Source: Paenarthrobacter sp. JL.01a
GTDB taxonomy: Bacteria; Actinomycetota; Actinomycetes; Actinomycetales; Micrococcaceae
Direction: 5' to 3'
Length of the DNA: 64,000 bases
Assembly (NCBI RefSeq): GCF_025452095.1
Contig: NZ_CP104877.1
Coordinates: 2,418,001-2,482,000 of the forward strand
Shown here: piece by piece, positions 1 to 64,000 of the stretch
How the letters are laid out: every line of letters starts with the position of its first letter
Position numbering within the stretch: position 1 is the stretch's first letter
Notes under the pieces: model-generated
What the model saw: the letters and a program-made list of their open reading frames with translations, nothing else
Told to the model about the DNA's origin: nothing
The model's database searches: none
Made by a program: the position numbers and the translations under genes

Positions 1-1821
1 TTCACCGCCTTACGCGATGGAGCCGAACTCGCAGTGAAGGCAATCATCGAAGAAGCCGCCGGCAAGGGTGAAGCGGCCACGGGCATCGAGCAAAAAGTGG
101 GCGGCCTTTACGCAAGCTTCATGGATGAGGCCTCGGCCGAGGCAAAGGGACTCGACCCTGTCCGGCCGCGACTTGAGGAGGTACGGGCGGTGCAGTCCGC
201 CGGAGAGCTGGCAGGCCTGATTGGCCGGCTTTTCCGTTCGGATGTATCAGGGCTCTTTTCGATCTACCCCGCCCCGGATGCCGGCAACCCTGAACGCATC
301 CTGCTGTACATCGGTCAAGGTGGCTTGGGCTTGCCTGATGAGTCCTACTACCGCGAGGACAAGTTCGCCGGCATCGTTACGGCGTACAGCGAGTACATCG
401 AAAGACTGTTCACCCTCGCCGGTGTCCCCGACGCTGCGCAGGCTGCCCAGCGCGTGGTCGCGCTTGAGACGGCCTTGGCATCGCATCATTGGGACAACGT
501 CACGCTCAGGGATCCCCAGAAGACGTACAACTTGAAGTCGGCGGAAGAGGCAACGGCGCTGTTTCCCTTGCTGGACACCTGGTTCGATGCGGCGCGCGTC
601 GATGCGGAGAAGCGGCGGGAAATCGTTGTCAGCACACCCGACTTCTTCACCGGCGCTGCCGGCTTGATGGAATCCGAGCCCCTGCAGACGTGGAAGGAAT
701 GGCTGACACTTCGGGTACTCAGTTCGGCCGCCCCCTACTTGTCGTCCGCCTTCGTTGACACCAACTTCGATTTCTATGGCACAACCCTCAGCGGGACACC
801 ACAGAACAAGGAACGGTGGAAGCGCGGGGTCGCGGTCGTGGAAGCAGCACTTGGCGAGGCAGTTGGCCAGATCTACGTCGAACGGCACTTCCCCGCCGGT
901 CACAAGGCCCGGATGGAGACCTTGGTAGCCAATCTGATCGAGGCCTACCGCGAAAGCATCTCGTCATTGGAGTGGATGGGCGAAGAGACCAAGAAGGAAG
1001 CCCTGAAGAAGTTGGACGCGTTTCGTCCCAAGATCGGCTTCCCGGAGAAATGGATTGACTACTCTGCCGTGGAAATCGACCCCAATGATCTTCTCGGCAA
1101 CGTTGAGCGCGCCCATGACGCCGATGTGGACCGGCACCTGGATGAGATCGGCAAGCCCGTTGACCTGACGAAGTGGCTGATGACACCCCAGACCGTCAAC
1201 GCCTACTACCACCCCATGTTGAACGAAATTGTGTTCCCGGCTGCCATCCTCCAACCGCCTTTCTTCACCGCTGAAGCGGACGACGCCGTGAATTACGGTG
1301 GGATCGGCGCAGTGATCGGACACGAGATTGGCCACGGCTTCGACGATCAGGGATCGCAGTTCGATGGCAGCGGCGCACTGCGTAACTGGTGGACCGAGGA
1401 CGACCGAAAGGCCTTCGAAGCGCTCACTGCGAAACTCGTGGCCCAGTTCGACGCCCTTTCACCGTATGCCGCACCGGATCACAAAGTGAACGGCAAACTC
1501 ACTCTCGGCGAGAACATCGGAGATCTTGGCGGACTGACCATTGCCTACAAGGCGTACCTGCTGAGCCTGGATGGTAAAGAACCGGAAGTTATTGACGGCT
1601 TTACCGGCCAGCAAAGGTTCTTCATGTCCTGGGCTGCCGGATGGCGTCAGGTTATCCGCACAGAGGAAGCCATCCGCAGGCTCGCCACAGACCCGCACTC
1701 CCCTAATGAGTTCCGCACCAACGCCATCGCCCGAAACCTCGATGCTTTCCATGAGGCCTTTGGCGTGGGCGAAGCTGACGGAATGTGGGCTGAGCCGCAG
1801 GAACGTGTCAGCATCTGGTAA
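1..1821 (+). CDS. M13 (neprilysin/PepO-type) zinc metallopeptidase, 5' end cut by the window
   Basis: Zinc endopeptidase of family M13, expected to cleave short peptides. The reading frame is open from base 1, so the start lies outside the window; the GTG at 34 is internal. About 606 residues are visible, against roughly 650 for bacterial members. Visible family motifs, in order: the substrate-binding NAYYHP motif, the zinc site HEIGHGFDDQG (two His ligands plus catalytic Glu), GENIGDLGGL (third zinc ligand Glu), and the C-terminal HSPNEFRTNAIARN segment. The protein ends in SIW, resembling the conserved C-terminal Trp of the family. No signal peptide can be judged because the N-terminus is missing. 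The gene runs convergently into the LCP gene across a hairpin terminator. Family assignment is secure; substrate unknown. Confidence 0.95.
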   Translation, partial: FTALRDGAELAVKAIIEEAAGKGEAATGIEQKVGGLYASFMDEASAEAKGLDPVRPRLEEVRAVQSAGELAGLIGRLFRSDVSGLFSIYPAPDAGNPERILLYIGQGGLGLPDESYYREDKFAGIVTAYSEYIERLFTLAGVPDAAQAAQRVVALETALASHHWDNVTLRDPQKTYNLKSAEEATALFPLLDTWFDAARVDAEKRREIVVSTPDFFTGAAGLMESEPLQTWKEWLTLRVLSSAAPYLSSAFVDTNFDFYGTTLSGTPQNKERWKRGVAVVEAALGEAVGQIYVERHFPAGHKARMETLVANLIEAYRESISSLEWMGEETKKEALKKLDAFRPKIGFPEKWIDYSAVEIDPNDLLGNVERAHDADVDRHLDEIGKPVDLTKWLMTPQTVNAYYHPMLNEIVFPAAILQPPFFTAEADDAVNYGGIGAVIGHEIGHGFDDQGSQFDGSGALRNWWTEDDRKAFEALTAKLVAQFDALSPYAAPDHKVNGKLTLGENIGDLGGLTIAYKAYLLSLDGKEPEVIDGFTGQQRFFMSWAAGWRQVIRTEEAIRRLATDPHSPNEFRTNAIARNLDAFHEAFGVGEADGMWAEPQERVSIW

Positions 1822-1834
1822 ATGAACGTACGAA

Positions 1835-1870
1835 AAAGGCCGGGCCAGTAATTCAACTGGCCCGGCCTTT
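1835..1870. terminator. Bidirectional intrinsic terminator between convergent genes
   Basis: A perfect 14-bp stem (AAAGGCCGGGCCAG at 1835-1848 with its complement at 1857-1870) encloses an 8-nt loop. A-runs precede it and T-runs follow it, so it can end transcription of both the M13 peptidase (plus) and the LCP gene (minus). Confidence 0.85.
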
Positions 1871-1895
1871 CTTATGAGTGGCTTTGCGTTGTCCG

Positions 1896-3455
1896 CTACT
1901 GATCGATGTAGAACGGGTTCACTTGCTGGCACACCGCGTCCTTGGCAGTTTGGTTGACCACATCTGAGGGGACCGACGCTGCGCCGTAGGCCGTGCCGGT
2001 TGTGAAGTCCGTACCCACGTAGAGCTGCACACCAGCCACGCCGGGTGCCTCTTGAACTTGGGCGGCCGGGATGCCATAGAGCTTGGCGACGTCGGCGGCC
2101 ACGTCGGCAAAGCCAGTTCCGTAGTAAAGCACGGTCTGGTCCACGGGGTTGGCCAGATAGGACACAGCCTGCGCGAATCCGCCGCCCGTCAGAACGGCCA
2201 TCAATTCCTGGCCGCGCGTGGCAACGCCACTGCCGTTTGCCACTGAAACAGGTTGGATAGCTTTGTCGTAGGCAGGCGCGGCGGGCGTTGTGGCCGTCGG
2301 CTGCGGTGCCGGGCTTTCCGACGGCGAAGGAGTAGCCGTCGCACCGGGGGTGGTGAGGTCGAGGTCCGCGCGCAGTGCTGCGAAGAGCTGGGACGCTTGG
2401 GGTTCCACAAGTTCAAGGCGGTTCGGATCTACGGCTGCAGCCTGGGTAGGCACTGCCACGAACGCTACCTTGGACACGTCAATGTCCTTCAGCCGCCCAC
2501 CGATGGTCAACAGCGAAGGGACAGAGGCGAGGCCCTCGTCCACTGTCAGGTTTTGGGTGACGACATCTGCGATCTGGAGGAGACGCTGCGGGTTGCCCAA
2601 CGTGCCTTCACTCTTGAGCTTTCGAGTCAGGGACGAAAGGAATGCCTGCTGGCCCTTGATGCGGCCCAAATCGCCGCCGTCACCGAACGCATGCCTGGTG
2701 CGCAGGAACGCCAGGGCCTGCTCGCCTTCGACCAACGAGTCGCCCTTGGGCAGGCGGAGCCGGGAGTCCGGATCAAAGACGGGGTCGCTGACGCACACAT
2801 TCACACCGCCAACGGCGTGGGAAAGTTCCTTGACGGCGTTGAAGTCAGCCATCATAAAGTGGTCGATCTCGAGGCCCGTCAGCTTGTTGATGGTGTCGAC
2901 TGCGCAACCGATGCCGGCCTCTGCCATGGCCTCGTTGATCATCACGCCGCTTCGGGCAGGAAAGGTCTGGTTGTTGGTGCGGTCGGTGCACTGGGGAACG
3001 TTCACCAACAGATCGCGGGGGAAGCTGAGGACATTGACGCGCTTGTTGTCGGCAGAGATGTCCAGCAGCATCATGACGTCCGAGTGACCATAACCCGTGG
3101 AGTCTTCGCTGGTGCCGTATTCGGCATTCTTGCCGTCACGGGTATCGGAGCCAAGGATCAGGATCTGAAGGCGGTCGGTCTTGTCATTGGCCGTGGCCTC
3201 ACCTGCGTTGCGGCTTTCATCGGCACTCAAGGGGGCCTTGGTGATGTTGGTCTGCAGCCGGATAAACCAGAAAGCAGCAAACGCGACGCCGGCGACCAAC
3301 GCGACGGACACCACACCGGTGACAATCTTCACCCAAAGAGGCAGTCCCTTGCGCTCATTCATATGGCGCGGAGTGCCGTCGGCCTCGGCTCCATGGCGTG
3401 CCGCAACGGGGCCAGCGGTGCCGGTGCCCTCCGGGCGGGCGTCACGACGTCGCAC
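1896..3455 (-). CDS. LytR-CpsA-Psr (LCP) family cell-wall ligase with C-terminal LytR_C domain
   Basis: LCP enzymes transfer lipid-linked glycopolymers (teichoic-acid-like or capsule chains) onto peptidoglycan outside the membrane. The 519-residue protein has a short basic cytoplasmic tail, one membrane anchor at about residues 41-66, then an LCP catalytic domain with ILILGSDTRDG, FPRDLLV and the Arg-rich RTRHAFGDGGDLGRIKGQQ motif that binds the pyrophosphate. A Pro/Ala/Thr linker precedes a LytR_C domain (about 405-505, starting IQPVSVANGSG). The GTG start is supported by an AAGGAAA ribosome binding site a few bases upstream. A TATGAT -10-like hexamer lies upstream at 3495-3500 with no clear -35 box. 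The gene follows era on the same strand after about 100 bp and may have its own promoter. The polymer it attaches is unknown. Confidence 0.92.
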   Translation of the reverse strand: MRRRDARPEGTGTAGPVAARHGAEADGTPRHMNERKGLPLWVKIVTGVVSVALVAGVAFAAFWFIRLQTNITKAPLSADESRNAGEATANDKTDRLQILILGSDTRDGKNAEYGTSEDSTGYGHSDVMMLLDISADNKRVNVLSFPRDLLVNVPQCTDRTNNQTFPARSGVMINEAMAEAGIGCAVDTINKLTGLEIDHFMMADFNAVKELSHAVGGVNVCVSDPVFDPDSRLRLPKGDSLVEGEQALAFLRTRHAFGDGGDLGRIKGQQAFLSSLTRKLKSEGTLGNPQRLLQIADVVTQNLTVDEGLASVPSLLTIGGRLKDIDVSKVAFVAVPTQAAAVDPNRLELVEPQASQLFAALRADLDLTTPGATATPSPSESPAPQPTATTPAAPAYDKAIQPVSVANGSGVATRGQELMAVLTGGGFAQAVSYLANPVDQTVLYYGTGFADVAADVAKLYGIPAAQVQEAPGVAGVQLYVGTDFTTGTAYGAASVPSDVVNQTAKDAVCQQVNPFYIDQ

Positions 3456-3562
3456 TATTCGGTTTCCTTTTCCTTAAACAGCTTGATCCCCGCAATCATA
3501 GTTGCCGTTTCTGGGAAGTTCCTTATCGGGCCGGGAGCCACGCCGGATCCAGCCTTGCCGGC

Positions 3563-4525
3563 CTAGAATCCGAGTTTGACCAGCTGCTTCGGATCGCGCT
3601 GCCAGTCCTTGGCGACTTTGACATGCAAATCGAGGTAGATCCGGGTACCAAGAAGGGTTTCGATGCCCTTTCGGGCATTGGTCCCGACTTCACGCAGCCG
3701 GCTGCCGCCCTTGCCGATAATGATGGCCTTCTGGGAGGGACGCTCCACGTAGAGATTGACGCGGACGTCCAGGAGCGGATTGTCCTCAGTGCGGCCTTCA
3801 CGCGGCACGATCTCCTCCACCACTACGGCCAGCGAATGCGGAAGCTCATCCCGCACACCTTCCAATGCCGCTTCCCGGATGAGCTCGGCAATCATCACTG
3901 CTTCGGGCTCATCGGTAAGCTCGCCATCCGGATAAAGGGGCGGCGAGGGGGGCATGTGGCTGATCAGGACGTCGGCGACGGTGGAAACCTGGAAACCGTC
4001 GGCCGCCGAGACCGGAACGATGTCAGCCCATCCTGCTTCGCCCAGGACCTCCCTGCCGAGCTCGGCGACGGCGAGCAACTGCTCGGTCAGGGCCTGGCGG
4101 TCCACGAGGTCGGTTTTGGTCACCAACGCGACGATCGGCTTGCGTCCGACGCCGGCCAGCTGGGCGGCAATGAACTTGTCGCCGGGACCAATCTTTTCGT
4201 TGGCGGGGAGGCAGAATCCGATGGCGTCGACTTCAGCCAAAGTGTCGGCAACGAGCTCGTTCAGCCGCTTACCGAGAAGGGTACGGGGACGGTGCAGGCC
4301 CGGAGTGTCCACGAGAATCAATTGTGCGTCCTCGCGGTGGACAATGCCGCGGATGGTGTGGCGCGTAGTCTGCGGCTTGGCTGAAGTGATCGCTACCTTC
4401 TGGCCAACAAGGGCGTTGGTCAGGGTGGACTTGCCGGCATTTGGCCGACCGACCAGCACCGAGAAGCCCGCGTGGAAGCCGCCGAAGTCGCTGTCGGCGT
4501 CGAATTTCTTATTTTGCTTGCTCAC
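3563..4525 (-). CDS. era: GTPase Era, 30S ribosome assembly factor
   Basis: Essential GTPase that binds the 3' end of 16S rRNA and acts late in 30S assembly. Visible: G1 GRPNAGKST, G3 DTPG, G4 TKTD, and a C-terminal KH RNA-binding domain with IIIGKGGSRLREVG near the end. The open frame continues upstream to 4639, but the GTG at 4525 (MSKQNKKF) is chosen because it has an AGGGAG ribosome binding site and gives about 320 residues, close to the family norm. The extra N-terminal sequence would lie inside the upstream gene. The start overlaps the end of the CBS-domain gene by 17 nt, so it is translationally coupled to the phoH-ybeY-corC-like chain, all linked to RNA or ribosome maturation. Confidence 0.97.
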   Translation of the reverse strand: MSKQNKKFDADSDFGGFHAGFSVLVGRPNAGKSTLTNALVGQKVAITSAKPQTTRHTIRGIVHREDAQLILVDTPGLHRPRTLLGKRLNELVADTLAEVDAIGFCLPANEKIGPGDKFIAAQLAGVGRKPIVALVTKTDLVDRQALTEQLLAVAELGREVLGEAGWADIVPVSAADGFQVSTVADVLISHMPPSPPLYPDGELTDEPEAVMIAELIREAALEGVRDELPHSLAVVVEEIVPREGRTEDNPLLDVRVNLYVERPSQKAIIIGKGGSRLREVGTNARKGIETLLGTRIYLDLHVKVAKDWQRDPKQLVKLGF

Positions 4526-5840
4526 GTGGAACTCCCTGTTGCGTTGAGTCGGCGTCGTCGAGAAGGTCTTCAAGGTCAGTGTCTTCCTTTGGCATGGCGG
4601 CCGCAATGATATGGCTGACCCTGTTACGCCGACCCTCAAGCCTATCTGCCTTTAGGAACACACCGTTCACTTCAACGGAGCTTCCGACGATCGGAACCTG
4701 GCCAAGGGCCTTGGCGAGTAGACCGCCCACGGTGTCCACTTCGTCGTCGTCGAGTTCGATATCGAACAGTTCGCCCAGGTCATCGATGCTCATGCGCGCG
4801 CTGACGCGATACTGTCCGTCACCCAAGTCGACAGCCTCCTCAGCGGCGGCGTCGTACTCGTCGACGATCTCGCCGACGATTTCCTCGATGAGATCTTCCA
4901 ACGTGACCAAACCGGCGGTTCCACCGTATTCATCAATGACGATGGCAACGTGGGTGGACTCCTGCTGGAGCTCGCGCAGGAGATCGCTCACCGGCTTGGA
5001 CTCGGGGACGTACCGGACATCCCGGGCCAGCGAATCGACGTCGTGTGGCTGCAGTCCCGGTTCACCGCGGTGCATGGCCGCTGCGACATCCTTGAGGTAC
5101 AGGATGCCGCGGATTTGGTCGGTGTTTTCACCAATCACGGGGATGCGGGAGTAACCGGATCGCAGGAACAAGCCCATGGCGGTCTCAAGGTCGGCTCCCG
5201 TGCCGATACTGACGATGTCAGTGCGGGGAACCATGACAGAACGTACCAAGGTGTCGCCGAAATCGAAGACTGAGTGGATGAGTTCGGCTTCGTTGTCTTC
5301 GATCATGTCTGATTCAGCCGCGCGGTCCACGAACTCGCGGAACTCTTCTTCGCTGACGAACGCGTCGTCGCCGGCAGGGGCTCCGGGGGCCACAGCCTGG
5401 CCCAGGGCCACAAGCCAGCCCGGGATGGGACCGAGGACCCAGCACAGGAACCTGATCAGGGGCGCGGTGAAGCGCACGACGGGTCCCGAGTGGGCACGCC
5501 CAAGCTGCCTGGGCGAAACACCGACCAGCACAAAGCCGATGACGGCCATGATGCCCGTCGCGGCCAGCCCGGCGAGCCACACGTTGTCCAGCAGGCTGTG
5601 GAGGACAACGGCGACCGCCACGGCCGCTGCCATTTCAAACCAAACACGCCAGAAGCGCAGTGCCCTCATGTGGGCAATGGGGTTTGCGAGGATGCCGGCC
5701 AGGGCTTTGCCCTTGCTTCGGCCAAGGGATTGTTCGGCCTCATGCCGTGGCAGGAAGTTGAACGCAGCCTCCGCTGCAGTCAGCAAGGCTACAAAGCTGA
5801 GGAAAACCAGCGCCATGCCGACCAGGATGAGCGAGGTCAC
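4509..5840 (-). CDS. CorC/HlyC-type CNNM-CBS membrane protein
   Basis: Family of four-helix CNNM membrane domain plus CBS pair, linked in other bacteria to Mg2+/Co2+ export and often still named hemolysin. Visible: hydrophobic segments in the first ~140 residues (LILVGMALVFLSF and three more), a CBS-domain pair (about 195-320, including VMVPRTDIVSI and VAIVIDEYGGTAGLVTLED), then a CorC_HlyC domain (about 340-420, ending DRLEGRRNRVSHIIA). The GTG start overlaps the ybeY stop as GTGA, indicating coupled translation. The ybeY-corC-era order is widespread in bacteria. Ion specificity cannot be told from sequence. Confidence 0.93.
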   Translation of the reverse strand: MTSLILVGMALVFLSFVALLTAAEAAFNFLPRHEAEQSLGRSKGKALAGILANPIAHMRALRFWRVWFEMAAAVAVAVVLHSLLDNVWLAGLAATGIMAVIGFVLVGVSPRQLGRAHSGPVVRFTAPLIRFLCWVLGPIPGWLVALGQAVAPGAPAGDDAFVSEEEFREFVDRAAESDMIEDNEAELIHSVFDFGDTLVRSVMVPRTDIVSIGTGADLETAMGLFLRSGYSRIPVIGENTDQIRGILYLKDVAAAMHRGEPGLQPHDVDSLARDVRYVPESKPVSDLLRELQQESTHVAIVIDEYGGTAGLVTLEDLIEEIVGEIVDEYDAAAEEAVDLGDGQYRVSARMSIDDLGELFDIELDDDEVDTVGGLLAKALGQVPIVGSSVEVNGVFLKADRLEGRRNRVSHIIAAAMPKEDTDLEDLLDDADSTQQGVPREQAK

Positions 5841-6310
5841 TGCATGGTCTCCATGGGGGCATCCTTGCCCAGGAATTCAGACAGCAGTTCGCGCTGCAGG
5901 CCAAACATTTCTTCTTTTTCCTCGGGTTCTGCGTGGTCGAAGCCCAGCAGATGCAGGATTCCGTGCGTGGCCAGCAGCAGCATCTCATCCTGCGTGGAGT
6001 GACCGGCGTTGCGTGCTTGGACTTCAGCCACCTGCGGGCAGATGGCGATGTCCCCGAGCATGCCTTGCGGGGTGGGCTTGTCCGGCGTCCCCGGCGTCAG
6101 TTCATCCATGGGCACGGACAGGACATCCGTTGCCCCGGGCTCGTCCATCAGCTCAATGTGGAGCTTCTCCATGGCGGGTTCGTCCACCAAGAGGATCGAC
6201 AGCTCCGCCTGGGGGTGGATATAGAGGCGCTCGAAAATGAAGCGGGACAACGTCACCAGCTGTGCTTCATCGACTGCCACGCCGGACTCATTGTTGACTT
6301 CAATGCTCAT
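5837..6310 (-). CDS. ybeY: Endoribonuclease YbeY, rRNA maturation factor
   Basis: Single-strand-specific, zinc-dependent RNase needed for 16S rRNA 3' maturation and 70S quality control. The 157-residue protein carries the signature HGILHLLGFDH (three His metal ligands) and the upstream TDVLSVPMDE and LGDIAIC segments typical of the family. Its ATG overlaps the phoH stop (ATGA) and its stop overlaps the GTG of the CNNM-CBS gene, placing it in the middle of a tightly coupled operon. Confidence 0.97.
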   Translation of the reverse strand: MSIEVNNESGVAVDEAQLVTLSRFIFERLYIHPQAELSILLVDEPAMEKLHIELMDEPGATDVLSVPMDELTPGTPDKPTPQGMLGDIAICPQVAEVQARNAGHSTQDEMLLLATHGILHLLGFDHAEPEEKEEMFGLQRELLSEFLGKDAPMETMQ

Positions 6311-7389
6311 TTACGTTCTCCACGTTTATGGGTGTTGGCAGCGGCCGCGGGTCGGTGGGCGTCATCCCATGCGCTGTAAGCGGAGACGATATCGGCCACC
6401 AGGCGATGCCGCACCACGTCAGCCGCCTCCAGGATCGAGAAATTGACGTCGTCGATACCGGTGAGGATTTCGCGGACGATCCTCAGACCCGAGGTCGAGC
6501 CAAAGGGAAGGTCGATCTGCGTGACGTCACCGGTGACTACCATCTTCGACCCGAACCCGAGGCGCGTCAGGAACATCTTCATCTGTTCCGGAGTGGTGTT
6601 CTGGGCTTCATCAAGGATGATGAAGGCGTCGTTCAGGGTACGGCCACGCATGTAGGCCAAAGGCGCTACTTCGATGGTCCCGGCAGCCATCAGGCGAGGG
6701 ATGGATTCCGGATCCATCATGTCGTGCAGGGCGTCGTACAGGGGACGCAGGTACGGGTCGATCTTGTCGCTGAGAGTGCCAGGAAGGAAGCCCAGCCTCT
6801 CCCCCGCCTCAACGGCGGGCCGCGTCAGGATGATCCGGCTGACTTCCTTGTTCTGCAATGCCTGCACAGCCTTGGCCATGGCGAGGTACGTCTTACCGGT
6901 ACCTGCAGGGCCAATTCCGAAGATCACCGTGTTGTCGTCGATGGCGTCAACATAGTTCTTCTGGTTCAGGGTCTTGGGCCTGATGGTCTTGCCCCTGCTG
7001 GAGAGGATGTTGTGGGTCAGGACATCCGCGGGATTCTGCACGGACTGGGTCCGCAGCAGGGAGACCAGTTGCTGAAGTACGTCGGGCGTGACCAAGGTTC
7101 CCTTGGCCACGAGGCCGCGTACTTCCTCAAGGAGGCGCATAATCCGTGGAATCACCGTGGAAGGACCGGTCATGGAGAGCTCGTTGCCACGAACGTGGAA
7201 GTTCACGTCCGGGAACTGCTCCTCGATGTACCGCAGCGCTTCATCATGGCTGCCCAGCGAGTGAACCATCTGGTCGGAGTTGTCGAACCTAACAACTTCC
7301 GTGCGCGTGCCCGGTAAAGTGTGCGGGAACTCGGTCAGCGGCTGGTTCCCGTTTCCGGTCCTGAGCCGCCCGTTCAAAGATTCACTCAT
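6307..7389 (-). CDS. phoH: PhoH family ATPase
   Basis: PhoH-like P-loop ATPase, a predicted RNA-associated helicase-like protein. Visible: an N-terminal KH-like region containing FHVRGNELSMTGP, the Walker A motif GPAGTGKTYLAMA, RPAVEAGERLGFLPG, and the Walker B-like AFIILDEAQNTTPEQ, then TGDVTQIDLP. The ATG at 7389 (MSESLNGR) gives 360 residues. An upstream in-frame start at 7509 would add 40 low-complexity residues. Oddly, the best Shine-Dalgarno-like run (GGAGGAGA) lies about 20 nt before this ATG and no start codon sits closer to it. It is the first gene of the phoH-ybeY-corC-like-era operon. Confidence 0.95.
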   Translation of the reverse strand: MSESLNGRLRTGNGNQPLTEFPHTLPGTRTEVVRFDNSDQMVHSLGSHDEALRYIEEQFPDVNFHVRGNELSMTGPSTVIPRIMRLLEEVRGLVAKGTLVTPDVLQQLVSLLRTQSVQNPADVLTHNILSSRGKTIRPKTLNQKNYVDAIDDNTVIFGIGPAGTGKTYLAMAKAVQALQNKEVSRIILTRPAVEAGERLGFLPGTLSDKIDPYLRPLYDALHDMMDPESIPRLMAAGTIEVAPLAYMRGRTLNDAFIILDEAQNTTPEQMKMFLTRLGFGSKMVVTGDVTQIDLPFGSTSGLRIVREILTGIDDVNFSILEAADVVRHRLVADIVSAYSAWDDAHRPAAAANTHKRGERK

Positions 7390-7662
7390 AGTGCTGGCCT
7401 GCGGCCTGTTCTCCTCCGGTTGATGGTATGACGCAATCCTACGCCAGCCCCGGGCCGGATGAACCTCGGCAAGGTGCCGGAACCCAGGCCGAAACGATAC
7501 CGAAGACATTTTGTCTCAACTCGGCATCAAGCCGGTATCAATCATGTTTCAGTTGACCGCCGTCCACCCAAACCCGGCCGGACGCCGTCGTCGATGTGCC
7601 AAGCTGGCTTAACCGGGTGGTTGGAACCCCCGCAGCCCTGACCAAAAGGAAGCACCATAGCC

Positions 7663-8601
7663 ATGCCAGCGAGCACCGGGAAAGGCGCACGAAAGCGGAC
7701 ACGGTCCGCCATCGCCGCGCCTGCGATGCTTGCTGTCCTGCTGCTGACCGGTTGCATTGCCAACGGCGGCGGGAGCAGCCAGGCGACGTCGAGCCCGCCG
7801 TCGCTGTCCGTCCAGGACGCGCCCGCGAGCAACGCCCCCTTGGAGACAACCCAGGCATCCACCAAGATTCCGGTCTATTGGATTGGGCGAAGCAAGGACG
7901 AGGTCTACCTCTACCGCGAATTCCGGGACATTTCCGGTGACGGCAACCCTGTCACCACCGCCCTGAAGATCATGATGGCCGAGAAGCCGTTGGATCATGA
8001 TTTCTTCACGCCGTGGCAGGAACCTGGAAACCTGGCGACCTCCATCTCGGGGAAGAACGTGATCACCGTCGACGTCTCCCGCGACGCCTTCAACTCGAAC
8101 CTGGACGCCGGGATGGCCCAGAGGGCCATTCAGCAGCTGGTGTACACAGCCACGGCGGCAGCGTCGTCCTCCGGACTCATCAACTCGGGCCAGCAGATCC
8201 AGGTGGTCATCCTGGTGGACGGCCACAAGGACTACATGGCGTTCGGACAAGTAAAACTTGGCGAACCCATGACGCGCGACGCTTCCTTGGTGGCACCGCT
8301 GTGGATCATTGATCCCCAGGAGGACGTGTCCTTGCCGGCAGGGCTCATCAAGTTCAACGGCCGCATCACGGACAACTCCCGGCCCATCAGCTGGCAGATC
8401 CTCCAGGACAACGGCAAGGGAGAGAAGTCGAGCCTGCTCACGGGCCAGACCAAGGCAACCGGCGAGCCCGGTCAGTACGGTCTCTTCAGCTTCGGCGCAA
8501 CACTGAAACCCGGCAAGTACGAGCTCCGCGTCTCCGAGGTGGACGACGCCGGCAAGGCGATCGAATCGAGCACGGATACCCGCCTGTTCAGCGTCTCCTA
8601 G
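7663..8601 (+). CDS. GerMN-domain lipoprotein
   Basis: Predicted surface lipoprotein of unknown role. The N-terminus is basic (KGARKRTR) followed by a hydrophobic stretch and a lipobox LLLTGC with the lipidated Cys at residue 31. After a Ser-rich linker comes a GerMN domain (about 60-175, starting IPVYWIGRSKDEVYLYREF), then a Gmad2 Ig-like domain (about 215-312: IKFNGRITDNSRPISWQI). This pairing also occurs in spore-germination proteins, but it is common in non-sporulating actinobacteria as well, so no germination role is implied. An AAGGAAG ribosome binding site precedes the ATG. The gene is divergent from phoH and convergent with rsmE. Confidence 0.85.
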   Translation: MPASTGKGARKRTRSAIAAPAMLAVLLLTGCIANGGGSSQATSSPPSLSVQDAPASNAPLETTQASTKIPVYWIGRSKDEVYLYREFRDISGDGNPVTTALKIMMAEKPLDHDFFTPWQEPGNLATSISGKNVITVDVSRDAFNSNLDAGMAQRAIQQLVYTATAAASSSGLINSGQQIQVVILVDGHKDYMAFGQVKLGEPMTRDASLVAPLWIIDPQEDVSLPAGLIKFNGRITDNSRPISWQILQDNGKGEKSSLLTGQTKATGEPGQYGLFSFGATLKPGKYELRVSEVDDAGKAIESSTDTRLFSVS

Positions 8602-8637
8602 GCGTCTTGTGCGTAGCTTGCGAGCGTCGGTGGCCGG

Positions 8638-9399
8638 CTACCAGCGTCCGAGGACGTCGCTGGCCAGAACGACGGCGGCAGGTCCCGCCGTCGACGACCG
8701 CAGCACATGGTGACCCAACAGTGCGGTGACGGCCCCAGCGTCGCTCAGCCGCGTTACTTCCCGCGGCGAGATTCCACCTTCGGGACCCACGATCAACAGA
8801 ACCTCACGGGGCGAGGCGTCGTCGACGTCCAACTTCCCCAGGACCTCACGCAGGGGGTTCTTTGCGTCCTCGTGAAGGATAATGGCGAGGTCAGCTTCCG
8901 CAACGGCTTTGGCCAGTCCGTTCGAGTCCACAATCGGGCGGACCGAAGGTATCCAGGACCTCCGCGCCTGCTTGGCGGCAGCGGTAACCACGGACTCCCA
9001 CTTGGCATGCGCTTTCGCTGCCCGGTCACCCTTCCAGCGCACGATCGAACGTTCCGACTGCCAGGGAACCACGGCATCGATTCCGAGTTCAGTGGCCGTC
9101 TCGATGGCCAGCTCATCGCGATCGCCCTTGGCCAAGGCCTGCACCAGAACCAAACGCACATGGGGCTGCTCTTCGAAGACGACGTCCGCCACCGTCACCG
9201 TCAAGGTGCCGGCTCCGACGTCGGCAACGGTCCCGGTGAGCCGGGCGCCTGCGCCGTCGGCGATGTCAACTGACTCACCGACGGCAAGGCGCTTGACCGT
9301 TACGGCGTGGCGCGCTTCGGAACCCTCCAGGATGAATTCGGCACCGGAGTGCAGCTGGTCAAGGCTGCCGGCGGGCGCGAAGAAGACGGGATTGCTCAC
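8638..9399 (-). CDS. rsmE: 16S rRNA (uracil-1498-N3)-methyltransferase
   Basis: SPOUT-class SAM-dependent methyltransferase that forms m3U1498 in 16S rRNA. The 253-residue protein has an N-terminal PUA-like region (HAVTVKRLAVGESVDIADG) and the C-terminal knot motif LLIVGPEGGISPREV that forms the SAM pocket, ending SSTAGPAAVVLASDVLGRW. The GTG start lies 2 bp after the dnaJ stop. It is the third gene of the hrcA-dnaJ-rsmE heat-shock operon, a common arrangement in actinobacteria and firmicutes. Confidence 0.95.
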   Translation of the reverse strand: MSNPVFFAPAGSLDQLHSGAEFILEGSEARHAVTVKRLAVGESVDIADGAGARLTGTVADVGAGTLTVTVADVVFEEQPHVRLVLVQALAKGDRDELAIETATELGIDAVVPWQSERSIVRWKGDRAAKAHAKWESVVTAAAKQARRSWIPSVRPIVDSNGLAKAVAEADLAIILHEDAKNPLREVLGKLDVDDASPREVLLIVGPEGGISPREVTRLSDAGAVTALLGHHVLRSSTAGPAAVVLASDVLGRW

Positions 9400-9401
9400 C
9401 G

Positions 9402-10529
9402 CTACAGGTTACCGAGCTTGTCCCGGAGCTTTGCGAACATTCCACCGCTGGCCAGAAGCTTGCCCTCGGTGAATTGCTCACCCCGAAGCTTGGCGAGCTG
9501 CTGCAGCAGTTCTTCCTGGGCATGGTCAAGTTTGGTGGGCGTCTCGACGTGCAGGTGCACCTTGAGGTCGCCCCGGCCGTAGCCCCGGAGATGGGTGACG
9601 CCGAGACCGCGCAGGGTGATGATCTCTCCGGACTGCGTGCCTGCCTTCACCTCGATGCCTTGCGCGCCGTCGAAGGTGTCGAGCTCCAGGTCCGTGCCCA
9701 GAGCTGCCGCCGTCATGGGCACGCTCAAGGTGGCGTGGAGGTCATCACCTTCACGAACGAACATGGAATCGTTGTTCACCCGGATCTCCACGTAGAGATC
9801 GCCGGCCGGCCCACCAGCCGGGCCTGCTTCGCCCTGTCCGGACAGCTGGATCCGCGTGCCGGTGGCGACGCCTGCCGGAACCTTGATGGTCAACGAACGG
9901 CGGCTCCGGATGCGGCCCTGGCCGCTGCACTCGTTGCAGGGATCCTTGATAACGGTGCCGAATCCTTCACAGGTTCCGCAGGGCGCGGTGGTCATGACCT
10001 GGCCGAGGATGGAGCGCACTGCGCGCTGGACCTGGCCGCTGCCGCCGCAAATGTCGCAGCGTTCGGGGTGGGTGCCTGGACGGCAGCAGCTGCCATCACA
10101 CGTTGGGCAGACCACGGCTGTATCGACTTCAAGCTTCTTGTTGACGCCGAACACCGCGTCCTTGAGGTCGATCCGGACACTGATGAGGGCGTCCTGGCCG
10201 CGCCGGACGCGGGAGGCAGGTCCTCCGTGGCCTCCCCCACCGCCAAAGAACGTGTCGAAGATGTCCTGGAAGGCGAAGCCCTGTCCTGCGTACCCGCCAC
10301 CGAATCCGTTGTCCGTTCCGTTTTCATTGCCCGTGGCGTCATAGACGCGGCGTTTCTGGGGATCTGACAACACTTCGTAAGCGTGGGTCACGGCCTTGAA
10401 CTGCTCCGCTACATCTTCACCGGGGTTTACGTCCGGGTGGAGTTTCCGTGCCAGCTTGCGGTACGCCTTTTTGATCTCTTCCCCGGTGGCTTCCGGCGAG
10501 ACTCCCAAAACGTCATAGTGGCTGCTCAA
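9402..10529 (-). CDS. dnaJ: Chaperone DnaJ (second, HrcA-linked type)
   Basis: Hsp40 co-chaperone that stimulates DnaK. Visible: J domain (about 1-70) with the HPD triad in LHPDVNPG, a Gly/Phe linker ([16 protein letters not shown]), a zinc-binding domain with [25 protein letters not shown] and CNECSGQG, then the substrate-binding domains (about 215-375). The first zinc repeat reads CPTCDGSCC rather than the textbook CxxCxGxG: its last Gly is Cys. The TTG start is chosen for its AGGAAGAGA ribosome binding site about 9 nt upstream and because it begins [10 protein letters not shown], the canonical J-domain start. Being next to hrcA rather than dnaK-grpE indicates the second DnaJ copy usual in actinobacteria. 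Confidence 0.95.
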
Positions 10530-10579
10530 AGTCGGTATCTCTTCCTGGTTGTACTGCGGATTTTTCCTCGGGCCGGTTT

Positions 10580-11587
10580 TCAGCCGCCGAGAATGCGGGA
10601 AAGGTAACGGGCCACGGCGCGTACTGCCGCCATGGTGGTCGGATAGTCCATGCGGGTCGGTCCCAGAATGCCCACCTTGGCACCTGATCCGTAGCCCGTG
10701 GCCACGACAGATGCCTCGGCAAGGCCGTCGTACGGATTCTCCCGGCCAATGCTGACCGTGACGCCTCGAGGATCGTCTCCCATGTCCGACAACAACCGGA
10801 GCATGACAACTTGTTCCTCAAGTGCTTCCAGCACAGGCCCGATGCTCAACGGGAAATCGACGTTGGACCGTGCGAGGTTGGCCGTACCGGCCATAAGGAT
10901 GCGCTCTTCACGGCTGGTGTCGCTCAACGATTCCAGTCCGTTGGCGAGCGTTTGCGCGAGGGCCCGAAGGTCGGGCGGACAGAGCGCAACCACTGAGGGA
11001 AGTACCTGCGGCAGGAGGGCCAGCTGGGTGCCGGCGATGCTGCCAAGGAAACGGGACCTCAACAACATCAATGCCTCGTTGCTCACATCCACGCCTGTGT
11101 CGATGACCTTCTGCACGACACTCCCGGTGTCTGCGATCAGGACAACAAGCACCTGCTTGGGTGCCAGCAGGACGAACTCCGCGTGGCGGACCAATGCGCG
11201 GTGCGAGTGCGGGTACTGGACGACGGCGACCTGATTGGTCAGCTGGGAAAGGAGCCTGACGGTGCGCTCAAGGATGTCATCGACGTCGTCAGGGCCCTCC
11301 AGCAGTGAATGGATGGCCCGGCGCTCGGCCGCGGACAACGGCTTGACCTGGGAGATGCGGTCAACGAAGAGGCGATAGCCCTTGTCGGTAGGAATCCGGC
11401 CCGCGCTGGTATGAGGGGCCGCAATGAGGCCTTCCTCTTCCAGGACAGCCATGTCATTGCGGATGGTGGCGCTGGAAACACCCAAGTGATGCCGCTCGAC
11501 GAGGGCCTTGGATCCCACAGGCTCCCGGGAATGCACATAATCCTCAACGATGGCACGCAGCACTTCGAGCTTGCGTGGCTCACTCAT
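10580..11587 (-). CDS. hrcA: Heat-inducible transcription repressor HrcA
   Basis: Repressor that binds CIRCE operators and is kept active by GroEL. The 335-residue form starting at 11587 begins [11 protein letters not shown], with a winged-helix DNA-binding domain (about 1-75, including [18 protein letters not shown] and [18 protein letters not shown]) and a C-terminal GAF-like dimerisation region. This ATG has a strong GGAGGTGG ribosome binding site 6 nt upstream. The longer frame to 11665 would run into the operator and is rejected. A CIRCE element lies 71 bp upstream, so the gene should autoregulate itself and dnaJ-rsmE. Confidence 0.97.
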
Positions 11588-11658
11588 TGCTCCACCTCCT
11601 GACAATTGCCATGGTCCTTTGGGACCGTCCCCGCGTGACCTCCGACGGGTCACCACAC

Positions 11659-11685
11659 TTAGCACTCAACATGCCCAAGTGCTAA
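11659..11685 (-). promoter_or_regulatory. CIRCE operator of the hrcA operon
   Basis: TTAGCACTC, 9-nt spacer, AAGTGCTAA on the plus strand. This matches the CIRCE consensus inverted repeat (TTAGCACTC-N9-GAGTGCTAA) in 17 of 18 arm positions. A TAGACT -10-like hexamer for the minus strand (11688-11693) abuts the operator, so the transcription start would fall within CIRCE, as expected for HrcA repression. Confidence 0.9.
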
Positions 11686-11817
11686 CAAGTCTAGTATGAG
11701 CTACCGCGTTGTTAGCATTGAAACCGTCCGCGGACAGTATCCAGGACGGCGAGCCAGTGCAGCTTGATCGCAGCTGTTGCCCGTCCTTACGCATATCAGC
11801 ACAGAGGTAGGAATTCC

Positions 11818-12669
11818 TTGGCTTTCGACAATTGGGGCCCGCAGGATCTATCGGCTCCGGCCAAACGCCAACTCCCCGAGGTCCCGGTACAACGAGGAAT
11901 GGTCCTGGAGGACGTCCAGTCGGGGTGGGTGGGCGAAGTCACCCGGGTTGAGAAGACGGGTGGCATGCACATCGTGGCCCTGGAGGACAGGCGTGGCAAG
12001 ACCAAGTCATTCCAACTCGGCTATGGATTCCTCCTCGAAGGACAACCCATCCGGTTGATGCCTCCAGCCGCCCGCCCGCCTGCTTCAGCAGTTCCGGCGG
12101 GACGGACAGCCTCTGGCTCGGTGAAGGTCCAGGGACAGCGGGCACAGGTAGCCAAGGCCAGCCGGATCTGGGTTGAAGGCAAACACGACGCCGAACTGGT
12201 CGAGAAAGTCTGGGGTGACGATCTCCGGGTTGAGGGAATCGTGGTCGAACCCCTCCATGGCGTGGACGACCTTAAATCCGCCATCGCCGCTTTCCGCCCC
12301 GGACCCGACCGCCGGCTCGGTATCCTGGTGGACCACCTGGTTCAGGGCTCCAAGGAATCCCGGATCGCAGCCGAAGCCATGACAGTCCCCGGGGCTGCCG
12401 GGAATGTCTTGATCGTCGGACACCCCTACGTGGACGTGTGGCAGGCAATCCGGCCCAAGGTGCTGGGCATTGAGCAATGGCCGGCCGTGGCCCGCGGGAC
12501 GGATTGGAAGACCGGTATTCTCACCGCCTTCGGGTGGCCCCATGAGAGCGCCGAGGACATAGGTTTGGGCTGGCAGCGGCTCCTCGGTGCGGTGCGCAGC
12601 TACGCGGACCTTGAGCCATCGTTGCTCGGCCGAGTGGAAGAAGTCATCGACTTCCTGACCGTCCCCTGA
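11818..12669 (+). CDS. DUF3097 family protein with a TOPRIM-like segment
   Basis: Conserved actinobacterial protein of unknown function. The TTG at 11818 (MAFDNWGPQDL) is preferred because GAGGTAGGA sits just upstream; the frame is open further 5' to 11764. The 283-residue protein has an N-terminal small beta-rich region (residues 25-80: GMVLEDVQSGWVGEVTRVE), a Pro/Ala linker (82-100), and a C-terminal domain. That domain contains RIWVEGKHDAELV (117-128) and GILVDHLVQGSKESRIA (168-184), resembling the Glu and Asp motifs of TOPRIM enzymes such as RNase M5. The second Asp of the usual DxD is Leu here. The gene is divergent from the HrcA operon and followed by a DUF4870 gene. The family call is from memory of its sequence; function not assigned. 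Confidence 0.75.
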   Translation: MAFDNWGPQDLSAPAKRQLPEVPVQRGMVLEDVQSGWVGEVTRVEKTGGMHIVALEDRRGKTKSFQLGYGFLLEGQPIRLMPPAARPPASAVPAGRTASGSVKVQGQRAQVAKASRIWVEGKHDAELVEKVWGDDLRVEGIVVEPLHGVDDLKSAIAAFRPGPDRRLGILVDHLVQGSKESRIAAEAMTVPGAAGNVLIVGHPYVDVWQAIRPKVLGIEQWPAVARGTDWKTGILTAFGWPHESAEDIGLGWQRLLGAVRSYADLEPSLLGRVEEVIDFLTVP

Positions 12670-12788
12670 TCTGCCGCCCAGCACTCGACGATCTGACCGT
12701 TTGCGGGGCGTTGGTCCCGGGAAGGACGTGCGGGCCGGTATTCTTGGACAGCAACACCGCAGCATCTTTACAGCAAAGGGAAGACACC

Positions 12789-13202
12789 GTGGCAGATAAC
12801 GCTCCTGAAGAACCGGGCAGTGCCGCAGGCCGGCCCCAGTATCACGGCGCGCCTGCCAACGCACTCCCGCTGACGGCCAGTGAGGACCGGCAGTGGGCCA
12901 CTTTGGCACACTTCGGCGGCATCCTCGGATGCCTGCCGGCTCTTTTGATCTACTTGATTTTCCGCGACCGTGGGCCGTTCACAGCACAGGAATCCAAGGA
13001 AGCGCTGAATTTCACGCTGCCTCCCACCATTGCCGCCGTGCTCGCGAACATCCTGGTGCTGCTGCCGGTGGTGGGCAATATCTTTGCAGTCATCGCCACG
13101 GGCATCTGGGTAGCGCTGACCTGCTTCTCCGTCTCAGCCGGTATCAGGGTCAACCACGGTCAGCCGCACCGCTACCGCTTCAACCTGCGCTGGATCAAGT
13201 AA
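12789..13202 (+). CDS. DUF4870 family small membrane protein
   Basis: A 137-residue protein with a polar N-terminal ~30 residues, then the DUF4870 pattern: WATLAHFGGILGCLPALLIYLIFRDRGPF (first membrane segment), the conserved QESKEALNFTL motif, and two further hydrophobic segments (about 80-120). It ends with a short polar tail RYRFNLRWIK. Members are poorly characterised inner-membrane proteins. The GTG start has AGGGAAG 5-6 nt upstream; the longer frame from 12711 lacks a site. It follows the DUF3097 gene after about 120 bp and converges on hemW. No function is assigned. Confidence 0.8.
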   Translation: MADNAPEEPGSAAGRPQYHGAPANALPLTASEDRQWATLAHFGGILGCLPALLIYLIFRDRGPFTAQESKEALNFTLPPTIAAVLANILVLLPVVGNIFAVIATGIWVALTCFSVSAGIRVNHGQPHRYRFNLRWIK

Positions 13203-13248
13203 AGCTCCCGGCTCAGGACGCAGGAGTTCCGCTGCTGGCTTAGCCGGT

Positions 13249-14478
13249 TCAGTCCGGCAGGATCCTTCGGACTACCGCATCGGCCAGAAGACGGCCCTTC
13301 AGCGTCAGAATCAGCCGGCCCTTGAACGCCTGAACAGGATCAACCAGGCCGTCGGCGATAAGGCCCGCCATGGCATGGCGACCCACAGCATCGAGGGCGT
13401 CTACGGCAAGACCCGTTCCCAGGCGTGCCTCCAGCATGATCCGCTCGACTTCGCGGGTTCCGGGGTCCAGGGTTTCGCGCCCAGCAGCAGGCGAAGTTCC
13501 AGCGCCCAATCGTGACGCATAGGCCGTGGGGTGTTTGACGTTCCACCAACGGACGCCGCCAACATGCGAATGCGCACCCGGGCCGATCCCCCACCAATCA
13601 TCTCCGCGCCAATAGGCCAGATTGTGCCTGCAGGCTTGTTCCGGGGTCCGGGCCCAGTTGCTGACCTCGTACCAGTCCAGGCCTGCCGCTGAGATCATTT
13701 GATCCGCCAGTTCGTATTTGGCGGCGTGGTCGTCGTCGTCGATTCCGGGCACTTGGCCGCGCCTGATCTGCGCCGCAAGCTTGGTGCCGTCCTCTACGAT
13801 CAGCGCGTAAGCGCTGATGTGATCGGGCTCGTAGGACAGGGCCGTCTTGAGCGAGAGCTCCCAATCCTCCATGGACTCCCCCGGGGTCCCGTAGATCAAG
13901 TCCAAGCTGACGGCCAGGCCTGCCTCGCGGGCCCATTGAACCACCAAGGGAACCCGGCTGGGCGTGTGTGTGCGGTCAAGCACCTTCAACACGTGGGGAA
14001 CCGCCGACTGCATGCCAAATGACACCCTCGTGAAACCTGCATCCGCAAGGATCTTCAGGGATTCGGGTGTTACGGAATCAGGATTCGCTTCGGTGGTTAT
14101 CTCAGCGCCGGGCTCAAGGCCCCAATGCCCGACGGCGGCACGCAGGATCTGTGCCAAATCTTCCGCGGGCAGGAGGGTTGGCGTGCCGCCTCCGAAGAAT
14201 ACGGTGCTGAGGGGCCGACGCGGGAGGCCCGAGGCATCTAGGGCCGCAGCCGCGAATCCGAGTTCGGAGACCGCCGTCGATGCGTAGGCATCCTGTGACG
14301 CTCCGCCGCCGAGCTCGGTCGCGGTATAGGTGTTGAAATCGCAATAACCACAGCGCACGGCACAGAACGGGATGTGCACATAGAGGCCGAATTTGCGCTG
14401 CTCGACGCCGTCCAGCACCTGCGGCGGCAAAATGCCGTCCGCAGGTGCCGGATCGCCCAAAGGTAGGACGCTGGGCAT
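13249..14478 (-). CDS. hemW: Radical SAM protein HemW (coproporphyrinogen III oxidase-like heme chaperone)
   Basis: Radical SAM family member related to HemN. In other bacteria HemW is a heme-binding chaperone rather than an oxidase. Visible: YVHIPFCAVRCGYCDFNTYT with the CxxxCxxC cluster motif, SVFFGGGTPTLLP, ITTEANPDSVT, and HNLAYWRGDDWWGIGPGAHS, the HNxxYW motif that marks HemW. The extra Cys of true HemN (CxxxCxxCxC) is absent. The ATG immediately follows the lepA stop, so lepA-hemW is one transcription unit, the common order. Confidence 0.93.
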   Translation of the reverse strand: MPSVLPLGDPAPADGILPPQVLDGVEQRKFGLYVHIPFCAVRCGYCDFNTYTATELGGGASQDAYASTAVSELGFAAAALDASGLPRRPLSTVFFGGGTPTLLPAEDLAQILRAAVGHWGLEPGAEITTEANPDSVTPESLKILADAGFTRVSFGMQSAVPHVLKVLDRTHTPSRVPLVVQWAREAGLAVSLDLIYGTPGESMEDWELSLKTALSYEPDHISAYALIVEDGTKLAAQIRRGQVPGIDDDDHAAKYELADQMISAAGLDWYEVSNWARTPEQACRHNLAYWRGDDWWGIGPGAHSHVGGVRWWNVKHPTAYASRLGAGTSPAAGRETLDPGTREVERIMLEARLGTGLAVDALDAVGRHAMAGLIADGLVDPVQAFKGRLILTLKGRLLADAVVRRILPD

Positions 14479-16332
14479 TTACTTCTTGGCCTTGTCCTTT
14501 GACTCGTCCGTGGTCAGCGCTGCGATGAAGGCCTCTTGGGGCACCTCAACGCGGCCAACCATCTTCATGCGCTTCTTGCCTTCTTTCTGCTTTTCGAGCA
14601 GCTTGCGCTTACGGGTGATGTCACCGCCGTAGCACTTGGCAAGAACGTCCTTGCGGATGGCCCGGATGCTCTCCCGGGCAATGATGCGGGAGCCGATGGC
14701 AGCCTGGATGGGCACCTCGAACTGCTGCCGTGGAATCAGTTCGCGGAGCTTCCCGGTCATCATCACACCATAGGCGTAGGCCTTGTCACGGTGCGTGATG
14801 GCGCTGAACGCGTCCACCTGTTCGCCCTGGAGCAGGATGTCGACCTTGACGAGGTCGGCCACTTGCTCGCCGTCGGCCTTCCAGTCCAGCGAGGCGTAGC
14901 CGCGCGTCTTGGACTTCAGGAGATCGAAGAAGTCGAACACAATTTCGGCCAGCGGGATCCAGTAACGGAGTTCAACGCGGTCCTCGGACAGGTAGTCCAT
15001 GCCCTTCATCTGACCACGACGGCTCTGGCACAGCTCCATGATGGCACCGACGAACTCGTTGGGCGCAAGGACGGTAGCGGAGACCATGGGCTCGCGGACT
15101 TCGGCGATCTTGCCTGTGGGGTACTCACTGGGGTTGGTGACGTGGACAACCCGCTTGTCTTCCAGGGTGACCTCGTACTCCACGTTGGGGGCAGTGGAAA
15201 TGAGGTCGAGGTTGTACTCGCGTTCCAAACGCTCGCGGGTGATTTCAAGGTGCAGCAATCCAAGGAAGCCCACACGGAACCCGAAGCCCAGCGCAGCCGA
15301 GGTTTCAGGCTCATAGACCAGGGCGGCGTCGTTGAGCATCAGCTTTTCCAATGCATCACGGAGCACCGGATAGTCCGTGCCGTCCAGGGGGTAGAGGCCG
15401 GAGAAGACCATGGGCTTCGCGTCGGCATAACCACTGAGAGATTCAGAGGCCGGCTTGGCTTGGTTGGTGACGGTATCGCCAACCTTGGACTGGCGGACAT
15501 CCTTCACGCCGGTGATGAGGTATCCCACCTCGCCAACGCCCAGGCCCTTGGACGGGGTGGGCTCCGGTGAGCTCACGCCGATTTCAAGGAGTTCGTGCGT
15601 CGCGCGGGTTGACATCATTTGGATGCGTTCGCGTGGATGCAGCTTGCCATCCACCACACGGACGTAGGTGACCACGCCACGGTAGGTGTCGTAGACCGAG
15701 TCAAAGATCATGGCACGCGCGGGGGCGTCGGGATTGCCAACAGGTGCCGGGAGGTCGCGGACGATCTTATCCAGCAGCGCTTCGACGCCAACGCCGGTTT
15801 TACCGGAAACCTTGAGGACATCCTCCGGGTCTCCACCGATAAGGTTGGCAAGCTCAGCCGCGTACTTCTCGGGTTGCGCCGCAGGGAGGTCGATCTTGTT
15901 CAGCACTGGAATGATGGTGAGGTTGTTTTCCATCGCCAGGTAGAGGTTGGCCAAGGTTTGGGCTTCGATGCCCTGTGCCGCGTCCACCAGCAGGATCGCG
16001 CCCTCGCAGGCTGCCAAGGACCGGGAGACCTCGTACGTGAAGTCCACGTGACCTGGAGTGTCGATCATGTTCAGGGCGTAGCTGGTGCCATCGAGTTCCC
16101 ACGGCATGCGAACAGCCTGGGACTTGATGGTGATGCCGCGCTCACGTTCGATGTCCATGCGGTCCAGATACTGGGCCTTCATGTCGCGTTGCTGAACGAC
16201 GCCGGTGAACTGCAGCATGCGGTCGGCCAAGGTGGACTTACCGTGGTCAATGTGGGCAATGATGCAGAAGTTCCGGATGATGGCCGGATCTGTTGCGGCG
16301 GGCACCGGTGCGGTGCGGGCCATGGGAGACAC
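14479..16332 (-). CDS. lepA: Elongation factor 4 (LepA), ribosome-associated GTPase
   Basis: Translational GTPase related to EF-G that acts in translation or 30S biogenesis. The 617-residue protein shows G1 [10 protein letters not shown]2/G3 [10 protein letters not shown] and [12 protein letters not shown]4 NKIDLP, then EF-G-like domains II, III and V and the LepA-specific C-terminal domain ([25 protein letters not shown]). The GTG start has an AAGGAT site 6-7 nt upstream; an ATG three codons later (16323) is the alternative. It is first in the lepA-hemW unit. Confidence 0.97.
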
Positions 16333-16492
16333 GCAGGATCCTTACTGTCGACACTCACACGGCAAATCATGGAACTGGGCACAAGCCAGCCCGAACGCGC
16401 CGCATATCTGATCCTCTAGTCTCCCATGAACCGGCGCTTCGCCGTACATTGCGCAGCGGGTTGCCCGCCACAGACGGATGTAGCGTATTCAC

Positions 16493-17029
16493 ATGGCCTT
16501 CGATATGCGCCCTTTGGGTAAATTCCTGCTGCGTTCTCTCCGGGTTTTGGGAGGCTCGGGCTCAAAAGCCGCCGCCCCATCAACTGGCGCCAAGAAGCCG
16601 GCCCGGCCTACCGCCGTCGGACATTCCGCAGTCTCCTACCCGGGCGACTTCGGCGGAGCCGTGAGGCCCAGCTACTCCCCCAAACCTGATGGCCAACCGG
16701 ACCCGGGCGAAATCGTATGGGGATGGGTTCCCTATGAAGAGGACCATTCGCAAGGCAAAGACCGCCCTGTGCTTCTCATCGGGCGCGACGGGAAGTGGCT
16801 GCTGGGACTGATGCTCACGTCAAAGGACCATGACAACGGCAGGCGCGCCGATGACTACGTCGACATCGGCAGCGGGCCGTGGGACAGGCAGGGCAGGCCA
16901 AGCGAAGTCAACGTACGGCGCATCATCCGGCTGGATCCTTCGGCCGTCCGGCGCGAAGGCGCCGTGTTGGGTAAACGGCAATTCCAGGAGGTTTCGCGGA
17001 GCCTCCAAGGGCAGCAAAGCAGGCGTTGA
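16493..17029 (+). CDS. PemK/MazF-like toxin-fold protein without visible antitoxin
   Basis: A 178-residue protein whose C-terminal part (about 75-170) has the PemK/MazF toxin pattern: GEIVWGWVPYEEDHSQGKDRPVLLIGRDG, then LTSKDHD and a basic RRIIRLDPSAVR region. MazF-type toxins are sequence-specific endoribonucleases. The N-terminal ~70 residues are Ala/Pro/Lys-rich and unlike toxins. No small antitoxin-like ORF lies upstream, and the next gene downstream is rpsT, so it may be a housekeeping relative rather than a toxin-antitoxin member. No ribosome binding site is seen. A TAGCGT -10-like hexamer ends 6 nt before the ATG, which would fit a leaderless transcript. Active-site residues were not verified. 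Confidence 0.7.
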   Translation: MAFDMRPLGKFLLRSLRVLGGSGSKAAAPSTGAKKPARPTAVGHSAVSYPGDFGGAVRPSYSPKPDGQPDPGEIVWGWVPYEEDHSQGKDRPVLLIGRDGKWLLGLMLTSKDHDNGRRADDYVDIGSGPWDRQGRPSEVNVRRIIRLDPSAVRREGAVLGKRQFQEVSRSLQGQQSRR

Positions 17030-17043
17030 GCGTCAAGTCTCCG

Positions 17044-17072
17044 TTTACGGGCCTCATCTGCTATCCTTTATA
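17044..17072 (+). promoter_or_regulatory. Putative rpsT promoter
   Basis: TTTACG (17044-17049) and TTTATA (17067-17072) are separated by 17 bp and lie about 127 bp before the rpsT start, giving a long untranslated leader. Assigned only by resemblance to sigma-70-type boxes. Confidence 0.4.
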
Positions 17073-17198
17073 GCTGTGTGTCCGTGCAGGTCGACGGCCA
17101 CGCATGGTTGGCTGCCATAGGCATCCCCACGCCGCTCAGTCGATGGCCAACCTGACAACCCTCTAGACCAATTTCCGCATTAAAAAGAGAGTTCATAC

Positions 17199-17459
17199 GT
17201 GGCTAATATCAAGTCCCAGAAGAAGCGCATCCTCACCAACGAGAAGGCTCGCCTGCGTAACAACAGCGTCAAGTCTGAGCTGAAGACGGCCATCCGCGCC
17301 GTCAACACCGCCGTTGAGTCTGCTGACAAGGATGCTGCTGCAACTGCACTTGTTGCTGCCAGCCGTAAGCTGGACAAGGCTGTCAGCAAGGGCGTTATTC
17401 ACAAGAACAACGCTGCGAACCGCAAGTCGGCGATCTCCAAGAAGGTCAACGCACTCTAA
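17199..17459 (+). CDS. rpsT: 30S ribosomal protein S20
   Basis: Small-subunit protein that binds 16S rRNA early in assembly. The 86-residue protein is rich in Lys/Ala and has the family pattern [20 protein letters not shown] at the start and [20 protein letters not shown] at the end. AAAGAGAG upstream serves as ribosome binding site. The gene is monocistronic: its own probable promoter and long leader precede it, and an intrinsic terminator follows it. Confidence 0.98.
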
Positions 17460-17486
17460 GGTTTTCCAGTTCGACTGAGCTGATCA

Positions 17487-17518
17487 AAAGGCCGGCGCCC
17501 CTTTGGGTGCCGGCCTTT
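17487..17518. terminator. Intrinsic terminator between rpsT and holA
   Basis: A 14-bp stem with one G-T pair (AAAGGCCGGCGCCC at 17487-17500 with GGGTGCCGGCCTTT at 17505-17518) and a 4-nt loop, followed by GGGTTTT. The A-rich left arm allows function for the convergent holA transcript too. Confidence 0.85.
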
Positions 17519-17563
17519 GGGTTTTAACCAGACGGCGTTTGCCGCCTGGTGCATCAACCAGCT

Positions 17564-18580
17564 TCAGCGTCGGCTGGCAGAGGTGGCGATCACGGTCACA
17601 GCGTGCTCAACGGCGTACACCGGGTCGCGGGATTCGCCTTTCACCTGCGCGTCCGCCTCGGCAATGACCTGGATGGAACGGATCAGGCCCTCAGGGGTCC
17701 ACCGACGCACGTCACGTTGGGCCTGCTCCACCAACCAAGGCTGCATTCCAAGATTCTTGGCAATGCTCGCCGATGATCCGTTCGCCCCGGCAACTTTGGC
17801 CAATGTCCGAAGCTTGGCAGCCAAGGCAGCCACCAGTGGAACAGGATCGACGCCGGTAGCCAACGCGTGCCGAAGCGTGGACAACGCCACCGGGCCGTTG
17901 CCGGCCATGGCGGCATCCGCGACTTTGAAGGCTGTGGCTTCCACACGCCCACCGTAGTAGCGCTCCACCGTCTCTGCCGTCACAGCGGTTGTGGCATCGG
18001 CAATGAGCTGGCCGCACGCCGATGCCAGTTCAGAAAGATTGGCTCCGACGGCATTCACCAGCGCCTGGACAGCCTCACCTTCAATGCGGCGGCCGCCCGC
18101 TTTGAACTCCGCGACAACGAAAGCAGTTTTGTCGGCGTCCTTTTTCAGGGGCTGACATTCGACGACGGGCCACCCGCCGGCCTTCACGGCATCAAGCAGC
18201 TTCTTGCCACGTACACCACCGCCGTGCCGAAGAACCAGGACAACGTCATGGTCAGGATGTTGAAGGTAGGCCAGACCGTCTGCCAGGAACGCATCGTTCA
18301 TGGCTTCGAGGCCCTCGACCTCTATGAGCTTGCCTTCACCGAAGAGGGACGGGGTGACAGTCATCGCCAGCGTCCCGGCCTCGTAGGAGCCGGCGTTCAG
18401 ACGGGTGAGCTCCACATCCGGTGTGCTGGTGCGTACTTGCGTGCGGATCCGGTCCATGGCGCGGATCCCGAGGTATTCTTCCGGTCCCGTGATCAACACT
18501 ACGGCGGCCGGAACCGCGTCCCGCCAGGAGAGGGTGTTCGCCGCGGAGTTCTTGGCCCGAGTGTTTTGGGCAGCAGCCAC
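17564..18580 (-). CDS. holA: DNA polymerase III delta subunit
   Basis: Clamp-loader delta subunit that opens the sliding clamp. The 338-residue protein shows the HolA pattern VLITGPEEYLGIRAMDRI near the N-terminus (degenerate AAA+ fold without Walker A), LFGEGKLIEVEGLEAM, and the C-terminal collar domain (RTLAKVAGANGSSASIAKNLGMQPWLVEQAQRD split over about 250-300). The GTG at 18580 is chosen for its GGAAGGA site. The open frame runs on to 19414, but that extension is antisense-like sequence lying inside comEC. The start lies inside the 3' end of comEC: the two frames overlap by 82 nt. Confidence 0.94.
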   Translation of the reverse strand: MAAAQNTRAKNSAANTLSWRDAVPAAVVLITGPEEYLGIRAMDRIRTQVRTSTPDVELTRLNAGSYEAGTLAMTVTPSLFGEGKLIEVEGLEAMNDAFLADGLAYLQHPDHDVVLVLRHGGGVRGKKLLDAVKAGGWPVVECQPLKKDADKTAFVVAEFKAGGRRIEGEAVQALVNAVGANLSELASACGQLIADATTAVTAETVERYYGGRVEATAFKVADAAMAGNGPVALSTLRHALATGVDPVPLVAALAAKLRTLAKVAGANGSSASIAKNLGMQPWLVEQAQRDVRRWTPEGLIRSIQVIAEADAQVKGESRDPVYAVEHAVTVIATSASRR

Positions 18581-20217
18581 TGGTGTTTCCTTCCGGACGA
18601 TTTCCTGCAGTTTACAAGTCTGCCATGCCCGTGCCATGAGATGCGCTCCAAAGCCACCACTACGGCTGTGTGCAGGGCCATGACGCGTGCCACAAACGGC
18701 CGCGGATGCAGCAGCAGCCAGACTGCAGTGATGGTAACCACTGAGCCGAGCATCATGGACGCAATTCCGGTCGGCCCGTCGGCCCACGGCAGTGCCGCCC
18801 CGGGCAGGCCCGCGAAATACCTCGCCACCCCCGCAACTGCCGCCGCACAGCCACCGGCGAGGGCCACGGGCACCATCGCCAACCAGGGCGCCAACGCGGC
18901 CAGTGGAACAGCGATCGTACCGAGAATGGTCACTGGGGCCACCAAAGGACCGGCCACTACATTGGCGATGAAGGCGTAAGGGGTGAATTGCGGTTGGAGT
19001 GCAACGATGACCGGACCGCACAGCAGCTGGGCGGACAAGGGAACTGCCACTCCTGCAGCGATCCACCTGGGAACCCGGGCAGGGATCCAGGAAGCAATCC
19101 GGCGGGCCAAGAGCACGATACCGAGAGTGGCCAGCACGGACAGCAGAAACCCCACATTTGCGCTCATTGCGGGGTCCAGCAGCAACAGCAGCGCTGTTGC
19201 CACGCAAAGGAAAGTCAGTGAACGCCCCCGCAGACCGCCTACCATGGCGGCCAGCCCCACGGCCCCCATGACGGCTGCACGCAAGACGCTCGGATCCGGG
19301 CCGACCATGACAACAAAGCCCGCCAGTCCGCAGGCAGCAAACGCGCCGGCCAGCGGACGGGACAGCCGGAACGACCGCGCCAGCACAATAAACCCTCCAA
19401 GGACAAGGCTGCAATTAGAGCCGCTAACTGCAGTCAAATGGGTCATACCGCTGGTCCTCATGTCTGTTTCGAGGCTCTCCGGCATCGCGCTGGTATCTCC
19501 CGTAACCATCCCCGGCAAGAGCCCGGCTGCGTCAGGGGGCAACCATTGCGTGGCACTGCCAAACGCTTGCTTAAGCTGTCCTGCCGATTGACGGACATCG
19601 AATAGTGAGCGGATCACGACGGGTCCGGACGACGCCGATAGAAGTGCTGCCGCTGTTTGCCCCTCCCGCACTTCCTTCAGGATCCCGGTGGTTCTGACCA
19701 GCTGGCCAGGTCGCACCTCCTTCCAAGAATCTCCTCCGGTCACCACGACCTCGGCGGCTCCCCGCGTCACTGTGCCCTTGGCGGTGACTTCCTTCATGGT
19801 GGCCTCCACTGTCCATCTGGAGGCACCTGTATGACCCGGCACGCTCGCTTCCTTGGGGCTTGCCTTGATCAGGAGCTGGATGACGACGCCGTCCTTGCCC
19901 GCAACTGCCTCCGCCAGGGGTCCGGCCTCACGCTGGGTTGCTACGGCAGCGCAGTGGACTGCAACTGAGGCGCCCATGAAACACGCCAGTGCAAAGGTTG
20001 CCGGCAGTGTCCTGGCGCGGGTTCCGGCGGGTTGCCGGCGGCGTCCACCGATCATCAGGACTGCTCCGGCGATAGCCAGGATCCCTGCCGTTGCCCAAGA
20101 CCAAAGGGCGCCATTGAAGCTGCCCACCAGCGCCGCACCCCAGGAGGTGGCGACGGCGGGCACCAGCCTGAGATCCGTTCGCTTGGCTGGCTCTTTTTCG
20201 GCCCTGGCCTCAGCCAC
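18499..20217 (-). CDS. comEC: ComEC/Rec2-type DNA-uptake channel, membrane domain only
   Basis: Predicted polytopic channel for single-stranded DNA import. The 572-residue protein has N-terminal membrane helices, an OB-like periplasmic region (about 105-215), and the Competence domain (about 235-500) with the signature LPPDAAGLLPGMVTGD and MTHLTAVSGSNCSLV. The C-terminal metallo-beta-lactamase-like domain of longer ComEC proteins is absent. The last ~27 residues are basic, Pro-rich and read across the holA start, so the true functional end may be earlier. The GTG start overlaps the comEA stop by 8 nt. Confidence 0.9.
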   Translation of the reverse strand: MAEARAEKEPAKRTDLRLVPAVATSWGAALVGSFNGALWSWATAGILAIAGAVLMIGGRRRQPAGTRARTLPATFALACFMGASVAVHCAAVATQREAGPLAEAVAGKDGVVIQLLIKASPKEASVPGHTGASRWTVEATMKEVTAKGTVTRGAAEVVVTGGDSWKEVRPGQLVRTTGILKEVREGQTAAALLSASSGPVVIRSLFDVRQSAGQLKQAFGSATQWLPPDAAGLLPGMVTGDTSAMPESLETDMRTSGMTHLTAVSGSNCSLVLGGFIVLARSFRLSRPLAGAFAACGLAGFVVMVGPDPSVLRAAVMGAVGLAAMVGGLRGRSLTFLCVATALLLLLDPAMSANVGFLLSVLATLGIVLLARRIASWIPARVPRWIAAGVAVPLSAQLLCGPVIVALQPQFTPYAFIANVVAGPLVAPVTILGTIAVPLAALAPWLAMVPVALAGGCAAAVAGVARYFAGLPGAALPWADGPTGIASMMLGSVVTITAVWLLLHPRPFVARVMALHTAVVVALERISWHGHGRLVNCRKSSGRKHQWLLPKTLGPRTPRRTPSPGGTRFRPP

Positions 20218-21094
20218 CTTGCACCGTCACAAGGTCCTTGAGTGACTCCATGAGCTTGGGCCCGATTCCATCCACCGCATCAAGTTCGTCCACGGAAGTG
20301 AAGGCTCCGTGCTCCTTGCGCCAATCCAGTATGCGCTGTGCTGTGACTGGCCCTACGCGCGGCAATGTCCCAAGTTCCTCCAATGACGCCGTGTTGATGT
20401 TAATCTTGGCGCCAGCCGCCGCTGCTGGACCAGCTGTCCCGCTGGCGTTCCCGGTGCCGGGCTGGGAGGACGCCGCCGGCGGTGGTGTCTCTCCCATCGC
20501 GGGGACATACAGCTTGGTTCCGTCCGTGAGCACTTCGGCGAGGTTGAGGGCTGCCAGCTCGGCATTCGGCGCGGCCCCACCGGCGGCACTGATGGCCTGG
20601 AACACCCTGCTCCCCTGCGGCAATGAGACAACCCCGGGCTTGCCCACTGCACCAGCCACATGGACAACAACCACCCCTGCTCCCCCTTCCGGGGCTGCAG
20701 GCAAAGAGTCCGGGGAGTCAGTCACTTCTGCTCTTGCGGTGGTACCCGGGCTGGTCGGACCTGTCGATGCCCCAGCCTCGATTAACGGCTCCGAGGTTGC
20801 TTGTCCGTCTGCTAGCTGCCAGAAGTGCCAAACAACGAGTGAAGCACCCACCACGGCAAGGAGCGCAGCAACCCTCCAGGATGTGCGCCACCGCAGCCGA
20901 GTTCCAGGCTGACTTGAGTCCGCTCCCCCTGCCAACAGCGAGTCCAAATCATCTGTGGCTGCCCCGGGATCAGGGGCATCAGCCAGGTCCAACAACGGTC
21001 GACCGCCGCCGTCAGGGATCATTCGGGAGGCAAACCGCTCCCGCGCGGCCCGCGCTGCGGCGTCCGGGGATACGTCGCGGTTCCAGCGTGGCAT
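20210..21094 (-). CDS. comEA: ComEA-type helix-hairpin-helix DNA-binding protein
   Basis: Membrane-anchored DNA receptor of the competence pathway. The 294 residues comprise a charged cytoplasmic N-terminus, one membrane helix (about 73-92), a Ser/Thr/Pro linker, an SLBB domain (about 141-197: VVVVHVAGAVGKPGVVSLP), a second low-complexity linker, and a C-terminal helix-hairpin-helix pair (231-291: INTASLEELGTLPRVGPVTA). It lies directly upstream of comEC with an 8-nt overlap, the usual pairing. Whether the organism is naturally competent cannot be told; no pilus genes are in the window. Confidence 0.93.
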   Translation of the reverse strand: MPRWNRDVSPDAAARAARERFASRMIPDGGGRPLLDLADAPDPGAATDDLDSLLAGGADSSQPGTRLRWRTSWRVAALLAVVGASLVVWHFWQLADGQATSEPLIEAGASTGPTSPGTTARAEVTDSPDSLPAAPEGGAGVVVVHVAGAVGKPGVVSLPQGSRVFQAISAAGGAAPNAELAALNLAEVLTDGTKLYVPAMGETPPPAASSQPGTGNASGTAGPAAAAGAKININTASLEELGTLPRVGPVTAQRILDWRKEHGAFTSVDELDAVDGIGPKLMESLKDLVTVQGG

Positions 21095-21240
21095 GAACCG
21101 AGCCTACGGCCGGTTACGCGGCACCGGCGCGCGGTTTCAGCGCTATGTGGATAACCGGAACAGATTGAAGTTGCCACCGCCAGCACGGCTCCCGCAGCAC
21201 TCCACACGCAGAAGAGTCGGCGTAAAGTTTTGCCGCAATA

Positions 21241-22224
21241 TTATCCCGCCGGCGTGCTGCTCTCCCCCACGATGACCGCGAGAACTCCGAGCCCGGCATG
21301 CGCGGCCAAGACAGCCGGCAAAGCACTGATCTGGGGAGCCGGGCAGTCCGGGCAGCTTTCGTTCAACCGCGCAGCCAGGGCTTCGGCCTCGATCTGGTTG
21401 CCGAAATGGTGGACCGCCAAGCGTTGTTGGCCTGCCGGGCGGGAGGCAACGTCGGCAGCAACGATCTCCTCGAGACGGGCTATGGCGCGCACAGCGGAAC
21501 GCACCTTCTCGAGCGGCACGATCTTGCCGCCGTCGACCGCCAAAATGGGCTTTATCGCCAACACCGTCCCCAGGAGTGACGCCGCGGCGCCAATACGCCC
21601 ACCCCGCCTCAGCTGCTCCAGGCTGGGGACGTAGAAGTACACCTTGGTACGCTCCATGCGTTCCACGGCGAAGTCCCGGACTTCAGCGGCCTCCCGCCCG
21701 TCAGCCGCGGCAACGACGGCGCTTTGGACACCCATCCCCTGGGCCATGCCCACGGTGCGGGAATCAACGACTTCCACGGGAATCGCCACGCGGGCCGCAG
21801 CCAGGCGGGCGGCGTCGGCGGTTCCTGAGAGCTCGGAAGAAATATGGATGGAGACCACTGACTCAAATCCACGGCGTTGGGCCGCCAGATACGCCTGCTC
21901 AAATTGCCCAGGCGATGGCCGCGAGGTTTTTACCGAGGCGCCCGAAGCGAGTGCCAACGACAACGTCTGGGTGATGTCGTCTTCACCTTCGCCATAGATC
22001 TCATTCCCCACCATCACCGGCATGGGAACAACGGCCAGACGACCGTCGGCCGTAAAAGCGGAAACCCAGTCCGCGGGCAGCGCGGCTGCTGAATCGGTGA
22101 CCACGGCAGTCTTGACGACGGCGGCAAGCGGCTCGTCCGCGGCAGGAACCGCCGCCGCTGGTTGCCGGAGGCGCGCAACTCTTTCCTTGAGCCACATCCA
22201 AGCGGGTGGTTCTCGCTCAGGCAC
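21241..22224 (-). CDS. DegV family fatty-acid-binding protein
   Basis: DegV (FakB-like) proteins bind fatty acids and, with FakA, take part in exogenous fatty-acid phosphorylation. The 327-residue form starts at the GTG at 22224 (VPEREPPAW) because GGAGG lies 4 nt upstream; a longer frame reaches 22275. Visible: AVVTDSAAALP, the KTSRPSPGQFEQAY motif and SIHISSELSGTADAARLAA, VDSRTVGMAQGM, and LRRGGRIGAAASLLGTVLAIKPIL. No DAK-type FakA gene is nearby. The gene sits between leuS and comEA on the same strand. Confidence 0.9.
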   Translation of the reverse strand: MPEREPPAWMWLKERVARLRQPAAAVPAADEPLAAVVKTAVVTDSAAALPADWVSAFTADGRLAVVPMPVMVGNEIYGEGEDDITQTLSLALASGASVKTSRPSPGQFEQAYLAAQRRGFESVVSIHISSELSGTADAARLAAARVAIPVEVVDSRTVGMAQGMGVQSAVVAAADGREAAEVRDFAVERMERTKVYFYVPSLEQLRRGGRIGAAASLLGTVLAIKPILAVDGGKIVPLEKVRSAVRAIARLEEIVAADVASRPAGQQRLAVHHFGNQIEAEALAARLNESCPDCPAPQISALPAVLAAHAGLGVLAVIVGESSTPAG

Positions 22225-22283
22225 GCAACCTCCAAAGATGATGGCCGGCCGCCGGCACAGTGCCGGCGGCCGCACAGTCCCCG

Positions 22284-24812
22284 CTAGGCAGGAACGATGT
22301 TCACCAGTTTAGGTGCCCGCACGATCACGGTGCGGATGCCACGGCCGTCCAGTGCGCGCTGCACGTTTTCCGAAGCCAAGGCGAGCTCGCGGAGCTCGTC
22401 TTCGGCGACGTCAGGAGACACTTCCAGACGATCACGAACCTTGCCTTGGACCTGGACCACGGCAGTAACGGTGTCCTGGACCAACAGCGCTTCGTCGTGG
22501 GTGGGCCAGCCGGCGTTTGCCACGGATGCCGGATGCCCGAGGGCGTTCCAGAGATCCTCAGCAGTGTACGGAGCGAACAGGCTCAGGATGACGGCAACAG
22601 CTTCGACTGCCTCGCGGACGGCGGGGTCCGCAGCGCCTGCACCGGAGTCAATGGTCTTGCGGGTGGCGTTGACCAACTCCATGAGGCGTGCCACAACGAC
22701 GTTGAACTTGTTGTTGTCCAGGAGCTCGGCAGCGTCGGCAATGGTCTTGTGGGTCACCGTGCGCAAAGCACGGTCGCCCGTGGCCGGGTCGACACCGGGC
22801 TCGCTGCTGACGTCCTGGCCAAGGCGCCAGGCACGGGCCAGGAACTTGGCCGAACCCGACGGCGATACATCCGCCCAGTCGACGTCGTCTTCCGGTGGGG
22901 AGGCAAAGACCATGGTGAGGCGGACGGCGTCGACGCCGAACTTGTCCAGCTGCTCACCGAGGTCCACGCCGTTGCCGAGGGACTTGCTCATGGCTTTGCC
23001 GCCGTTGAGCACCTGCCCCTGGTTCAGGAGCGCAGAGAACGGTTCGTTGGCCTCGATCAGTCCAATGTCCTTGATGACCTTGGTGAAGAAGCGGGCATAC
23101 AGCAGGTGCAGGATGGCGTGCTCCACGCCGCCCACGTACTGGCCCACGGGCATCCAGTCATTGATCTTCTCAGGATCAAAGGGGCCCTCGGTGTACTGGG
23201 GCGATACAAAGCGCAGGAAGTACCAGGAGGAATCCACGAAGGTGTCCATGGTGTCCGTGTCGCGCTGGGCAGCACGTCCACAGTTGGGGCATTCAACGTT
23301 GACCCATTCGACGGCGGCGGCCAGCGGGGAGGTCCCCTTCGGTGCCAGCGCTTCGCCACGCAGGTTGTCGGGAAGCCGGACCGGCAGCTGGTCATCGGGC
23401 ACGGGTACTTCGCCGCATTCACCACAGTGGATGATCGGGATGGGGGTGCCCCAGAAACGCTGACGGCTCAGCAGCCAGTCACGCAGCCGGAAGTTGACGA
23501 ACTTTTCGCCGGTTCCGAGCTTTTCCAGGATCTGGATGGCTGCCGGGATGGCTTCGGCCTTGGACAGTCCGTCCAGCTCGCCGGAGTTGATGAGCGTGCC
23601 TTCGCCAGCGGTAGCCACACCGGTCTCGGCCGGGTTCTCGTCGCCGGTTTCAAGCACAGGGCGTACGGGCAGGTCGAAGGCCTTGGCGAAGTCGAGGTCG
23701 CGCTGGTCGTGGGCGGGCACCGCCATGATGGCGCCGGTGCCGTAGTCGGCCAGCACGTAGTCCGCGGCCCACACCGGCAGCTTTTCACCGTTGAGTGGGT
23801 TGATGGCGTAGCGGCCGGTGAAGACGCCGGTTTTCTCGCGCTCGGTGGACTGGCGTTCGATCTCCGAGAGGGCCTTGACCTTCTCGCGGTACGCCATCAG
23901 TTCGTCGTGCTGCTCAGGGGTCACCAGATCCAGCGCAAGGTGTGCGTCAGCTGCGACGACGAAGAACGTTGCGCCGTAGAGGGTGTCGGGACGGGTAGTG
24001 AAGACGGTGACTTCGCGCTCGGCCCGGTCTTCCGTGGCTTCGATGACGAAGCGCACGTGGGCACCTTCGGACCGGCCGATCCAGTTGCGCTGCATGGCCA
24101 GAACGCGCTCGGGCCAGTGGCCCTGCAGCTGGTCCATATCCTCGAGCAGGCGGTCGGCGTAGTCAGTGATCTTGAAGTACCACTGGTTCAGGGACTTCTT
24201 GGTGACCGGCGTGCCACAACGCTCACAGGCACCGTTGACTACCTGCTCGTTGGCCAGGACGGTGAGGTCCTTGGGGCACCAGTTGACCGGCGAGTCCTTG
24301 CGGTAGGCCAGTCCGCGCTCGTAGAAGCGCTTGAACAGCCACTGGGTCCACCGGTAGTACTCAGGGTCCGAGGTGTGGATGCGGCGCGACCAGTCGGCCG
24401 AGATGGCGTAGCGCTTGAACGATGCCGCCTGGGTGTCGATGTTGGCATAGGTCCACTCGCTGGGGTGGGCGTTGCGCTTGATGGCCGCGTTCTCGGCGGG
24501 CAGGCCGAAAGAGTCCCAGCCGATGGGGTGCAGGACGTCGAAGCCCTTCTGGCGCAGGTAACGTGCGACGACGTCACCCATCGCAAACGCTTCGGCGTGG
24601 CCCATGTGAAGGTCACCGGAAGGGTAGGGGAACATGTCCAGGACATAGCGGCGTTCGCGCGAGCCGTCGTCGGCAGGCGTGAAGACTTTGAGATCCTCCC
24701 AGACCTGCGGCCACTTGGCTTCCATCGCAGCGAAGCTGTAGACGCCTTCTTCAGGCGCTTCGGCTGCGGCTGTCTGTGCTGTTCCGGTCTCTGTCTCCGG
24801 CTGAACGCTCAC
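22284..24812 (-). CDS. leuS: Leucyl-tRNA synthetase
   Basis: Class I aminoacyl-tRNA synthetase charging tRNA-Leu. Visible: the HIGH-type motif [11 protein letters not shown], a large editing (CP1) domain including [19 protein letters not shown], the KMSKS motif as [11 protein letters not shown], and a C-terminal anticodon-binding domain ending in [12 protein letters not shown]. The GTG at 24812 ([10 protein letters not shown]) has AGAGGG upstream and gives 842 residues; the frame is open to 24896, which would run into the leader terminator hairpin. A 5' leader with a Leu-rich mini-ORF and terminator hairpin lies just upstream, suggesting leucine-responsive attenuation. Confidence 0.97.
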
Positions 24813-24874
24813 TGCTGCCCTCTTCTGTTCTTCGATGGCGGTATTGCCTCCTGCTGCGGCCCGGAATGCCCCGG

Positions 24875-24905
24875 ACACACAAAAGCCCCTCAACAATGGA
24901 GGGGC
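24875..24905 (-). terminator. Leader terminator (attenuator) upstream of leuS
   Basis: On the minus strand GCCCCTC, loop CATTGTT, GAGGGGC form a perfect 7-bp GC-rich stem directly followed by TTTTGTGTGT. It ends about 60 nt before the leuS start and lies downstream of the leader peptide, so it can stop transcription before leuS. The plus strand has no T-tract, which fixes the orientation. Confidence 0.8.
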
Positions 24906-24906
24906 G

Positions 24907-24933
24907 GCCGCACGGCTGATAAAGCCGGGCGGC
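24907..24933 (-). promoter_or_regulatory. Leader hairpin 1 between leader peptide and attenuator
   Basis: Minus strand GCCGC-C-CGGCT, loop TTATC, AGCCG-T-GCGGC: two 5-bp GC-rich stems with one internal C/T mismatch. The 5' base of the stem overlaps the last base of the leader peptide stop codon, so a ribosome at the stop would block it. One nucleotide separates it from the terminator stem. I could not identify an alternative antiterminator pairing by eye. Confidence 0.65.
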
Positions 24934-24959
24934 TAGCTAAGCAGAAGGATCGCACGCAT
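24933..24959 (-). CDS. Putative leucine-rich leader peptide MRAILLLS of leuS
   Basis: An 8-codon ORF: ATG CGT GCG ATC CTT CTG CTT AGC TAG, with three consecutive Leu codons immediately before Ser and stop. It has no Shine-Dalgarno sequence. A TATTGT -10-like hexamer (24966-24971 complement) ends 6 nt before the ATG, so transcription would start at or near the A of ATG, giving a leaderless mRNA, which is common in actinobacteria. Position, codon content and the following hairpins match classical ribosome-mediated attenuation leaders. Translation is inferred, not shown. Confidence 0.65.
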   Translation of the reverse strand: MRAILLLS

Positions 24960-25034
24960 AGATCTACAATAGCGCACGATCCCCCAGCCCAGTCGCATTG
25001 AGCGGCTTAGGGAAGGCCAGCTCACTGACGCCGT

Positions 25035-25097
25035 GCCGTTATGGGGGCCCGGGAACGGCTTCGGGCGTCCGCGAAGCGGGCGGGCCCCCATAACGGC
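25035..25097. repeat. Long palindromic element between glpK and the leuS leader
   Basis: Perfect 17-bp arms (GCCGTTATGGGGGCCCG at 25035-25051 and its complement at 25081-25097) enclose a 29-nt centre. The centre holds a second 6-bp stem (GCTTCG/CGAAGC). No T-tract flanks it, so it is not a standard intrinsic terminator. It lies 3' of glpK and 5' of the leuS promoter region. Apart from this and the leuS leader, the 24813-25124 interval holds no gene. Confidence 0.75.
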
Positions 25098-25124
25098 TAA
25101 GGCGTCGGGTCTGTCGAGTGATGC

Positions 25125-26639
25125 TTACTTAACGTCCTCGTCGACCCAGTCCATGGACTTGGTCACGGCCTTCTTCCAGAGGCGCAGCTGGCGTTCCTGC
25201 TCTTCAGCCGGCAACTGCGGCTCCCAGCGCTTGTCCTCGTTCCAGTTGGCGCTGAGCTCGCCCAGGTCCTTCCAGAATCCAACAGCCAGGCCAGCCGCAT
25301 AGGCAGCACCGAGCGCCGTGGTCTCAACGACCTTCGGGCGGACCACGGGCACACCGAGGATGTCGGCCTGGAACTGCATCAGTGCCTCATTGGCGACCAT
25401 GCCGCCGTCGACCTTCAACTCGGTGAGCGGAACGCCCGAGTCGGCGTTGACGGCGTCAAGTACCTCGCGGGTCTGGAACGCGGTGGCTTCCAGTGCGGCA
25501 CGGGCGATGTGGCCCTTGTTGGCGAACCGCGTAAGGCCCACGATTGCGCCGCGGGCGTCGGCGCGCCAGTACGGGGCGAAGAGGCCGGAGAAGGCGGGGA
25601 CGATGTAGACGCCACCGTTGTCTTCCACCGCGGCGGCGAGTTGCTCGACCTCCGGGGCTGAACTGATCATGCCGAGGTTGTCGCGCAGCCACTGGATGAG
25701 CGAACCCGTCACGGCAATGGAGCCTTCAAGGGCGTAGTGCGGCTTCTCGTCCCCCAGCTTGTAACCGAGGGTGGTGAGGAGGCCGTTCTTGGAGTGGACG
25801 ATTTCCTCGCCGGTGTTGAAGATCAGGAAGCAGCCGGTGCCGTAGGTGTTCTTCGCTTCGCCGGGCTGGAAGGCGGCCTGGCCGAACGTGGCGGCCTGCT
25901 GGTCACCGAGGATGCCCGCAACGGGGGTCTCACGCAGGAGCTGGGAGGTGTGGACCTGGCCGTAGACCTCGGAGGAGGACTTGATGGTGGGCATCATGGA
26001 CGCCGGGACACCGAAGATGTCCAGGATTTCCTGGTCCCATTGCAGGGTTTCAAGGTCCATGAAGAGGGTGCGCGAAGCGTTGGTGACGTCGGTAACGTGC
26101 ACGCCGCCGTCGACACCGCCGGTCAGGTTCCAGAGGACCCAGGCGTCGGTGTTGCCGAAGAGGAGGTCGCCCGCTTCGGCTTTCTCGCGTGCACCGTCCA
26201 CGTTGTCCAGGATCCACTTGATCTTGGTGCCGGAGAAGTAGGTGGCCAGGGGAAGGCCTACCTTCTGCTTGAAGCGCTCAAGGCCTCCATCCTGCGCCAA
26301 CTGGTCGACGATCGGCTGCGTGCGGGTGTCCTGCCACACAATGGCGTTGTAGACAGCCTCGCCGGTGTTCTTGTCCCACACCACGGCCGTTTCGCGCTGG
26401 TTGGTAATGCCGACGGCGGCAATATCGTGCCGTGTCAGGTTCGCCTTTGACAGTGCCGAGGCAATGACCTCCCGGGTGTTGTTCCAGATTTCCGCCGGGT
26501 TGTGTTCAACCCAGCCGGCCTGGGGGAAGATCTGCTCGTGTTCCATCTGGCCGGTGGAGACAATGTTGCCCGAGTGGTCGAAAACGATGGCGCGCGAGCT
26601 GGTGGTGCCCTGGTCAATGGCGATGACGTATTGGTTCAT
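25125..26639 (-). CDS. glpK: Glycerol kinase
   Basis: FGGY kinase converting glycerol and ATP to sn-glycerol 3-phosphate. The 504-residue protein has the ATPase phosphate-1 loop [43 protein letters not shown], the FGGY signature regions and [20 protein letters not shown]. Length and motifs are typical of bacterial GlpK. It is the last gene of the glpD-glpF-glpK run and follows glpF after about 80 bp. Confidence 0.97.
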
Positions 26640-26718
26640 TGTGACGTCCTTGTCTGTTCTTGTTGGTTACTCGGTGGGATCTGTTGCGTGCGGATAAGAA
26701 CGGTTGTTGCAGGCGGTG

Positions 26719-27471
26719 TCAGCCGGCAAGTGCAGGCATGATGCCCGGTACCAAAAGGCCCACAAGTCCGGCCAGGGCGCCACCAACCAGGGGTCCTACA
26801 ACCGGAACCCAGGAGTAGGCCCAGTCGCTGGAGCCCTTGCCCTTGATGGGAAGGATGGCGTGTGCAATGCGCGGACCGAGGTCACGTGCGGGGTTGATGG
26901 CGTAGCCTGTCGGACCACCGAGGGACACACCGATACCGACGACGAGCAGCGCTACGGCCAGGGGGCCGAGTCCCGAAGGGGTTCCGCCAAAGGTCAGGAT
27001 CACGAACACCAGGACAAAGGTGCCGATGATTTCGGTGATCAGGTTCCACGGGGTTGAACGGATGGCCGGTCCGGTGGAGAAGGTACCCAGCTTGTTTGCT
27101 GCCAGGGGTTCTTCGTCGAAGTGCTGCTTGTAGGCGAGCCAGCAAACCACGGCGCCCAGGAACGCACCGAGGAGTTCACCACCAAAATAGGTCAGGGTCG
27201 AGCCGAATGTGACCGCCACGTCCGGCGCGTACTCCCCCTTGCCGTTGACCAACAAGCCCAACGTGACAGCCGGGTTCAGGTGCGCACCGGACTTTGCGGC
27301 CACGAAAACGCCCGCGAAGACCGCTATACCCCAGCCCCACGTCACCATCAAGAATCCAGCGTTGTTGCCCTTGGTGCCTTTGAGCGCAACGTTGGCCACA
27401 ACACCGCAACCCAGCAGGGTCAGCATCATGGTTCCGAATACTTCGGAAAGGAAAACTATTCCAAGAGACAT
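26719..27471 (-). CDS. glpF: Glycerol uptake facilitator (aquaglyceroporin)
   Basis: MIP-family channel for passive glycerol entry. The 250 residues form six membrane segments with both pore NPA boxes: HLNPAVTLG (first half) and YAINPARDLGPR (second half). The residue after the second NPA is Arg, then Asp, as in glycerol facilitators (the Asp is characteristic of aquaglyceroporins). The genomic position between glpD and glpK supports the substrate. Confidence 0.95.
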   Translation of the reverse strand: MSLGIVFLSEVFGTMMLTLLGCGVVANVALKGTKGNNAGFLMVTWGWGIAVFAGVFVAAKSGAHLNPAVTLGLLVNGKGEYAPDVAVTFGSTLTYFGGELLGAFLGAVVCWLAYKQHFDEEPLAANKLGTFSTGPAIRSTPWNLITEIIGTFVLVFVILTFGGTPSGLGPLAVALLVVGIGVSLGGPTGYAINPARDLGPRIAHAILPIKGKGSSDWAYSWVPVVGPLVGGALAGLVGLLVPGIMPALAG

Positions 27472-27524
27472 CTTTGACTCCTCTATTTTCTGTTGTCAGC
27501 CTCCTCGCGGGTGAAGAGGCTGTT

Positions 27525-27555
27525 GGGACGGTTCCGTTGTCTCCGGAACCGTCCC
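27525..27555. other. Stem-loop in the glpD-glpF intergenic region
   Basis: Perfect 12-bp inverted repeat GGGACGGTTCCG / CGGAACCGTCCC with a 7-nt loop. A second weaker stem (AGCCTC...GAGGCT, about 27499-27521) lies beside it, nearer glpF. No T-tract follows on the minus strand, so RNA processing, stability or partial termination between glpD and glpF is more likely than full termination. Confidence 0.6.
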
Positions 27556-27640
27556 GGTGTGGTGGTCCCCTATCAGGTCCACCTACCCCCCATTCCGCCC
27601 CTGCCGCGTGGTGGGACGGTCAAGCTGTTTTCGGTGCCGG

Positions 27641-29425
27641 CTAAGCTACGAGGCTGTGCACGTCTACCTTGTGGAACCGCTGGAGAACATCCTGTGCGTG
27701 CCGGATTTCGGCCTCACGGGTTGCTGCGTCCCAACCAAGCGGCTCTGACAGGGCAGCGGCGATCTCGTTGAGCAGCTCACCGGTCACAAGGCCCCGGAAC
27801 GCGAGGGACGTCCTGCGGATGAGGACATCGATCAGGTGTCCGATCTGCTCGTGTTCGGCCATGAAGGCCAGTTCACGGACACTGAGTTCCCGGGTTGACC
27901 GGAGCGGCTGGTCCTGGCCGGCGTTGAGGTACTCGATGACCGCTTCAGCCCGGGTTCCGTAACGGGTCAACAGCACGGCAACGCGGTCAGCGTCCAGGCC
28001 CGGCCCCATGTGCTTCTTGATCCATTCCTGTTCGCCCTGTTCGGTATCCGGGAAGCCGGCGCCTCCGCCGATGGCGAGTTTCGCCGTCGAGACCTTGCGC
28101 TCCATCCCCAGTTCGCGCAGGACGTCGTTCGTCATGTGTTCCGCCAAAGCGCGGAAGGTGGTCCACTTGCCGCCCACCAGGCTCAGTACGACGGCGTCTT
28201 TGCCGCCTGGCGTCGTCACGGCGTCTTTTCCGGTGCGGACGTTGCGCTCGATGCGGTAGTCGCGGGAGACGAATCCCGGCTGGGTCTCATCGTGCCGGGG
28301 CAACGGACGGACACCTGCGAAGCTGTAGACGATCTGGTCCCGTTCCACCTTGATGGTGGGGAAGACATGGCCTACCAGGTCGAAGAAGTAGTCGATTTCC
28401 TCTTCGGTGCAGACCGCGTCCTCCGACATATCGGCGTCCACGTCGGTGGTACCCACCAGGACGCGGTCGCCCATCGGGTAGATCAGCACGATACGGCCGT
28501 CTGTGTGCTCGAAGAAGATCTCGCGGCCGTTGCAGGCGGCAAGCAGTTCGGGGTGGTCCAGGACAATGTGGGAGCCCTTGGTCCCGCCCATGAACCGGCT
28601 GGCAGCCCCCATGGCCTGGTTGGTGAGATCCACCCAGGCACCAGTGGTGTTGACGATGACGTCAGCTTGAAAGTCGAATTCCTTGCCGGTCAGTTCGTCG
28701 CGCAGGCGGACTCCGTCTGTTCCCATGGAGACGAGGGAGACGTAGTTGCTGGCACGGGCGCTTCCTCCTGGAAGGCCGCCGCCAAGGCCGGCCTTCTCGC
28801 CGTCCTGCAGGACGTCGAGGGTCAGGCGCTCGGGGTTGTGCACGGAGGCATCGAAGTAGGTTGCTGCGTACTTGATGCCGGAGTGCAACTTGGGAAGCTC
28901 GGCAAGTGCGCGGGTCCGTCCGCGGAACTGGTGGCGCGGAACGCTGCCGCCGTCGCGGGAGAAGAAGTCATACATGCTCAGGCCCACCTTGATGAGAAAC
29001 GCACCGCGTTCCTTGGGCTTGCCCTGCTTGTGGGTGAGGAAGCGCGTCGGAGCGGAGAGGATTCCCGAGAAAGTGCTGAAGATCGGGATCGTCGTCTGCA
29101 GCGGCTTCACGTAGTGCGGGGCAATCCGGAGCAGCCTGTTGCGTTCAACAACGGATTCCTGGACAAGGCGGAATTCGCCGTTTTCGAGGTAGCGGATGCC
29201 GCCGTGGATCATGTGCGACGACGCACCGCTGGCTCCCTGGCAGTAGTCGCCGCGTTCCACGAGCGCTACATCGACGCCTTGCAGTGCGAGGTCCCGGAAG
29301 GTTCCGACACCATTGATGCCACCGCCGATGATGAGTACCTTCGCCGTCGGCCGCTCCTGAAGTGCGACAACGGAGTCACGCTGCTGTGAGTGTTGTGAGG
29401 TACCGGAAATCCTGTTGTGTCCCAA
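27641..29425 (-). CDS. glpD: Aerobic glycerol-3-phosphate dehydrogenase
   Basis: FAD-dependent membrane-associated enzyme oxidising glycerol 3-phosphate to dihydroxyacetone phosphate, passing electrons to quinone. The 594-residue protein shows the Rossmann FAD motif VLIIGGGINGVGTFRDLAL, SSHMIHGGIRYLENG, and the C-terminal DAO_C domain. The TTG start is supported by AAGGGAG 5-8 nt upstream. The promoter on the minus strand is probably TTGACT-17 bp-AAGATT (29514 to 29486), overlapping the divergent regulator promoter. First gene of the glp run. Confidence 0.96.
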   Translation of the reverse strand: MGHNRISGTSQHSQQRDSVVALQERPTAKVLIIGGGINGVGTFRDLALQGVDVALVERGDYCQGASGASSHMIHGGIRYLENGEFRLVQESVVERNRLLRIAPHYVKPLQTTIPIFSTFSGILSAPTRFLTHKQGKPKERGAFLIKVGLSMYDFFSRDGGSVPRHQFRGRTRALAELPKLHSGIKYAATYFDASVHNPERLTLDVLQDGEKAGLGGGLPGGSARASNYVSLVSMGTDGVRLRDELTGKEFDFQADVIVNTTGAWVDLTNQAMGAASRFMGGTKGSHIVLDHPELLAACNGREIFFEHTDGRIVLIYPMGDRVLVGTTDVDADMSEDAVCTEEEIDYFFDLVGHVFPTIKVERDQIVYSFAGVRPLPRHDETQPGFVSRDYRIERNVRTGKDAVTTPGGKDAVVLSLVGGKWTTFRALAEHMTNDVLRELGMERKVSTAKLAIGGGAGFPDTEQGEQEWIKKHMGPGLDADRVAVLLTRYGTRAEAVIEYLNAGQDQPLRSTRELSVRELAFMAEHEQIGHLIDVLIRRTSLAFRGLVTGELLNEIAAALSEPLGWDAATREAEIRHAQDVLQRFHKVDVHSLVA

Positions 29426-29485
29426 AACTGCTCCCTTGGGCTTGGTTCGTGCGCTGCGCCACTCGCTGCTGCACCGTTCACCACT

Positions 29486-29534
29486 AATCTTGCGAAAGTG
29501 GAAAATGGAGTCAAGCTATTTGCACAAACGTGCA
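29486..29534. promoter_or_regulatory. Divergent glpD / SorC-regulator promoters with an inverted-repeat operator
   Basis: For glpD (minus): TTGACT (complement of 29509-29514) and AAGATT (complement of 29486-29491), spacing 17 bp. For the regulator (plus): TTGCGA (29490-29495) with AAGCTATT about 17 bp on. An inverted repeat TGCAC-AAAC-GTGCA (29521-29534) lies at the plus-strand start region and just upstream of the minus -35 box. It could let the SorC-type protein control both. Boxes are by eye. Confidence 0.5.
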
Positions 29535-29547
29535 GGAAGGAAATGAG

Positions 29548-30510
29548 ATGGCACGATCACGTCACTCGGACGCACTCCGGGCTGCACAAATGTATTACTT
29601 GCAAGACCTGACCATGGATGCAATTGCCCGTGAGCTGCGGACGTCCCGCTCCACAGTCTCCAGGCTCCTCTCCTCAGCCCGCGAAACAGGGCTTGTCCAG
29701 GTCCAGATCCGCAGTCCTTTCGATACCGGACCGGAGCTGGAAAGCCAGATCCGGAGCCAGTACGGGGTAGATGTCCACGTGGTCCCGGTCCTGGACACGC
29801 TCAACGAAGCCGAGACCCTGGACCGCGTCGCCATGCAGGCTGCGCGGACCATCGGGCCGCTGGTAGACTCGAACGCCATAATCGGAGTCGCTTGGGGCGC
29901 CACCCTCAGCGCTGTCAGCCGGCACCTGACCAGGAAGGTCACCCACGACAGCATCGTGGTCCAGCTCAACGGCGCCGGAAACATGCAAACCACGGGCATC
30001 ACATATGCCAGCGACATCATGCGCCGCTTCGGCAGCGCCTACGGAGCACGGGTGGAACAGTTTCCCGTCCCCGCGTTTTTTGATCACGCCGCCACAAAAA
30101 CCGCCATGTGGAATGAGCGAAGCGTTCAACGGATCCTTGACCTGCAGGCCCGCATGAGCATCGCCATTTTCGGTGTGGGGTCAGTCGACTCCGACTACCC
30201 AAGCCACGTCTATGCCGGCGGTTACCTTGATGAACACGATCTCACCATGCTGGCCGCGGACGATGTCGTCGGCGACGTCGCAACAGTCTTTTTCCGCAGT
30301 GATGGATCCTCGGACGGCATCACCTTGAACGAACGCTCAACAGGACCAAGCCATGAGCAACTCCGGCAAGTCCGCCGACGCATCTGCGTGGTCTCCGGCG
30401 CGTCAAAAATCAATGGACTTCAGGGCGCGCTGGCTGCCGGCCTGGCCACGGACCTGATTTTGGATGAGGCCTCAGCACGACGCCTCGTGAGTTTCAACGG
30501 GCACTCCTGA
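29548..30510 (+). CDS. SorC-family sugar-binding transcriptional regulator
   Basis: Regulator with an N-terminal helix-turn-helix (about 14-55: LQDLTMDAIARELRTSRSTVSRLLSSARE) and a C-terminal SorC sugar-phosphate-binding domain (about 70-318: GVAWGATLSAVSRHL, LNGAGNMQTTGITYASDI, GAGGYLDEHD-like GGYLDEHDL). The ATG at 29548 is chosen because GGAAGG lies 7 nt upstream; an in-frame start at 29530 would lie in the putative operator. It is divergent from glpD, so it likely senses a glycerol-pathway phosphate and controls glpDFK and itself (inference from position). Enterobacterial GlpR is DeoR-type, so this is a different family in that place. Confidence 0.85.
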   Translation: MARSRHSDALRAAQMYYLQDLTMDAIARELRTSRSTVSRLLSSARETGLVQVQIRSPFDTGPELESQIRSQYGVDVHVVPVLDTLNEAETLDRVAMQAARTIGPLVDSNAIIGVAWGATLSAVSRHLTRKVTHDSIVVQLNGAGNMQTTGITYASDIMRRFGSAYGARVEQFPVPAFFDHAATKTAMWNERSVQRILDLQARMSIAIFGVGSVDSDYPSHVYAGGYLDEHDLTMLAADDVVGDVATVFFRSDGSSDGITLNERSTGPSHEQLRQVRRRICVVSGASKINGLQGALAAGLATDLILDEASARRLVSFNGHS

Positions 30511-30544
30511 AGTATTCGTGCAAGGAATGGGTAGAGTCGTTGCT

Positions 30545-31426
30545 ATGAGATCCCCCAGCCCGCTGGCCTTGAACAACGGCGTCACCATGGAACGTCTGGG
30601 ATTCGGCCTCTACAAAGTCCCGCCCAAGGATGCCGATGTCCTGGTCTCCACCGCATTGGGCGAGGGTTACCGGCGGTTCGACACTGCGGCCATGTACGGC
30701 AACGAAGTAGGAGTGGGGCGCGCCCTGGGCGGCGCCATAGGAGACGCGGCACGCTACAACAGCGGCACGGGCGGTTCCGGCGAATCCCTCCACACCCTTG
30801 CACGCGAGGACGTGTTCGTCACCACCAAGGTCTGGAACGAGGACCACGGCTACGATTCCACGCTCCGCGCCTTCGATTCCTCCATATCCAATCTTGGGCT
30901 CGACTACGTGGACCTCTACCTCATCCACTGGCCTTGCGCCGAGCGGGGACTCTTTGTCGAAACGTACAAGGCAATGGAGACCCTTTACAGGGAGGGCAAG
31001 GTCCGGGCGATCGGGGTGTCCAACTTCCAGCCCGGGCATCTGGACGAACTCATGCAGAAGGCCGAAGTGGTCCCCGCAGTCAACCAGATCGAGCTGCACC
31101 CCTGGCTTCAGCAAAGCCGGTTGCGGCTTCTGCACCAGCAGTTGGGCATTGCCACGGAAGCGTGGAGTCCGCTCGGCAGGGGCCAGGTGCTGGCAGATCC
31201 CGCCATCGTCACCCTGGCCGAAAAGTACCACCGCACTCCCGCGCAGATCATCCTGCGCTGGCACCTGCAGCTGGGAAACCTGGTCATTCCCAAGGCCAGC
31301 TCGGCAGCCAGGATCAAGGAAAACCACGAAGTCTTCGATTTCGAACTCGACGCGGCTGACATGGACGGTATCGCCGGACTCGAACGCCATCATCGAACCG
31401 GGTCGCACCCGGACAACGTGAAGTAG
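30545..31426 (+). CDS. Aldo/keto reductase
   Basis: NADPH-dependent oxidoreductase of the AKR superfamily. From the ATG at 30545 the 293-residue protein shows the catalytic tetrad: Asp46 and Tyr51 (FDTAAMYGNE), Lys95 (VTTKVWNED) and His128 (DLYLIHWP). The cofactor-binding C-terminal IPKASSAARIKEN segment is also visible. The region is like 2,5-diketo-gluconate-reductase-type AKRs. Upstream in-frame GTG (30518) and ATG (30527) are alternatives. It begins 34 bp after the SorC gene and ends 9 bp before the hydrolase gene, so it may be cotranscribed with either. Substrate unknown. Confidence 0.92.
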   Translation: MRSPSPLALNNGVTMERLGFGLYKVPPKDADVLVSTALGEGYRRFDTAAMYGNEVGVGRALGGAIGDAARYNSGTGGSGESLHTLAREDVFVTTKVWNEDHGYDSTLRAFDSSISNLGLDYVDLYLIHWPCAERGLFVETYKAMETLYREGKVRAIGVSNFQPGHLDELMQKAEVVPAVNQIELHPWLQQSRLRLLHQQLGIATEAWSPLGRGQVLADPAIVTLAEKYHRTPAQIILRWHLQLGNLVIPKASSAARIKENHEVFDFELDAADMDGIAGLERHHRTGSHPDNVK

Positions 31427-31435
31427 GACTACCGA

Positions 31436-32380
31436 ATGGACTCAGTGGACACCGGGCGCTCCCCCGACGGCGCACAGGCCCCCAGCCAATTTTTCAGCAA
31501 GGAGTTGCGGCCCCGGACCCGGGCCTCCGAAGTCGAAGTCGACGGAAGCACCGTGGCCTACTGGATCTACGAGCCGGTATCCGTAACACCGGGCACCCGC
31601 ACCATCCTTGTCATCCATGGCTTCAGGGGTGACCACCACGGCTTGTTGCGGGTAGCGGACCAGCTCCCCGAAATGCGGATCATAATGCCGGACCTGCCCG
31701 CCTTCGGAAGTTCGGAACCCTTCGTTGGCGATGAACACACAGTGGAACGGTACGGGGACTTCATCACCGGTTTCATGGCCGCGTTGGACCTTGGACCCAA
31801 TACCGTGCTGCTGGGCCACTCCTTCGGCTCGATCATCGCGAGCCACTTCGCCGCGGCGCACCCGGGGGCGGTTTACCCGCTGATCCTGATCAACCCCATC
31901 GCAGCACCTGCCCTGGAGGGCCCCAAAGGCATCATGACCAAGCTCGCTGTCCTGTACTACCAGGCATCAGCGAAGCTCCCCCGCCGCCTCGGCCTGGCGG
32001 TTCTCCGAAACCGCGCCATAGTCCGGATCATGAGTGTCACCATGGCCAAGACCAAGGACAAGGAACTTCGTCGTTTCATCCACGGCCAGCATGACGCCTA
32101 TTTCAGCGCATTCGCTGACCGGAAAAGCCTGCTCGAGTCCTTCAAGGCCTCGGTTTCGGGGAACGTAGCTGACGTCGCGGAGCAACTGCACCTGCCGGTG
32201 CTGCTGGTCGCCGGCGAGAAAGACGAGATAGCCACCCTCCCCAGCCAGCACAAACTCATGGAGCGCCTGCCGGATGCAACGCTGGAAGTCATTCCCGGCG
32301 TCGGGCATTTGATCCACTACGAAACTCCGGTCCCCGCAGCAGCGGCGATCCGCGCCTTCCTGGAGGAACACCCCGCGTGA
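31436..32380 (+). CDS. Alpha/beta hydrolase
   Basis: A 314-residue alpha/beta-hydrolase-fold protein. Visible: oxyanion region VIHGFRGDHHGLL, the nucleophile elbow GHSFGS (Ser), a lid region (about 165-215), a candidate acid in AGEKDEI and the His in GVGHLIHYE. It has no signal peptide, so cytoplasmic. Its stop overlaps the GTG of the glycosyltransferase gene by 4 nt (GTGA), indicating coupled translation and a related job. The substrate is not predictable. Confidence 0.9.
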   Translation: MDSVDTGRSPDGAQAPSQFFSKELRPRTRASEVEVDGSTVAYWIYEPVSVTPGTRTILVIHGFRGDHHGLLRVADQLPEMRIIMPDLPAFGSSEPFVGDEHTVERYGDFITGFMAALDLGPNTVLLGHSFGSIIASHFAAAHPGAVYPLILINPIAAPALEGPKGIMTKLAVLYYQASAKLPRRLGLAVLRNRAIVRIMSVTMAKTKDKELRRFIHGQHDAYFSAFADRKSLLESFKASVSGNVADVAEQLHLPVLLVAGEKDEIATLPSQHKLMERLPDATLEVIPGVGHLIHYETPVPAAAAIRAFLEEHPA

Positions 32381-33459
32381 AAATTGTCATCGACGCCCGC
32401 TTTACCCGAACGGACCACCACGATGGCATCAGCCGGTACGGTTCCAGCCTCATCGCCGCGGTGTCGAAAATCGCCGACGTCACGATGCTCATCAGCGACA
32501 AGCGGCAGCTCGCCCTGTTGCCGGACGTCCCATACGTGCTGATCAACAGCCCCCTGTCGCCCTTGGAGCTGTTCGTGGCCCACAAGGTCAACCCCCTGGG
32601 CGCGGACGTCGTCGTGTGCCCCATGCAGACCATGGGCACGTTCGGGCGCAAGTACGGACTGATCCTGACCCTCCACGACCTCATCTACTACGAGCACCCG
32701 GCTCCGCCGGGGTTCCTGCCCGCTCCCGTGCGCGTCCTGTGGCGGCTCTACCACAAGGCGTACTGGCCGCAGCGGCTGTTGTTGAACCGGGCCGACATCG
32801 TGGCGACCATCAGCCACACCACCGAAGCCCTGATGGCCAAATACAGGCTGACCAAACGGCCCGTACGGATTGTGGGCAATGCTCCCCAACCAGGTCAGAC
32901 ACCGCGCGACGCCACAGCCGGCGCTGATAAGACGTTGCTGTATATGGGCTCGTTCATGCCCTACAAGAACGTGGAAACCATGATCCGCGGCATGGCCGGT
33001 TTGCAGGACTACACCCTGCACCTTTTGAGCCGTATCACTCCCGAGCGCAAGGCGGAACTGCAGGCCCTGGTTCCGGAAGGTGCCAAGGTCATCTTCCACA
33101 ACGGCGTCACTGACGCCGAGTACGACGCCCTCCTGCTCCGCGCAACCGCACTCATCAGCCTCTCCCGCGCGGAAGGATACGGCCTGCCCCTGGTGGAGTC
33201 CATGGCGTTGGGAACTCCGGTGATTGCCAGTGACATCCCCATCTTCAGGGAAGTTGGCGGCGACGCCGTCAGGTACGTTGATCCAGGCTCGCCCACGGAC
33301 TTCGCAGCTGCCGTGAACGCCCTCGGCGACGGTGCATTGTGGCAGCAGCGCTCACGGAATTCAGTAGAGCGTGCCGCCGCGTTCAACTGGGACGATTCGG
33401 CACGGCAACTGCTGGCTGCAGCTGAGGAAGTCGTGGCCCTGCGGCAGCACAGGGCCTGA
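32377..33459 (+). CDS. GT4-type glycosyltransferase
   Basis: A 360-residue GT-B-fold glycosyltransferase. Visible: N-terminal KIVIDARFTRTDHHDGISRYG acceptor-domain start, the linker LLYMGSFMPYKNVETMI, and the C-terminal donor-binding motif AEGYGLPLVESMALGTPV with the E-x7-E pattern typical of GT4. The GTG start lies in the stop codon of the alpha/beta hydrolase. It ends 11 bp before the convergent priA. Donor sugar and acceptor are unknown; mannosyl- or rhamnosyl-type transfer to lipid or polysaccharide is typical of the family. Confidence 0.9.
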   Translation: MKIVIDARFTRTDHHDGISRYGSSLIAAVSKIADVTMLISDKRQLALLPDVPYVLINSPLSPLELFVAHKVNPLGADVVVCPMQTMGTFGRKYGLILTLHDLIYYEHPAPPGFLPAPVRVLWRLYHKAYWPQRLLLNRADIVATISHTTEALMAKYRLTKRPVRIVGNAPQPGQTPRDATAGADKTLLYMGSFMPYKNVETMIRGMAGLQDYTLHLLSRITPERKAELQALVPEGAKVIFHNGVTDAEYDALLLRATALISLSRAEGYGLPLVESMALGTPVIASDIPIFREVGGDAVRYVDPGSPTDFAAAVNALGDGALWQQRSRNSVERAAAFNWDDSARQLLAAAEEVVALRQHRA

Positions 33460-33470
33460 GGCACCCGGCG

Positions 33471-35576
33471 CTAGAGGACGTCTACTCCGTCAAGGCGGAG
33501 CTGGACAGGTCCTGCGGTGCGTTTGGCCGCGCTTGCCACCTTGACTGCACGCATGGCACGGGTCGCCTCGGCAGCGTCAGCGTAGGGGATGAAGTAGAGC
33601 AGGCGGACGTCCGCTTCATCCTGCCCCGGTATCGCTGACGACGGGCCGCTGAACAGCTGCACGGGCGCCGGCCCGGCCTTCCGGAGCCGTTTGGCCAGCG
33701 GGGCGCTGGCCCCGAACGCCTCAGCAAAATGCCCGACGTCGGCCCGGGTACCTGTCACCGAGGCGACACGGACCGCCGGGGGCAGCTGAAGCTCTTTCCG
33801 GAGATCCAACTCGCGCGACGCGTAACCCGCCGCGTCCCACCGCAAGAGGGCGCCCGTCGCGGCGGTATCGTCCGCCGTGATGACCACCAAGCCACCCTGG
33901 CTGGCGGGCTTCACCAGGGAAGCGGCGTTGAACCACCGACGCACAGTGTCCTCGCCGGCCCGGAGGTTCTCGCGCCGAAGCAAGGAATTTCCATCCAACA
34001 ACAAAGCAGCCGCGTAACCCTGTGGCGCCACCGGTTCAGCCCCGACCGTTGCCACCACCAGGGCAGGAGCATCCGGCACGCTCGCTTTGACGTGTTCGCC
34101 GGATGACGTCACGACAGCCTTGCCTGGAAACGCCCGGCCAAGCTCCTCCGCCGTCCTCATGGCACCCACAGCACCCCTGCGCAGCCTGGTGCCGCTGCAG
34201 TGCGTGCAACGCCAGTGGGGTGCCGGCGTGGAGCACCACCGGCAAGCAGGAATCGAAGAGCTGCTGGAAACGGCCAGCGGTCCCTGGCAGGTGTTGCACC
34301 GGGCAAGCTCCCGGCACGTCTCACACACCAGCGACGGCGCGTAACCGGCGCGGGCAACCTGCACCAGTACCGGGCCACGTTCCAGCCCCTCCTTCGCGGC
34401 ACGCCAGGCGGCTCCCGGCAAGCGCGCGATGCGTGCCAAGGGATCGCGTTCCTGTTCGAAACTGTCAGCGGTATTCAGGACGCGGGGCACGGTGTCACGG
34501 ACAGTGCTTCGTGGTGCTTCCACCGCCACAGCCCATTGCAGCTCCACCAGCCGCTGGAGTTCCGTGCTCCGGCTGTGCGAGGCCATCAGGCATGCGGCAT
34601 TCTGCTGCTCCGACCGCAAGAGCAGGACCTCGCGGGTATGCGCGTAGGGCGCCCGTTGCTCAATGTGGAGATCGTCGCCGTCATCCCAGCACACCACCAG
34701 TCCAAGGTCCTTGACCGGCGCAAAAGCTGCGGAACGGGTACCTACGGCTACCCGCGCGGAACCGTTCAAGAGCCGCAGGAAGTTGCGGTACCGGGGCGTC
34801 TGGCCGTCATCGGCGGTCAGGCGGGCGACGTCGGACGGCGGCAGGACCGCTGCCAGCGCCGCCTCCACACGGTCAAGATCCCGGTAATCAGGGACCACAA
34901 CGATCGCACCGCGGCCCGAGGATCTGACAGTTGCCACTGCGGCGGCCACCATGGCCGGCCAACCATCAGGCCCGAATCCTTGCAGTGCGGTCAGAACAGC
35001 CTTGGGCGAACCGCCGCTGGCCAGGTGCTGCAGGAACGGCGTGCCGTTGGTGTAGCGGCCCCAGGCACGGGCATCAGCAGCCGGCATCCCATCCGCCCCT
35101 GCTTCCGGGGCACTGGGGTCAAGATCCCCGCCCAGCAATTCCTTCTCCACCTTGGCAACCCGTGGAGGGATCGCCGAGCGCAGGACATCGCTCAAGGTTC
35201 CCGCGTATCGAGCAGCGACGTTGCCGACAAGCCTGGCAACGTCCGGCGTCAGAACCGCCACCGGGGAAACTACCTTGTGCAGGGGCGCCAGCGGTGACGC
35301 TGCGTCCGAGGCATCGAGCCGGTCCAGGATGTACCCGCCAAGTTCCTGGCCGTTGAATTTCACTTTCACGCGGACGCCGGGAGCCGCTTCCTCAGCCAGT
35401 TCAGCGGGGACGCTGTAGTCAAAGGGCCTGTCCAGGTGGGGCAGCGGTGACTCCAGGACCACGCGGGCTACAGGAAGGTGTTGGGCCAAAGGCGGCCCCT
35501 GCACAGGAGTGCGGTCCGGGAACCCCTGCAGCAACGAAGGCTGAAGCAATGACGGCTGGGCCTCATGGCCTGCCAT
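33471..35576 (-). CDS. priA: Primosomal protein N' (PriA) lacking helicase motifs
   Basis: Replication-restart protein. The 701-residue protein has the PriA N-terminal 3' DNA-binding domain (about 35-135: VVLESPLPHLDRPFDYSVP, VRVKVKFNGQELGGYI) and the zinc-binding region (CETCRELARCNTC ... CRWCSTPAPHWRCTHC). The Walker A GxGKT is replaced by LASGGSPKAVL, and the DEAH box position reads CWDDGDD. Such ATPase-dead PriA proteins are usual in actinobacteria. The ATG at 35576 is chosen for its GGAGGTG site; GTG at 35585 overlaps that site. It follows metK, separated by a stem-loop. Confidence 0.93.
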   Translation of the reverse strand: MAGHEAQPSLLQPSLLQGFPDRTPVQGPPLAQHLPVARVVLESPLPHLDRPFDYSVPAELAEEAAPGVRVKVKFNGQELGGYILDRLDASDAASPLAPLHKVVSPVAVLTPDVARLVGNVAARYAGTLSDVLRSAIPPRVAKVEKELLGGDLDPSAPEAGADGMPAADARAWGRYTNGTPFLQHLASGGSPKAVLTALQGFGPDGWPAMVAAAVATVRSSGRGAIVVVPDYRDLDRVEAALAAVLPPSDVARLTADDGQTPRYRNFLRLLNGSARVAVGTRSAAFAPVKDLGLVVCWDDGDDLHIEQRAPYAHTREVLLLRSEQQNAACLMASHSRSTELQRLVELQWAVAVEAPRSTVRDTVPRVLNTADSFEQERDPLARIARLPGAAWRAAKEGLERGPVLVQVARAGYAPSLVCETCRELARCNTCQGPLAVSSSSSIPACRWCSTPAPHWRCTHCSGTRLRRGAVGAMRTAEELGRAFPGKAVVTSSGEHVKASVPDAPALVVATVGAEPVAPQGYAAALLLDGNSLLRRENLRAGEDTVRRWFNAASLVKPASQGGLVVITADDTAATGALLRWDAAGYASRELDLRKELQLPPAVRVASVTGTRADVGHFAEAFGASAPLAKRLRKAGPAPVQLFSGPSSAIPGQDEADVRLLYFIPYADAAEATRAMRAVKVASAAKRTAGPVQLRLDGVDVL

Positions 35577-35640
35577 AACCTTCACCTCCAGCTCTTCGTA
35601 CGCCCACTGCCGTGCACAGGACTATCTACCGCATCAACGC

Positions 35641-35676
35641 AGATGCCCGCGGCGGGATTGACCGCTGCGGGCATCT
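35641..35676 (-). terminator. Stem-loop 3' of metK, probable terminator without T-tract
   Basis: Arms AGATGCCCGC (35641-35650) and GCGGGCATCT (35667-35676) are perfect. An inner 4-bp stem (GCGG/CCGC) extends them past a G/T mismatch. It lies 61 bp after the metK stop and 65 bp before priA. No T-run follows, which is frequent in high-GC terminators, so function is inferred. Confidence 0.55.
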
Positions 35677-35736
35677 CTGGTTAAAGCCAATCACGAACCA
35701 CCGACAAAACAACTTCGTGGAGTATCGCGGGTGGAA

Positions 35737-36966
35737 TCAGGCGTTGAAGTATTCCTTCAGGTCCGCCACCCGGTCCAGCCGCTCCCAGGTGAAGTCGGGC
35801 TCGTCCCGTCCGAAGTGCCCATGGGCCGCCGTCTTGGCGTAAATGGGGCGCTTGAGGTCCAGGGCGTCGATGATGGCGCGGGGCCGGAGATCGAAGAGTT
35901 CATCGATGGCCTCGCTGATGCGGGCAGGATCGACCGTCTCCGTGCCAAAGGTCTCAACGTACGTACCGACAGGGCGTGCCTGGCCGATGGCGTAGGCAAT
36001 CTGGATTTCGGCGCGCTTGGCAAGGCCTGCTGCCACTACGTTCTTTGCAACCCACCGCATGGCGTACGCCGCGGAGCGGTCAACCTTCGACGGATCCTTG
36101 CCGGAAAACGCTCCACCACCGTGGCGGGAGAATCCGCCGTAGGTGTCCACGATGATCTTGCGGCCGGTCAGACCTGCGTCACCTACCGGTCCTCCGATGA
36201 CGAAGGCACCAGCAGGGTTCAGGATGTTGGCCGTACGCGAGAGGTCAAGGTTCGATGCCGCAAGCACGGGATCGATGACATGGCTTGCGAGGTCGGCGCG
36301 GAGCTGTTCCAGGCTCGCTTCCTCTGCGTGCTGGCTGGAGATGACAACCGTTTCCACGGAAACCGGCCGGTCGCCGTCGTACCCTACCGTGACCTGGGTC
36401 TTGCCGTCGGGCCGCAGGTACGCAAGTTCGCCGTTCTTGCGGACTTCGGTGAGGCGTTCTGAAAGCCGGTGCGCCAGCCAGATGGGCGTGGGCATGTAGG
36501 AAGCCGTTTCATCACTGGCATAGCCGAACATGATGCCTTGGTCGCCGGCGCCCTGGAGGTCGTAGTCGTCTTCCTGGCGTCCTTCGCGAGCCTCCAGCGA
36601 GTTGAAGACGCCGCCTGCGATGTCGTTGGATTGCTGGCCGATGGAGACCGAAACGCCGCAGCGGGCGCCGTCGAATCCGTTGGCGGATGAGTCATAGCCG
36701 ATGCCCAGGATCGTCTCGCGGACGATTTGCGGAATTTCGACGTAGGCGTCGGTGGTGACCTCACCGGCAACGTGCACCAAACCGGTGGTGGCCATGGTCT
36801 CAACGGCCACGCGCGATTCAGGGTCCGCGGCGAGCAGCGCGTCAAGAATGGAGTCGCTGATTTGGTCGCAGATCTTGTCCGGGTGCCCTTCGGTCACCGA
36901 CTCGGAAGTGAAGAGCCGGAGCTTGGACGGGGTGCCATGGTGTTCATGGTGCAGCGGTAAAGTCAC
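35737..36966 (-). CDS. metK: S-adenosylmethionine synthase
   Basis: Makes SAM from methionine and ATP. The 409-residue protein has [19 protein letters not shown] at the start, the ATP/metal motif [12 protein letters not shown] and the P-loop-like [19 protein letters not shown]. The GTG start has AAGGTGG upstream. No SAM-riboswitch-like structure is evident in the 76-bp gap to coaBC. It lies in the usual actinobacterial order gmk-rpoZ-coaBC-metK-priA. Confidence 0.97.
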
Positions 36967-37042
36967 TCGACCACCTTACTGGGTTGCGGGATCACAGCAT
37001 CCGCCGTGTGTCCCTTTGCTAAGAATTCAGGGATGGGCTCGG

Positions 37043-38302
37043 TCACATGGCCGGGAAGACCCGCGCGAGTTCTGCACCCACGCGATCGACCACCGCGGCA
37101 GCGACGTCAGCCTTGGAACCGGCAGCGGACTGCGGTTCAGCGCCGTGGCCTGAGAGGATGACCACGGAGTTCTCGTCCTGCCCGAAGACCTGGCCGACTC
37201 CTACCTGGTTGACAACAAGCAGGTCACAGCCCTTGCGTTTGAGCTTCGCCGTTGCGTGCTCCAGGACATCGCCCTGGGCGTCTCCGGTTTCGGCTGCGAA
37301 ACCAACGATCAACTGCTGGCCACCGGCCGCGTTCCGCCGTTCCACCAGCTCATGCAGGATGTCCGGGTTCCGGACCAGGCGCACCAGCGGTGCGTCCTCG
37401 CCGTCGACCTTCTTGATTTTCGTATCCGAAACCTCTGCCGGACGGAAGTCCGCGACGGCCGCGGCCATAATGACGACGTCGGAATCGGCCGCTGCTTTCA
37501 GCGCTGCCTCGCGCAGTTCCAATGCCGACTCGACGCGGACAAGCTCGACGCCGGCAGGTGGCTCAACATCCATGTGCGCTGCCAGGAACCGCACGGTGGC
37601 TCCGGCGGCCAACGCAGCCGCCGCCAGGGCCGCGCCCTGCTTGCCCGAAGACCGGTTGCCGAGGAACCGGACCGGGTCCAGGGCTTCCCTGGTTCCACCG
37701 GCCGAAATCGTGACCGTCCTGCCCGCCAGCGATGCGTGCCGGGGCGAAGGCACTGCCATATCCGCGGTGGTCCCGGCAGCGTCCGCCAACGCGATGGCCG
37801 CAGCAAAGATGGCTTCGGGCTCGGGCAGGCGGCCCGGACCGGAATCGGCACCGGTAAGTCGTCCGGATGCCGGTTCGAGGACTGTCACGCCACGGCTGCG
37901 CAACGTTTCCACGTTGGCTTGCGTTGCTGCATGCTGCCACATCTCCGTATGCATCGCCGGAGCGAAGAGCACAGGGCCATGGGCCATCAGCAAAGTGTTG
38001 GTCAGGAGATCGTTTGCCTGCCCGGTGGCAGCCCTCGCCAGGAGATCGGCAGTGGCCGGAGCAATGACGATCAGGTCTGCCTGGTGTCCGAGGCGGACAT
38101 GGTTGACCTTCTCCACGTCATCGAAGACGCTGTTGCTCACCGGATTGCCCGAGAGTGCTTCCCACGTGGCGACCCCGACAAAACGGGTAGCTGCCTCCGT
38201 GGGGATCACCGTGACCTGGTGGCCGGCTTCAGTAAAAAGCCGGAGGAGCGATGCAACCTTGTAGGCTGCAATCCCTCCCCCGACTCCGAGGACTATGCGC
38301 AC
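37043..38302 (-). CDS. coaBC: Bifunctional phosphopantothenoylcysteine decarboxylase/phosphopantothenate-cysteine ligase
   Basis: Two consecutive steps of coenzyme A synthesis. The N-terminal CoaC flavoprotein domain (about 1-180) has VLGVGGGIAAYK, the active-site region ANDLLTNTLLMAH and APAMHTEMW. The C-terminal CoaB domain (about 195-410) starts with VTISAGGTREALDPVRFLGNRSSGKQG and includes a KIKK motif. The length (419) is typical. It begins 27 bp after rpoZ. Confidence 0.96.
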   Translation of the reverse strand: MRIVLGVGGGIAAYKVASLLRLFTEAGHQVTVIPTEAATRFVGVATWEALSGNPVSNSVFDDVEKVNHVRLGHQADLIVIAPATADLLARAATGQANDLLTNTLLMAHGPVLFAPAMHTEMWQHAATQANVETLRSRGVTVLEPASGRLTGADSGPGRLPEPEAIFAAAIALADAAGTTADMAVPSPRHASLAGRTVTISAGGTREALDPVRFLGNRSSGKQGAALAAAALAAGATVRFLAAHMDVEPPAGVELVRVESALELREAALKAAADSDVVIMAAAVADFRPAEVSDTKIKKVDGEDAPLVRLVRNPDILHELVERRNAAGGQQLIVGFAAETGDAQGDVLEHATAKLKRKGCDLLVVNQVGVGQVFGQDENSVVILSGHGAEPQSAAGSKADVAAAVVDRVGAELARVFPAM

Positions 38303-38329
38303 GTGACCTCCGTCAACAAGCAGTCTGCT

Positions 38330-38590
38330 TTACTCTGCGGGCTCGATCGGAGTGGAAACCAGAAGGCCTTCGTTGATCTCGCGCAGGGCGATAGAGAGCG
38401 ACTTCTCGTTCAGCTTGGTGTCGACCAAGGGACCGACGTACTCGAAAAGGCCCTCGTGCAGCTGGGCGTAGTAAGCGTTGATCTGGCGGGCACGCTTGGC
38501 GCCGAAGATCACCAGGCCGTACTTGGAATCGGCAGCCTCAAGCAGCGAATCGATCGGCGGGTTGATGATGCCTTCAAGGTTCGTGGACAC
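38330..38590 (-). CDS. rpoZ: DNA-directed RNA polymerase omega subunit
   Basis: Small RNA polymerase assembly subunit. The 86-residue protein shows the omega pattern [33 protein letters not shown] split over about 8-40 and [10 protein letters not shown] near the C-terminus. It is placed between gmk and coaBC, the standard position in actinobacteria. Confidence 0.96.
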
Positions 38591-38628
38591 GAATTCTCCA
38601 AATTCTAGCGGGCCAACAAACAGGCGCT

Positions 38629-39201
38629 TCAGCGCCCGTGCGGGGTAAGCCCCATGAGTGAAACAAGCTCGTCCGCTGCCCGGCGAACGTCGTCATTGAT
38701 GACGGTGTGGTCAAACTCCGGTTCAGCAGCAAGTTCCAGTTTAGCGGTTTCCAGCCGACGCTGCTGTTCTTCGGCAGTTTCGGTGCCGCGGCCCACCAAC
38801 CGGCGGACCATTTCGTCCCAACTGGGCGGGGCCAGGAAGACAAAGTTAGCGTCCGGAACGGCAGCCTTGACCTGGCGTGCGCCCTGGAGATCAATCTCAA
38901 GCAGGACGGACTTTCCCTCGGCGATGGCCGCTTCGACCGTGCTGCGAAGAGTGCCATAGCGGTTCTGGCCGTGGACCACGGCCCACTCCAGCAACTGACC
39001 GTCGGCTACCAGGGCATCGAACTCTTCGGCCGACTTGAAGAAGTAGTGGACCCCATCCTTTTCACCCGGACGGGCTGCCCTGGTGGTGGCAGAGACCGAA
39101 AGCCAAACCTCTGGATAGTTGTCCCTGATGTAGGTGGATACGGTTCCCTTGCCAACGGCAGTAGGGCCTGCAAGGACGGTCAGTCCAGGATTCTTGCTCA
39201 C
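38629..39201 (-). CDS. gmk: Guanylate kinase
   Basis: Phosphorylates GMP to GDP. The 190-residue protein has the P-loop [14 protein letters not shown] (family form GPSGVGKGT), [21 protein letters not shown] with the GMP-binding Arg/Tyr region, and [11 protein letters not shown]. It lies 21 bp downstream of mihF on the same strand, a conserved neighbour pair. Confidence 0.96.
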
Positions 39202-39222
39202 GGATTCCTTCGGGGAAATGCG

Positions 39223-39549
39223 TCAAACGCTTTGTTGGGTATCCATAAAATCTACCAGCGCTTGAGCCTGATGAATTCCCAACCCCCGGATGCGCCGGGA
39301 TCCTGCAATTCCGATATCGGCCATGATCGCGGCCGCGCGGACCGGACCGATGCCCGGCAGGGCTTCCAGCAGCTCCACAACCCGCATCCGTGCGATTGCC
39401 TCGTCGGTGGCTCCCGAGGAGATCAACTCCGCGATGCTCACCTGGCCGCGCTTGAGCTTCTCCTTGGCCGCGGCCCGCACCGCCCGGGCCTTCGCGGCCT
39501 TTTCCAACGCATCGGCACGTTCTTGCGGTGTCAACTCTTTAAGGCCCAC
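39223..39549 (-). CDS. mihF: Integration host factor, actinobacterial type (mIHF)
   Basis: Nucleoid-associated, DNA-bending protein unrelated to enterobacterial IHF. The 108-residue protein has a Lys/Ala-rich N-terminal helix (RADALEKAAKARAVRAAAKEK) and an H2TH-like core ELLEALPGIGPVRAAAIMADIGI, then RRIRGLGIHQAQALVDF. Sitting directly upstream of gmk is characteristic of actinobacteria. It is separated from pyrF by a long palindrome, so it may have its own promoter. Confidence 0.94.
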   Translation of the reverse strand: MGLKELTPQERADALEKAAKARAVRAAAKEKLKRGQVSIAELISSGATDEAIARMRVVELLEALPGIGPVRAAAIMADIGIAGSRRIRGLGIHQAQALVDFMDTQQSV

Positions 39550-39641
39550 TGCAGAACCCCTGTCAGATCGAGTTAATGATGCAGGTCAGGCGACTGATCC
39601 CGAACCTACCTGCAGGGGCCCGGTTGCGCAATGAGTTGGAC

Positions 39642-39704
39642 CAACGCGGGGTCACTTATGGCCCGTTGAACACCTCAACATGGGCCATAAGTGACCCCGC
39701 GTTG
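39642..39704. repeat. Perfect 23-bp-arm palindrome between pyrF and mihF
   Basis: Arms at 39642-39664 (starting CAACGCGGGGTCACTTATGG) and 39682-39704 are exact complements. The 17-nt centre itself folds (GTTGA/TCAAC), so nearly the whole 63 bp is self-complementary. It starts 2 bp beyond the pyrF stop. No T-tract follows on either strand. It looks like a dispersed intergenic palindromic element rather than a standard terminator, though it could end the pyr transcript. Confidence 0.85.
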
Positions 39705-39706
39705 CC

Positions 39707-40576
39707 TTAGGAACGGAGCCCCGCCAGAGTCTTCTCCGCTGCCGAACGCAACGCCGCAGCAGTGGGGCCGGCCGCGAGGATGCCGCGGCTGGAAGTCGCC
39801 AGGACAGCCGGGTACGCGGACCCGAAAGTCGCACGAAGATCTGCCGGCGTGGCACCCTGCGCACCAAGCCCGGGAGCCAGGATCGCTCCGCGTACCGGGC
39901 CAAGATCGATGTCCAGCTCCGTCAACGCGGAGCCGATGGTGGCGCCCACGACCAAGCCAACCGATCCCAGGGAACCTTCGTAGCGCTCATTCTCTGCAGC
40001 GGCCTCGGCCACGATCCGTCGCGCTACGGAGTCAGCGCCTCCGACGTGCTGGACGCTCTTGCCCTCCGGGTTGGACGTCAGGGCGAGCACAAACACTCCC
40101 CTGCCGTACTGGGCGGCAAGGTCCAAGGCCGGACGCAGCGACTCAAAGCCGAGGTACGGGCTCAATGTCACAGAATCCGCGGCAAGGGCTGAACCATCGC
40201 GGAGCCAGGCATCGGCGTAGGCGGCCATCGTGGAACCAATGTCGCCACGCTTTGCGTCCGCGATACTGAGCACTCCGGCTTCCGTCGACGCGGCAAGGGT
40301 CCGTTCCAGCACAGCCATACCGGCAGAGCCATGTCGCTCGTACAAGGCAACCTGCGGCTTGACCGCGGCAGCGAGGGAAGCCACAGCCTCCACGACGGTG
40401 AGCGAAAAGCGCTCCAGCCCGGCGACGTCGTCGTTCAATCCCCAATCCGCCAGCAACCGGGGGTGGGGGTCGATTCCGACGCAGAGCGGACCACGGTCAA
40501 CCATGGCCGCAGCCAGCCGGGAGCCGAATGACTCCCGGACCGGCTGCGGTTCCTGCGTTGCGGCAGACTCAGGCAT
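39707..40576 (-). CDS. pyrF: Orotidine 5'-phosphate decarboxylase (type 2)
   Basis: Last step of UMP synthesis. The 289-residue protein has [16 protein letters not shown] near the start and the catalytic [14 protein letters not shown] (DxKxxD-type charge network) of the longer type 2 enzyme. The ATG at 40576 overlaps the carB stop by 8 nt (ATGCCTGA). The frame runs upstream to 40840 but inside carB. It is the final pyrimidine gene of the pyrR operon. Confidence 0.95.
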
Positions 40577-43500
40577 TGGCTGCTTCCGTTGCCGCTGCCA
40601 GGTTGGCTGCGTGCTCCTGCAAGCTGGTGACCGACCACTCGTAAGTGCGCAGTGCTTCGATGGCCTGGACCGCGGCGTTGAACTCCGCCACGGTGGTGAT
40701 GCAGGGAATTCCAATCGACGTTGCTGCCGCGCGGAGCTCGTAGCCGTCGCTGCGGGCTTCGCCGCCGGAGGGCGTGTTGAACACCATGTCGATCTCGCCG
40801 GCGACGACCAGATCAGCGATCGTGCCTTCGCCTTCGGCACTGCTGCCCTCGGCGACCTTGCGGACCGGGGTTGCCTGGATACCGTTGCGGCGCAGGACGT
40901 CGGCCGTTCCTCCGGTGGAGACGATCTCGAAGCCGAGGTCGGACAGACGCTTGACGCCCATGATCACCGAGCGCTTGTCACGGTTTGCCACCGAGACGAA
41001 GATCTTGCCGCCGGTGGGCAGTGCGTTGTTGGCCCCGGACTGGCTCTTGGCGAAGGCGGTGTCGAAGTGCTTGTCAATGCCCATGACTTCACCGGTCGAG
41101 CGCATTTCCGGGCCCAGCAGGGAGTCAACCACCTTGCCCTCCGGTGTGCGGAAGCGGCTGAACGGCAGCACGGCTTCCTTCACCGCGACCGGTGCGTCCA
41201 GCGGAAGGGTGGAACCGTCGCCGGTCTCGGGCAGCATCTTGTAGGCGCTGCGGAGCTGGTTTATGGTGACTCCGGTACCGATGAGCGCTGCGGCCTTGGC
41301 CATCTGCACGCCGGTTGCCTTGGAGACGAACGGAACCGTCCGGGAGGCACGCGGGTTGGCTTCGAGGACGTACAGGACATCCGAGGCCAGCGCGAACTGG
41401 ATATTGATCAGGCCGCGGACGCCGACGCCCTCGGCAATGGCCCGGGTGGCTTCACGTACACGCTCGATCACGTTGTTGCCGAGGGTGATCGGGGGCAGCA
41501 CGCAGGCGGAGTCACCGGAGTGGATACCGGCTTCTTCGATGTGCTCCATGATGCCGCCAAGGTACATGTCAGTGCCGTCAAAGAGGGCATCGACGTCGAT
41601 TTCGACGGCGTCCTCCAGGAAGCGGTCGATCAGCACCGGGTGGTCCGGAGTGATTTCCGTGGCATTGGCGATGTAGCGCGACAGGTTGGCTTCGTCGTAG
41701 ACGATCTCCATGCCGCGGCCGCCCAGCACGTAGGACGGGCGGACCAGGACCGGGTAGCCGATCTCATCGGCGATCTTCTTGGCGTCCTCGAAGGAGACGG
41801 CGGTGCCGTTCTTCGGTGAGGTCAGGCCGGCCTCATCCAGGACCCGGGCGAAGGCACCCCGGTGTTCGGCGAGGTCGATCGCTTCGGGCGACGTGCCAAG
41901 GATCGGCACACCGGCGTCGGCAAGCTGCTGGGCGAGCTTGAGCGGAGTCTGGCCACCGAGCTGGACGAACACGCCCATGACTCCACCGGTGCGCTCTTCA
42001 GCGGCGATGACCTCGAGGACGTCCTCAAGGGTCAGCGGCTCGAAGTAGAGGCGGGTGGAGACGTCGTAGTCGGTGGAGACAGTCTCGGGGTTGCAGTTGA
42101 CCATGACGGTCTCGTAACCGGCCTTGCGCAGCGCCATGGAGGCGTGGACGCAGGAGTAGTCGAACTCGATGCCCTGGCCGATACGGTTGGGGCCCGAGCC
42201 CAGGATGATCACGGACGGCTTGGAGTGCAGGCCGACTTCGTCTTCCTCGTCATAGGCCGAGTAGTGGTACGGGGTGTAGGCGGCAAACTCCGCTGCACAG
42301 GTATCCACCGTCTTGTAGACCGGGCGGATGCCAAGGGCCTGGCGGACACCACGGACAACGGCTTCGGAGTTGTGCGTCAGGGCACCGATCTGCTCGTCCG
42401 AGAAACCGTGGCGCTTGGCGTTGCGAAGCATGTCCGCGGTGAGGACGCCCGCCTTCCGGATTTCCTGCGCGGTCTCATTGAGCAACTGAAGCTGGTCCAG
42501 GAACCAAGGGTCGATCTTGGTTGCCGCGAAGAGGTCTTCCACGCTTGCGCCACCGAGGAGTGCACGCTGCACCTGGTGCAGGCGGTCGGTGGTGGGACGC
42601 TTGGCCTTCTCGATGAGTTCGGCAACTTCGTACTCCGGCACGGAGCTGAAGTCCAGCTGTGAGCCCTTCTGCTCCAGTGAGCGCAAGGCCTTCTGCAGGG
42701 CTTCGGTGAAGTTGCGGCCCATGGCCATCGCTTCGCCCACGGACTTCATGGTGGTGGTCAGCGTGTTGTCGGCCGCCGGGAACTTCTCGAACGCGAAGCG
42801 CGGAACCTTGACCACAACGTAGTCCAGGGTCGGCTCGAAGGAGGCCGGGGTCTTCTGGGTGATGTCGTTGGGGATCTCGTCCAGGGTGTAACCCAGGGAG
42901 AGCTTGGTGGCGATCTTGGCGATGGCGAAGCCGGTGGCCTTCGATGCCAGCGCGGAGGAACGCGAAACGCGGGGGTTCATCTCGATGACCACCACGCGGC
43001 CCGTAGCGGGGTCGATGGCGAACTGGATGTTGCAGCCACCGGTGTCCACGCCGACTTCGCGGATGACGGCGATGGCAACGTCACGCAGCTTCTGGTACTC
43101 GCGGTCGGTAAGGGTCAGCGCGGGAGCCACCGTGATGGAGTCTCCGGTGTGGACGCCCACGGGATCGAAGTTCTCGATGGAGCAGACAACAACGACGTTG
43201 TCGTTCTTGTCGCGCATCATCTCGAGCTCGTATTCCTTCCAGCCAAGGATGCTCTCTTCGAGCAGGACCTCGGTGGTGGGACTGTACTGAAGACCCTGCC
43301 CGACGATGCGGCGGAGATCGTCTTCGTTGTAGGCCAGGCCCGAACCGAGGCCACCCATGGTGAAGGATGGGCGGACAACCATCGGGTAACCGAGGTCCTC
43401 AGCGGCCTTGAAGGCCTCATCCATGGTGTGGATGATGTGGCTGCGGGCGGACTCGGCGCCACAGCGCTCCACGACGCCCTTGAACTTCTCGCGGTCTTCG

Positions 43501-43877
43501 CCGAGTTCGATGGCTGCGATGTTCGCACCGATCAGCTCGACGTTGTACTTCTCCAGGACGCCGTTCTTGTCCAGGGCAATCGCAGTGTTCAGTGCGGTCT
43601 GGCCGCCAAGGGTGGGCAGCACGGCATCCGGACGCTCCTTGGCGATGATCTTCTCGACCACCTCGGGCGTGATCGGCTCGACGTACGTGGCATCGGCGAA
43701 CTCGGGGTCGGTCATGATCGTGGCCGGGTTGGAGTTGACCAGGATGACCCGAAGGCCCTCCTCCTTCAGGACGCGCAGGGCCTGGGTACCGGAGTAGTCG
43801 AACTCAGCCGCCTGGCCGATGACGATGGGACCGGAACCGATGACAAGGACGCTCTTGAGATCTGTACGCTTGGGCAT
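40569..43877 (-). CDS. carB: Carbamoyl-phosphate synthase large subunit
   Basis: Makes carbamoyl phosphate from ammonia, bicarbonate and two ATP. The 1102-residue protein contains two ATP-grasp halves: the first from [21 protein letters not shown], the second from [21 protein letters not shown]. Each has the ATP-binding [21 protein letters not shown] segment. The C-terminal MGS-like allosteric domain begins about residue 940 ([12 protein letters not shown]). Its ATG shares one base with the carA stop (TAATG). Confidence 0.98.
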
Positions 43878-45097
43878 TACTTCTTGTCCTCAGTCTTGGA
43901 TTCGTTGTTCGTGGCGGGGGCGGCGGCTTTGGCATCGGCCATGAGGTCGATGAACCGGTCGAAGAGGTACGCGGCGTCGTGCGGGCCGGCTGCGGCCTCC
44001 GGGTGGTACTGGACCGAGAACGCAGGGATGTCGAGGCAGGCGAGGCCCTCAACGACGTCGTCGTTCAAGGAAACGTGGCTGACCTCCACGCGGCCGTAGC
44101 GCTCCTCCGGCGCCACAGTCGAGCCGTTCAGCGGTGCATCCACGGCGAAGCCGTGGTTTTGGGAGGTGATTTCAACCTTCCCGGTGCGGCGGTCCATCAC
44201 CGGCTGGTTGATGCCACGGTGGCCGTAGCGGAGCTTGTAGGTGCCAAAGCCCAGTGCACGGCCCAGGATCTGGTTGCCGAAGCAGATGCCGAAGTACGGC
44301 AGCTTCTCGTCCAGCACCGAACGCAGAAGGGAAACCTGGTGGTCGGCCGTTGCGGGGTCACCGGGGCCGTTGGACATGAAGAATCCGTCGGGGTTGACGG
44401 CGTTGACGTCCTCGAGCGTGGACGTGGCAGGCAGGACGTGCACGCGGACCCCGCGCTCGGCGAAGCGCACGGGAGTCATGGCCTTGATGCCAAGGTCCAC
44501 TGCGGCGATGGAGAAGCGGGGCTCGCCTTCCCAGCCGTGGTCCTTGGGATCCACGACGTAGGCTTCGTCGATGGAGACTTCCTCGGCCAGGGCCGAGCCT
44601 TCCATGGGGGCACTGGCCAGGACGATGTCCAGCAGTTCCTTATCCGATGCCTGTGCAGCCTCCCCGGAGAAGATGCCTGCCCGCATGGTCTTGTGCTCGC
44701 GGAGGTGGCGGGTGATGGCACGGGTGTCCACGCCCTGGATGCCGACGATTCCCTGCTCCACCAATTCCTCGTCGAGGCTGCGCTCGGAGCGCCAGTTGGA
44801 GGGGCGGCGGGCGGCATCGCGCACGATGTACCCGGCCACCCAGATGCGGCGGGATTCAGCGTCTTCGCTGTTGACGCCGGTATTGCCGATGTGCGGGGCC
44901 GTCTGGACGACCAGCTGGCGGGCGTAGGAGGGGTCGGTGATGGTCTCCTGGTAGCCGGTCATGCCGGTGGCGAAGACGGCCTCACCGAGCGCGGTGCCCT
45001 GGGCGCCGTAGCTGCGGCCGCGGAACATGCGGCCGTCTTCGAGCACCAGCACTGCTGCTGCGGGGGTGGTTTTGGTGGCTGCGTTACTTTCCGTCAC
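43877..45097 (-). CDS. carA: Carbamoyl-phosphate synthase small (glutaminase) subunit
   Basis: Hydrolyses glutamine and channels ammonia to CarB. The class I amidotransferase domain has the nucleophile Cys in [11 protein letters not shown] and the His/Glu pair in [15 protein letters not shown]. The N-terminal domain has [14 protein letters not shown] and [14 protein letters not shown]. The GTG at 45097 (MTESNAATK) is chosen because GGAAAG lies 7 nt upstream and it begins 4 bp after the previous stop; the ATG at 45121 would overlap that gene by 20 nt. About 406 residues. Confidence 0.95.
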
Positions 45098-45101
45098 TTT
45101 A

Positions 45102-45623
45102 TTACTTTCCACTATCGGCATCTGCCTGAGGGGCTGCGGAGATCAAATTCTGGAGGGCTTCGAGGAGGAGCGTCTTGTCGGCCGAGTGCCTGGACCGGAA
45201 ACCGGTGTCGAGTTCCCGGTCGCCAAGTCTCCAGCTGATGACCAGGAGTCCGTCCTTTTCGACGAACTTCCCGGCCATGCCGTTGGCTTCACGGGTTTCG
45301 ACCAGGGCGCGGCGGGGGATGAACACCGGGGCGGCGCCGTTGCGGTCGAACAACACGCCTTCAGCATGGATGCTCAGTTCCGCGTTGGTCCGGATACCCA
45401 GGCCCTGGACTGCGATGCGGTCCAGCCAGTCCCCCGCCGTCGTGGTGGTCACGTACTGGCCATCTGCGACGACGGTGGCCGGGGTCAGCTGCCCGGGCAC
45501 CCCGGGGAGGCGTTCGACGTCGGCTTGTCGCCTCAGCCGGTTCCGCCACCCCAGCCAGATCATCGCCAGGACGACGACGATCAGCGGCACCGTGATGAGC
45601 ACGGTCAGTGTCTGGTTGTTCAT
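45102..45623 (-). CDS. PH-like domain membrane protein of the pyr operon
   Basis: A 173-residue protein with one N-terminal membrane segment (about 7-25: [21 protein letters not shown]), a basic stop-transfer stretch (RNRLRRQ), and a cytoplasmic beta-rich PH-like domain (about 50-165, with [21 protein letters not shown]). Its ATG shares one base with the pyrC stop. A homologous small membrane gene sits between pyrC and carA in many actinobacteria, but its role in pyrimidine synthesis is unknown. Confidence 0.8.
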
Positions 45624-46948
45624 CAGCTGCTGCTGACTGCCGGGTGCTTGTACGGCGTGTTGAGCCGGCCTTCGAGGACCGTGGGGTGGCCCTTGAAGAA
45701 GGTTGCCACCACGGATCCGGGCAGCTCTTTGCCCTTGAACGGTGAATTGCGGCCCATGGTTGCCATTTTATGGGGGTCGACGGTCCAACGCGCAGCCGGG
45801 TCCACCAGGATGACGTTGGCGGGCTCGCCAACCTCGAGCGGGCGACCCTGGTCAGCTACCCGGCCGATGACGGCGGGAGTGAAGGAGGTGACCCTGGCGA
45901 AGTCTGCCCACGTCATGAGTCCGGTTTCGATCATGGTTTCCTGGACTACCGACAACGCCGTTTCCAGGCCGGTCATGCCCATGGCCGCTTGCGCCCACTC
46001 GCATTCCTTGTGCTCGCTGGGGTGCGGCGCATGGTCCGTTCCGACGACGTCGATGGTGCCGTCGGCCAGTCCTTCGCGCAAAGCCTGGACGTCTGAGTCC
46101 GTGCGCAGCGGCGGGTTGACCTTGTACACGGGGTCGTAGCTGCGGACCAGCTCGTCCGTCAGGAGGAGGTGGTGCGGGGTTACCTCGGCGGTGACGTTGA
46201 TACCGCGGGCTTTCGCCCACCGGACGATTTCCACGGAACCGGCCGTGGAGACATGGCAGACGTGCAACCGGGAACCAACGTGCTGGGCGAGCAGGACATC
46301 GCGGGCAATGATGCTTTCCTCGGCAACAGCCGGCCAACCGGTCAGGCCCAGGACCGCCGAAACCGATCCTTCGTTCATCTGGGCCCCGGCGGTAAGGCGC
46401 GGTTCCTGCGCGTGCTGGGCCACCACGCCGTCGAACGCTTTGACGTATTCCAACGCACGGCGCATCAGGACGGGATCATGAACGCAGATGCCGTCGTCGG
46501 AGAACATCCGGACCTGGGCGCGGGAGTCTGCCATGGCGCCGAGCTCTGCGAGCTGCTCACCTGCAAGTCCCACAGTGACCGCCCCTACGGGACGGACATC
46601 CACCCAGCCGGACGCGCGGCCCAGGCTGTGGACCTGCTCAACGACGCCGGCGGTGTCAGCCACAGGGTTGCTGTTGGCCATGGCGTGGACGGCGGTAAAG
46701 CCACCCAAGGCAGCGGCGCGGGTACCGGTCTCGACGGTCTCGGCATCTTCGCGGCCAGGTTCACGCAGGTGGGTGTGGACATCCACCATGCCCGGCAGGG
46801 CGATGAGGCCCTTGCCGTCGATGACAGTGGCGCCGTCCTCGGAGAGGCCGGTGCCCAAGGCGGCGATGACGCCTTCGCGGATCAGCAGGTCCTGGACGTC
46901 GCCGCCGAGGATCGCGGCCCCGCGGATGAGGTAAGTGTTCTCGGCCAT
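45623..46948 (-). CDS. pyrC: Dihydroorotase
   Basis: Zinc-dependent cyclisation of carbamoyl aspartate to dihydroorotate. The ATG at 46948 gives 441 residues with the type I metal motif DVHTHLREPG, then GGFTAVHAMANSNP, CHVSTAGSVEIVRWA (His ligand) and VVGTDHAPH (Asp). The frame continues upstream to 47221 inside pyrB and is rejected. The start shares one base with the pyrB stop (TGATG). Confidence 0.96.
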   Translation of the reverse strand: MAENTYLIRGAAILGGDVQDLLIREGVIAALGTGLSEDGATVIDGKGLIALPGMVDVHTHLREPGREDAETVETGTRAAALGGFTAVHAMANSNPVADTAGVVEQVHSLGRASGWVDVRPVGAVTVGLAGEQLAELGAMADSRAQVRMFSDDGICVHDPVLMRRALEYVKAFDGVVAQHAQEPRLTAGAQMNEGSVSAVLGLTGWPAVAEESIIARDVLLAQHVGSRLHVCHVSTAGSVEIVRWAKARGINVTAEVTPHHLLLTDELVRSYDPVYKVNPPLRTDSDVQALREGLADGTIDVVGTDHAPHPSEHKECEWAQAAMGMTGLETALSVVQETMIETGLMTWADFARVTSFTPAVIGRVADQGRPLEVGEPANVILVDPAARWTVDPHKMATMGRNSPFKGKELPGSVVATFFKGHPTVLEGRLNTPYKHPAVSSS

Positions 46949-47976
46949 CAGTTGCTCTCCTTGCTCGACGGGCTCGCGAAAGCCGGTATGGCGGTGGTTA
47001 TCGGGGCTGCCTCGCGGGAGTCCCCGGAGAGCAGCAAGTACAGGGCGGCCATGCGCACGGAAACACCGTTCCGCACCTGGGCCAGAACCGTGGAACGTGG
47101 TGAGTCCGCAGCGGCGGAAGAGATCTCCAGGCCGCGGTTCATCGGTCCCGGGTGCATGATGATGGTGTCTTTCATGCCCAGTTCGTCCAGGGTCCGGAGG
47201 CGGGCGTCGTCGAAACCCCAACGTCGAGAATATTCACGCGTGGACGGGAAAAACGAGGCATTCATCCGCTCGCCCTGGACGCGAAGCATCATCATCGCGT
47301 CGATGCCGGCTTCCAGCGTTTCGTCCAGGTTGTAGCTGACCTTGCAGGGCCAGTGCTCGACGCCGATGGGCAGCAGGGTGGGCGGCGCCACCAAGGTGAC
47401 CTCGGCCCCAAGGGTCTTCAGGAGCCACACGTTGGAGCGGGCCACGCGCGAGTGCAGCACGTCGCCGGCGATGGCCACGCGCATGCCCTTCAGGTCCGCC
47501 CCCGTTGAAGCGACGCCGTTGAGCTTGGACCAGTGCCTGCGCATGGTGAAGGCGTCCAGAAGCGCCTGGGTGGGGTGTTCGTGCGTGCCGTCTCCTGCGT
47601 TGATGACGGCTGCGTCGATCCAATCGGTGGCAGCGAGCCGGTGCGGCGCCCCTGATGCCCAGTGCCGGATGACGACGGCATCCGCACCCATGGCAGCAAG
47701 GGTTTGTGCAGTGTCCTTGAGGGATTCACCCTTGGAGACCGAAGATCCCTTGGCCGCGAAGTTGATGACATCGGCGGACAGTCGCTTGGCTGCGGCTTCA
47801 AAGGAAATTCGGGTACGCGTGGAGTCCTCGAAGAAGAGGTTCACTACGGTGCGGCCGCGAAGGGCCGGCAGCTTTTTGACCTCGCGCTCCCCCACCGCGG
47901 ACATTTCCTCCGCCGTGTCCAGGATGCGGATCGCATCTGCTGCGACCAGGTTTTCCGTGGAAAGAAGGTGTTTCAC
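46948..47976 (-). CDS. pyrB: Aspartate carbamoyltransferase catalytic subunit
   Basis: Condenses carbamoyl phosphate with aspartate. The 342-residue protein has the carbamoyl-phosphate loop [25 protein letters not shown], and RVQGERM near the aspartate site. No regulatory PyrI gene is present, as usual for Gram-positives. It overlaps pyrR by 4 nt and pyrC by 1 nt. Confidence 0.97.
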
Positions 47977-48557
47977 TTGCCGGCCTCGATAACTACCTCG
48001 TTGACAGGAACACCATCGACGGAGTCGGTTTCCTCCAGGTGCACCCGGACTTTTTCCGCCGAGGACGTGGGAAGGTTCTTGCCCACGTGGTCGGCGCGGA
48101 TGGGGAGCTCGCGGTGGCCCCTGTCCACCAGCACGGCGAGACGGACAATCCGGGGGCGGCCGAGGTCTACCAGGGCGTCCAGGGCGGCGCGGATGGTGCG
48201 TCCGGAGTACAGGACGTCGTCAATCAGCACGACCACTTTGTTGTCGATCCCGGAGAGCGGGAGCCGGGTGTGGTGCGGTGGACGCGTGGGCTGGTGCGAG
48301 AGATCGTCACGGAACATGGTGATATCCAGCTGGCCGACGATTGACCCGGCGTTTACCGTGGGGTCGGCTGCGGCGATCTTGTTGGCGAGCCGAACGGCCA
48401 GTGGGTAGCCGCGGCTGGGAATGCCCAAAAGAACCAGGTCCTGCGAGCCTTTGTTGGCTTCGAGGATCTCGTGGGCGATACGAGTCAGCGCACGATCTAT
48501 ATCCGCCGGGTTGAGGACAACCCGCGACGGCAGGTGCGCAGAAGTGACTTCAGTCAT
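47973..48557 (-). CDS. pyrR: Pyrimidine operon regulator PyrR / uracil phosphoribosyltransferase
   Basis: UMP-responsive RNA-binding regulator with PRTase fold. The ATG at 48557 (MTEVTSAH) gives 194 residues and has GGGGAGA 6 nt upstream; the longer frame to 48584 would cover the RNA signal. Visible: [16 protein letters not shown] and the PRPP loop [20 protein letters not shown] PyrR-binding stem-loop lies just 5' of its ribosome binding site, so autogenous control of the whole pyr operon is expected. First gene of pyrR-B-C-PH-carA-B-pyrF. Confidence 0.97.
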
Positions 48558-48573
48558 CGCTCGTCTCCCCTTT

Positions 48574-48591
48574 CCCCGCCTCACGGGACGG
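48574..48591 (-). promoter_or_regulatory. PyrR-binding RNA loop in the pyrR leader
   Basis: Minus-strand RNA CCGUCCCGUGAGGCGGGG. It contains GUCCCGUGAGGC, which fits the PyrR-binding core RUCCNGNGAGGY. The predicted fold is CC-G, a bulged U, CC, loop CGUGA, GG, C-GG, the standard shape with the bulged U. The pyrR ribosome binding site (complement of 48564-48570) starts 3 nt after it. No strong competing terminator is seen, so translational repression as known in mycobacteria is the likelier mode. Confidence 0.85.
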
Positions 48592-48712
48592 AATTAAAAA
48601 AGGAATATTTGCTCCTCAAAACTATCACAGCGGGCCAGCGCCCGCCGATCGGGTGGCTGTCAGGAGAGTGAGTTTAAGCTCACACTTCCTCCCGTGGAAT
48701 AGGCTCGTTTCC

Positions 48713-49954
48713 ATGAGCATGAACCACCCAGGCCAGTACGGCGGACAGCCCCACCCGGGTCCCTATCTTGAACCGGGGGCGAACCCTACGTGGATCGGCC
48801 ACGTCCAGCCAGGGAATTACCAGCCGGCACCGGGCAACAGGGCTCCGCTTCCGCAGCAGACCTGGGCCATGCCGCCGGTGCGGCGCAGCTGGGGCACGCT
48901 GCCCTTGTTGATCGTTGGCGCCGTCCTGGCCCTGGGAAGTCTTCTGCTGGTGGTTCCGTTCCTGCTGGGTAATACCGGTGTCACTGGCTTCGTCATCGGT
49001 TTCCTGGTGTCCCTGGTTCCGTTGTCCATCGTCCTTTTGACCGTGCGCCTCATTGACCGCTGGGAGCCCGAACCGCCGAGGCTTCTCTGGTTCGCCTTTA
49101 CCTGGGGCGCCGCCGTTTCCATAGCCGGAACCCTCTTGATCCAGCCGATCTTCGCCCTGGCCGCCCCCACCTCCAGCGAAGAAGCCTTCGCTTATTTCAT
49201 GGCCACAGTCCAGGCGCCGATTGTGGAGGAATTCACCAAGTCACTGGGTCTTCTGGTCCTGATCCTGGCAGCCCGGAAGTACTTCGACGGGCCCGTGGAT
49301 GGGGTGGTGTTCGCCTTCACCATCGCCGCCGGCTTCGCCTTCACGGAGAACATCCTCTATTTCGGTCGTGAAATAGCCTCCTCCAATGATCCCGGCACGG
49401 ACCTGGTGCGCATCTTCATCCTGCGGGGCGTCATGTCACCCTTTGCCCACGCCGTCTTCACCGGCACGACAGGGTTGATCATGGGCTTTGCCGCCCGGAA
49501 GTGGCACCCCGGATACGCGGTCCTGGCCTTCTTCATCGGCCTGCTGCCCGCGATGTTCCTCCACAACCGCTGGAACAGCATGGGCCAGAACTTCCTGGCC
49601 GAATACTTCGTCGTCCAGGTGCCCATCTTCCTGACGGCAGCCGTGGGCATCATCCTGCTTCGGCTCGCCGAGGGAAAGCTGACCCGCCAGAGGCTTCTTG
49701 AATACGCCCGCGCGGGGTGGTTTACGCCCGCGGAGGTGGAAATGCTGGCCACAACAAGGGGAAGGCGCCAAGCACTTCGCTGGGCGGCGTCACGGGGACG
49801 CGGGCACCAAATGAAAGCCTTCATCAAGGGAGCAACAGCCCTGGCTTTCACCCGCCAACGGATCCTCAGCGGACGCGACGTCAACGCGCACCAACGCGAC
49901 GAACTCGAACACCTTCACGCAGTCCCTGCATTGCGGGCTGCTGTCCTCCAGTAG
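48713..49954 (+). CDS. PrsW family intramembrane metalloprotease
   Basis: Polytopic membrane protease family; B. subtilis PrsW cleaves an anti-sigma factor. From ATG 48713 the protein has 413 residues: a Pro/Gly-rich cytoplasmic N-terminus (~60 residues), about eight membrane segments, and the family motifs IVEEFTKSLG (EExxK), AFTENILYF and HAVFTGTTG plus FLHNRWN. A C-terminal basic tail (about 320-413) follows. No clear ribosome binding site precedes either ATG (48713 or 48719). It is divergent from the pyr operon. No anti-sigma gene is nearby, so its target is unknown. Confidence 0.88.
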   Translation: MSMNHPGQYGGQPHPGPYLEPGANPTWIGHVQPGNYQPAPGNRAPLPQQTWAMPPVRRSWGTLPLLIVGAVLALGSLLLVVPFLLGNTGVTGFVIGFLVSLVPLSIVLLTVRLIDRWEPEPPRLLWFAFTWGAAVSIAGTLLIQPIFALAAPTSSEEAFAYFMATVQAPIVEEFTKSLGLLVLILAARKYFDGPVDGVVFAFTIAAGFAFTENILYFGREIASSNDPGTDLVRIFILRGVMSPFAHAVFTGTTGLIMGFAARKWHPGYAVLAFFIGLLPAMFLHNRWNSMGQNFLAEYFVVQVPIFLTAAVGIILLRLAEGKLTRQRLLEYARAGWFTPAEVEMLATTRGRRQALRWAASRGRGHQMKAFIKGATALAFTRQRILSGRDVNAHQRDELEHLHAVPALRAAVLQ

Positions 49955-49969
49955 GCCACTTAAAGAGAT

Positions 49970-50000
49970 GGACCCTTCCCGGTTTCCCCGGGAAGGGTCC
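49970..50000. terminator. Hairpin between convergent prsW-like gene and nusB
   Basis: Perfect 13-bp stem GGACCCTTCCCGG / CCGGGAAGGGTCC with a 5-nt loop. It lies between two convergent genes with no T-tract, so it probably acts as a bidirectional high-GC terminator. Confidence 0.65.
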
Positions 50001-50023
50001 AATCACAACTGTTGTCCGGCCGG

Positions 50024-50434
50024 CTACGCCAGCAGGGACGGCTTGAGTTTTTGGAGACGGCCAAGCAATCCGTTGATGAAGGCCGGCGACTCGTCGGTGG
50101 ACATCGTCTTGGCCAGGGCGACGGCTTCGCTTACCGCTACTCCGTCGGGAACTTCGTCGTTGTAGAGAAGTTCCCAGGCTCCAATTCGAAGGATGATGAG
50201 GTCCACCGAGGGCATACGCTCAAGGGTCCAGCCCTGGGCATAGGTCTCGAGGAACTCGTCGATGGTTGCTTGCATGGACACAACGCCTTCCACGATTTCC
50301 ACCGTGTAGGGGTTGATGACCAGATCTGTCTTCTCCCGACGCGCTTTCAGGGCGTCAAAAGCCGAAACCGAGCGCTGCTCCGCTTCGAAAAGTACTTCCA
50401 AGGCCCTGCTACGGGCTTTACCGCGGGCGCTCAC
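50024..50434 (-). CDS. nusB: Transcription antitermination factor NusB
   Basis: All-helical factor that binds boxA RNA with S10 in rRNA antitermination. The 136-residue protein shows ARSRALEVLFEAEQRSVSA at the start, the central LPSVDLIILRIGAWELL-like segment (MPSVDLIILRIGAWELLY) and VPDGVAVSEAVALAKTMSTDESPAFINGLLG. Its GTG shares one base with the efp stop (TAGTG). It is the last gene of the aro-efp-nusB run. Confidence 0.96.
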   Translation of the reverse strand: MSARGKARSRALEVLFEAEQRSVSAFDALKARREKTDLVINPYTVEIVEGVVSMQATIDEFLETYAQGWTLERMPSVDLIILRIGAWELLYNDEVPDGVAVSEAVALAKTMSTDESPAFINGLLGRLQKLKPSLLA

Positions 50435-50997
50435 TAGTCGTTGACCCGGCCCAGGTAGCTGCCGTCGCGGGTGTCGACCTTGACCTTGGTGCCCTGCTCC
50501 ACGAACAGCGGCACCTGGATCTCGTAGCCGGTCTCAACTGTGGCCGGCTTGGTTCCAGCCGAGGAGCGGTCGCCCTGCAGGCCCGGCTCGGTGTAGGTGA
50601 TTTCGAGCACAACGCTCGGGGGCAGCTCGATGTAGAGCGGCGTGCCTTCGTGGATGGCAATGTTGACCATCTGGTTCTCGAGCATGAAGTTGGTGGCGTC
50701 GCCAACCGTTGCACCGGACACGGTGATCTGGTCATAGTCCTGGGTGTCCATGAAGACGAAGTCTTCGCCATCCTGGTACAGGTACTGGTAGTCGCGACGG
50801 TCGACGGTCGCGGTTTCAATCTTCAGGCCGGCGTTGAAGGTCTTGTCGACCACCTTGCCGGACATGACGTTGCGCATCTTGGTGCGGACAAAGGCGCCAC
50901 CCTTGCCGGGCTTGACGTGCTGGAACTCGATGATGTTCCAGAGCTGGCCCTCGAGCTTCAGTACGGTCCCGTTCTTGATGTCGTTTGTGGTTGCCAC
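50434..50997 (-). CDS. efp: Elongation factor P
   Basis: Rescues ribosomes stalled at polyproline. The 187-residue protein has the KOW-like N-terminal domain with the P-site loop [17 protein letters not shown], where the Lys of PGKGG is the tip residue, and two OB domains (from about 65 and 130), ending [14 protein letters not shown]. No EpmA/EpmB or other modification genes are in the window. It lies upstream of nusB with a one-base overlap. Confidence 0.96.
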
Positions 50998-51152
50998 TCG
51001 TATCCTCTGGTTAATCGCACTGGTTCCAGCTGCCAGCTATCTATGCCAAGCAGGCGTGCCAATCGGCGCGCCAGCGCGTATTTATCAAAAATCCAAAAAC
51101 CATTCTACCGTCAAATACGGAGCTGCCTTGCAAACAGCGTTCCGGGCAGCCT

Positions 51153-53324
<2,172 letters not shown>

Positions 53325-53325
<1 letters not shown>

Positions 53326-54524
53326 TACCGGCCGACCGTGTCCAGGGTTGCCGGGATGTTGTCCAGGTAGCTCTGCAGGTTGCGTGCGGTCTCGGCAACG
53401 GAGTCGCCACCGAACTTCTCGGCGATGGCCTCTGCAAGAACCAAGGCCACCATGGCTTCGGCAACAACACCGGCCGCCGGAACGGCACAGACGTCCGAAC
53501 GCTGGTGGTGGGCTTTTGCGGGCTCGCCCGTGCTCACGTCAATGGTGCGCAGGGCGCGCGGGACCGTGGCGATCGGCTTCATGGCGGCACGGACGCGCAG
53601 GACCTCACCGATGCTCATGCCACCTTCGATGCCGCCGGCGCGGTTGGTCTGGCGGACGATCCTGCCGTCTTCATCCTTGACAATCTCATCGTGGGCGGCA
53701 GAGCCGCGGCGGGCAGCGGTCAGGAAACCATCGCCGACCTCCACGCCCTTGATGGCCTGGATGCCCATGAGGGCTGCAGCCAGGCGCGAGTCGAGCCTGC
53801 GGTCCCAGTGGACGTAGCTGCCCAGTCCCGGGGGAAGCCCGTACGCGAGGACCTCAACCACGCCGCCAAGGGTTTCGCCTTCCTTGTGGGCAGCGTCCAC
53901 CTCGGCAACCATGGCGTTGGAAGTCTCGCGGTCGAAGCAACGCAAGGGGTCGGCGTCAAGGGCGATCACGTCACCGGGCACCGGCAACGGACGGCCTTCG
54001 GGAACAGCCACGCTGGCAATGGAGACTGTGTGGCTGACGAGCTCGATGCCAAGCTGCTTCAGGAACTGCGCCGCGACGGTGCCGAGGGCGACGCGCGTGG
54101 CGGTTTCCCTGGCACTGGCGCGTTCGAGTACCGGGCGGGCCTCGTCGAAGCCGTACTTCTGCATGCCCGTGAAATCGGCATGCCCAGGACGTGGTCGCGT
54201 CAACGGAGCGTTCCGGGCCTGGTCTGCGAGAAGTTCGGCGTCAACGGGATCAGCAGACATGATCTGCTCCCACTTGGGCCATTCGGTGTTTCCCACCTGG
54301 ATGGCAACGGGGCCGCCCTGGGTAATTCCATGGCGGACGCCACCCATGATGGTGACCTCGTCCTGCTCAAACTTCATGCGGGCGCCCCGGCCGTAGCCCA
54401 GGCGGCGACGCGCCAACGCGTCACGAATCTGCCCGCTGGTGAGTTCAACACCGGCGGGCACGCCTTCAACAATTCCGATCAGAGCCGGACCGTGGGATTC
54501 ACCGGCAGTCAACCAACGCAACAT
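53325..54524 (-). CDS. aroC: Chorismate synthase
   Basis: FMN-dependent last step to chorismate. The ATG at 54524 ([12 protein letters not shown]) gives 399 residues, the canonical N-terminus. The longer frame to 54587 is rejected. Visible signatures: [54 protein letters not shown] and the late [23 protein letters not shown] lies 8-10 nt upstream. Confidence 0.97.
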
Positions 54525-54550
54525 ATAACCAATCCTGCCATGTAAGGCCT

Positions 54551-55405
54551 CTAGAACACCCGTCGGGGAAGCCCGACTGAGTCGCACATCACATCTATGA
54601 CGGCGGCATCGACATCACGTCCACTGAAGAGCCGTATCTGCTCCGCCGCCTGATACATCAGCATCTCCAGCCCGGGGACCACTGCTCCCCCGTGGCCGCT
54701 CCACACTTCGGCGATGCGGCTGGGCCACGGATCGTAGGCAACATCCAGCAGGACACCCGCACCGGTTCCCGGCAGAGACGCCAATTCGTCGGCGAGGTCA
54801 TCAGCGGCCCGCGGGGGAAAAGTGGAAATGACAAGCTCAGCTGCCGCCACGGCGGTGGCGGCTTCGGTCAGCGGCCGAACCGCCAGCGACATCCCGACGG
54901 CGGCCGCCGCGGCTTCTGCGTCTGACGCGCGTGAAGCATCCCGGACGAAAACGTCGACGTGACCGGCACCCAGCTCATGGACCGCGGCGACTGCCGCGGC
55001 CGAGGTACCGCCGCCACCGAGAATGGCGGCATGAGGTGCGGACGCCACACCGGCATGCCGAACCGCTTCAACGATGCCCGCGACGTCGGTGTTGTATCCC
55101 GCACGACGCACCGTTCCGCCGTCGTGCTCAAAAACCACGGTGTTGATGACACCCAACCGGGCGCCGGCGCCGCGCACTTCGTCGACTTCCTTGATCATGG
55201 CCGTCTTCAGCGGCATCGTCACCGACAAGCCGCACCAGGAGCGGTCTGCGCGGAGCGACTCCATGAAGGCCGGAAGGCCATCCACGGTGACGTCAATCGC
55301 CGAGTACTCAATGTCCAGGCCCAGCTTGGCGTAGGCGGCCAGGTGGAGCGCCGGGGATTTCGAGTGGGAGATCGGATGACCCAGGACCGCGGCCCGAAGC
55401 GTCAC
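54551..55405 (-). CDS. aroE: Shikimate dehydrogenase
   Basis: NADPH-dependent reduction of 3-dehydroshikimate. The GTG at 55405 (MTLRAAVLG) overlaps the mltG stop as GTGA and gives 284 residues; the frame is open to 55432. Visible: the shikimate-binding [12 protein letters not shown], catalytic Lys in VTMPLKTAM, the NTDVAGI motif, the nucleotide loop [13 protein letters not shown] and the C-terminal [15 protein letters not shown]. Confidence 0.95.
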
Positions 55406-57162
55406 ACGCACCGTCCCGCATTGGCCTGGCACCAGGCGTTGTATTGCTCAACATAGGTGTTGTGCTCAGCCAGTGTCTTGGAGAACTTGGTCTCCTTGGT
55501 GTCCAGGTTGATGGTCACCCAGTAGAGGTAGTCGTTGGGCGTCGGCTTGGCAGCGGCGTCGATCGCGGTCTTTCCCGGCGAACCGATCGGACCCACGGGC
55601 AGGCCCACGTTCGCGTAGGTGTTGTACGGATTCGACTTGTCGGCCTTTTCCTCTTCCGTAACGTGGAAGGACTTCCTGCCGAGCCCGTACGTGACCGTCG
55701 CGTCCGATTGGATGAGACCGCTGGTTTCGACGTTGTTGGGCTTGAGCCGGTTGTAGATGGCCCCTGCCACGTTCCCATAGTCCGCCTGCCCACCTTCGGC
55801 CTGAACGATGCTGGCGATGGTGACGACGTCGTACTGTTTGGCTGGATCGGTAATGCCTTGGGACTTGAGCTCATCCAGGGTGGTGGTGACCAGCTTCTGG
55901 ATGATGTCCTTAGCGGAGGTTCCGAGCTCGAAACGGTACTCCCCCGGAGCCAGGAAGCCCTCGAGGTTCTTCGCCTTCGCCGGTACCCCGAACTGTCCGG
56001 GTGCCTGGTTGAGGGCATTGAGCTGCTCCAACGGGATGCCGGAACCCTTGGCAATGGCGTCCAGGGATTCGTTGATCCGCAGCCCGGCGCTCAGGGCGAA
56101 GTACATGACCTTGGAGGAGTCTTTGTTGACCAGGACGGCCACGGCGTCCGAATTCTTCATTTCAGTCTTGAAGGTAAATTGACCCGGGGACAATTCACCG
56201 CCCTGGCTGACAAACTCCTTAACGAAGGCGTCAGCATCGGCAACGACGTGCTTTTGCACGAGATCGCTCGCTACCGCCTTGGGGCCGGCGCCCTGGGGAA
56301 CCGTGACACTGACGGACCCGGTCCCGGGGCCGGGGTAGTCCGTGATCTTGTCCATGCCAAGCAGGGGCTTCAGGAATTGTGCTCCGACAGCTACGGCGGT
56401 GACGAACACGGCCAGCGTCAACAGGAGGGCAAGGACACGACGACGGCGGCGCGCCTTTTTCGCGGCAGCCTTGGAAGCGGGGGTGGCTACCGGCGCCAGC
56501 AGCTCGTGGGCATGGTCATCAGGGTGGAGCTCGTCGTGGTAGAGCTCGTCGTGGTGGAGCTCGTCATGGTGGAGATCATCGTGGTGCAGTTCTTCGTGAT
56601 GAAGCCCGTCATGGTGCAGCTCATCATGGGCGTCCACGCCGTGGTGGGCATCCTGCCCGGCGTATTCGTGGGCTTCCAACGGCGCGCCACCGGTCTCAGC
56701 GAAAACCAGTTCACCTTCGCCGTGGGCCTGACCAGATTCTTCGTGCTCAACATGACCGGCATGGGCCGCTGCGACGCCGGCTGCCTCGTCATCGTTCGAG
56801 GGCGCCGGGGCTGCTGCTTCTTCGGCGGTGGCCGGAGCCTCGACCGCCGGCTTCTGGACCGGAACCGGAGGGGCCGCCTGGACAGGAGGCGCAGCCTGGA
56901 CAGGAGGAGCCACTGGTACGGGCGGGGCTACTGGTACGGGCGGGGCTACAGGGGCCTGCGAAGCCGGAACCGCGGGAACGGGGCGGGGAAGTTCTGCCTC
57001 GGCTGCGGCTGCCGGGGAATCCTCGCCCGGCGTGGCTTCGGGAACGGGTACGACGTTGTGGTTCTGCGTGGCGAGGAATCTCTCCCGCGCCCGCAGCTCT
57101 TTGCGGGTCAGCGGCATGCCGCCGCCGGTACCGCTGGAGGGGTCGTTGTTGACCGGGCTCAC
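55402..57162 (-). CDS. mltG: Endolytic murein transglycosylase MltG with long repetitive cytoplasmic tail
   Basis: Membrane-bound lytic transglycosylase that terminates nascent glycan strands. The 586-residue protein has an unusually long N-terminal cytoplasmic part (about 240 residues), one membrane helix (about 242-263), a LysM-like region and the YceG catalytic domain with the Glu in ASIVQAEGG, plus ETSGLIQSDATVTYGLG and the late NVGLPVGPIGSPG. The tail contains a Pro/Val/Ala repeat (residues 73-103) and a pentapeptide repeat around HHDEL (residues 180-214). The GTG start overlaps the ruvX stop by 4 nt. Confidence 0.95.
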   Translation of the reverse strand: MSPVNNDPSSGTGGGMPLTRKELRARERFLATQNHNVVPVPEATPGEDSPAAAAEAELPRPVPAVPASQAPVAPPVPVAPPVPVAPPVQAAPPVQAAPPVPVQKPAVEAPATAEEAAAPAPSNDDEAAGVAAAHAGHVEHEESGQAHGEGELVFAETGGAPLEAHEYAGQDAHHGVDAHDELHHDGLHHEELHHDDLHHDELHHDELYHDELHPDDHAHELLAPVATPASKAAAKKARRRRRVLALLLTLAVFVTAVAVGAQFLKPLLGMDKITDYPGPGTGSVSVTVPQGAGPKAVASDLVQKHVVADADAFVKEFVSQGGELSPGQFTFKTEMKNSDAVAVLVNKDSSKVMYFALSAGLRINESLDAIAKGSGIPLEQLNALNQAPGQFGVPAKAKNLEGFLAPGEYRFELGTSAKDIIQKLVTTTLDELKSQGITDPAKQYDVVTIASIVQAEGGQADYGNVAGAIYNRLKPNNVETSGLIQSDATVTYGLGRKSFHVTEEEKADKSNPYNTYANVGLPVGPIGSPGKTAIDAAAKPTPNDYLYWVTINLDTKETKFSKTLAEHNTYVEQYNAWCQANAGRCV

Positions 57163-57749
57163 AGTTGCAGTCCCCTCGTAGAAGAATCAGGTTCGTTGCC
57201 GGAGGCAGCCTGCAGCGTTGGGGCACTGCCGGGCGTTGCGGGTTCCGCCGGTGCCTGCACTCGGCGGCCGACGTCCGTTCCTCTGGCTTTTTGCATGTCG
57301 ATCGCGTGCTGAAGTATTCCAGCAGCAGCAACCTGATCAACCACTTTACGGTGATTCCTGCTGCTCATGCCAGCTTCGTGCAGGTTGCGGTGCGCCGTCA
57401 CGCTCGAAAGCCGCTCATCAACAAGGTTCACAGGGATGTCCAACCCGGCACGGGAAAGCTCCCCAACCAGCAACAGAGCATAATCTGCGGCCATGGCGGC
57501 GGAGCTGCGTTCCTCGCCCTTCATGGTGCGCGGAAGCCCCACGAAAATCTGCACTGCCGGCAACTCGGCGGCGTGCTTGACCACCAAACGGACATCGGAG
57601 TTCTTTTTGGCGTCCCGCCCAACCGTCTTGAACGGCGTGGCGAGGATTCCATCGGGATCACACTGGGCAAGGCCCACCCTGACGGTACCGACGTCTACCC
57701 CCAGCTTGATGCCACGGGGGTAGACGTCATCGTTAGTACGTGTGGACAC
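57159..57749 (-). CDS. ruvX: YqgF/RuvX-type RNase H-fold nuclease (16S pre-rRNA or Holliday junction)
   Basis: The 196-residue protein has the RNase H-like core: GVDVGTVRVGLAQCDP (first Asp), FVGLPRTMKGEERSSA, and VDERLSSVTAHRNL (second acid). A Pro/Ala-rich C-terminal ~35 residues is added. E. coli YqgF matures the 16S rRNA 5' end; a Holliday junction role is also claimed for the family. The GTG starts 2 bp after alaS. The alaS-ruvX-mltG-aroE order is conserved in actinobacteria. Confidence 0.93.
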   Translation of the reverse strand: MSTRTNDDVYPRGIKLGVDVGTVRVGLAQCDPDGILATPFKTVGRDAKKNSDVRLVVKHAAELPAVQIFVGLPRTMKGEERSSAAMAADYALLLVGELSRAGLDIPVNLVDERLSSVTAHRNLHEAGMSSRNHRKVVDQVAAAGILQHAIDMQKARGTDVGRRVQAPAEPATPGSAPTLQAASGNEPDSSTRGLQL

Positions 57750-57751
57750 GG

Positions 57752-60430
57752 TCAGCGCTTGGCTATCGCGTCCACCACGGCTGTGAGGGCCTCGGAGACC
57801 TTCGCAGCGTCGGTGCCGCCGCCTTGGGCGACGTCGTCCTTGCCGCCACCGCCGCCGCCGAGGATACCTGCGGCCAGGCGCACGAGCGCTCCAGCCTTGA
57901 CACCGGCACCACGCGCAGCTTCATTGGTGGCAATCAGAATGACCGGGCGGTCGTTGCTGACACCCGCGACAGCCACCGTTGCGGCCTCCGAGCCGAGACG
58001 GTTGCGGAGGTCCAGTGCAAGGTTCCGCAGGTCATCCGCACCACCAACCTGTCCGGCGTCGTGGGCGACAACGCGCACCCCGCCGGCGTCCTTAGCCGTC
58101 CCAACGAGGGTGGCGGCCGCCGCGGCGAGCTGCTCCTTGCGGAGCCGGTCGAGTTCCTTCTCGGCCGCCTTGAGCTTGTTCAGCGTGCTGGAGATCCTGT
58201 CCGCGAGCTGGCCGGAAGGAACTTTCAACATCTCCGTCAGTTCAGTTACCAGCGCACGCTCGGCGGCGAGGTGGCGGAAGGCATCAAGGCCCACGAAGGC
58301 CTCGACGCGGCGGTTTCCGGAACCAACGGACTGTTCACCGAGCAGCGACAGGCTGCCAATAAGGGATGTGTTGGACACGTGGGTGCCACCGCAGAGTTCA
58401 CGCGACCACGCGCCGTCGATCTCCACGACCCGGACTTCGCTGCCGTAGTTCTCACCGAACAGGGCCATGGCCCCGAGCGCCTTGGCTTCTGCCAAGCCCA
58501 TCACCTTGGTGTCCACCCGGTAGTTGTTCCGAATGGCGATGTTGGAGACCTCTTCAATCTCGGACCGCGTTGCCGGGCTCAGACCTTCACCCCAGGCGAA
58601 GTCGAAGCGCAGGTATCCGGCCTTGTTGAAGGAACCACGCTGGGTGGCCTCCGGGCCGAGGATCTGGTGCAGGGCAGCGTGGACGATGTGCGTTCCCGTG
58701 TGCGCCTGCTCAGCTGCATGCCGGCGTTCACGGTCGACGGCGGCGCGCACCAACGCGTCGGAGGCGATCTCACCTTCGCGGACAATCGCTTTGTGCACGC
58801 TCAGGCCCTTGATGGGCCGCTGGACGTCCAGGACCTCCACAACGAAACCATCGCCGGTGATGAGGCCGGTATCGGCAGACTGGCCACCGGCTTCGGCGTA
58901 GAACGGGGTTTCGTTCAGGACGAGCTCGATCTCCTCGCCCGTGGAGGCATGCGAAACTGCCCGGCCACCGTTGACAATTCCCCGGACCTTCGACTCGCCC
59001 TCAAGCTCGTCGTAGCCGGTAAAGACGGTCTCGCCCTTGCCCAGGAGCTCCTGGTAGGCGGTGAGGTCGGCATGGCCGCCTTTTTTGCCCTTGGCATCAG
59101 CCTGTGCACGTTGGCGCTGCTCAAGCATGAGCGCACGGAAGCCTGCCTCGTCCACCTTGAGGCCGGCCTCTTCTGCCATCTCCAGTGTCAGGTCGATGGG
59201 GAAGCCGTAGGTGTCGTGAAGGGTAAACGCGTCGGCACCGGAGAGCGGGACTCCGGCGGCCTTGGATTCAGCCACTGCGTCCTCCAGGCGTGCAGTACCT
59301 GAAGCAATGGTGCGGAGGAAGGCCTTTTCTTCAGCGTAGGCAATGCGGCTGATGCGGGCGAAGTCGGTCTCCACCACGGGGTAGACCCCCTTCATGGCGT
59401 CGCGGGACGCGGGAAGAAGGTCAGGCAGGCAGGCCTTCTCGACACCCAGCAAGCGCATGGCACGCACGGCGCGGCGGATCAGGCGGCGCAGCACATAGCC
59501 GCGGCCTTCGTTTGACGGTGCCACGCCGTCGGCGATGAGCATCAGGGCGGACCTGATGTGGTCGGCGACGACGCGCATGCGGACGTCATCGGTGTGGTGC
59601 GGGTCCTCGTCGGTCTCGGCAGAGGTGTATTCCCGGCCGGACAATTCAGCGGCCTTGTCGATGACAGGACGGACCTGGTCGGTTTCATACATGTTCTCGA
59701 CGCCCTGGAGGATCATCGCGAGGCGTTCCATGCCCAGGCCGGTGTCGATGTTTTTCTGCGGCAGTTCACCCACGATGTCAAAGTCCACCTTGGAGCGGAC
59801 ATTCTCGATCTGGTACTGCATGAACACGAGGTTCCAGATTTCGATGTACCGGGTTTCGTCAGCGAGGGGGCCACCCTCAATGCCGTAAGCAGGGCCGCGG
59901 TCATAGTAGATTTCCGAGCAGGGCCCTGCAGGGCCGGGCTGTCCGGTGGACCAGTAGTTGTCGGCCTTGCCCATCCGCTGGATACGCTCGGCCGGAATAC
60001 CGGTGTTCTTCAGCCACAGTTCCTTGGCTTCGTCGTCCTCCTCGTAGACCGTCACCCAGAGGCGCTCGGCAGGGAGTCCGTAACCGCCGTCGTCAACGCT
60101 CTTGGTGAGCAGCTCGAAAGCGAACTTGATGGCGTCTTCCTTGAAGTAATCGCCAAAAGAGAAGTTGCCGCACATCTGGAAGAACGTGCCGTGGCGGGCG
60201 GTCTTGCCCACTTCTTCGATGTCACCGGTGCGGATGCACTTCTGGACGCTGGTGGCACGGCTGTAGGGCGGCTCTTCCCGGGCCGTCAGGTAGGGAATGA
60301 ACGGCACCATTCCGGCCACAGTGAAGAGAAGGGACGGGTCGCTGGAAACGAGCGACGCGGAGGGAACGGCGGTGTGGCCCTTGCTGACAAAAAAGTCCAC
60401 CCAGCGCTTGGTGATCTCCTGCGACTTCAT
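57752..60430 (-). CDS. alaS: Alanyl-tRNA synthetase
   Basis: Class II synthetase. The ATG at 60430 (MKSQEITKRWVDFF) gives 892 residues; the open frame extends to 60508. Visible: catalytic domain with RHGTFFQMCGNFSFGDYFK, the anticodon-independent tRNA-recognition region, an editing domain with zinc ligands in AHTGTHIVHAAL (HxxxH) and RELCGGTHVSNT (CxxxH), and a C-terminal oligomerisation domain. No close ribosome binding site is seen (AAGGG is about 14 nt upstream). Confidence 0.97.
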   Translation of the reverse strand: MKSQEITKRWVDFFVSKGHTAVPSASLVSSDPSLLFTVAGMVPFIPYLTAREEPPYSRATSVQKCIRTGDIEEVGKTARHGTFFQMCGNFSFGDYFKEDAIKFAFELLTKSVDDGGYGLPAERLWVTVYEEDDEAKELWLKNTGIPAERIQRMGKADNYWSTGQPGPAGPCSEIYYDRGPAYGIEGGPLADETRYIEIWNLVFMQYQIENVRSKVDFDIVGELPQKNIDTGLGMERLAMILQGVENMYETDQVRPVIDKAAELSGREYTSAETDEDPHHTDDVRMRVVADHIRSALMLIADGVAPSNEGRGYVLRRLIRRAVRAMRLLGVEKACLPDLLPASRDAMKGVYPVVETDFARISRIAYAEEKAFLRTIASGTARLEDAVAESKAAGVPLSGADAFTLHDTYGFPIDLTLEMAEEAGLKVDEAGFRALMLEQRQRAQADAKGKKGGHADLTAYQELLGKGETVFTGYDELEGESKVRGIVNGGRAVSHASTGEEIELVLNETPFYAEAGGQSADTGLITGDGFVVEVLDVQRPIKGLSVHKAIVREGEIASDALVRAAVDRERRHAAEQAHTGTHIVHAALHQILGPEATQRGSFNKAGYLRFDFAWGEGLSPATRSEIEEVSNIAIRNNYRVDTKVMGLAEAKALGAMALFGENYGSEVRVVEIDGAWSRELCGGTHVSNTSLIGSLSLLGEQSVGSGNRRVEAFVGLDAFRHLAAERALVTELTEMLKVPSGQLADRISSTLNKLKAAEKELDRLRKEQLAAAAATLVGTAKDAGGVRVVAHDAGQVGGADDLRNLALDLRNRLGSEAATVAVAGVSNDRPVILIATNEAARGAGVKAGALVRLAAGILGGGGGGKDDVAQGGGTDAAKVSEALTAVVDAIAKR

Positions 60431-60527
60431 TAGCTGATTACTTACCCTTCTCAATTCACTGCACACGATGTGCGCGGTTCCGGCTGGTGCCGTTCCGCAG
60501 CTTTCCATTCTGCCCTGTTGAGGGCTT

Positions 60528-60544
60528 CGGAGCGAACCGCTCCG
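60528..60544 (-). other. Short GC-rich hairpin after the DUF6167 gene
   Basis: CGGAGCG, loop AAC, CGCTCCG: a perfect 7-bp stem immediately after the stop codon of the small upstream gene and before alaS. No T-tract, so partial termination or mRNA processing is possible. Confidence 0.45.
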
Positions 60545-60775
60545 TTAGCGCCCGCCTGCCGCGGCGTCGTCGATTCCCAGGGCTGCCCGGAGATCCTCTT
60601 CGCGCTGGTGCATGCCTGAGCGCACGGCATCGGCGAAGTCGAACAGTCCGTCGGCCATCCGGCCAACAGCACGGTTCAAACCCTCGGGTCCCAGGTTGGC
60701 CTGCGCCTCGGTGATCTTACGGAAGGCGATGACGCCGATTGCGACGCCGATGCCCATCCAAACAATTCTCTTCAT
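60545..60775 (-). CDS. Small membrane-anchored protein, DUF6167-like
   Basis: A 76-residue protein with one N-terminal hydrophobic helix (about 3-20: RIVWMGIGVAIGVIAFRK) followed by an amphipathic region (LNRAVGRMADGLFDFADAVRSGMHQREEDLR). The gene position, between a DUF948 gene and alaS, matches the conserved actinobacterial DUF6167 neighbour. The role is unknown. Confidence 0.7.
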   Translation of the reverse strand: MKRIVWMGIGVAIGVIAFRKITEAQANLGPEGLNRAVGRMADGLFDFADAVRSGMHQREEDLRAALGIDDAAAGGR

Positions 60776-60797
60776 CGGTTTATGGTCTCCCGTTGGT

Positions 60798-61172
60798 TCA
60801 GCGGCTGCGACGGCCGGAGGAAGGGGCGCGGCGTCCGGCGAAAGCGGAGCGGACTCCGTAGCTGAAGGCAGCCACCTTGATCAGCGGCGAACCAACTGTC
60901 GCCGCCACGAGCGAGGACAGCGCGGAGATGTTGGCGGACGCATCAGAAACGTTCGAGGCGATGCCATCAACTTTCTTCAGCTGCTGGTTGGTGGTTGTGA
61001 CGGTTGCCGTCACTTCGTCCATCAGGGGCGTGGCGCCGTCGCTGATGGAACGGATGGAGGTGCGGACCTCGTCGAAGACGCCGCCCAACTTCAGAATGGG
61101 CACAGCCAACAGCAGAACCAGGAGCGCGAAGACTCCCGCTGCGATGAGACCGGCAATGTCGCCACCAGACAT
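60798..61172 (-). CDS. DUF948 domain-containing membrane protein
   Basis: A 124-residue protein with an N-terminal membrane helix (about 7-30: IAGLIAAGVFALLVLLLAVPILKLGG) and a helical, coiled-coil-like region (DEVRTSIRSISDG ... LKKVDGIASNVSDASANISAL). A basic C-terminal tail follows. TAGGAGA lies upstream of the ATG. It is probably cotranscribed with the DUF6167 gene and alaS. Function unknown. Confidence 0.8.
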   Translation of the reverse strand: MSGGDIAGLIAAGVFALLVLLLAVPILKLGGVFDEVRTSIRSISDGATPLMDEVTATVTTTNQQLKKVDGIASNVSDASANISALSSLVAATVGSPLIKVAAFSYGVRSAFAGRRAPSSGRRSR

Positions 61173-61275
61173 AGAACACTTCTCCTAGGATCGTTGCGCT
61201 GCCTTGTACCTGCCGCGGCGCGGCTTTGGGCAAGGCCTCCCCCAGTACCTTACCTATAGAGGAGCGGTACCTTAT

Positions 61276-61317
61276 AGACAAAGAAGCCCGCGGCGGCTGC
61301 CACGGGCTTCTTTGTCT
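61276..61317 (-). terminator. Intrinsic terminator 3' of rpsD
   Basis: Perfect 15-bp stem (AGACAAAGAAGCCCG at 61276-61290 with its complement at 61303-61317) and a 12-nt loop. The distal arm ends in a T-rich stretch in both directions. It lies 13 bp after the rpsD stop. Confidence 0.8.
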
Positions 61318-61330
61318 GCGCTGCTTGAAT

Positions 61331-61951
61331 TTAGCGGGCGTAGAATTCGACGACGAGCTGCTCTTCGCAGATCACGGGGACCTCGGAGCGCTTCGGGCGA
61401 CGAACCAGGCGTGCCTGCAGGGCGTCAATCTTGACGTCCAGGTACGGCGGCACGTTGTTCAGGACGTGTGCACCGGCAGCGGCGACCTGGAACGGAGCCA
61501 TAACCTCGGAGCGGCTGTGTACGTGGATGAGCTGGCCTTCGCCAACGCGGAAGGACGGGCGGTCAACGCGAACGCCGTCAACCAGGATGTGGCGGTGCAC
61601 AACCAGCTGGCGGGCCTGTGCGATGGTGCGGGCGAAGCCTGCACGGAGCACGAGGGCGTCCAGACGCATTTCCAGCAGCTCAACCAGGTTCTCACCGGTC
61701 AGGCCCTTGGTGCGGCGTGCTTCTTCGAAGGCACGGGTCATCTGGGCTTCGCGGATGCCGTACTGGGCGCGCAGACGCTGCTTTTCGCGCAGACGTACGG
61801 CGTAGTCGGAGTCCTGCTTCTTGCGGGCACGGCCGTGCTCACCGGGGCCGTACGGACGGCGCTCCATGTACTTGGCGGCCTTGGGGGTCAGAGCAATGCC
61901 GAGTGCACGCGAAAGGCGTGCGGTACGGCGAGCACGAGTGTTGTTAGCCAC
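61331..61951 (-). CDS. rpsD: 30S ribosomal protein S4
   Basis: Primary 16S rRNA-binding protein and assembly initiator. The 206-residue protein has the N-terminal ARRTARLSRALGIALTPKA, LREKQRLRAQYGI and the S4 RNA-binding domain (about 95-160: RLDALVLRAGFARTIAQARQLVVH). The N-terminal zinc Cys residues are absent (zinc-free form). The GTG start has GGAAGGA upstream. It is monocistronic, with a 190-bp gap to rarA and its own terminator. Confidence 0.98.
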   Translation of the reverse strand: MANNTRARRTARLSRALGIALTPKAAKYMERRPYGPGEHGRARKKQDSDYAVRLREKQRLRAQYGIREAQMTRAFEEARRTKGLTGENLVELLEMRLDALVLRAGFARTIAQARQLVVHRHILVDGVRVDRPSFRVGEGQLIHVHSRSEVMAPFQVAAAGAHVLNNVPPYLDVKIDALQARLVRRPKRSEVPVICEEQLVVEFYAR

Positions 61952-62141
61952 TTGTGTCCTTCCAAATTACTGCGGTGTATCGGTGTTACTGGCCTCCATC
62001 AGGGAGAGCATCGGCCAACCGCTGCCTCTTGCTACTGGCCCGGGCGCGCAGCACCGTTGAAGGAAATCTTCAAGGGATGTGGCGTCGGGTCATGCCAGAC
62101 AAGGATCCATCCTACCACGGGCGCTGCATCCAACGCCCGCG

Positions 62142-63566
62142 CTACTCGCCCCGGACGATCTTCCGGAGCCGCTCCAGCCGCGCCGCAATATCGCGTTCCG
62201 CTCCATTGTTGGTGGGCTCGTAGTAATTCCTGCCCACAAGGTCGTCCGGCGGGTATTGCTGGGTGGCGATCCCATGGGGTTCGTCGTGCGCGTATTTGTA
62301 GCTCTTGCCGTGCCCCAGCTGTTTGGCCCCGGGATAGTGGGCGTCGCGAAGGTGCATGGGTATTCCGCCACCATAGCCGGCGCGTACGTCAGCCACTGCC
62401 TTGTTCAAGCCCATGTAGGCGGCATTGGATTTAGGGGCAGTGGCCAAGTGCACCACGGCTTCGGCCAACACGATCCTGCCCTCCGGCATGCCGATCAGCT
62501 GCACGGCCTGTGCTGCGGCGACGGCGGTCTGCAACGCAGTGGGGTCGGCCATGCCGATGTCTTCGGCAGCGGAGATGACGATCCTGCGGGCCACGAAGCG
62601 GGGATCCTCCCCCGCTTCAAGCATCCGCGCCAGGTAGTGCAGGGCTGCGTCGACGTCGGATCCCCGGATGGACTTGATGAACGCGCTGGCGACGTCGTAA
62701 TGCTGGTCTCCGGCGCGGTCGTAGCGGACCGCGGCGGCATCCAGCGCGCGCTCTGTGTGGCGCAGTTCCACCAACACCGGCGCGTCGGACTCACCGTCCT
62801 CGACGGCGGTGGCGTCACCGAACGCTACCCCGGCAGCAGCCTCCAGCGCCGTGAGGGCACGCCGGGCGTCGCCACCGGACAAGCGCACGAGGTGCTCAAG
62901 GGCCTCCGGGGCCAACTCGACACGTCCGGCAAGGCCGCGGGCATCCGTCACCGCCTTTTGCAGCAAGCCGGAGATATCGTCATCGGTCAGCGGTTTCAGG
63001 GTCAGCAACAGGGACCGGGACAAGAGCGGCGACACCACCGAGAAGGACGGGTTTTCGGTAGTAGCCGCGACCAGCACCACCCAGCGGTTCTCGACACCGG
63101 GCAGGAGCGCGTCCTGCTGTGCCTTGTTGAAGCGGTGGATCTCGTCCAGGAACAGCACCGTGGTCTTTTTGTAGAGGTCCCGGGCCGTCAATGCCTCGTC
63201 CATGACCCTGCGCACGTCCTTGACACCGGCAGTGATGGCGGAGAGTTCAACGAACTTCCTGCCGGGTCCGCGTGCGATCACGTGAGCCAAGGTGGTCTTG
63301 CCCGTCCCGGGAGGTCCCCAGAGGATCACCGAGCTGGGTCCGGCGGGGCCTGCGGCCTCTGCACCGGCGGCAAGCTGCCTCAGCGGAGAACCCTGGCCCA
63401 AAAGATGCTGCTGCCCCACGACATCGTCCAACGTCCGTGGGCGCATCCGCACCGCGAGGGGGCTGCGCTGGGACGCCATCCAGTTGGCGTCCGAGGGCCC
63501 TCCGGCGGCAGGCAGCTCCTCCGACTCGTCGTCGTTCACTGCACCGGCACCAAAGAGATCTTCCAC
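62142..63566 (-). CDS. rarA: Replication-associated recombination protein RarA (MgsA-type AAA+ ATPase)
   Basis: Clamp-loader-like AAA+ ATPase acting at stalled replication forks. The 474-residue protein has an extended N-terminus, then VVGQQHLLG, Walker [14 protein letters not shown], Walker [16 protein letters not shown], sensor [10 protein letters not shown], and the MgsA C-terminal tetramerisation domain ([17 protein letters not shown]). The GTG start lacks a clear ribosome binding site. It is divergent from the acVLRF1 gene with only 41 bp between the starts. Confidence 0.95.
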
Positions 63567-63607
63567 ATGGATAGGCTACTCATAGTTCCAGCAAAGGAGA
63601 CATTGAC

Positions 63608-64000
63608 GTGCAGCGCCCAGCATCAGCACCGCGCCGCCCCGGCGGACGCCGGACCGCCCTGGTGCCCGCGCAACGGTTGCACGGATGGGTGGAGCGGTTC
63701 GCGGCCAGCCACGGCACAGTCGCGCAAGACCTCGACGACGACGGCCTGCTGGTGAGGGCTGCCGATGGAGCCGAAGCGCTTCTGCGGGCACCGTGGCCGG
63801 CCGACGGGAGGCCTGGCAGGGGCGCGACGGAACTGGACCGCCTGGCATCCCTGGCGAGCCAGGAGCGCGCATTGGGCGTGCTCTTGGTCCGCAAGGGTGG
63901 CTACGCCCTGGCCGCTGCCAGCGGTCCGAGAATCCAGACGACAAAAAGCGGTTCACGTTTCATCGATGCCAGGACCACGGCCGAACACGCAGCGCGGATC
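63608..64000 (+). CDS. acVLRF1-type peptidyl-tRNA hydrolase, 3' end cut by the window
   Basis: The GTG at 63608 has a strong AAAGGAGA site 7 nt upstream; the frame is open to the window end (131 codons). The protein begins basic and Arg/Pro-rich, then RLHGWVERFAASHGTV, LGVLLVRKGGYALAAASG and TTKSGSRFIDARTTA. This resembles the actinobacterial VLRF1 family, release-factor-like hydrolases predicted to free peptides from stalled ribosomes (related to Vms1/ANKZF1). The catalytic Gln region would lie beyond the window. The family call is by recalled resemblance. Confidence 0.7.
   Translation, partial: MQRPASAPRRPGGRRTALVPAQRLHGWVERFAASHGTVAQDLDDDGLLVRAADGAEALLRAPWPADGRPGRGATELDRLASLASQERALGVLLVRKGGYALAAASGPRIQTTKSGSRFIDARTTAEHAARI

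Follow-up and report, generated by a model that had tools for sequence, protein, structure and literature searches.

Attenuators upstream of leuS were predicted in two Streptomyces in 2005 (PMC1262725), and the leaderless start of the S. lividans TK24 leader peptide LeuL2, MRAVRLLLSEPR, was mapped in 2021, in a leader that also has a hairpin and a uridine stretch (PMC8079986). The M. tuberculosis ilvB1 attenuator (PMC13236596) and the Corynebacterium ilvB-II motif (PMC10272879), both tested with reporters, share with the leader described here a small ORF with branched-chain codons, a hairpin and an intrinsic terminator, but they control ilvB and not leuS, and an antiterminator competing with the terminator is drawn in both papers. 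The LEU element of actinobacterial leuA (PMC1262725) also comes with a leaderless MR..LLLS leader; its Leu codons precede a hairpin by 4-5 nt, and this hairpin is followed by TGTCCGG. Unlike the leuS leader, it comprises one hairpin and no typical terminator, and its Leu codons are described as pairing with the Shine-Dalgarno box, a pairing that fails here. T-box leaders also place a synthetase gene under leader-RNA control by tRNA charging, whereas the present leader has no T-box and would sense through codons.

The idea of a leuS leader is already known from Streptomyces; its wide distribution, its spacing rules and the missing antiterminator are new here. No published report for Arthrobacter, or of a wide distribution, was found in the open-access literature, and a synthetase attenuator reported only for Streptomyces in the papers found is here extended to a leader conserved over much of Actinomycetota.

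Architecture of the leuS leader

The analysed DNA (the window) is a 64,000-nt stretch of Paenarthrobacter sp. JL.01a (GCF_025452095.1, NZ_CP104877.1, positions 2,418,001-2,482,000 of the forward strand). An earlier note on this stretch had proposed an attenuator-like leader with a run of Leu codons in front of leuS. The features of the locus are as follows.

24972-24976, minus strand: extended -10 element TGCGC, from column counts (consensus TGCG[C/G] directly upstream of TANNNT)
24966-24971, minus strand: -10 hexamer TATTGT, read from the sequence, 6 nt before the ATG
24933-24959, minus strand: leader mini-ORF ATGCGTGCGATCCTTCTGCTTAGCTAG (MRAILLLS*), probably leaderless, conserved with leuS
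24939-24947, minus strand: run of three Leu codons, CTT CTG CTT, the last of which (24941-24939) is the proposed sensing codon
24907-24933, minus strand: hairpin H1, GCCGC C CGGCU UUAUC AGCCG U GCGGC, beginning in the stop codon
24885-24905, minus strand: terminator hairpin T, GCCCCUC CAUUGUU GAGGGGC, a perfect 7-bp stem, 1 nt after H1
24875-24884, minus strand: U-rich terminator tail TTTTGTGTGT, read from the sequence; T-rich tails are conserved among leaders
24870-24876, minus strand: TGTCCGG at the end of the terminator tail, conserved among leaders
24847-24855, minus strand: AGCAGGAGG, complementary to the Leu codons (CCUUCUGCU), a genus-level feature of uncertain significance
22284-24812, minus strand: leuS, leucine--tRNA ligase (TIGR00396, 971 bits), with a GTG start at 24812 that is conserved in related genomes

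On the minus strand, the mini-ORF (ATG CGT GCG ATC CTT CTG CTT AGC TAG, 24959-24933) begins 6 nt past TGCGC-TATTGT (24976-24966) and is succeeded by H1, 1 nt, T, the tail TTTTGTGTGT and leuS. The earlier reading of a TATTGT (24971-24966) placed 6 nt before an 8-codon ORF with three consecutive Leu codons is exact in the sequence. The GC-rich, two-part hairpin said to overlap the stop codon corresponds to H1 (24933-24907), the perfect 7-bp terminator stem to T (24905-24885), and the downstream gene is indeed leuS.

The gene upstream of the leader is glpK, by family match, and has its own long hairpin at 25106-25027, on the far side of the leader promoter. This near-perfect inverted repeat lacks a U-run, and its centre, CCCGCTTCGCGGACGCCCGAAGCCG, was found in the loci of three other genomes (L003, L263 and L266). 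A mobile repeat inside the hairpin was rejected, CCCGCTTCGCGGACGCCCGAAGCCG being single-copy in the home genome. Rfam returned no family above threshold in the window, its sole weak match (mir-63, far below threshold) coinciding with this large hairpin, and no T-box match upstream of leuS even at E up to 1.

Conservation and distribution of the leader

Upstream regions of leuS were gathered through four genome searches, one collection scan and 80 further stretches. The resulting set across Actinomycetota comprises 152 distinct leaders, with members from Micrococcaceae, other Micrococcales families, Streptomyces, Streptosporangium, Nocardioides, Marmoricola and others; the leader was not seen in the named loci of Microbacteriaceae, Kocuria, Yaniella and Tessaracoccus. 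All 54 same-genus leaders read carry the mini-ORF, which is identical (MRAILLLS*) in 45, while in five the stop codon is lost and the ORF extends into H1. Majority identity over these 54 leaders was 98% in the mini-ORF columns versus 41-44% in the DNA upstream, so the mini-ORF is not due to chance. Peptide residues outside the Leu codons vary freely between genera.

The Streptomyces-like members of the set encode the known LeuL2 peptide. Both versions of the leader share the gene, the leaderless start codon, near-identical codons (ATGCGTGC..CTTCTGCTTAGC), a hairpin right after the Leu run and a terminator with a U-tract. The ORF described here stops before H1, whereas the Streptomyces ORF stops inside the hairpin, and an antiterminator hairpin is named in PMC1262725 but none is detectable here. 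As in a LeuL2-type leader, a mini-ORF with consecutive Leu codons and a start that its spacing suggests to be leaderless lies directly upstream of leuS, a hairpin at the ORF end is followed by an intrinsic terminator, and one covariance model spans both groups.

Aligning the relatives' leuS upstream regions, a check named in the earlier note, gave a conserved Leu run and stems with compensatory changes. The RNAalifold consensus of 40 diverse leaders contained just two hairpins, H1 (8 bp) and T (6 bp). Across the two hairpins, 52 double-changed cells were counted against 13.8 in shuffles, none of the 500 shuffles scoring as high, and the signal was gone in a control in which the pairing partners were slid. 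Eight base pairs in all changed on both sides, among them five of H1's eight; in T, 97% of cells were paired and compensatory changes were present. H1 varies widely in length with its ends fixed. Taken alone, the 91-nt leader is predicted to form H1 and T, but its fold exceeds that of shuffled sequences only moderately (z -2.05), so the case is carried by the comparative evidence.

The home genome was searched by covariance model, family and pattern. The covariance model built from the leaders had a single match in the 4.4-Mb genome, at this site (83 bits, E 3.8e-17). Run on a phylum sample, the model retrieved leuS leaders and weaker matches before leuA (L287, L291), ilvB (L288, L290, L294) and leuS-like genes of other families (L286; L293 by eye). 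Two weak matches, L289 and L292, were set aside, as no branched-chain gene lay downstream in the frames read.

The distance between the -10 (TANNNT) and the start codon is 6 nt almost without exception, as expected if transcription begins at the A of the ATG. Column counts over 135 leaders gave T 0.77, G 0.81, C 0.78 and G 0.90 at -17 to -14, and no -35 conservation. This combination of -10 spacing, TGCG and no -35 has the anatomy of a leaderless transcript, and the promoter spacing places the putative start at the A of the ATG. The possibility of a leaderless leader mRNA, raised in the earlier note, thus gains support from the 6-nt spacing and from the mapped leaderless Streptomyces homologue (PMC8079986).

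Spacing rules and the last Leu codon

The distance from the last Leu codon to H1 is 4-5 nt in 136 of the 152 leaders. At this last codon, CUU accounts for 82% and CUA for 9% (weighted), versus a CUU share of 12% among the Leu codons of six ORFs in the window. The two preceding Leu codons are mixed (CUU 28% and 24%), and the CUU/CUA concentration is found at the last position only, where CUU is probably a slow codon. The presence of the last Leu is partly built into the set, since the search required a Leu codon; the codon bias and the distance to H1 are not. Where Leu runs have decayed, the first and last Leu are often kept (L-P-L, L-N-L, L-R-L), or only the last (MNPKRNLV). The gap between H1 and T is 0-2 nt in 150 of the 152 leaders, and the span from the last Leu codon to T ranges from 24 to 67 nt among leaders having H1.

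One leader, L120, has no H1: T itself begins 5 nt past its Leu codon, which would put the 5' strand of T directly under a stalled ribosome. Two leaders with the same genus code (L122 and L123) have the same H1-less look by eye.

In one Micrococcaceae group (L036, L209, L213, L215 and L220), the promoter, mini-ORF, H1 and T are kept with a single Leu codon (MNPKRNLV-like) and H1 at 8 nt rather than 5, a decayed or retuned sensor.

The heptamer TGTCCGG is exact in 71 and near-exact in 27 of the 152 leaders. It is kept at the tail end in most of them although transcribed only on read-through, and a search for its pairing partner found none.

Ribosome masking and the search for an antiterminator

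The effect of a stalled ribosome was modelled by ensemble folding, with an assumed footprint of 13 nt that begins at the A-site codon. Placed on the last Leu codon, the ribosome opened the base of H1 (0.98 to 0.03), while with a ribosome on the first Leu codon H1 stayed closed (0.98). This contrast holds for footprints of 11-14 nt; with a +16 nt footprint, the first Leu codon also half-opens H1. The earlier expectation that a ribosome stalled on the Leu codons leaves H1 free to form therefore stands for the first codon and fails for the last.

The pairing probability of T was 0.96-0.99 in every state, with H1 open or closed, and 0.9995 for the leader in the window, so these folds lend no energetic support to an effect of H1 on T. 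The mutually exclusive structures that the earlier note suggested folding for were not detected, H1 and T coexisting.

Two elements of a trp-type attenuator are present, namely three conserved Leu codons before a leucine--tRNA ligase gene and an intrinsic terminator (T, covarying and with a T-rich tail) between leader and gene. The third, an antiterminator pairing mutually exclusive with T, was not detectable across the 152 leaders by three tests: ensemble folding with ribosome masks left T unaffected, an anchored scan for covarying 5-bp helices gave no covarying alternative helix, and duplex energies showed the potential pairings of T's arms with upstream RNA to be weaker than in shuffled sequence. 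That no clear antiterminator pairing could be seen had already been remarked for this locus, and the remark proves right and general. In 16 leaders, long read-through folds no longer contained T when the last Leu codon held the ribosome, but the replacement structures differed from leader to leader. No competing pairing was found in this leader or in ten Streptomyces leaders, save a slight decrease when a ribosome occupies the stop codon.

Proposed mechanism and alternatives

The conservation of the Leu codons, promoter spacing, hairpins and association with leuS supports the earlier assignment as an attenuator-type leucine leader. We consider it likely that the leader, carried on a leaderless mRNA, attenuates leuS transcription in a ribosome-dependent way, and that H1 and T would act together as a tandem-hairpin terminator. 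RNA polymerase would start at the A of the mini-ORF ATG and a ribosome would begin translation at once. With ample leucyl-tRNA, the ribosome would pass the Leu codons, terminate and leave; H1 would then close, T would form right behind it, and most transcripts would stop within the U-rich tail. Under a shortage of leucyl-tRNA, the ribosome would stall on the Leu codons and, on the last of them, 5 nt before H1, would cover the 5' strand of H1 and hold it open. If H1 and T act as one terminator, an open H1 would weaken T and allow more read-through into leuS. The leader would thus probably raise enzyme output when leucyl-tRNA runs short, a direction of regulation deduced from its architecture.

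A tandem terminator that a stalled ribosome would disable from its upstream end is the simplest fit to the bias at the last codon, its 5-nt distance from H1, the 0-2 nt between the hairpins and the leaders without H1. In M. smegmatis, paired hairpins are more efficient terminators than single ones, according to work cited in PMC8355165, and the related M. tuberculosis ilvB1 leader responds to starvation via its codons and terminator (PMC13236596). A point against this mechanism is that a starved ribosome would often stop at the first Leu codon, where H1 is closed.

In the main rival, which we regard as unlikely, H1 antagonises T: H1 would form and hinder T while a ribosome sits on the first Leu codon, whereas one at the stop codon would cover the 5' strand of H1, opening it so that T forms. 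This order of events matches the textbook and is argued by the authors for the M. tuberculosis ilvB1 leader (PMC13236596), and the closed H1 under the first-codon mask agrees with it. However, H1 and T occupy separate stretches and are both present in the consensus fold, T is equally probable with or without H1, the special codon at the last Leu position is left without a reason, and the H1-less L120 would have no switch. Control of translation, as for the LEU element of leuA, would instead have the Leu codons pair downstream and hide the ribosome-binding site until a ribosome stalls. The pairing of CCUUCUGCU with AGCAGGAGG (24855-24847) exceeds shuffled sequence within the genus (mean z -1.76) and barely does so outside it (z -0.32), and AGCAGGAGG lies 34 nt before the leuS start. 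The Leu-codon/Shine-Dalgarno duplex itself is weaker than in shuffles (-8.4 versus -9.8 in 55 genus members), on which control via the leuS ribosome-binding site was rejected. The TGTCCGG shared with the home-genome leuA leader would fit such control, but the covarying intrinsic terminator would have no role in it, and we hold it to be very improbable. Hardly credible is a leader without any switch, with T an ordinary terminator and the mini-ORF a by-product, or with a functional peptide: T is predicted to form in every state tested, but leuS is accompanied by conserved Leu codons, promoter spacing and H1, glpK has its own large hairpin beyond the leader promoter, and the peptide outside the Leu codons is free to vary.

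Returning to the tandem-hairpin terminator, we tentatively extend it, with some doubt, to a ribosome-operated terminator that needs no antiterminator, in which the stalled ribosome would force open the upstream one of two adjoining hairpins. The order control codon, 5 nt, hairpin, 0-2 nt and terminator might then be a general design of actinobacterial leuS and ilvB leaders, of which some leuS leaders and leuA would have a single-hairpin version. If read-through hinges on H1 and not on an antiterminator, ribosomes would here control termination more simply than in the textbook trp scheme, with consequences for how the ilvB and leuA leaders of these bacteria are understood. The fixed rules, a CUU/CUA Leu codon 5 nt before H1 and 0-2 nt between H1 and T, make the mechanism testable.

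Related leaders in the home genome

The home-genome leuA (L303), about 400 bases beyond the low end of the window, is preceded by a leaderless-type leader, MRAEMLLLSCRGEA*, whose Leu codons lie, by eye, 4 nt before a single hairpin with TGTCCGG after it. From their sequences, the leuA and leuS leaders of this genome look related. Before ilvB (L295), the leader MITFVTVGVVVLTKRVA* has, also by eye, a CTT, 5 nt, a hairpin and then a terminator. The leuS spacing thus recurs before ilvB and, with a single hairpin, before leuA. In the ilvB leader, the loop of the first hairpin contains GGTAACGAA, a perfect complement of the ORF start TTCGTTACC.
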